Source: a virus. From it: a DNA stretch of 20,974 nucleotides. The stretch lies in IMG/VR virus record IMGVR_UViG_3300014720_000228, positions 1 to 20,974 of that record; one strand, given 5' to 3'. The position numbers and the translations under genes are program-made. Below are positions 1 to 20,974 of this stretch, one piece after another (positions within the stretch are counted from its first letter, which is position 1; each line of letters opens with the position of its first letter). The notes beneath the pieces are model-generated. The model was not told where the DNA came from. It saw only the letters and a program-made list of their open reading frames with translations, and searched no databases.

Positions 1-696
1 GGGCGCATCGACATTAACCTTAATGGGTGGGCATCCCAGACCACAATGAACTTTATACGCAACCTGCTACATGTTGGCATTCAACAGACACACAGACGGA
101 TATGGATGCGGTGCGTGGCAGTGGGTAAGACTGAAACACTTGGGTGGTATCCGGTGTGGGTGGACGGGGTCAACTTGTTCAAGCGCAACGGGTCGGGTGA
201 CTTGGACTTATTCAACCCATTCGAAGTATCCCGTCATCGCATCAACCGCAAAGGGGCTAACAATGTTAGGGAGAAATTCAGTGCGTTCAGGGACTACCTG
301 CATAAGACCATGAAGATCAGGGACAACGGTTTCAGCACGCAAGAGTTCGGTGATGTGTTCGGCTGGGTGAAACATGAGCATAATGCCAACCCATTGCCCG
401 ACTACCCTCCGTATTTGAACATTAGACGCAGTGGGTCAGGTCGGCTGGATGAGTTCAAAGAGTTATTGCGCCTTGCAGAGTCAACGCAGTTGGAAGATCA
501 GTACAAGGCGTCCCTGTACTTAGTGAGGACAGCGTCAATTGGATTTCATGGTGCTTGGAATGCACCACTCTCTGCGATGCTTAGGTTGTTGGACGATGTA
601 GCCCTCCGTGTCTACCGAGACGAGTGCTTTGAGAAGGTGCAGATGCTAGATGGGGAAATTCAGCGTGACCCCTATCTAAATTTCTTTCTCGACTGA
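1..696 (+). CDS. Hypothetical phage protein, 5'-truncated by the window edge
   Basis: The reading frame is open from base 1 with no stop before 694-696. The first ATG in frame is at 46, but no SD sequence precedes it, and the 15 codons before it read as ordinary protein (GRIDINLNGWASQTT). The true start is therefore probably left of the window, and at least 231 residues are visible. I recognise no domain. The middle is rich in basic and aromatic residues (RHRINRKGANNVREKF) and the C-terminal half looks helical. One copy of the CTAACANTGTTAG palindrome lies inside it at 257-269 and encodes part of an A-N-N-V-R stretch. Promoter P1 starts ten bases after its stop, so it belongs to an upstream transcription unit. 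Function unknown; I am confident only that it is coding. Confidence 0.7.
   Translation, partial: GRIDINLNGWASQTTMNFIRNLLHVGIQQTHRRIWMRCVAVGKTETLGWYPVWVDGVNLFKRNGSGDLDLFNPFEVSRHRINRKGANNVREKFSAFRDYLHKTMKIRDNGFSTQEFGDVFGWVKHEHNANPLPDYPPYLNIRRSGSGRLDEFKELLRLAESTQLEDQYKASLYLVRTASIGFHGAWNAPLSAMLRLLDDVALRVYRDECFEKVQMLDGEIQRDPYLNFFLD
257..269. repeat. Palindrome copy 1, CTAACAATGTTAG
   Basis: First of ten perfect CTAACANTGTTAG sites. It lies within coding sequence of the left-edge gene, with codons reading A-N-N-V-R. Centre base A. Confidence 0.9.
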
Positions 697-705
697 CCAA
701 AGTAC

Positions 706-734
706 TTGACTTGTGTGGTACAATGTAGTATAAT
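706..734 (+). promoter_or_regulatory. Promoter P1, sigma70-type, for the MoxR-VWA unit
   Basis: A -35 TTGACT (706-711) and a perfect -10 TATAAT (729-734) are separated by 17 bp, the optimal spacing. The predicted transcription start is near 741-742, which gives a leader of about 80 nt before the ATG at 822. That leader contains a repeat pair and a palindrome copy. This is the strongest consensus promoter in the window. Confidence 0.85.
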
Positions 735-758
735 AATAAGAAAAGAGTGGAGTTTAAG

Positions 759-778
759 TGAGCCACCGATGAGCCACC
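759..778 (+). repeat. Two direct copies of TGAGCCACC, 11 bp apart
   Basis: TGAGCCACC occurs at 759-767 and again at 770-778, a period of 11 bp or about one helical turn, inside the leader downstream of P1. The second copy runs into palindrome copy 2. This arrangement is typical of a site for a protein binding one face of DNA, but no regulator can be assigned. Confidence 0.55.
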
Positions 779-792
779 TAACAGTGTTAGGT
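776..792. promoter_or_regulatory. Palindrome copy 2 in the P1 leader (candidate operator)
   Basis: The core CTAACAGTGTTAG at 778-790 extends to a 17-bp perfect palindrome, ACCTAACAGTGTTAGGT. It lies about 35-50 bp downstream of the predicted P1 start and 30 bp upstream of the first ATG. This is the copy most obviously placed to control transcription of the unit. Confidence 0.7.
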
Positions 793-821
793 ACTAACTT
801 AGTAACCATAAAGGAAAACCA

Positions 822-1889
822 ATGAGCGCAATTAGTTTCGGCACGCAAGTGTCTCTCAAGCAAGCGGCAAACCTCATCCTTGCCACTCCGATGAACCGCT
901 ATCTGTTGCAGGGTGAGCCAGGAATCGGCAAAAGTTCTCTGCTTAAAACCCTATCCGCAAACCTCCCCGATCACGAGGTCGCTTACATTGATGTGCCCAA
1001 CATGGACTTGGGTGACATCGCTATGCCTGTGATTGATCGGGAGACTAAGACTACTTCGTACTATCCGAATAGTCGCTTCAAGATTCACTTGGGCAAACCC
1101 GTCATAACAATGTTAGATGAGTTCACCAAAGGCGCAGAGCCAATCAAAAACATGCTTCACCCCTTGCTTGAGGTAGCAAACCCTCGGCTTGGTGACATCT
1201 CAGTTCGGGAGGAGTCCATCGTGTTTCTGACTGGCAACCTAGGTACAGACAATGTAGGTGACAACCTCAAGGCGCATAGCCGCAACCGCATCATCCCTCT
1301 GACTGTGCGAAAACCGGACGCAGACGAGTGGCTTGAGTGGGCAGTAAATAACAACATCGAACCCGTGGTGATGGCTTGGGTTCGCCAGTTCCCGCACGCC
1401 TTGGCTTCCTACACGGATGAGGCGCAGGGTGACAACCCCTATATCTACAACCCCAAGAAGGTTCAGACTGCCTTTGTTTCTCCCCGATCACTGGAGCGAG
1501 TATCTAACATTGTTAGGGTACGGGGGAAGTTGGATGCCGATAGCCTGATAGCCGCAATGACTGGAGCGTTCGGTGAGGCGGCAAGCCGTGATATGCAAGC
1601 CTATGTTGAGTATCAAGATCAGTTGCCCACTTGGGAGAGCATCATCAAGAACCCCAAGACTGCTGATGTACCTACGAGCGCAGGTGCTTGTGCTGTACTG
1701 GTGTTCGGCGCAATCGCTAAGATCGCCAAGGACACAATGACTCCGTTCATGCACTACCTTGAGCGGTTCGAACCTGAGTGGCAAGCGTGCTTCGCTATCA
1801 ATGTGGCTAAGTCTCCGACCAAGCAGAGCATTGCGTTCAGTTCTCAGGCATTCGCTGACTGGGTTACGAAAAACGAGGACTTGCTATGA
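822..1889 (+). CDS. MoxR-type AAA+ ATPase
   Basis: A 355-residue single-domain AAA+ ATPase of the MoxR/AAA_5 type. Walker A is GEPGIGKS (31-38), Walker B ends in D99-E100 (VITMLDEF), sensor 1 is N139 in FLTGN, and arginine-finger candidates R154/R156 follow. A C-terminal helical region completes the usual length of about 300-360 residues. Known MoxR proteins act as ATP-driven chaperones or remodelling machines paired with a VWA-domain protein that recruits the target, and a VWA protein is encoded just downstream. The start is supported by AAGGA at 811-815, six bases before the ATG. The stop overlaps the next start (ATGA). It is first in the P1 unit, and palindrome copy 3 lies inside at 1504-1516. 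The substrate is unknown. Confidence 0.9.
   Translation: MSAISFGTQVSLKQAANLILATPMNRYLLQGEPGIGKSSLLKTLSANLPDHEVAYIDVPNMDLGDIAMPVIDRETKTTSYYPNSRFKIHLGKPVITMLDEFTKGAEPIKNMLHPLLEVANPRLGDISVREESIVFLTGNLGTDNVGDNLKAHSRNRIIPLTVRKPDADEWLEWAVNNNIEPVVMAWVRQFPHALASYTDEAQGDNPYIYNPKKVQTAFVSPRSLERVSNIVRVRGKLDADSLIAAMTGAFGEAASRDMQAYVEYQDQLPTWESIIKNPKTADVPTSAGACAVLVFGAIAKIAKDTMTPFMHYLERFEPEWQACFAINVAKSPTKQSIAFSSQAFADWVTKNEDLL
1504..1516. repeat. Palindrome copy 3, CTAACATTGTTAG
   Basis: Perfect copy inside the MoxR-type gene, codons reading S-N-I-V-R. Centre base T. Confidence 0.9.
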
Positions 1890-2104
1890 GCCTTGAAGAA
1901 CAAGTTATCAAAAAAGCTCGAGAGTATTTAATCTCCAAGGGCTACTCAAGTAGGGACTTCTTTACAACACTTACCAAGGAAACTAACAATGTTAGACAAA
2001 GCAGAACGAAGATTGAAGAAGGTGAAGATCACTCTGATGCGAAACCCCAAGTTCGCTCTGTGGTCGGGCATCCTGATGCTTGGCAAGACGGAGGTGGTCA
2101 ATAA
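1886..2104 (+). CDS. Small overlapping ORF, hypothetical
   Basis: A 72-residue ORF whose ATG overlaps the MoxR stop (ATGA) with GAGG at 1875-1878, so translational coupling is plausible. The first 34 codons (MSLEEQVIKKAREYLISKGY...) look like a genuine charged helical protein. From 1989 on, the ORF runs in another frame under the VWA gene and its composition turns poor (glycine- and aspartate-rich), as expected of a shadow frame. It may be a real small protein with a long overlap, a leader whose translation helps start the VWA gene, or the relic of an N-terminal extension of that gene now out of frame. Function unknown. Confidence 0.45.
   Translation: MSLEEQVIKKAREYLISKGYSSRDFFTTLTKETNNVRQSRTKIEEGEDHSDAKPQVRSVVGHPDAWQDGGGQ
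1983..1995. promoter_or_regulatory. Palindrome copy 4, spanning the VWA start codon
   Basis: Perfect CTAACAATGTTAG. The ATG at 1989-1991 is the start codon of the VWA gene, and the SD AAGGA at 1976-1980 is two bases upstream of the palindrome. A protein bound here on DNA, or a short 5-bp hairpin in RNA, would cover the translation start. Confidence 0.75.
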
Positions 2105-3179
2105 CATTCCGACAGCCTGTACTAATGGGCGTGACGAGAAGTATGGTCGGGAGTTCATCGAAGGGCTGGATGACAAGGAGTTGGGGTTCGTTGTGCTTCA
2201 CGAGAATCTCCACAAGGCGTTCCGTCACTTGTTCATTTGGCGCAAGTTGCACGAGGAAAATGCTCAGTTGGCTAATGCCGCTTGCGACTATGTGATTAAC
2301 CTGATGATTGTTAAGTGTGATCCGCAGGAGCAGGTTGTCGCTATGCCTCGCAAGAACGGCAAGGTCTACGGGCTACTCGACCAGCGGTTTGACAAGATGA
2401 ATGCCAAGCAGGTGTTCGACATCCTCAAGCAGGAGCAACAGGATGGGACTGGTGGCGGTGGTGATGAGGGCTTCGATGACCACGACTGGGATGGTGCGCA
2501 GGAGTTGAGCCAAGAGCAGGTCAAAGAGTTGGAGAAAGAGGTAGACCAAGCCTTGCGTCAAGGACAGATCGCTCACCAAAAAGTCAACGGCACTGGTGCT
2601 GGTGATATGGGGCGTGAGTTGGGTGACTTGCTTGAGCCTCAGATCGACTGGCGTGAGGTGTTGCGTGAGTTCGTCAAGTCCATCTGTAGTGCCAAGGATG
2701 CAAGTTCATGGCGCAGGGTGAACCGCAGATACTTACATGGTGATGTGTATATGCCTACGCTAATAGGTGAGAAGGTTGGGCGCATCGCTATCGGTATCGA
2801 CACTTCAGGGTCTATCGGTGGGCGTGAGTTAGATCGCTTTCTCTCCGAGGTCAAGTCTATTGCTGATGATGTTCACCCTCAGTTCGTTGATTTGATCTAC
2901 TGGGACAGTGAGGTGGCGGCACACGAAGAGTATGACGAGAGCAGCGTGGCTAACATTGTTAGTTCTACTAAGCCAAGGGGAGGCGGTGGCACTGACCCGA
3001 CAGCCATGATGCGTTACTTGAAAGAGAAGGGCATCACGCCGGAGTGCATTGTGATGCTTACGGATGGCTACATATCGGAATGGGGAGATGAATGGAATGC
3101 TCCAATACTTTGGACGATTTGCAATGAAGCATCGGATGTCTTTGCCCCATGCGGTAAGACTGTTCACATTAAGGACTAA
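1989..3179 (+). CDS. Zinc-peptidase-like/VWA-domain protein, MoxR partner
   Basis: A 396-residue two-part protein. The N-terminal part contains HENLH (71-75), an HExxH-type motif as in the DUF2201 metallopeptidase-like domain of VWA proteins. An acidic glycine-rich linker (about 152-170) and a helical segment follow. The C-terminal VWA domain has the full metal-ion-dependent adhesion site: DTSGS (271-275), T335 in GGGGTD, and D359 in LTDG. This architecture matches VWA proteins that work with MoxR ATPases, and the two genes lie side by side. Whether HENLH is catalytically active cannot be told from sequence. The start was chosen for AAGGA eight bases upstream; that start codon sits inside palindrome copy 4. 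Copy 5 lies within at 2950-2962. Confidence 0.88.
   Translation: MLDKAERRLKKVKITLMRNPKFALWSGILMLGKTEVVNNIPTACTNGRDEKYGREFIEGLDDKELGFVVLHENLHKAFRHLFIWRKLHEENAQLANAACDYVINLMIVKCDPQEQVVAMPRKNGKVYGLLDQRFDKMNAKQVFDILKQEQQDGTGGGGDEGFDDHDWDGAQELSQEQVKELEKEVDQALRQGQIAHQKVNGTGAGDMGRELGDLLEPQIDWREVLREFVKSICSAKDASSWRRVNRRYLHGDVYMPTLIGEKVGRIAIGIDTSGSIGGRELDRFLSEVKSIADDVHPQFVDLIYWDSEVAAHEEYDESSVANIVSSTKPRGGGGTDPTAMMRYLKEKGITPECIVMLTDGYISEWGDEWNAPILWTICNEASDVFAPCGKTVHIKD
2950..2962. repeat. Palindrome copy 5, CTAACATTGTTAG
   Basis: Perfect copy inside the VWA gene, codons reading A-N-I-V-S, between the DTSGS and GGTD parts of the metal site. Confidence 0.9.
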
Positions 3180-3183
3180 TCTT

Positions 3184-3432
3184 ATGAAGAAAGCGATTGT
3201 GCAAGTTGGCTATACCCAGTTCTTACTGGATACTCAGAAAGCCCTAACACTGTTAGAACTTCTGGCCGAAGCAGAGTTGTATGAAGAGAAGTGGCGTAAG
3301 AAGGAAGAGGGTGGGACTACCTACCATGTCTACTCTCAAGATAGCAACGAAGGGATTCGCCAGTTGAAGGTGATTCCGATGGCGTTCTATCACATGGCAA
3401 AGATGGCGGGTAAACCCGAGAAAGCGAGTTGA
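3184..3432 (+). CDS. Hypothetical small phage protein
   Basis: 82 residues (MKKAIVQVGY...). The start at 3184 has AAGGA at 3171-3175, eight bases upstream, and lies five bases after the VWA stop. An in-frame extension upstream would run back over the VWA gene and is rejected. The protein is mixed charged with a central helix (LLELLAEAELYEEKWRKKEE) followed by a beta-rich tail (TYHVYSQDS, LKVIPMAF). No family recognised. The palindrome copy at 3244-3256 is read here in another codon register (L-T-L-L), unlike most copies. The gene is co-directional within the P1 unit. Confidence 0.7.
   Translation: MKKAIVQVGYTQFLLDTQKALTLLELLAEAELYEEKWRKKEEGGTTYHVYSQDSNEGIRQLKVIPMAFYHMAKMAGKPEKAS
3244..3256. 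repeat. Palindrome copy 6, CTAACACTGTTAG
   Basis: Perfect copy with centre C, read as codons CTA ACA CTG TTA. The register is shifted relative to copies 1, 3, 5, 7 and 10, showing that the DNA rather than a peptide motif is conserved. Confidence 0.9.
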
Positions 3433-3433
3433 T

Positions 3434-3622
3434 ATGTCTGAATTACTAGCGGTAAGTGTGACTGCAAACCTGTTCCTCATCATCAGTTATTTGAAGATGC
3501 GGAGTCATTTCAACCTACTTCAACGCCTATTGAAGGACATTGCAGAAGGCAGTGTTGAGCTGACAGTTAGTAAGCATGGTGGTTTTGAGATACACGCAAC
3601 ACAACCTAACAATGTTAGATAA
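3434..3622 (+). CDS. Small predicted membrane protein
   Basis: 62 residues. Residues about 3-20 (LLAVSVTANLFLIISYL) form one hydrophobic transmembrane segment. An amphipathic basic stretch (KMRSHFNLLQRLLKDI) and a short polar tail follow. The gene starts one base after the previous stop and has only a weak SD, so reinitiation is likely. The last codons (P-N-N-V-R-stop) are formed by palindrome copy 7. Single-span proteins of this size in phages include spanins, holin-like and superinfection-exclusion proteins, but nothing here identifies one of these. Confidence 0.6.
   Translation: MSELLAVSVTANLFLIISYLKMRSHFNLLQRLLKDIAEGSVELTVSKHGGFEIHATQPNNVR
3606..3618. repeat. Palindrome copy 7, CTAACAATGTTAG
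   Basis: Perfect copy covering the last codons of the small membrane protein gene, two bases before its TAA ends the frame, and about 15 bp before the SD of the next gene. Confidence 0.9.
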
Positions 3623-3645
3623 CCAAGCAACCAAGGAGCGAACCC

Positions 3646-4503
3646 ATGAGCATTACATCTAGTGCAGTAACAGTAGAAATGAATATCTCTGTGTGGACTG
3701 CCAACAAGTTGGACAGGACTGCAACCGAGAAGGTGGTTAACGATAACAATGCTACGCAAGACTCAGGCAAGTTCCACAAGAACCTGATGGCTGGCACTAC
3801 TTTGCGAAAAGAGATCGCAGACTATGCGGCTGGCACTCGGCTGTGGCATAACACTCGCACTCTGCCGTGGGCTGACAAGGGAGCAAGACTGCTTGCTACT
3901 AGTCTGTTCATGGATTACAAGACAGAGGCTAACATCCGTCGTGACACATTCAATCGCATGGTGGATAACTTTCTTACTCAGTATCCTGCCCTTGTTCAGA
4001 CTGCCCACAATTATCTCGGCAACCTGTTCAACTCCGCAGACTACCCAAGCGTGGATGAGGTGCAAAGCAAGTTTGGATTCCGATTGGTGTTCAGTCCCGT
4101 CCCTGAGTCTGGTGACTTCCGCTTGCAGGTGGCAGAGCAAGACTTACAAGACCTACGCCAACAGTACGAAGATTCTTTTTCTACCCGGCTAGCCGATGCT
4201 ATGCGTGAGCCTTGGGACAGACTTCACAAGTTGCTGACAGGCATAAGTGAAAAGTTGACGGACATTGATGGGGAAGATGAGACTAAGAAGCGGTATCACG
4301 ATACCCTCATCACTAACGCACAAAGCCTTTGCTCCCTGCTGACTCATCTGAATGTAACGAAAGACCCTCAGTTGGAGCAAGCAAGGCGTGACCTAGAACT
4401 AACAATGTTAGGTGCTGACATTGATGCAATCAAAGAAAGCCCCGAGGTTCGCAAGAGCATGAAGAATAAGGTCGATGCAATCCTCAAACAATATCAATGG
4501 TAA
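3646..4503 (+). CDS. Hypothetical protein, possibly DUF3150-like
   Basis: 285 residues, mostly helical, preceded by a strong SD AAGGAGCGA (3633-3641). The N-terminal part has a short beta-like stretch (VEMNISVWTANKLD), then a conserved-looking block with TRLWHNTRTLPWADKGARLL around residues 64-83. An NTxPW-D-G-RLL pattern of this kind recalls the DUF3150 proteins often encoded beside MoxR and VWA genes in phages and plasmids; I offer that only as a possibility. A charged helical region with coiled-coil character makes up the rest. It sits in the P1 unit after the MoxR and VWA genes and could be a third component or a client. Palindrome copy 8 lies near its 3' end. Confidence 0.7.
   Translation: MSITSSAVTVEMNISVWTANKLDRTATEKVVNDNNATQDSGKFHKNLMAGTTLRKEIADYAAGTRLWHNTRTLPWADKGARLLATSLFMDYKTEANIRRDTFNRMVDNFLTQYPALVQTAHNYLGNLFNSADYPSVDEVQSKFGFRLVFSPVPESGDFRLQVAEQDLQDLRQQYEDSFSTRLADAMREPWDRLHKLLTGISEKLTDIDGEDETKKRYHDTLITNAQSLCSLLTHLNVTKDPQLEQARRDLELTMLGADIDAIKESPEVRKSMKNKVDAILKQYQW
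4399..4411. repeat. Palindrome copy 8, CTAACAATGTTAG
   Basis: Perfect copy, read as codons CTA ACA ATG TTA G (L-T-M-L). It shares the second codon register with copy 6. Confidence 0.9.
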
Positions 4504-4514
4504 GGAGCGATTAA

Positions 4515-5420
4515 ATGGAAGAACTTGAACACAACTTTATTACCCTGACTCTACCTAACATACAATTCAAAATCAAAAAAGATCGGGTAATCAGATCGAC
4601 AAACCCTGATGATGTTCGCATCATGCCTTATATAAAGCCATTTGTTGAGAAGTTGGCTATGAAGCATCCGCAATGGCAGTTTGTAAACAGTCCTCGTGGG
4701 TGGAATCTCTGTAACGACAGAGATCAAAACCTAGAGTTTGTCGGGGTTGAAGAGTTTGACATCTACGCAAACAAAGAGTTGCTCGGTTCAATCGGTTCAG
4801 ATCATGGGCGTAATGGCGCTAGAGTATTTACTATGACTAACGAGCGAATCCGAAAAATTCGTGAGCGTGGGAGTGCGACTAAGACTAAGGACTTGGACAA
4901 AGCCATTAAGATCTTCGGCAAGATGTTCGGTGCTAAGTCTGTGAACGAGAGGATTGAAGAGGTAATTGCGGGTGCTGAAAGCATTACGAGATTATTGTTT
5001 AGTGATCGATCTTACACATTCTCAAAAACATATGACAAACTAGGCAAACATCTGCAAGATCACATTATGGATAACTTGCAAGAGTTTACGAACATTGCTC
5101 TAGCCAAAAACTTTCCGCAAGAAATTGCTGATTCGCTACCTAACATGTATGCAGAGTTTAAGACTACCGAGGAGATCTACAAATGCTTGGACGACAAGAA
5201 GGGGGATGTGGTACTAATTCATGGAAACGACTATGCCGTTACCAACATAAACGAAGCCAACAGAGAAACAAAAATCTACTCGACAGACAACCTGCCTCCG
5301 CACATCAAACGAGGCGTAGGGATGCTTAAACTTGTAGAGAAAGAACATTTCATTTCTGGTATCGGTACTAAGATTAGCGATACTTCGTTCTACATTATTC
5401 CGGAGACCAACAATGGATGA
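4515..5420 (+). CDS. Hypothetical phage protein, 301 aa
   Basis: 301 residues, preceded by AAGGAGCGATT (4502-4512) immediately after the previous stop. The N-terminal half is mixed alpha/beta (FITLTLPNIQFKIKKDRVI; QWQFVNSPRGWNLC). A basic helical middle follows (MTNERIRKIRERGSATKTKDLDKAIKIFGKMFGAKS), and the C-terminal part is beta-rich (GDVVLIHGNDYAVTNI). No catalytic motif or known domain is evident. The basic segment could contact nucleic acid. Its SD carries the longest match to the putative RNA at 18463-18531. It overlaps the next gene by 8 bp. Function unknown. Confidence 0.7.
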   Translation: MEELEHNFITLTLPNIQFKIKKDRVIRSTNPDDVRIMPYIKPFVEKLAMKHPQWQFVNSPRGWNLCNDRDQNLEFVGVEEFDIYANKELLGSIGSDHGRNGARVFTMTNERIRKIRERGSATKTKDLDKAIKIFGKMFGAKSVNERIEEVIAGAESITRLLFSDRSYTFSKTYDKLGKHLQDHIMDNLQEFTNIALAKNFPQEIADSLPNMYAEFKTTEEIYKCLDDKKGDVVLIHGNDYAVTNINEANRETKIYSTDNLPPHIKRGVGMLKLVEKEHFISGIGTKISDTSFYIIPETNNG

Positions 5421-5598
5421 GGTGAAAACTAAACGGGTACGGGGCAAAGGCAAACTCCCTGCCAAGATACATGTAAACTTAAGAGTGCCCGAGCCGGTAC
5501 TTGAGTTCTATAAGCGATACCCCAGTTACACGGGGAAGATGCGTGATGTGCTTATAGCCTACAAGGAGAAAGCCGAAGCGCAAGACCCTGACACCTAA
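5413..5598 (+). CDS. Small basic protein, ribbon-helix-helix-like
   Basis: 61 residues: a basic tail (TKRVRGKGKLPAK) followed by a short strand (KIHVNLRVPEPV), then two helices separated by a turn (VLEFYKRYPSYTGKMRDVLIAYKEKAEA). This order resembles ribbon-helix-helix DNA-binding proteins, especially the C-terminal part of BrnA-type antitoxins, in which a strand with alternating polar residues precedes LExFxxxxxxYxxxxxxVLxAY. RHH dimers bind short palindromic operators, so this is the best local candidate for the CTAACANTGTTAG-binding protein. It is the last gene before the terminator and is followed directly by palindrome copy 9. The assignment is by eye only. Confidence 0.55.
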   Translation: MDEVKTKRVRGKGKLPAKIHVNLRVPEPVLEFYKRYPSYTGKMRDVLIAYKEKAEAQDPDT

Positions 5599-5611
5599 CT
5601 AACATTGTTAG
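5599..5611. repeat. Palindrome copy 9, CTAACATTGTTAG
   Basis: Perfect copy in non-coding DNA starting at the base after the stop of the RHH-like gene and ten bases before the terminator stem. Confidence 0.9.
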
Positions 5612-5620
5612 GTCGTTTCC

Positions 5621-5645
5621 AACCCGCCCATGTGGCGGGTTTTTT
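5621..5645 (+). terminator. Intrinsic terminator of the P1 unit
   Basis: Stem AACCCGCC (5621-5628) pairs perfectly with GGCGGGTT (5634-5641) around a CATGT loop. The T run (5640-5645) follows. It ends the P1 unit 13 bases before the -35 of P2. Confidence 0.9.
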
Positions 5646-5656
5646 ATTGTCTGTTG

Positions 5657-5671
5657 TTTGACAAAGTCTAA
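5657..5671. promoter_or_regulatory. Imperfect inverted repeat over the P2 -35
   Basis: TTTGAC-AAA-GTCTAA differs by one base from the perfect inverted repeat at P3 (13758-13772). It covers the -35 hexamer, the usual place for a repressor or activator site. Confidence 0.55.
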
Positions 5672-5685
5672 AAGTATGCTATCAT
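5658..5685 (+). promoter_or_regulatory. Promoter P2, extended -10, apparently leaderless
   Basis: A -35 TTGACA (5658-5663), a 16-bp spacer and a -10 TATCAT (5680-5685) preceded by TGC (extended -10). The expected start, six to eight bases past the -10, is 5691-5693, exactly on the ATG of the VRR-NUC gene. The spacer is nearly identical to that of P3. Confidence 0.75.
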
Positions 5686-5690
5686 TACGC

Positions 5691-6014
5691 ATGGCATCGA
5701 CTCCCGAGAAGAAGGTTAAAGACCAAGTAGTCAAGACGCTCAAGGAGCGGGGGGTGTATTATTTCTTCCCCGCAACCTACGGCATGGGGCGAAGCGGTGT
5801 GCCTGACATCATCTGCTGTGTGGATGGAAAGTTCCTAGCCATTGAGTGTAAGGCTGGCGATAATAAACCGACTATGCTACAAGAACGAGAGATGTCTGCT
5901 ATTGTTGCCGCAGGTGGAAGTGCCATAGTGGTCAACGAAAAGAACCTGCATCAAGTGGGTCAGATAGTCCAACTACTCAAGGAATACGATGGAAAGCCAA
6001 ACACTACTGATTAA
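5691..6014 (+). CDS. VRR-NUC domain nuclease
   Basis: 107 residues of the PD-(D/E)XK superfamily, VRR-NUC type. MASTPEKKVKDQVVKTLKE forms the first helix, with E6 in the usual early position. Then comes GRSGVPDII with catalytic D39, and the core IECKAG with E52 and K54, followed by Q64. VRR-NUC proteins of this size in phages are stand-alone nucleases, possibly for branched replication intermediates. I start at ATG 5691 because homologues begin with this sequence. The in-frame TTG at 5658 is the P2 -35 hexamer and the ATG at 5676 lies inside the promoter. No SD precedes it, which fits a leaderless mRNA. The next gene overlaps its end by 26 bp. Confidence 0.85.
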   Translation: MASTPEKKVKDQVVKTLKERGVYYFFPATYGMGRSGVPDIICCVDGKFLAIECKAGDNKPTMLQEREMSAIVAAGGSAIVVNEKNLHQVGQIVQLLKEYDGKPNTTD

Positions 6015-6432
6015 GAATCAGGGAGTTCAAATCATCCTCAATCGGATGCAGTCGCACCCCGAGGAGTTCGTGGATGACAGAAAGTTTGCCAACCTAGAAA
6101 ACAACCGATGGTCATGGATTGTTGAGAAAGTAATTACTCGGGTTGAGCATAAGCACCAAACAAACTCCTCTCACGGCTACCGCATACCTTTGCCGTTCCT
6201 AACCAACGATGAGGTGGACGCCCTTTACGATAAGTACATGTCGATACAAGGCGAAGCCTTTACGCACCGAGTGATGCGTGAGTTGTTGGAAGATGACCCT
6301 TCCCCCCAACTAGAACCTAACAGTGTTAGGTTTACCACAACCGAAAGGTTTCGGACAGGCCGCGCCCAAGCGTCTGCGATGATAGTGACCAAAGAAGAGG
6401 GTACTACGCAACAAGGCGGTCTAAGCACATGA
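5989..6432 (+). CDS. Hypothetical phage protein, 147 aa
   Basis: 147 residues. The start at 5989 has AAGGA five bases upstream and overlaps the end of the VRR-NUC gene. The N-terminal half is helical with tryptophans (ENNRWSWIVEKVITRVEHKH), followed by FLTNDEVDALYDKYMSIQGEAFTHRVMRELLEDD. The C-terminal 30 residues look disordered. No known domain. It sits between a nuclease and the DNA polymerase (ATGA overlap with the polymerase), so a replication-related role is a reasonable guess. Palindrome copy 10 lies inside at 6317-6329. Confidence 0.65.
   Translation: MESQTLLIKNQGVQIILNRMQSHPEEFVDDRKFANLENNRWSWIVEKVITRVEHKHQTNSSHGYRIPLPFLTNDEVDALYDKYMSIQGEAFTHRVMRELLEDDPSPQLEPNSVRFTTTERFRTGRAQASAMIVTKEEGTTQQGGLST
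6314..6332. repeat. Palindrome copy 10, extended to 19 bp
   Basis: The core CTAACAGTGTTAG (6317-6329) lies inside a perfect 19-bp palindrome, AACCTAACAGTGTTAGGTT. It is the longest copy and the last before the site disappears from the window. It lies about 100 bp upstream of the polymerase start. Confidence 0.9.
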
Positions 6433-8252
6433 ATATTTTGACGATTGACTTTGAGACTTTTTACGACAAAGACTTTTCGTTGTCGAAGATGACCACGGAA
6501 GAATACATTCGCTCAAAGCAGTTTGAAGTGATTGGCGTAGCGGTCAAAGTTAACGACGGCCCGACCGAGTGGTTCAGTGGTACAAAAGAGCAGACTAAGT
6601 TTTGGCTTGGTAAATACAACTGGGCGCAGTCTGTTGCTGTTGCTCACAACGCTATGTTTGACATGGCTATTCTTAACTGGCGGTTTGGTTACAAGCCCAA
6701 GAAAATTGTGGATACGCTGTCAATGGCTAGAGCCATACACGGCACAGAAGTAGGTGGCAGTCTTGCGGTGCTTGCACAACACTACCAACTAGGTCAGAAA
6801 GGTACGGAGGTAATAAATGCGCTGGGTAAAAGAAGAATTGATTTTTCTGATGAGGACTTGTCCCGTTACGGCAGTTACTGTATTAACGACGTCGATCTTA
6901 CTTATAATCTTTTCGGTTGTCTTGCTGGTGACTTCCCTGTAAGCGAGTTAAACCTCATCGATCTAACCATCCGCATGTTCACTGAGCCTGTGCTTGAGTT
7001 AGATAAGAACACGTTGATTAGACATCTCACTGAAGTGCAAGACACTAAAGCCCGTCTGATGGATGGCATTGACGAGAACCGAGATGTGCTGATGAGCAAC
7101 CCACAGTTTGCTGAACTGCTACGCAAACAGAATGTAGAACCTCCGGTCAAGATTAGTCCTGCAACGGGCAAGGAGACTTACGCCTTCTCCAAGACAGACG
7201 AAGAGTTCAAAACCCTACTAGAACATGAGAACGATGTGGTGCAAGCACTTGTTGCCGCTCGGCTGGGGGTCAAATCAACTATCGAAGAAACTCGCACTGA
7301 GCGTTTTATCTCTATTGCGGATCGGGGTTCTTTACCTATCCCCCTACGCTACTATGCCGCACACACGGGTCGCTGGGGTGGTGATGACAAAGTAAACATG
7401 CAGAACCTACCCCGCTCGTCGCCCCTAAAGAAAGCCATCATTGCACCCAAGAGGCACATGGTGATTGACTCCGATTCATCACAGATTGAAGCCCGTACGC
7501 TGGCTTGGTTGGCAGAACAGAAAGACTTAGTTGAAGCGTTTGAGAGAGGTGAAGATGTATATAAGATCATGGCATCCGCGATATACGGCAAACCTGAAGA
7601 TCAGATTACGAAAGATGAACGCTTTGTGGGGAAAACTACGATCCTCGGAGCGGGGTACGGCATGGGGGCAATCAAGTTTAAGACTCAGCTTAAGACGTTC
7701 GGCGTCGATCTTTCGGAGGATGAGTGTAAAAGAATCATCTCGGTTTACCGAGAAACCTACCCCCGTATACCGCAACTGTGGCGCCAAGCAAGTAATGCGT
7801 TACTGGCTATTGCCAATGAACAAACTGCTCCTCTCGGGAGAGAAGGGGTACTCGCGGTGGAAGGTACTAAAGGTATTAGGTTGCCAAACAGTCTTTATAT
7901 CAAATACCCGAATCTGCGTCGATGGGTCAACGACCAAGGTAAAGAGGAATTGGTCTACGACACCAAGAAGGGGAAAGCGGTAATCCCTAACCGCATATAC
8001 GGCGGGAAGGTTATTGAGAACATCTGCCAAGCACTTGCTCGTATAGCCATAGGAGAGCAGATGCTAATGATCGCTAAGAAATACAAGGTGGTGATGACTG
8101 TGCATGACGCTGTTGCTTGTATCGTTCCCGACTCCGAAGCGGAAACGGGGCGTGAGTTTGTAGAGATGTGTATGCGTATTCGCCCTAAGTGGGCACCTGA
8201 TCTACCACTGAACTGTGAGTCAGGCGTAGGTCGTTCTTATGGAGACTGCTAA
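6429..8252 (+). CDS. Family A DNA polymerase with 3'-5' exonuclease
   Basis: 607 residues, the replicative polymerase. The N-terminal proofreading domain has Exo I D7-x-E9 (TIDFETF), Exo II D78 (HNAMFDMAIL) and Exo III around Y150/D154 (YCINDVDLT). The polymerase domain has motif A with D349 (DSSQIEAR), motif B R398-K402-Y410-G411 (KTTILGAGYG) and motif C H559-D560 (VHDAV). No 5'-3' exonuclease domain is present, as usual in phages. The residue matching E. coli Pol I F762 (four after the motif B lysine) is Leu406. The gene overlaps its neighbour at ATGA (6429-6432), with AAGGCGG upstream as SD. It is in the P2 unit and intact. Confidence 0.95.
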   Translation: MNILTIDFETFYDKDFSLSKMTTEEYIRSKQFEVIGVAVKVNDGPTEWFSGTKEQTKFWLGKYNWAQSVAVAHNAMFDMAILNWRFGYKPKKIVDTLSMARAIHGTEVGGSLAVLAQHYQLGQKGTEVINALGKRRIDFSDEDLSRYGSYCINDVDLTYNLFGCLAGDFPVSELNLIDLTIRMFTEPVLELDKNTLIRHLTEVQDTKARLMDGIDENRDVLMSNPQFAELLRKQNVEPPVKISPATGKETYAFSKTDEEFKTLLEHENDVVQALVAARLGVKSTIEETRTERFISIADRGSLPIPLRYYAAHTGRWGGDDKVNMQNLPRSSPLKKAIIAPKRHMVIDSDSSQIEARTLAWLAEQKDLVEAFERGEDVYKIMASAIYGKPEDQITKDERFVGKTTILGAGYGMGAIKFKTQLKTFGVDLSEDECKRIISVYRETYPRIPQLWRQASNALLAIANEQTAPLGREGVLAVEGTKGIRLPNSLYIKYPNLRRWVNDQGKEELVYDTKKGKAVIPNRIYGGKVIENICQALARIAIGEQMLMIAKKYKVVMTVHDAVACIVPDSEAETGREFVEMCMRIRPKWAPDLPLNCESGVGRSYGDC

Positions 8253-8461
8253 TGAAGATTAACAACCACATTGACTACACGATGCCCTACATGGCGGCAC
8301 AGCAAGCCCTCAAGAAACTGCAAGACGCCATGCTTGAGAAGCGGTATGACGATGCTAAGTTAGCCGCTATCGATGCAATTGCCGAAGTAAAACTAACCCT
8401 GAACTCAATCGTTAACGAAGAGGAGATATGGAAAAACAAAAACTTCATCCCTCGGGGATGA
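8252..8461 (+). CDS. Hypothetical small helical protein
   Basis: 69 residues. The ATG overlaps the polymerase stop (TAATG), with GGAG at 8241-8244 seven bases upstream. Almost entirely helical (AAQQALKKLQDAMLEKRYDDAKLAAIDAIAEVKLTLNSI), of a type common in phage genomes with unknown function. The tight coupling suggests co-expression with the polymerase. Confidence 0.65.
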   Translation: MKINNHIDYTMPYMAAQQALKKLQDAMLEKRYDDAKLAAIDAIAEVKLTLNSIVNEEEIWKNKNFIPRG

Positions 8462-8589
8462 CATGGCAACGCTGGGAGTGGCCCTTCAAAACGCCACAAG
8501 AGCGCAAGCTGGTAGCACAGTATTTCAAGGAGCAACACCACAACGAGAAGCGTGAGCAACTCGACAATCTTAAATCTGCACCATTTTAA
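8428..8589 (+). CDS. Hypothetical 53-aa protein
   Basis: A 53-codon ORF (MEKQKLHPSGMTWQRWEW...SAPF), with GAGG four bases before the ATG at 8428. A second possible start at 8458 overlaps the previous stop as ATGA and would give 43 residues. The frame fills an otherwise empty 140-bp gap between two genes. The composition, with a tryptophan-rich beginning (TWQRWEWPFKTP) and a charged helix (KLVAQYFKEQHHNEKREQ), looks like a real protein. Function unknown. Confidence 0.6.
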   Translation: MEKQKLHPSGMTWQRWEWPFKTPQERKLVAQYFKEQHHNEKREQLDNLKSAPF

Positions 8590-8600
8590 GGAGCAAACAA

Positions 8601-9047
8601 ATGAAAAGAGCAACAAGACGAGCCAAGGTTATTAACTTCATTCAGACCAACCCCGACGTTTCAGCTAAGGACGTAGCCAAGAAATTTAAGATGGCACTTC
8701 CCACCATCTATAACATCCGCAAGCAAGCGACTCTACCTTTGGTTGTTGATGACACAAGCGTACTTACGCAGAAGCAAGCCAATGAGGTTTATCAATCCAT
8801 GATTAAAAAGACTCCAGCTAGCAAAACCCGTGCTGTTCAGTACGGCGGCGACCACTACATGGCATTGGGTTTACAGCCTTGGGATGCGATGGAAGCGTGG
8901 ATGTCCCCCGAAGCATTTGCTGGTTTCCTGCGAGGCAACGTGATTAAGTACATTGCCCGTACCGAAAAGAAAGGCGGCTTGGAGGACTTACAAAAAGCCC
9001 GTCACTACCTCGACAAACTTGTTGAAGTTGTTGAAGCGCATCAGTAA
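8601..9047 (+). CDS. HTH-DUF3310 fusion protein
   Basis: 148 residues with an AAGGAGC SD (8588-8594). Residues about 14-43 (DVSAKDVAKKFKMALPTIYNIRKQA) read as a helix-turn-helix. Residues about 82-146 are a DUF3310 domain, with GGDHYMALGLQPWDAMEAW, GFLRGNVIKYIARTEKK and LEDLQKARHYLDKL. DUF3310 is widespread in tailed phages and also occurs in the T7 gene 1.7 nucleotide kinase. A nucleotide-metabolism link has been proposed, but the domain alone is not assigned a reaction here. The HTH suggests DNA binding as well. Confidence 0.8.
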   Translation: MKRATRRAKVINFIQTNPDVSAKDVAKKFKMALPTIYNIRKQATLPLVVDDTSVLTQKQANEVYQSMIKKTPASKTRAVQYGGDHYMALGLQPWDAMEAWMSPEAFAGFLRGNVIKYIARTEKKGGLEDLQKARHYLDKLVEVVEAHQ

Positions 9048-9061
9048 ACAAAAGGAAGATC

Positions 9062-9460
9062 ATGACTGACCTACGCAAAGCGGCAGAGCAGGCGTTAGAG
9101 GCTTTTGAAAAAATATACGAGGGATGCGGGGAGGTTAAAAAAGACAACTTAAGCAAGCACTCAAATGAGTTGGCTACGTTGGTGAGAAAAGACTGCATAC
9201 CTCAAATTAATGTACTACGCCAAGCACTAGTGCAACTAGAACAAAACGAAAGTTTTTTGTCTTGTTCTATTAAAGATCTTAACTTACACAAAAGATCAAT
9301 CAACTGTTTACGGGCGTACTCTATTGAAACAGTAGGTGAGTTGTGTGACAAATACCCTCATGAAATAAATAAAATACCCAATCTTGGCAAGTTATCTTTC
9401 AAAAACATTGTAGAAGCGTTAGCTGAGCATGGTTTAAGCCTCAAGAAGAAGAACACATGA
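9062..9460 (+). CDS. Phage protein with an RNA polymerase alpha-CTD-like domain
   Basis: 132 residues. Residues 1-62 are helical (MTDLRKAAEQALEAFEKIYE ... INVLRQALVQLEQ), a kind of N-terminal segment common in small phage proteins. Residues about 65-128 match the RNA polymerase alpha C-terminal domain: IKDLNLHKRSINCLRAYSIE, TVGELCDKYPHEINKIPNLGK, and a terminal ALAEHGLSLK. Against E. coli alpha, R265 corresponds to R78, N268 to N81, C269 to C82, G296 to G109 and S299 to S112; K298 is replaced by Leu111. It could bind upstream DNA or occupy the alpha-CTD's partners. The CTD-coding part is visibly A+T-richer than its neighbours, suggesting recent acquisition. SD AAGGA at 9052-9056. Confidence 0.8.
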   Translation: MTDLRKAAEQALEAFEKIYEGCGEVKKDNLSKHSNELATLVRKDCIPQINVLRQALVQLEQNESFLSCSIKDLNLHKRSINCLRAYSIETVGELCDKYPHEINKIPNLGKLSFKNIVEALAEHGLSLKKKNT

Positions 9461-9693
9461 ACGACGAACAAATCTTTGAACTAGCAGATAAGATTGGGTT
9501 CCAAGATGACTTTGGTCGGTGGAACTTCACGAGTGAGAACTTGCTGGACTTTGTGTTCATGGTTCAGAAGGCAGAGCGTGAATGGGTTGGGCTGACTAAA
9601 GAAGAAGCCAAAGAAATCTCAATGGCAAATCGTCCCTATGTAATAGACATGATTGCCGCATTGGAAGCCAAACTGAAGGAGAAGAACGCATGA
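9457..9693 (+). CDS. Hypothetical phage protein, 78 aa
   Basis: 78 residues, starting at ATGA over the previous stop and ending in ATGA over the next start. It begins MNDEQIFELADKIGFQDDFGRWNF, has a central helix and ends in a charged helix (MIAALEAKLKEKNA). The first segment resembles a small family frequent in proteobacterial phages, without known function. Confidence 0.65.
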   Translation: MNDEQIFELADKIGFQDDFGRWNFTSENLLDFVFMVQKAEREWVGLTKEEAKEISMANRPYVIDMIAALEAKLKEKNA

Positions 9694-9926
9694 AAGATAG
9701 AATCATCCTAGCAACAGTTGCATCAGGAATGGTGATCCTTGTTGCCGCCATATTTTTTATCGGTGTACACCATGGGTCCCGTGTTAAAGCCATGGACATG
9801 GTAGAAATCTTTGAAGCGGGGAAGAAGGAAGCCTTACGAGTTTCACCCCGTCCATCCCTAGAACTTGAAATTACTTGCGCCAACGTATGGGCTGGCAAGG
9901 TTGCACCACCGGAGGTATTGAAATGA
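9690..9926 (+). CDS. Small single-span membrane protein
   Basis: 78 residues with AAGGAG at 9676-9681 eight bases before the ATG. Residues about 5-25 (IILATVASGMVILVAAIFFIG) are one transmembrane helix. The remainder is soluble (AMDMVEIFEAGKKEAL...) and probably lies outside the cytoplasm or along the membrane. No lysis-gene hallmark such as a partner Rz1 gene is seen. Function unknown. Confidence 0.65.
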   Translation: MKDRIILATVASGMVILVAAIFFIGVHHGSRVKAMDMVEIFEAGKKEALRVSPRPSLELEITCANVWAGKVAPPEVLK

Positions 9927-10129
9927 ATAAATTACCTAAAGCCGATGTGAAACAGCGGCATGAACTTGCTGATGAGTTTTTTAAATTAGTTGAACGTAAG
10001 AAGATTAAAAACATAGTGCCTATAGTACTTGGGATCTACACGATGGCGCTATGGAAAAGCGGCTACGATAAAAAGTTTGTACTTAGCACTGCCGCTGATT
10101 TTATTGACACGTGGTACGCTAAACATTGA
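9923..10129 (+). CDS. Hypothetical small basic protein
   Basis: 68 residues. The start at 9923 overlaps the previous stop (ATGA) and has an excellent GGAGG seven bases upstream. An upstream in-frame start at 9875 is rejected because it lies deep in the previous gene. It is helical and lysine-rich (DEFFKLVERKKIKNIVPIVLGIYTMALWKSGYDKKFVLSTAADFIDTWY). A+T-rich codons resemble those of the alpha-CTD gene. No family recognised. Confidence 0.6.
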   Translation: MNKLPKADVKQRHELADEFFKLVERKKIKNIVPIVLGIYTMALWKSGYDKKFVLSTAADFIDTWYAKH

Positions 10130-10161
10130 GTGCATCGACGCAATCGATATAAGGTGGAAAC

Positions 10162-10353
10162 GTGACGCCCATTGAAAATAAAATTTGGCAGTATCTTGTG
10201 GAACACAAAACTCCTGTGCAAGCAAGCACGCTGGCAAAAAGATTTATTGTTAGCCAAGGGCATGTAAGGCGTGTACTTAAAGACCTTGCAGACAAACAGA
10301 CCCTTGACGTCATAGTAATTGGCACGAGCAAATTCTACAGGGTGAAAGAATGA
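10162..10353 (+). CDS. Winged-helix DNA-binding protein
   Basis: 63 residues from a GTG start with AAGGTGG at 10151-10157. Residues about 3-39 (IENKIWQYLVEHKTPVQAS, LAKRFIVSQGHVRRVLKDL) form a helix-turn-helix with the VSQGHVRRVLKDL recognition helix. The following strands (LDVIVIGTSKFYRVKE) form a wing. This is the size of a minimal winged-helix regulator. It is inside the P2 unit and may control P2/P3 or the palindrome sites, but nothing links it to a particular site. It follows a 32-bp gap with no other signal. Confidence 0.7.
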   Translation: MTPIENKIWQYLVEHKTPVQASTLAKRFIVSQGHVRRVLKDLADKQTLDVIVIGTSKFYRVKE

Positions 10354-10559
10354 ACAACGAAGCAATGATCCATGCATGGCAGAAGTGGACTGAGCCAATG
10401 CTCCCCGAAGCGCACAAAGGAACAGTGCCTACTGAGTCGCTGTATTACCAAGCGTTCAAGGCTGGCTGGGAGTCGGCTGTTGATGCGCAAGTTACCGCTA
10501 TGTCTTACGAGATCGAATCACTTGAGCAAAAACTCAGGGAAGAAAGAAACAAGAAATGA
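10350..10559 (+). CDS. Hypothetical phage protein, 69 aa
   Basis: 69 residues, coupled to both neighbours by ATGA overlaps. The first part contains HAWQKWTEPMLPE and SLYYQAFKAGWESAVDAQ, a pattern seen in many small phage proteins with a GW-AA-type motif. The C-terminal 25 residues are a coiled-coil-like helix (MSYEIESLEQKLREERNKK). Function unknown. Confidence 0.65.
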   Translation: MNNEAMIHAWQKWTEPMLPEAHKGTVPTESLYYQAFKAGWESAVDAQVTAMSYEIESLEQKLREERNKK

Positions 10560-11221
10560 CTACATGGTCTTACTCCTCTCTCAAAACATTTGAACAATGC
10601 CCTAAGAAGTACTACCACTTACGGGTAGTCAAGGATGTTAAAGATGAGGGTAACGATGCCACTATGTATGGTCAGGAGTTACACAAGGCGGCAGAGGAGT
10701 ACCTCAAAGAGGGTAAGCCTATCCCCCCTAAATTTCAGTTTATCCAAGATGTACTCGATGCGATCAAAGACATCCCCGGTGAAAAACACTGTGAGTTAAA
10801 ACTGGGTGTCAAGCAAACGGACGCTGGCTACGAGCCTTGCGGCTTCTTCGATAAAAATGTGTGGTGGCGGGGCATAGGCGACGTAGTTGTGGTACAAGAT
10901 GATGTGGCTTTCTCTCTTGACTACAAGACCAGCAAAAACGCCAAGTACGCAGACCTCAAACAATTGGACATACTAGCCGCCGCACTATTCACGCACTTCC
11001 CACAGATCAAGAAGGTCAAGTCTGCCTTGGCATTCGTGGTGAGTAACGAGTTCATCCGCAAGGAGCACTTTGCTGAGATGCGGGACTCATACTTTGCTAC
11101 GTTCCAACCAGAACTAGACAGGCTTGCTACTGCTGAAGAAACAGGAGTGTGGAACACCAATACCGGACCGTTGTGCAAATTTTGCCCAGTAACTAGCTGT
11201 GAACACAACAGGAGACGTTGA
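10556..11221 (+). CDS. RecB/Cas4-like PD-(D/E)XK nuclease with Fe-S cysteines
   Basis: 221 residues. SYSSLKTFEQCPKKYY (5-20) is the typical N-terminal signature of the PD-(D/E)XK_1 family, followed by YGQELHKAAEEYL (38-50) with the conserved histidine. The nuclease core has E80, D109 (GIGDVVVV), D122-x-K124 (LDYKTSK) and Q136. Cys15 together with Cys207, Cys210 and Cys215 (CKFCPVTSC) makes the four-cysteine set that holds an iron-sulfur cluster in Cas4 and AddB-like nucleases. Expected activity is exonucleolytic DNA processing in phage recombination or replication. No cas1 or CRISPR array is nearby, so this is not a CRISPR adaptation gene. Confidence 0.85.
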   Translation: MTTWSYSSLKTFEQCPKKYYHLRVVKDVKDEGNDATMYGQELHKAAEEYLKEGKPIPPKFQFIQDVLDAIKDIPGEKHCELKLGVKQTDAGYEPCGFFDKNVWWRGIGDVVVVQDDVAFSLDYKTSKNAKYADLKQLDILAAALFTHFPQIKKVKSALAFVVSNEFIRKEHFAEMRDSYFATFQPELDRLATAEETGVWNTNTGPLCKFCPVTSCEHNRRR

Positions 11222-11550
11222 TGAGCGGATACAAAAGTTCAGAAGAAGTCCCAATTCGTTTCCACGGATATTGTTCATACCCAAATTGCAGGAATAGAAA
11301 GATAGATGGAGACCGACCTTTTGTAAGTTGGATGGGAGTTCGATTCCCAATTGACGAAGCCTACCAATACCTCTCTCCACAAGCTAAACTAATGGCAGTT
11401 GCAAACCCTAGCGACTACGTTGAAAAATTTGGGCATTACTCTATAAATATAGAGCTACACCCAGAATGTGCTGCGGAATGGGCTATGCACTTAACTAGGG
11501 ATGCATTTGAAGCTGATGGTGGAGTAATTACAAAAATGGGGAAACGTTAA
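11221..11550 (+). CDS. Hypothetical protein with a possible zinc site
   Basis: 109 residues. I start at ATG 11221 (one-base overlap, TGATG) with AGGAG six bases upstream rather than at the TTG three bases earlier. C18-x4-C23 (YCSYPNC) and a later H-x2-C (HPEC, about 80-83) could bind one zinc ion. The rest has no recognisable fold. Codon use is A+T-rich compared with the nuclease before it. Confidence 0.6.
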   Translation: MSGYKSSEEVPIRFHGYCSYPNCRNRKIDGDRPFVSWMGVRFPIDEAYQYLSPQAKLMAVANPSDYVEKFGHYSINIELHPECAAEWAMHLTRDAFEADGGVITKMGKR

Positions 11551-11945
11551 TGGGCTACCTAGTAGCAAAACAACTAGCAATACGTAACCCAGAGTTTGAG
11601 TACAACACGTCTGATGTAATGGCACTAGAGATGGAAGTACAAATAGGACAGCCGGGGGAAAAACTCAAAGGGCTTTCAACTATTACTCTACGCACAAATC
11701 AAATCTCAGGCTATGACATGAAAGTCATGGTGCAAAAAGCGGATTCAGACGCATGGTGTCAGCCAGTTGAAGTTGGGGCCATTTCAATACAGGTACGGGG
11801 TGAATACGAAAGGCAAGTACTTATTGCCGCTTTTCAAAAAATAGGGTTGATGACGCTACCCGTCTACGGCAGAATAGAGTACGGACCCTTTGAACCCCCC
11901 GAGGAAGAACAAGATGCCTTACGTCAACAAACCGCGCCCGTATAA
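11550..11945 (+). CDS. Hypothetical phage protein, 131 aa
   Basis: 131 residues overlapping the previous stop as TAATG. The sequence alternates short strands (STITLRTNQI, DMKVMVQKAD, VGAISIQVRG), suggesting a beta-rich fold. The proline- and acidic-rich C-terminus (PFEPPEEEQDALRQQTAPV) is likely disordered. It overlaps the next gene by 32 bp. No family recognised. Confidence 0.6.
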   Translation: MGYLVAKQLAIRNPEFEYNTSDVMALEMEVQIGQPGEKLKGLSTITLRTNQISGYDMKVMVQKADSDAWCQPVEVGAISIQVRGEYERQVLIAAFQKIGLMTLPVYGRIEYGPFEPPEEEQDALRQQTAPV

Positions 11946-12219
11946 AAAAGAGTACGAGCAGTACCACGCCAGCGAGGAACAGAAGAAGAATCGGGCAACC
12001 CGCAATGCCGCCCGACGCAAGGCAGAAAAGAATGGTCAAGTCTCCAAGGGTGACAGCAAGGACGTACACCACACAAAGGCTTTATCTAAAGGTGGTACAA
12101 ACAAGGATAAATTAAAGGTAGTCTCGGCGTCTAACAATAGGTCATTTGACCGGGACTCTAACAATAAGCTGGTATCGGAAACAAGCCCAAGAGAGCGAAA
12201 GAGTGCGAATCGTAGATGA
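11914..12219 (+). CDS. HNH-like phage protein
   Basis: 101 residues from ATG 11914 (GAGG nine bases upstream). It begins MPYVNKPRPYKKEYEQY, continues with a very basic helix (RATRNAARRKAEKNG), then DVHHTKALSKGGTNKDKLKVVSASNNRSF. The H52-H53 pair, the GG-T-N turn and the asparagine about 21 residues later match the beta-beta-alpha metal fold of small phage HNH proteins. The CxxC zinc ribbon of larger HNH enzymes is missing, as usual in this subgroup. Phage HNH proteins cut DNA in packaging, homing or recombination. It overlaps the helicase gene. Confidence 0.75.
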   Translation: MPYVNKPRPYKKEYEQYHASEEQKKNRATRNAARRKAEKNGQVSKGDSKDVHHTKALSKGGTNKDKLKVVSASNNRSFDRDSNNKLVSETSPRERKSANRR

Positions 12220-13762
12220 CAAAGTTTTACTGGTCCGAACAAGACGACCACACCTCATTACCGAACATATAAAGAAAAGCGCAGTAGTAGGACAGGAGCA
12301 AGACGTATACGAAGTGGCAGTGAACTGGGGCTTGAAAGAGGCTCAGATGCTAGCCAATCTCCGTATTAAGAACGTCCCTTCCACCATCAAGCGTGACTAC
12401 GCATGGACGGGGAGGCTCACGCCCTTTGCACACCAAAAGGAAACTGCGTCCTTCCTGACCCTGCACTCAAAGGCGTTTTGCTTTAACGAGCAGGGCACTG
12501 GCAAAACTGCATCCGTCATTTGGGCCGTTGACTATCTTATGAAGATTGGCGAAGTCAGGCGTGTGCTTGTGCTTTGTCCGCTATCCATAATGAAATCTGC
12601 ATGGCAGCAGGACTTGTTTAAGTTCGCCATGCACCGCTCATGCTCTGTAGCCCACGGAGATTCCAAGACTAGGGCGAAGGTCATTAACGCTGGAGCAGAG
12701 TTCGTCATCATCAACTTTGACGGGCTGGCTGTAGTCAAACAGGAAATCCTTAAGGGTGGCTTTGACCTCGTAGTAGTCGATGAAGCAAATGCTTATAAGA
12801 ATCCACAAACTAATAGATGGAAAGTATTGAAAGAGGTCGTCGCTCAGAGCAAATGGCTTTGGATGATGACCGGAACCCCAGCGGCGCAGTCTCCAATAGA
12901 TGCCTACGGGTTGGCAAAACTAGTCAACCCTGACAACACACCCAAGTACTACGGGCAGTTCAGAGATCAGGTGATGTACAAAGCGACCCAGTTTCGGTGG
13001 GTTCCTAAACCTAACGCACAAGATGTAGTCCACAAAGTACTGCAACCAGCAATCCGGTTTGAAAAAGATCAGTGTCTTGATCTGCCCGAGGTTACGTTCG
13101 TAGAACGGGAAGCCCCCCTGACTCCACAGCAAGTCAAGTACTACAAAATGCTCAGAAAGCAAATGACGCTAACGGCGGGAGGGGAGTCGGTGACTGCGGT
13201 CAATGCGGCAACCAACATCAATAAGTTGCTACAAATCTCAGGTGGTGCGGTCTACTCGGACACTCGAGAGGTCATAGAGTTTGATGTGTCTAACAGACTA
13301 CAAGTAATCCTTGAAGTCATTGAAGAAGCTAGTCACAAAGTGTTGGTCTTTGTGCCATTCACTCACACAATTGAACTACTACATGCAGTGCTTGAGAAGA
13401 ACAATATATCGTGTGGCGTCATCAATGGGCAGGTGTCGTTTAATAAACGAAGTGAGCTGATTAAGCAATTTCAGGAAAACCCTGACCCACATGTCCTCAT
13501 CATTCAACCTCAAGCGGCCTCACATGGCCTTACACTGACAGCGGCTGACACAATAATTTGGTATGCACCAGTCACTAGCGTTGAGACTTACCTCCAAGCA
13601 AACGCACGCATCAACAGGCCGGGGCAAAAACACGCTATGACCATCGTGCATATCAAAGGCAGTGAAGTCGAAGATAAGCTGTACCACATGCTTCAGAACA
13701 ACATCAACAACCACGAGAAAATTGTGGACTTGTATCGTCAAGAGATCTCTCAAGACATTTGA
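12203..13762 (+). CDS. SNF2-like superfamily 2 helicase
   Basis: 519 residues from GTG 12203 (VRIVDDKVLLVRTRRPHLI), which fits the usual start of phage homologues. A TTG at 12146 would add 19 residues read through the HNH gene and is less likely. Motif I is GTGKT (98-102), motif II DEAN (193-196), motif III MTGTP (222-226) and motif VI ARINRPGQ with arginines at about 469 and 472. FTHQ-like FAHQKETASFL (about 75-84) is the Q motif region. Family members translocate on double-stranded DNA, and phage versions serve replication or recombination. The final base of its TGA lies within the P3 -35 hexamer. The motif II ending in N rather than H or Q is a minor variant. Confidence 0.9.
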   Translation: MRIVDDKVLLVRTRRPHLITEHIKKSAVVGQEQDVYEVAVNWGLKEAQMLANLRIKNVPSTIKRDYAWTGRLTPFAHQKETASFLTLHSKAFCFNEQGTGKTASVIWAVDYLMKIGEVRRVLVLCPLSIMKSAWQQDLFKFAMHRSCSVAHGDSKTRAKVINAGAEFVIINFDGLAVVKQEILKGGFDLVVVDEANAYKNPQTNRWKVLKEVVAQSKWLWMMTGTPAAQSPIDAYGLAKLVNPDNTPKYYGQFRDQVMYKATQFRWVPKPNAQDVVHKVLQPAIRFEKDQCLDLPEVTFVEREAPLTPQQVKYYKMLRKQMTLTAGGESVTAVNAATNINKLLQISGGAVYSDTREVIEFDVSNRLQVILEVIEEASHKVLVFVPFTHTIELLHAVLEKNNISCGVINGQVSFNKRSELIKQFQENPDPHVLIIQPQAASHGLTLTAADTIIWYAPVTSVETYLQANARINRPGQKHAMTIVHIKGSEVEDKLYHMLQNNINNHEKIVDLYRQEISQDI

Positions 13763-13772
13763 CAAAGTCAAA
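13758..13772. promoter_or_regulatory. Perfect inverted repeat over the P3 -35 (candidate operator)
   Basis: TTTGAC-AAA-GTCAAA is a perfect 6-bp inverted repeat with a 3-bp centre, overlapping the -35 hexamer and the helicase stop codon. P2 has the same element with one mismatch. Confidence 0.6.
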
Positions 13773-13786
13773 AGTTGTGCTATACT
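13759..13786 (+). promoter_or_regulatory. Promoter P3, extended -10
   Basis: A -35 TTGACA (13759-13764), a 16-bp spacer and a -10 TATACT (13781-13786) preceded by TGC. The expected start is near 13793, giving a leader of about 22 nt with the SD TAGGAGCGATTC directly before ATG 13815. Confidence 0.8.
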
Positions 13787-13814
13787 GAAGTCTCATAATA
13801 AGTAGGAGCGATTC

Positions 13815-14222
13815 ATGACCGAAGAACAGTTGTCCCTTGACGATCTTGTTGGCATCTATCTCAAGATTCGTAACGCCATCGAAGCAAAGGAAGAACAGCA
13901 CAAGGCCGAGATCCAAGAACTGAAAGACCAGTTTGAGGTGGTTGGCAACAAACTGCTCGACATTTGCACCGAGCAAGGCGTCGATAGCATCAGAACCCCA
14001 TCTGGTACAGTCTCACGCCGAGTATCATCCCGCTACTGGACGAGTGACTGGGACTCAATGTACCAGTTCATCATGGAGAACGAAGCACCCTTCTTGATGG
14101 AGCAACGAATCCATAACTCAAACATGCGGGAGTTTTTGGAGAACAACCCGGACAAGTTTCCGGCTGGCCTTCAGAACGAACGTAAGTACGCTGTACAAGT
14201 ACGCAAACCAACCGCCAAATAA
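13815..14222 (+). CDS. Conserved phage replication-region protein
   Basis: 135 residues, preceded by AGGAGCGATTC that abuts the ATG. Residues about 1-60 are a coiled coil (LVGIYLKIRNAIEAKEEQHKAEIQELKDQ). IRTPSGTVSRRVSSRYWTSDWDSMYQFI and HNSNMREFLENNP, near the C-terminus, form a conserved block that I recognise from many phages, next to ssDNA-binding-type proteins. The coiled coil plus C-terminal domain recalls Gp157-like phage proteins. The biochemical role is unknown; the position as first gene of the P3 unit before the ssDNA-binding candidate suggests a replication accessory. Confidence 0.7.
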   Translation: MTEEQLSLDDLVGIYLKIRNAIEAKEEQHKAEIQELKDQFEVVGNKLLDICTEQGVDSIRTPSGTVSRRVSSRYWTSDWDSMYQFIMENEAPFLMEQRIHNSNMREFLENNPDKFPAGLQNERKYAVQVRKPTAK

Positions 14223-14231
14223 GGAGCGACT

Positions 14232-15140
14232 ATGAGTAACGTAGCAATCTTCAAACAACAAAATGCTGTCGCAGTGTCAGGCAATCGCCAACTGTCTGAC
14301 CTTGCTAAGTCATTAGCAACCTCCACGACCTCACGCCGTATTCAAACTAATACCAACGGCACATTCAAGCGCATCATCAATGGTGAGCAGATTGGCACGG
14401 CAATCCGTGGTGAGATCAACGTGATTATTGTGGGTGCCCTACCTAAAGTGTCCCGCATTTTCTACAAAGAAAAGTACGATCCCAACGGCGAACCCACACT
14501 GCCAAACTGCTGGTCCAACCTTGGTGATAAGCCTGAAGGCGCCGCTGAAGATAAGCAACACTCCAACTGTGCTGACTGTCCTCAGAATATCAAGGGTTCA
14601 GGTGAGAATGGTAGTAAGGCTTGCCGCTATCAGCGTCGCATCTCTGTGCTAGTTGAGGGTGACTCCAGTGGAGATGTGTACCAATTCAACGTGCCAGCCA
14701 AGTCGTTGTTTGGTAAGGGCAACGGCAACGTGCATCCGTTTGAGTCCTATGTGAAGTTCCTGATTGCTAACGGCGAGTCGCCTGACAACGTAGTGACCAA
14801 CATCTCTTTTGATGCAAACGCCGACACGATGGAGTTGTTGTTCACTCCCCTGCGTAACATCAGTGATGATGAGCACTCACTGGTTCAAGCCGCTCAGTCT
14901 AAGCCTGAGACCAAGATGTACACCATGATTACTGTGGCGCAAGCCGATGGTGTTAAGAAGCAACCTCCTGCTGTAGAAGCAAAATCCAAGGTGCAAGCCG
15001 AGGCTGTTACCCGCTCGGACGAGCCTGATGATGAAGCTGTAGACGAACCCGTCAAACGCCAAGCGAAGAAAGCCGAGCCAGCGCCCAAGGCCAAAGCTAA
15101 CCTCGCTGATGTAGTAAGCAAGTGGAGCGAAGACGAGTAA
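14232..15140 (+). CDS. Putative phage ssDNA-binding protein
   Basis: 302 residues with a strong AAGGAGCGA SD (14221-14229). The core (about 40-230) is beta-rich and contains four cysteines, C93, C113, C116 and C131 (PNCWSN; CADC; KACRYQRR), likely a zinc site. The last 70 residues are low-complexity acidic/alanine-lysine sequence ending in SKWSEDE. A beta core plus a disordered acidic tail is the plan of phage single-strand binding proteins, whose tails recruit replication partners. The gene lies between two replication genes. Assignment rests on architecture and context rather than a recognised family. Confidence 0.6.
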   Translation: MSNVAIFKQQNAVAVSGNRQLSDLAKSLATSTTSRRIQTNTNGTFKRIINGEQIGTAIRGEINVIIVGALPKVSRIFYKEKYDPNGEPTLPNCWSNLGDKPEGAAEDKQHSNCADCPQNIKGSGENGSKACRYQRRISVLVEGDSSGDVYQFNVPAKSLFGKGNGNVHPFESYVKFLIANGESPDNVVTNISFDANADTMELLFTPLRNISDDEHSLVQAAQSKPETKMYTMITVAQADGVKKQPPAVEAKSKVQAEAVTRSDEPDDEAVDEPVKRQAKKAEPAPKAKANLADVVSKWSEDE

Positions 15141-15144
15141 CTCT

Positions 15145-15378
15145 ATGAGTTACGGATACAGCGCGAGACTGATTAAAGCAAATCAAGACGCTGATAAAAG
15201 TTTGCTCGGTGTGCGCCTAGGTAAGATGTGCATACAGGGAGAAGTCCCTGTTGTTGTAGTTGCACAAGATCTAGGTGTTACCCGACAAACAGTCTACAAC
15301 TGGTTTAGTGGTACAAGCTCCCCTGTGGGGGCCACTGCTATAAAAGTTGAAGCGTTTATCAAAAAACATTTTCTTTAA
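15145..15378 (+). CDS. Cro/XRE-like helix-turn-helix protein
   Basis: 77 residues. Residues about 35-56 (VPVVVVAQDLGVTRQTVYNW, then FSG) are a classical helix-turn-helix with VTRQTVYNWF as recognition helix. The following PVGATAIKVEAFIKKHF forms a last helix. The ATG is four bases after the previous stop and lacks a strong SD, so reinitiation is likely. It could be a transcriptional regulator or a DNA-binding replication factor placed just before the primase. No matching operator can be named. Confidence 0.7.
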   Translation: MSYGYSARLIKANQDADKSLLGVRLGKMCIQGEVPVVVVAQDLGVTRQTVYNWFSGTSSPVGATAIKVEAFIKKHFL

Positions 15379-15434
15379 TCGCATCTCAGTAACCATCGGG
15401 AGATCGTGGGGGTTATTGCCTTCATCTTTTGCAC

Positions 15435-18275
15435 ATGACCAATCAATTAGACCTTTTAAGCACTGTGCAACCATCGGAGGGGTGGTTTGCGGTGTTGGGC
15501 ATAAAAGGCGAGAACGATGTAAAGCAGGAATTAGTAGCCACAAGGAAAGAAGTTGACCAGCTAGCAGAGAAGTTTGTAGCAGAAGATCGGAACGTTTATT
15601 TCGGTGTAGCCAAGTTTGCCACCAACAAGAACAGACAAAAACCTAACGTCCTAGGACTACGGGCCTTTTGGCTAGACATTGATTGCGGGGAACTCAAGGC
15701 AGAGATCAACCCAAAGACGGGACGGCCTGAAGGCTACGTTGACCAAACCATTGGACTGCAAGCACTAAAGCAGTTCTGCAATCTAATCGGATTACCCAAG
15801 CCAATTATCGTCAACTCAGGCAGAGGCATACATGTCTACTGGCCCTTGACACGTGATGTATCACGCGAGGAGTGGGAACCCGTTGCAAGCAGACTGCGTG
15901 AACTATGTGTACTACACAATTTCCACATCGACGGAAAAGTCTTTGAGGTTGCCCGGATTCTTAGGATACCCGGAACGTTTAACTTTAAAGATGATCCACC
16001 TACGCCAGTAGAAATTATTAGCGGTGCCCCACCCGTAGACTACGAAGCATTCCGTGACTTGCTCGGGGTGAAAGCCCCAACTGAAGCACCACCCAAGCGA
16101 GAGTTGTCCGAACTAGCGAAGTCCATGATGGAGAACACAACCTCCAGCTTTAAGAAGATCATGATTCGCAGTGCCAAGGGCAACGGATGCCAGCAACTGT
16201 TGGATGCCTTTGAGAATCAAGACACTCTGTCTGAACCTCGCTGGTTTGATGCTCTGTCAATCGCTAAGTTTTGTAATGACCGTGACATTGCCATCCACAA
16301 AATGTCCGAGGGGCATCCCGATTACGACTACGCAGACACGGAAAGCAAAGTCCAACACATTGTTGGGCCACATACTTGCGCTGAGTTTGAAAAAAGTAAT
16401 CCGGGTGGCTGTGATGGATGCCCGTTCTACAACAAGATTAAGTCCCCCATAGTGCTTGGCAAAGAGGTACAGGAAGCCACTGAGGAAGACAACACTGTTG
16501 TGGTACAGAACGAAAAAGATAAAGAAGAGAAAGTTCACAGCATCCCCAAGTACCCGTTCCCTTTCTTTCGTGGCAAGGGGGGTGGTGTATTTAAGTCTAT
16601 GGGGGATGAGGAGGAACCCGTTCGGGTGTACGAACACGATCTGTATGTCGTGAAACGTATGAGGGATCCAGCGGCAGGTGACGTAGTTGTTATGAAACTG
16701 CACCTACCAAGAGACGGAATAAAAGAGTTTGTCGTGCCTAACACGCATGTAACAGACCAAGCCGAACTGCGTCGGACGCTATCTAGTCACGGCGTGGTGT
16801 GTAGCAAAAAACCATTTGGGCTTGTGATGGAATACGTCATTGCCTCTATCAGGGAAATGCAATTTACAAGGAAGGCTGAGCAAATGAGACAACAGTTTGG
16901 ATGGGCAGACAAGGACAACAAGTTTATTTTGGGGGACCGGGAGATCACTCCTGATGGCGTTTTTCATAGTCCCCCTTCAACCATCACGACCAATATCGCC
17001 CAACACATTCAACCAGCGGGTGATTTTGACAAGTGGAAAGAAGTCTTCAACCTGTATAGCGCTCCGGGGCTAGAACCCCATGCGTTTGCAACGCTGACTG
17101 CCTTTGGCTCCCCATTGTTCAAGTTCCTAGGGCAAAACGGCGCCATCATAAACGTGATACATCCTGATTCAGGTACGGGTAAAACGACCATCCTGCACAT
17201 GTGCAACAGCGTCTACGGGGATCCTGCTCGGCTATGTGCAATGTGGGACGACACAATAAACGCCAAGATTCTGCGGCTAGGGGTGATGAACAACCTGCCT
17301 TTCACTGTGGACGAAATGACCAACACAGCCCCAGCAGACTTCTCAACCTTGGCCTACTCCATGTCTCAAGGGCGGGGTAAAGACAGGGTCAAAGCATCGG
17401 CAAACGAGCTTCGTGCAAACCTAACATCGTGGCAGTCCATATCCCTGTGCTCCTCTAACGCCTCGTTCTACGAAAAGCTGTCTTCCCTGAAAAACTCTCC
17501 TGACGGGGAGATGATGCGCTTGATTGAGTACAAGATCGACTACTCTGGGGCCATCGACGTTGCCTACGCAAAGCAGATGTTTGACCACCAACTTAAGAAC
17601 AACTTTGGGCACGCGGGCGACATCTACGCTAAATGGTTAGTAGAGAACCTAGAAGAAGCCAAGAACACAGTGTTAGGAATCCAGCTAAAGATTGACAAAG
17701 AACTGCGGTTGAGCCAGCGGGAGCGGTTTTGGTCTGCGGTCGTAGCGGCTAACATTACGGGTGGTTTGATTGCTAAGAACTGTGGCTTGCTTGACTGGGA
17801 TATGAAGGCAATCTACAAGTGGGCTACCCAGATGATCTTGGGCCTACGGGCAGATGTGAAACCCCCAGCAAGTGACGTCATGTCCGTGATTGGTGACTAC
17901 ATTAACCGGCACATGCAGAACATCTTAGTTGTTAACGACAATGTGGACAGGCGCACCTCAATGCCCTCTCTGCCTACACTTGAGCCAAAAGGCGAGTTGC
18001 TGGTTCGGTATGAGCCTGACACTAAGAAGATGTTCCTTGCCGCCAAGCCGTTCAAGAATGACTGCGTGAAGTATCAAATCAACTACAAAGAGACGCTTAG
18101 CCAGTTGGAGAAAAAGGGCATTTTTCTTGGTACCACAAATAAACGGCTATCCAAGGGCATGAAGGTTGTGTCGCCCGGAGTCCACTGCTTGATCTTTAAT
18201 TGCGCCAGCAGTGAGTTTATTAGTATGGATGACCTAGTCGCACCTGAGAGTAGTCATGCAGGTAGAGAGGGTTAG
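15435..18275 (+). CDS. Primase-helicase fusion (AEP-like primase plus DUF927-type helicase)
   Basis: 946 residues. The N-terminal third is an archaeo-eukaryotic-type primase core: W79-LDID with D81/D83, SGRGIH with H133, and R177-IPGTFNF. A zinc-binding segment follows (H313, C315, C326, C329 in HTCAEF...CDGC). The C-terminal half is a DUF927/SF3-like helicase domain with Walker A SGTGKTT (579-585), Walker B VDEM with D626/E627, and a later S-rich motif (SLCSSN). The protein should prime and unwind at the phage replication fork with the polymerase encoded upstream. The start at ATG 15435 is not preceded by a recognisable SD, in contrast with its neighbours. The preceding 56-bp gap shows only a weak hairpin. 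Confidence 0.88.
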   Translation: MTNQLDLLSTVQPSEGWFAVLGIKGENDVKQELVATRKEVDQLAEKFVAEDRNVYFGVAKFATNKNRQKPNVLGLRAFWLDIDCGELKAEINPKTGRPEGYVDQTIGLQALKQFCNLIGLPKPIIVNSGRGIHVYWPLTRDVSREEWEPVASRLRELCVLHNFHIDGKVFEVARILRIPGTFNFKDDPPTPVEIISGAPPVDYEAFRDLLGVKAPTEAPPKRELSELAKSMMENTTSSFKKIMIRSAKGNGCQQLLDAFENQDTLSEPRWFDALSIAKFCNDRDIAIHKMSEGHPDYDYADTESKVQHIVGPHTCAEFEKSNPGGCDGCPFYNKIKSPIVLGKEVQEATEEDNTVVVQNEKDKEEKVHSIPKYPFPFFRGKGGGVFKSMGDEEEPVRVYEHDLYVVKRMRDPAAGDVVVMKLHLPRDGIKEFVVPNTHVTDQAELRRTLSSHGVVCSKKPFGLVMEYVIASIREMQFTRKAEQMRQQFGWADKDNKFILGDREITPDGVFHSPPSTITTNIAQHIQPAGDFDKWKEVFNLYSAPGLEPHAFATLTAFGSPLFKFLGQNGAIINVIHPDSGTGKTTILHMCNSVYGDPARLCAMWDDTINAKILRLGVMNNLPFTVDEMTNTAPADFSTLAYSMSQGRGKDRVKASANELRANLTSWQSISLCSSNASFYEKLSSLKNSPDGEMMRLIEYKIDYSGAIDVAYAKQMFDHQLKNNFGHAGDIYAKWLVENLEEAKNTVLGIQLKIDKELRLSQRERFWSAVVAANITGGLIAKNCGLLDWDMKAIYKWATQMILGLRADVKPPASDVMSVIGDYINRHMQNILVVNDNVDRRTSMPSLPTLEPKGELLVRYEPDTKKMFLAAKPFKNDCVKYQINYKETLSQLEKKGIFLGTTNKRLSKGMKVVSPGVHCLIFNCASSEFISMDDLVAPESSHAGREG

Positions 18276-18450
18276 TTACCAAATCAACTGGAAAAAGTTT
18301 AGGAAGGGGTACTCGTTTTTCATCCCCTGCCTAGACCCAGCTTCTGCCAAAAAAGAAGTTGCCGCCACTACCGACCGCTTGCGTTACAAAATCCTAACAA
18401 AGGTAGTAATTGAAGACGGAATAAAAGGTTTAAGAATTTGGCGACTTTGA
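18256..18450 (+). CDS. Small conserved phage protein
   Basis: 64 residues, overlapping the primase-helicase end by 20 bp in another frame. It contains INWKKFRKGYSFFIPCLDP, a pattern (W-x-x-F/L-x-x-G-x-SFF-x-PCLD) found in small phage proteins, and ends VVIEDGIKGLRIWRL. The family is thought of as a small single-domain protein of unknown role. Its stop is directly followed by a candidate promoter, a hairpin and the terminator. Confidence 0.7.
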   Translation: MQVERVSYQINWKKFRKGYSFFIPCLDPASAKKEVAATTDRLRYKILTKVVIEDGIKGLRIWRL

Positions 18451-18456
18451 TATACT
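18429..18456 (+). promoter_or_regulatory. Weak candidate promoter P4
   Basis: An extended -10, TGA-TATACT (18448-18456), lies with 16-bp spacing from a poor -35 TTTAAG (18429-18434). The -10 format matches P2 and P3. The predicted start is at about 18463, exactly the first base of the hairpin that follows. Confidence 0.4.
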
Positions 18457-18462
18457 GGCGTC

Positions 18463-18531
18463 GGAAGAATCGCTCCTTCCTGTTTCCTTGGTGGTCTTTG
18501 ACACTCCCGGCCTAAAAACCGGGGGTTTTTT
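18463..18531 (+). ncRNA. Candidate small RNA with an anti-Shine-Dalgarno loop
   Basis: The stretch between the last + gene and the terminator can give an RNA of about 69 nt, either from P4 or by processing of the P3 mRNA. It would begin with hairpin GGAAG (18463-18467)/CTTCC (18476-18480), continue with a pyrimidine-rich single-stranded stretch, and end in the terminator hairpin and U run, the usual layout of bacterial small RNAs. The hairpin loop and its 3' arm contain AATCGCTCCTT (18468-18478). This is an exact complement of the SD region at 4502-4512, and 18467-18477 is an exact complement of 13804-13814. Expression is unproven. Confidence 0.4.
18504..18531 (+). terminator. Intrinsic terminator of the P3 unit
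   Basis: CTCCCGG (18504-18510) pairs with CCGGGGG (18519-18525) with one G-T wobble around an 8-nt loop, followed by six T (18526-18531). It overlaps the stop codon of the convergent - strand gene. On the - strand the hairpin is not followed by a U run, so it should act only on + transcripts. Confidence 0.85.
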
Positions 18532-20974
18532 ATTTCTGAGGCACCTTGGACTTTTCACCTAATTCAAAAATCGTATCTGCCATGCGTGGGTCAACAGCAA
18601 GACCTTCTTCGGCAAGTGCCCTGCGTTTTGCCCTACCTGACAACGAACCCAACAATGTGTCTTGAGTTATAGGAAGCACGTATTGATTTTTATAGTTGTA
18701 CCTATCCATCTCAAGCAAAGCCTTTTCAATAGCCTCATCGTTCTTATCTGTAGGATCTTCGTCATATTTTATGTACGCCTTGTCAATGTCTCGTAGTACC
18801 TTAGTCCGATCTTTTTCAATTTGCATGACCATCTTACGGGCCATAAAGTTAAACTTTTGAATTTCAGCAACTTCGGTGCTTTGGAAACCAAGAGTCTGAC
18901 CTATCAACTTACCGGTTGTGTACCACTCTGCATTACGAATCTCATCGCCTCGTGAAGTTTTAAGACCCTCATCGCCTAACCTGACCGCAGTAAATGCACC
19001 ACGGAAGAATGCAGGTACTAATTTAGATGCACCTCTATTAAACTCACCGTTGTTAAAGTCATCAAGCGACGAGAACATTTGTTCACCCATGGAACCAAAC
19101 GGTCCTGTGAGGCTAAACACAAACTGTTGGAACCCTTCTTTGGAACTTGCGGAAGGCATATCTTCTCTGAACCACATACCGTCAAGACTGGTTGAGGCAC
19201 TAATGTTTAAATCGGTCAGTGCAGATATTGGACCCATTTTGACAGAACGCTGGAGCATCAATGCTTGTTCTTGGGTCAACCCCATGGCGGTAGCGAGGTC
19301 GCTTCCCGGCCCAAAGTAAGTTGGGATAAACCACTCACGGAACCAAATATCAAGATTGCGCTTACCTAACGGGTTGCCATCATCATTCTCGTCATAGAAC
19401 TCATCAGCTTCTTCATCCTCCATATCCGGACGAAGTGCTTCGCGGATGCCCTCAGCTAAACCTAGGATTGCACTGTATCCCGGCATACCGGTAACACCAG
19501 CAAACAAACCTGTCATGCCAAGAGTGCCAAAGAATTTAATGGCAGCGTCGCGCTTACCTTCTTTATTTAGGTAAGGCAGCATTCCGTAGAAGTTACGCAC
19601 CAGATAAGAAGTCATCTGGAGAGGGAAGGTCATGAACTGTGTACCAAGCTTGGTAACAAAGTTAGCCTTCATGAGACGAGGCTTGTTGTACTGCGAATAG
19701 TTAAACAACGAGTCGTAGACCATCTTTGTCGCTACGTTAATGGCTTTATTCGTGGCCTCGTTGGGATTCAATCCCTGTTTTATACCCCGTGCGTACTCCA
19801 ACTCAAACGAGGACATGTACATAATTTCACGGGTAATACGCTCAGAGTGGTAAAATGCACCACTAATAAAGTTCATCGTTGCTCGTGTACTACGACTTAG
19901 AAAGCCTTTGTACTCTGCGGTTGGCACTTTCGCCCGTGACGTCATATCTGACGCATAGGTAGACATAAACAAGTCTTTGTCTTGGGCTGCTTGCCATGCA
20001 CGCTTTAGCTGCGCACGATATGTAAGATCTGGATGCTTATTGACGTAGCGGGAGTCGTTTATCGACGGCTCCCCCCAGATAGTAATTACGTTACCCGCAG
20101 CGTCTCGTTTTGTAGTGCCTAGCTTGTTAAACAGGTTGGAATAACGAGCAGTAACTTTAAGAGTTTCGGCAGTGCCGTACTCAGCCATTAGAGTGGGTAG
20201 GCCCACAATCGGCAACTGAGTCATTTGAACAAGAGCAGACTTAGGCGAGGTCAGCATGTAGTAAAACACCGCCTGATTACCAATGTTTGCCAACTGGTCT
20301 AGGTTCATCTCACCCGGAACGGCAGGAGTCATCTCTGCTTGAGCGCGTATAGCAATCTCATCTACAAAGGTGCTCAGTTTAAGGGCGTCCGGATTGCCCG
20401 CCAATTCAGCATAAGCCGAACCAATTCCTAGTCTGATCTGGTCGGAGTAAGCTAGTCTAGCCAATTGATTAGCCGCTGTGTGTTGGGAGACAATAAAGTT
20501 GCGAAGCACATCCCCACTGAAACCGGTCTTACCTTGTCTGTGAGTAAACTTACGACGGATGTCTCGGTCAGGTAGCGTCATCAAATACATTTGATAGACC
20601 TGATCTTTAATAGCATCTACGTCAGTAATGCCAGCTTTGCCGGTAACCGGATTGACAACGCTTCCATCCTCAAGTGCTTTGAAGATGTCTTTAAGCATTT
20701 GGCTTGACTCAACTACTTCACTACGAATCTGATTTATGTCGTCTCCGACTTCAAAACTCTGGTCAGCAAGTACGTCCTCATATTTTTTACCTGCTTCTTC
20801 AGCGCGTTTGCGTGCGTAATTATTACGAGCAGTGGCTGATTCAAAGAGGTAGAACTCGCCCGACTTGCCTTTACCGATTCGAAGCCAGAAGTTGCCATAG
20901 CGCATCAAGGGGAAGTACAGCCCTAGCTGCTGAGCTTCTTGGAAACTTTGAGTAATCTGAGCGATCAACTTACC
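18530..20974 (-). CDS. C-terminal part of a giant PLxRFG-type phage protein
   Basis: At least 814 residues. The frame stays open to the right edge (G-K-L before the first displayed TTG), so the start lies outside. LYFPLMRYGNFWLRIGK near the edge matches the hallmark of 'PLxRFG domain-containing' phage proteins, which are very long (often thousands of residues) and thought to be polyvalent virion or ejected proteins. Further in are long helical stretches, a hydrophobic glycine-rich segment (FFGTLGMTGLFAGVTGMPGY, about residues 475-500 of the visible part) and an acidic loop (MEDEEADEFYDENDDG). It is the only - strand gene, convergent with the replication genes, as expected for a late structural region. 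Stop TAA at 18530-18532. Confidence 0.85.
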   Translation of the reverse strand, partial: GKLIAQITQSFQEAQQLGLYFPLMRYGNFWLRIGKGKSGEFYLFESATARNNYARKRAEEAGKKYEDVLADQSFEVGDDINQIRSEVVESSQMLKDIFKALEDGSVVNPVTGKAGITDVDAIKDQVYQMYLMTLPDRDIRRKFTHRQGKTGFSGDVLRNFIVSQHTAANQLARLAYSDQIRLGIGSAYAELAGNPDALKLSTFVDEIAIRAQAEMTPAVPGEMNLDQLANIGNQAVFYYMLTSPKSALVQMTQLPIVGLPTLMAEYGTAETLKVTARYSNLFNKLGTTKRDAAGNVITIWGEPSINDSRYVNKHPDLTYRAQLKRAWQAAQDKDLFMSTYASDMTSRAKVPTAEYKGFLSRSTRATMNFISGAFYHSERITREIMYMSSFELEYARGIKQGLNPNEATNKAINVATKMVYDSLFNYSQYNKPRLMKANFVTKLGTQFMTFPLQMTSYLVRNFYGMLPYLNKEGKRDAAIKFFGTLGMTGLFAGVTGMPGYSAILGLAEGIREALRPDMEDEEADEFYDENDDGNPLGKRNLDIWFREWFIPTYFGPGSDLATAMGLTQEQALMLQRSVKMGPISALTDLNISASTSLDGMWFREDMPSASSKEGFQQFVFSLTGPFGSMGEQMFSSLDDFNNGEFNRGASKLVPAFFRGAFTAVRLGDEGLKTSRGDEIRNAEWYTTGKLIGQTLGFQSTEVAEIQKFNFMARKMVMQIEKDRTKVLRDIDKAYIKYDEDPTDKNDEAIEKALLEMDRYNYKNQYVLPITQDTLLGSLSGRAKRRALAEEGLAVDPRMADTIFELGEKSKVPQK

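Follow-up and report, generated by a model that had tools for sequence, protein, structure and literature searches.

The Locus and Its Neighbourhood

The window analysed here, that is, the whole stretch of 20,974 nucleotides of IMG/VR virus record IMGVR_UViG_3300014720_000228, carries on its plus strand an open reading frame for a 132-aa protein (9062–9460, stop included), which was annotated as an alpha-CTD fusion on the basis of the reading frame and a match to Pfam PF03118. The frame starts with the ATG at 9062 in a good start context, downstream of the ribosome-site-like stretch AAAGGAAG, and ends with the TGA at 9458–9460. Its N-terminal module (residues 1–62, 9062–9247), delimited from the predicted model and from relatives of the N half, is a predicted helical hairpin. 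The alpha-CTD (residues 61–122, 9242–9427), placed by the PF03118 match, composition and fold, is A+T-rich. Two short DNA stretches, referred to below as seams, also lie in the gene: the 5′ seam CTACGCCAAGCACTAGTGCAA (9215–9235), identified by a DNA pattern search of IMG/VR, encodes LRQALVQ, and the 3′ seam AAGAAGAAGAACACATGA (9443–9460), identified by DNA comparison, holds a ribosome-site-like stretch and the start overlap for the next gene. This next gene (9457–9693, plus strand) overlaps the end of the alpha-CTD frame by ATGA and has, as judged from its reading frame and from relatives of the N module, a C-terminal part of the WVGLTKEE...KLKEKNA type.

The families that could be assigned in the window on the same strand include a DNA polymerase, an exonuclease, a helicase and a primase. 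A second IMG/VR record holds a 9,651-base copy that is 99.96% identical to the window (four mismatches); since it comes from nearly the same virus, it does not count as independent evidence. Bacterial contamination of the contig was judged unlikely in view of these phage neighbours and of the copy in another record. A search with the window's DNA polymerase did not reveal a clear host; a polymerase 65% identical to it was seen in L131 (CP070693.1), a Dehalococcoidia MAG chromosome, as contamination or a provirus. Elsewhere in the window, an 812-aa open reading frame on the minus strand (18530–20968) has a DarB-like antirestriction PHROG match (phrog_10089, E 1.2e-62), with an alignment confined to the C-terminal end of a far longer profile. 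At 822–3179 an ATPase (phrog_1297) precedes a protein in which a DTSGSIGG motif occurs, and we take the two to resemble a MoxR/VWA pair.

Identity and Fold of the C-Terminal Domain

Residues 61–122 match PF03118 (RNA_pol_A_CTD) with an E value of 1.3e-16 and 60.5 bits, above the gathering cut-off of 23.8. RpoA accounts for 50 of the 52 PDB sequence matches listed up to E 1; a viral capsid protein accounts for the remaining pair (E 0.54 and 0.57). The structure predicted for the 132-aa protein (mean pLDDT 87) consists of helices at residues 2–25 and 32–66 followed by the alpha-CTD fold; its top match among solved structures is the E. coli alpha-CTD (Z 13.9, rmsd 0.9 Å over 67 residues), and the B. 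subtilis domain gives Z 13.5 with an rmsd of 0.7 over 67 residues. The alpha-CTD proposed in the first-pass annotation is thereby borne out, and the interval given for it there (9254–9460) roughly fits the domain together with the tail, with the Pfam match starting a little further upstream, at 9242. That annotation had named a helix-hairpin-helix protein closer to DNA repair domains as the competing identification. This was rejected, as RpoA tops the structural comparison, RpoA or plastid polymerase alpha makes up 47 of the 50 structural matches listed, and the best helix-hairpin-helix match other than RpoA among them, Dmc1, reaches Z 9.2; moreover, no HHH Pfam match was found in the protein up to E 1.

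A full or degraded RpoA was likewise rejected: the Pfam search found the alpha-NTD to be absent from the 132-aa protein, and the NCBIfam RpoA models match the alpha-CTD only, all of them below their own cut-offs. The N half is thus helical and not the alpha assembly domain, as had been claimed, with a hairpin in the predicted model. In PHROGs the protein has no match at E 0.01 and a weak one, at E 0.12, to phrog_28674 ('RNA polymerase').

DNA-Contact and Surface Residues

Alignment with the E. coli domain agrees with the earlier reading that the equivalents of R265, N268, C269, G296 and S299 are kept and that K298 is Leu; in addition, E302 is replaced by Asn. K298, S299 and E302 are invariant across the 57 RpoA rows compared, which form a biased sample composed of the 30 top-scoring loci of a PF03118 search in 150 genomes, 20 hand-chosen rows, four from a further search, two mislabelled phage records and E. 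coli. R265, N268, N294 and G296 are kept in all 57 of these rows and in all 13 phage-type alpha-CTDs examined. K298 is absent in 12 of the 13 (Goe8 has Arg), L018 keeping the Lys. Five of them (L103, L104, L107, L108 and L123) were found by a pattern that demanded Leu or Phe codons at 298 and are not free evidence for the loss, because the search favoured it, whereas L046, L125, L284, L073, Mazun and Goe8 came from searches free of this bias. The 13 rows represent about eight lineages, and in the fair count, by lineage, K298 is lost in seven of about eight.

At E. coli positions 258, 261, 285, 286, 287 and 302 the window protein has K, N, Y, P, H and N, respectively, where the 57 RpoA rows mostly have D/E, E/D, T, E, a small or polar residue and E. 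Positions 258–261 and 285–288 of E. coli alpha are those that contact sigma and CRP. Since K298 and most of these contact residues are lost, a DNA-binding role appears likelier than titration of activators, although the RpoA of the host may differ too. The replacement of K298 and E302 also means that DNA affinity may be low.

The N-Terminal Module and the Seams

Alignment of the N half retrieved 22 loci. In 14 of them (L207–L220) it forms short proteins or is followed by short tails only, and in seven (L200–L206) it carries other C parts, which in L201–L206 are of the WxGLT...KLKEKN type; an alpha-CTD follows it in the window's virus only. Judged from these sequences, the N half is a phage module that occurs elsewhere alone or with other C-terminal parts. 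The C part of the next gene in the window is found elsewhere fused to this same module, and as that gene is of the WVGLT...KLKEKNA type, the alpha-CTD sits where such parts usually follow.

The junction DNA CTACGCCAAGCACTAGYGCAA (window 9215–9235; Y at pattern position 17) occurs exactly in 37 IMG/VR stretches, a raw count given without a chance expectation. All 37 are small-protein genes in the same frame in which both N and C parts vary, with 26 distinct C parts; an EKN tail is present in 26 of the 37 and a GLT-like part in 21, while the alpha-CTD is restricted to the window's virus. Counting the window's virus, 20 of the 37 loci terminate in AAGGAGAAGAACACATGA or in a sequence that differs from it at one position, and the window's 3′ seam is of the latter sort, with one mismatch. 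In L125, the stop codon of the alpha-CTD starts TAAGGAGAAGAACAGTG, the same ribosome-site stretch as in the window's 3′ seam. With its N module and LRQALAQ seam on one side and a KEKNT-type tail on the other, the window protein falls within a mosaic LRQALAQ family. This is a large family of small phage proteins (among them window 9457–9693 and L221–L256), in which LRQALAQ and KLKEKNT seams recur around variable parts.

The simplest reading of these patterns would be a cassette exchanged between two conserved DNA stretches. The shared seams could also reflect common descent together with coding and ribosome-site constraint, rather than recombination sites.

Phage Relatives, Composition and Selection

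Of 80 virus records whose DNA polymerases are related, six contain a PF03118 match (3/40 and 3/40), one of the six being the window's virus; the ten records that come next in polymerase similarity (L004–L013) all lack one, for which reason the gene is considered accessory. Its best independent relative is L125, 58% identical in the domain. L125, the L046 group and L284 are, like the window gene, alpha-CTD fusions with an A+T-rich domain, but their N parts differ from that of the window: the one in L125 is of the phrog_2201 type, an MKIHVEFNS-type start is shared by L046, L103, L104, L107, L108, L123/L280 and L283, and L284 has an N part of yet another type. Alpha-CTDs of the same kind thus follow N-terminal parts of no fewer than four types. 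Another alpha-CTD-like type, with an insertion and located at the protein start, was seen in the related phages L018 (7944–8414) and L073 (1860–2240), where the genes adjoin a homologue of window gene 5989 (recognised by eye from an HPEEF stretch).

A query with the window protein matched 22 named phage records. Microbacterium phage Mazun gp26 and Bacillus phage Goe8 (two records) encode small alpha-CTD fusions; several further matches are rpoA by annotation, and the two unannotated ones that were read encode full RpoA. L085 and L086 (MT837142.1 and MT835508.1), which carry the label Bacteriophage sp., contain complete bacterial RpoA genes, and bacterial DNA is therefore present in phage collections. 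In 150 genomes of one phylum, PF03118 was matched in 144, with nearly all of the matches listed being of RpoA length; in one bacterial genome (G157:C46:1282-1458) the match lies within a 1,659-aa open frame, which is not RpoA length. Among 49 pattern matches in genome contigs, no bacterial relatives of the alpha-CTD alignment were found.

For the tree, 66 rows were gathered and 50 used, including 42 distinct RpoA rows; duplicates and the fragment L020 were excluded. The window and L125 pair at 98/91, which is the sole firm phage grouping. A split that sets six phage rows apart from the rest reaches 93/63 and is not firm; branches are long and the alignment has 68 columns.

The GC content of the C half is 0.343, compared to 0.42–0.52 in the larger coding sequences of the window; of 3,685 in-frame stretches of the same length taken from 13 other window coding sequences, none has a GC content that low, and when the codon use of the phage itself is resampled, a GC3 this low arises at P 0.0008. 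The A+T-rich coding described in the first-pass annotation is therefore real. It recurs in L125 (0.348 in a locus of 0.441) and L046 (0.287 in a locus of 0.426), and a drop over the alpha-CTD is seen in L104, L108, L283 and L284 as well, but is absent in Mazun and Goe8. A+T richness thus belongs to the domains of the window's phage group, which supports transfer as a unit. The suggestion of capture from a different genome consequently holds as module shuffling among phages, given the four or more N parts and the recurring A+T richness, and finds no support as to the ultimate donor.

Purifying selection is indicated by the alpha-CTDs of L046 and L104 (dS 0.49, dN 0.077); between the window and L125, dN is 0.31 and dS is saturated. 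Between L108 and L103 the N parts hardly differ (dS 0.02), yet the domains have diverged (dS 0.28), a contrast that points to exchange.

Proposed Function and Alternatives

Because the N part occurs with varied C parts, the domain occurs behind unrelated N parts, DNA seams flank it on both sides and its A+T richness recurs, the gene is, as far as sequence comparison goes, a shuffled alpha-CTD cassette rather than a degraded RpoA. This cassette is probably DNA-binding. As to its function, the reading we favour, with a probability of about 0.4, is that of an alpha-CTD freed from the polymerase that would bind the minor groove of A+T-rich DNA, either competing at UP-element-like sites or tethering the partner of the hairpin. 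The product would be a two-part early-region protein, a helical hairpin joined to an RpoA-derived alpha-CTD, which the co-orientation of the genes suggests is expressed together with the replication genes. Untied from the alpha dimer, the alpha-CTD would still bind the minor groove and, by occupying UP-element-like or AT-rich sites, would weaken host promoters or hold the hairpin's partner there, while the hairpin may dimerise or dock to a common partner. A lone alpha-CTD, lacking dimerisation or an activator, may bind DNA weakly.

The same domain might instead act as a decoy that titrates host transcription factors, such as class I activators and Spx-like or NusA-type partners, and its predicted fold hardly departs from that seen in alpha-CTD structures determined together with CAP, Spx and sigma region 4. 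However, the residues at 258, 261, 285–287 and 302 differ from those of the 57 RpoA rows, and even though the RpoA of the host may depart from these rows in its turn, we consider titration unlikely. Equally doubtful is a recruiting role, in which the alpha-CTD would label phage promoters and the hairpin would dock to the host polymerase or a phage factor, thus increasing phage transcription: the hairpin does recur with variable C parts, as a docking part would, yet the surroundings of the gene showed no array of promoters, a consensus scan of 8200–11300 giving one promoter-like site against 4.0 expected, with no promoter in the A+T-rich half. The variety of C parts behind the N module, together with the restriction of the alpha-CTD to one virus among the 22 N-module and 37 seam loci, would also suit a neutral mosaic product, in which the domain is by-catch of recombination without a selected function. 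Purifying selection on related phage alpha-CTDs and the retention of R265 and N268 in 13 of 13 speak against this, and make it the least probable of these explanations.

The minor-groove binder could be part of a wider arrangement, which we put forward as a speculative extension that is more likely wrong than right. One group of uncultured phages would keep a cassette system of small early proteins, made up of a helical part up to the 21-base seam, a variable effector, and a seam with the ribosome site and start, into which host-derived domains such as the alpha-CTD are swapped as effectors; the K298-less alpha-CTD would then be a polymerase-free binder of AT-rich DNA and a dominant-negative competitor at host promoters.

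Comparison with Known Systems

The window protein has in common with the RpoA C-terminal domain (PF03118) its sequence, fold and the five conserved residues named above, and differs from RpoA in the missing alpha-NTD, in Leu for K298 and Asn for E302, and in other residues at the sigma and CRP contact positions. With the mosaic LRQALAQ...KLKEKNT proteins it shares the 21-base 5′ seam, the 3′ tail (at most one mismatch) and, in some of them, the N module; their C part, in contrast, is of the WVGLT type or another, the alpha-CTD occurring only in the window's virus in the sets examined.

Several proteins of 111–135 aa in BFVD are named 'RNA polymerase, alpha subunit, C-terminal', so the kind is already known by annotation. 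Three from uncultured Caudovirales phages (A0A6J5MNY7, A0A6J5QDR9 and A0A6J5M7I6; 128–135 aa) have the alpha-CTD fold like the window protein but are 24–39% identical to it, the best aligned one at 29% over 127 columns, and their names are annotation. No functional study of such small phage proteins was found in the one open-licence library searched.

The same domain of the host is a target of other phages: Alt and ModA of T4 are described as modifying R265 of the alpha-CTD (PMC2988021), and Rac of phiKMV-like phages as leading to its removal (PMC7552054). Host promoter control is hence a plausible target, although these cases prove nothing for the window protein. The window gene offers a concrete, testable example of domains being shuffled, at short DNA seams that are conserved, in proteins of unknown function. 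Known phage tactics alter the host alpha-CTD or take it away; a polymerase-free, shuffled copy of the phage's own would be another way to control host promoters.

Follow-up and report, generated by a model that had tools for sequence, protein, structure and literature searches.

The window, itself an IMG/VR virus record of 20,974 bases, very probably encodes a trans-acting small RNA (sRNA) at 18463–18531 that carries an anti-Shine-Dalgarno (anti-SD) sequence and would repress a regulon of the phage's own replication-strand genes. Comparison with relatives establishes, at the level of sequence, a conserved promoter-hairpin-terminator layout, compensatory changes in the hairpin stem, matched changes of the loop and of SD boxes in many genes, and a restriction of these boxes to the replication strand. 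From these patterns, we infer that the RNA is made, that its pairing represses translation, and that it serves to lower early-gene expression in the course of infection; putative in the same sense are promoter use, repression, timing, any requirement for Hfq, and which strand counts as early or late. The switch from early to late genes in phages is usually ascribed to transcription factors, new sigma factors or RNA polymerases, and protein repressors of translation. Here, sequence evidence from well over a hundred phages of a large, uncultured aquatic family points to a multi-gene RNA regulator.

Layout of the predicted RNA gene and its complements in the window

The sRNA site is the meeting point of the plus-strand replication genes and a long minus-strand gene that ends at 18530; the latter (18530–20968) is the end of a long late-gene protein with similarity to DarB-like antirestriction families. 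The first-pass annotation had placed an extended −10, a hairpin at the expected +1, a linker, and a terminator in the gap after the replication operon. This order of elements stands (Table 1), and the predicted RNA runs from ~18463 to ~18531 (~69 nt) as hairpin, linker, and terminator. The extent of the gap had to be corrected: the TGA within the extended −10 doubles as the last codon of a 64-aa ORF, which leaves 18451–18529 as the true intergenic gap. No match for this ORF was found in PHROGs or Pfam. No good −35 region was found for the −10 element, the best being TTAAGA at a spacing of 15.

Table 1. Features of the predicted sRNA locus and of its candidate target sites in the window
Feature	Position	Strand	Basis or remark
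Extended −10 promoter element TGATATACT	18448..18456	+	sequence; hexamer kept in relatives
5' hairpin GGAAG(AATCGCTC)CTTCC, 5-bp stem	18463..18480	+	begins at predicted +1; stem covaries in relatives
Anti-SD seed GAATCGCTCCTT, mostly in hairpin loop	18467..18478	+	perfect SD complements; coevolves with SD flanks
Candidate second seed in linker, GTTTCCTTGGTGG	18482..18494	+	complement before gene 1989; weak
Intrinsic terminator (hairpin 18503–18526 and T-run)	18503..18532	+	position conserved, sequence variable in relatives
Conserved 64-aa ORF in primase-sRNA interval, overlapping primase end	18256..18450	+	~130 relatives
Strong sigma70-type promoter, TTGACA-16-TATACT with TG, of operon from gene 13815 to sRNA	13759..13786	+	
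Main target gene 13815, 135 aa	13815..14222	+	weak Mu Gam-like similarity
SD box AGGAGCGATTC of gene 13815, 11-nt complement	13804..13814	+	boxed in 14/18 genomes
SD box AAGGAGCGATT of gene 4515, 11-nt complement	4502..4512	+	boxed in 2/16 genomes
SD box AAGGAGCGA of gene 3646, 9-nt complement	3633..3641	+	boxed in 10/18 genomes
SD box AAGGAGCGA of gene 14232, 9-nt complement	14221..14229	+	not conserved in relatives

The two 11-nt matches (4502–4512 and 13804–13814) and the two 9-nt matches (3633 and 14221) described in the first-pass annotation are all present. The sequence AATCGCTCCTT at 18468–18478 has AAGGAGCGATT as its perfect 11-nt complement, GAATCGCTCCT (18467–18477) is complementary to AGGAGCGATTC over 11 nt, and TCGCTCCTT is complementary to the 9-nt AAGGAGCGA, which occurs at 4502 as well as at 3633 and 14221. 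When the anti-SD core CTCCTTCC was held and five loop bases were randomised, at least 4 of the 30 gene starts had a complement of at least 9 nt in 0.4% of trials. Taken by itself, the window thus makes a suggestive, moderate case for complementarity; the decisive evidence is comparative. The candidate second seed in the linker faces 1971–1983 before gene 1989 as a 13-nt complement with 10 Watson-Crick pairs; in one relative (G001), the linker matches the start of the ATPase gene instead of gene 1989.

Conservation of the locus and covariation of the stem

Three scans of viral contigs using primases of this phage family yielded ~170 distinct loci, and the stretch after the 64-aa ORF was fully readable in 126 of them, giving 97 distinct sequences. 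These relatives have the −10, nearly always 1–3 CUCC (anti-SD) seeds, and a terminator at the same site, with predicted RNA lengths of 46–104 nt (median 73.5). The −10 hexamer lies at a fixed short distance after the stop codon and reads TANNNT in 89% of 90 distinct relatives (most commonly TATACT, TAAACT, TAGACT, and TACACT), and its score exceeds every background window in RNA bodies in 57% of relatives. Because 90 distinct sequences keep the promoter at this distance, a primary transcript is the most likely form of the RNA; read-through of the operon into a 3'-UTR-derived RNA, an origin that had been considered earlier, is most likely not its only source. At the sequence level, the locus thus shows one mark of the general class of trans-acting base-pairing sRNAs: a short non-coding segment bounded by a promoter of its own and an intrinsic terminator.

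Of 2.9 million viral contigs, 63 contain an exact copy of the 17-mer GGAAGTTAGCTCCTTCC, and in 59 of them it lies at this sRNA site, counting one cut locus (L297) assigned from its sequence context. A primase search of bacterial genomes returned no more than two MAG contigs, one from a beta proteobacterium and one from a Bacillota bin (47–51% primase identity). Both have the same layout, hairpin included, but two such contigs are too few to name a host. A search of known-phage DNA gave no match to the window, and in Pseudomonas phage Rollin, which its primase (31%) makes the nearest cultured relative, the genes converge at the corresponding junction without a gap.

The hairpin stem changes on both arms together. 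Variants include GGAAG/CTTCC, AGAAG/CTTCT, GAGAG/CTCTC, GCAAG/CTTGC, GTAAG/CTTAC, and GAAAG/CTTTC, as well as longer stems such as GACGGCG/CGTCGTC and GCGGACG/CGTCCGT; the GCUCC loop core stays constant inside these strongly differing stems. Since MAFFT misplaced the 5' arms when whole hairpins of varying loop length were aligned, we counted on arms joined without the variable loop bases. In these counts, 98% and 100% of cells were paired, 8 and 11 cells were changed on both sides, and the covariation scores were 0.62 (0.24 in shuffles) and 0.97 (0.38 in shuffles); the arms were hand-chosen as hairpins, which favours pairing, and the compensatory changes are nonetheless visible in the raw sequences. 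All shuffles scored lower, and slid partners scored near zero. The 7-mers around CUCC have a mean unpaired probability of 0.71, versus 0.48 for other stretches. Compensatory stem changes around a constant loop core are borne out in the relatives.

Coevolution of the loop with SD flanks across the putative regulon

The bases beside CUCC vary by phage (UCG, UUG, UAG, and others), and the SD bases after GGAG follow them (CGA, CAA, and CTA). This was seen in a discovery set of whole contigs from eight sRNA-bearing phages with three loop types. Gene starts came from a simple in-house caller, which is biased towards SDs but not towards any given flank. After GGAG on the replication strand, phages with loop UCG have CGA 11 times, CAA 4 times, and CTA never; those with UUG have 0, 18, and 0, and those with UAG have 0, 1, and 20, respectively. 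The trinucleotide agrees with the phage's own seed in 49 of 54 cases (permutation P ~1e-5), and 8, 16, and 18 own matches (loops UCG, UUG, and UAG) remain without gene 13815. The phage's own box is found at 49 of 173 replication-strand SDs versus 1 of 100 late-strand SDs.

For the gene 13815 homologue, own matches exceed permuted pairs at all clustering levels, with 8/16 clusters at 65% primase identity (2.9 expected, P = 2e-4) and 32/56 at 95% (8.8 expected). For validation, predictions were fixed beforehand for 11 further phage contigs. The replication strand gave 46 own matches versus 33.1 expected by permutation (P = 0.0027), with power limited because most of the 11 phages share the UAG seed, and the late strand showed no excess (P = 0.46). 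Measured genome by genome against a background of genomes without the seed, own-seed enrichment reached P < 0.05 in 17 of 21 genomes, closely related ones among them not being mutually independent, and no significant enrichment was seen in the other four (G008, G010, G026, and G028). In 14 of the 21, no trinucleotide was commoner than the own seed. Such within-genome counts depend little on phage kinship because the genes are mostly non-homologous. In a tree test of single seeds at gene 13815, the independent pairs were all in the expected direction or neutral, at numbers too few for significance; for CTA, 3.6 changed the same way and 0 the opposite way, of 7. The covariation of hairpin loop and SD flanks that the first-pass annotation had proposed as a check thus holds across phages and several gene families, and it supports what is expected of a trans-acting base-pairing sRNA, an accessible seed complementary to unlinked gene starts. 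The RNA and its targets share a strand and are 4 to 15 kb apart, unlike cis-antisense phage RNAs of the sar and OOP type, which are encoded opposite their target.

Of the four target genes named at the outset, 13815 and 3646 recur in relatives and look like the core targets in the window, whereas 4515 and 14232 do not recur and look phage-specific. The regulon is also wider than these four sites, with homologues of 822, 1989, 5989, and 8601 targeted in other phages: over 18 genomes, boxes occur most often at the homologues of gene 13815 (14/18), AAA ATPase 822 (10/18), and gene 3646 (10/18), and less often at those of 5989 (7/16), 8601 (5/12), and 1989 (5/17). Orthologues switch box with loop type, as seen at gene 13815 (GCGATT, GCAACT, and GCTAAT), gene 3646 (GCGAACC, GCAAACA, and GCTAATC), the 822-family ATPase (GCAACG and GCTAAC), and gene 1989 (GCAACT and GCTAGC). 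The longest duplex, 18 nt and perfect, is at the start of the 822-family ATPase in G007; others span 13 nt (G029) and 12 nt (G024, loop UGUAGCUCC facing GGAGCUACA). The RNA of G010 carries two further CUCUCC seeds, and several of the switching target genes (13815, 3646, 822, and 1989 families) have GGAGAG in place of the other boxes, although G010 falls short of significance when trinucleotides are strictly counted. A promoter-like sequence lies upstream of the 13815 homologue in 52 of 86 relatives. In the window, 822–3179 holds the AAA ATPase followed by a gene that PHROGs calls an HNH endonuclease but that reads VWA-like, a MoxR-VWA-like pair on the replication strand.

The agreement has exceptions. 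At gene 13815, the first three flanking bases mismatch in 37 of 82 comparable distinct relatives; a few of these mismatches are G-U wobbles (CTG, TTA), and the real exceptions are L040, L126, L012, and the L050–L059 and L133–L160 groups. In these two groups, promoter and terminator are kept, the CUCC context is degraded or different, and matching SD boxes are absent (e.g., SD GGAGTGTTAG with seed UUGCC); their RNA may serve something else. Phages without a CUCC seed (L015–L020, G013, and G009) have no box at gene 13815. The first-pass annotation had held that relatives keeping the terminator and the SD motif while losing the complement would speak against the RNA; this did not occur in L015–L020, where the SD box of gene 13815 is lost too. 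In a clade without the CUCC hairpin (L019, L039, and G013), the short leader that remains, TAGTGCCCCTTG, is complementary over 12 nt (G-U pairs included) to the SD of a 457-aa late-strand gene (minus strand, L103 region); this may be an RNA put to a new use, or chance. G030 departs from the replication-strand rule, with a 17-nt sRNA complement (with G-U pairs) on the minus strand at position 41952, at the start of a 292-aa late-strand gene.

Proposed action, alternative readings, and known systems

We propose that, where the replication operon ends, the sRNA would be transcribed from a sigma70-type (extended −10) promoter of its own and that its 5' hairpin would present CUCCU together with a phage-specific neighbour sequence. 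In mRNAs of the phage's replication-strand genes, this seed would pair with the SD plus the adjoining downstream bases and block ribosome binding; the SD flanks would act as a common address (here AGGAGCGA[TT]), coevolving with the loop. SD occlusion with repression of translation would be the most likely action, like that of NfeR1 of Sinorhizobium meliloti, which silences by covering the ribosome-binding site (PMC10746234). Negative feedback on the sRNA's own operon through gene 13815 is likely because this gene heads the strong-promoter operon that ends with the sRNA. The position after the replication genes, the replication-strand targets, and the lack of late-strand boxes suggest a shut-off of early genes. 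In a broader form that we favour with some reserve, one sRNA gene carries as many as three anti-SD seeds, which reach different groups of early genes through the bases flanking their SDs, seeds and addresses are rewritten together as phages diverge, and each RNA switches off its own early genes and spares late ones.

Four other readings have to be weighed. It is improbable that the main task of the RNA is a general block of host mRNAs through the anti-SD core, with the pairing to phage genes secondary. CUCCUU can pair with any SD, and host anti-SD sRNAs act on many mRNAs (PMC10746234); however, the core would suffice for a general blocker, whereas here the neighbour bases match the flanks of the phage's SDs at one gene after another and switch together with them, and the late genes of the phage escape. 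That the motif is a DNA or RNA site of a phage repressor protein, of which the sRNA locus merely holds an inverse copy, appears very unlikely. The inverse copy sits in or beside a covarying RNA hairpin flanked by promoter and terminator, the boxes overlap SDs at normal spacing and many lie inside operons, and some box changes are G-U wobbles (CTG, TTA), although a DNA-binding protein would read the motif either way and the operon does encode a small HTH protein (15145–15378).

We give just as little credence to the boxed early mRNAs being sponges that keep the sRNA off other targets, with regulation running from mRNA to sRNA: sponge RNAs are known, phage-encoded ones included (AsxR and AgvB; PMC12559287), but many genes have their box across a properly spaced SD, a place where pairing has to compete with ribosomes. 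Finally, the hairpin directly follows the operon and the AAGGAG part of the match is generic, as expected if the element only terminated the replication mRNA and protected its 3' end with a hairpin, and if the complement were the usual likeness of C/U-rich loops to SDs. A conserved promoter, covarying stems, and loop-SD coevolution beyond the generic core make this reading extremely improbable.

A repressing sRNA with a coevolving code beside the SD would let one RNA address many phage genes simultaneously and would explain why unrelated early genes of one phage share SD flanks. It would offer a clean example, from nature, of seeds and targets coevolving across a multi-gene regulon and make sRNA targets predictable in uncultured phages; more speculatively, differing codes could make it harder for co-infecting phages to share genes.

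Against Rfam, neither the window nor five relatives gave a match at the family threshold. Weak matches to RF02278 and RF02837 were rejected, as they do not rest on the seed hairpin; RF02278 scored 19.8 bits (cut-off 50), and its match falls on the linker and terminator. This toxic small RNA of Betaproteobacteria is alike in length (~60–70 nt), in having two hairpins of which the second is the terminator, and in its C/U-rich unpaired region, but it belongs to host genes, and the window RNA misses its gathering threshold. The toxicity of RF02278 has been linked to an anti-SD sequence.

Base-pairing sRNAs, anti-SD loops, and phage RNAs that block single phage genes (sar, c4, and OOP) are already known. 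In the literature covered, which lies outside subscription journals and preprints, we found no description of a phage sRNA with a coevolving SD-box regulon. Among phage RNAs that lower phage gene expression, sar (P22), c4 (P1/P7), and OOP and aQ (lambda) are described with one target each and are mostly antisense or linked RNAs, sar and c4 blocking translation by pairing around the start (PMC12197685); the window RNA, in contrast, would be one unlinked RNA whose short seed serves a regulon of several genes. VpdS (VP882) and PreS (lambda) are likewise phage-encoded, trans-acting sRNAs and are Hfq-dependent, but their phages are temperate, the target of PreS is a host gene, and VpdS acts on host sRNAs and on host and phage mRNAs; neither a shared SD box nor a coevolving anti-SD seed is given for them in that review (PMC12197685). 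The alpha-r14 or 'cuckoo' RNAs of alphaproteobacteria (NfeR1; CcsR of Rhodobacter) also expose an anti-SD motif in hairpins whose stems vary (PMC10746234), and the motif of the phage RNA is similarly unpaired in hairpins with variable stems. The cuckoo RNAs, however, are host-encoded, act on host metabolic targets, and repeat an invariant CCUCCUCCC in each of three hairpins, whereas the RNA described here is phage-encoded and has a shorter core, CUCC(U), in 1–3 copies, with variable neighbour bases that coevolve with the phage's own SD boxes.
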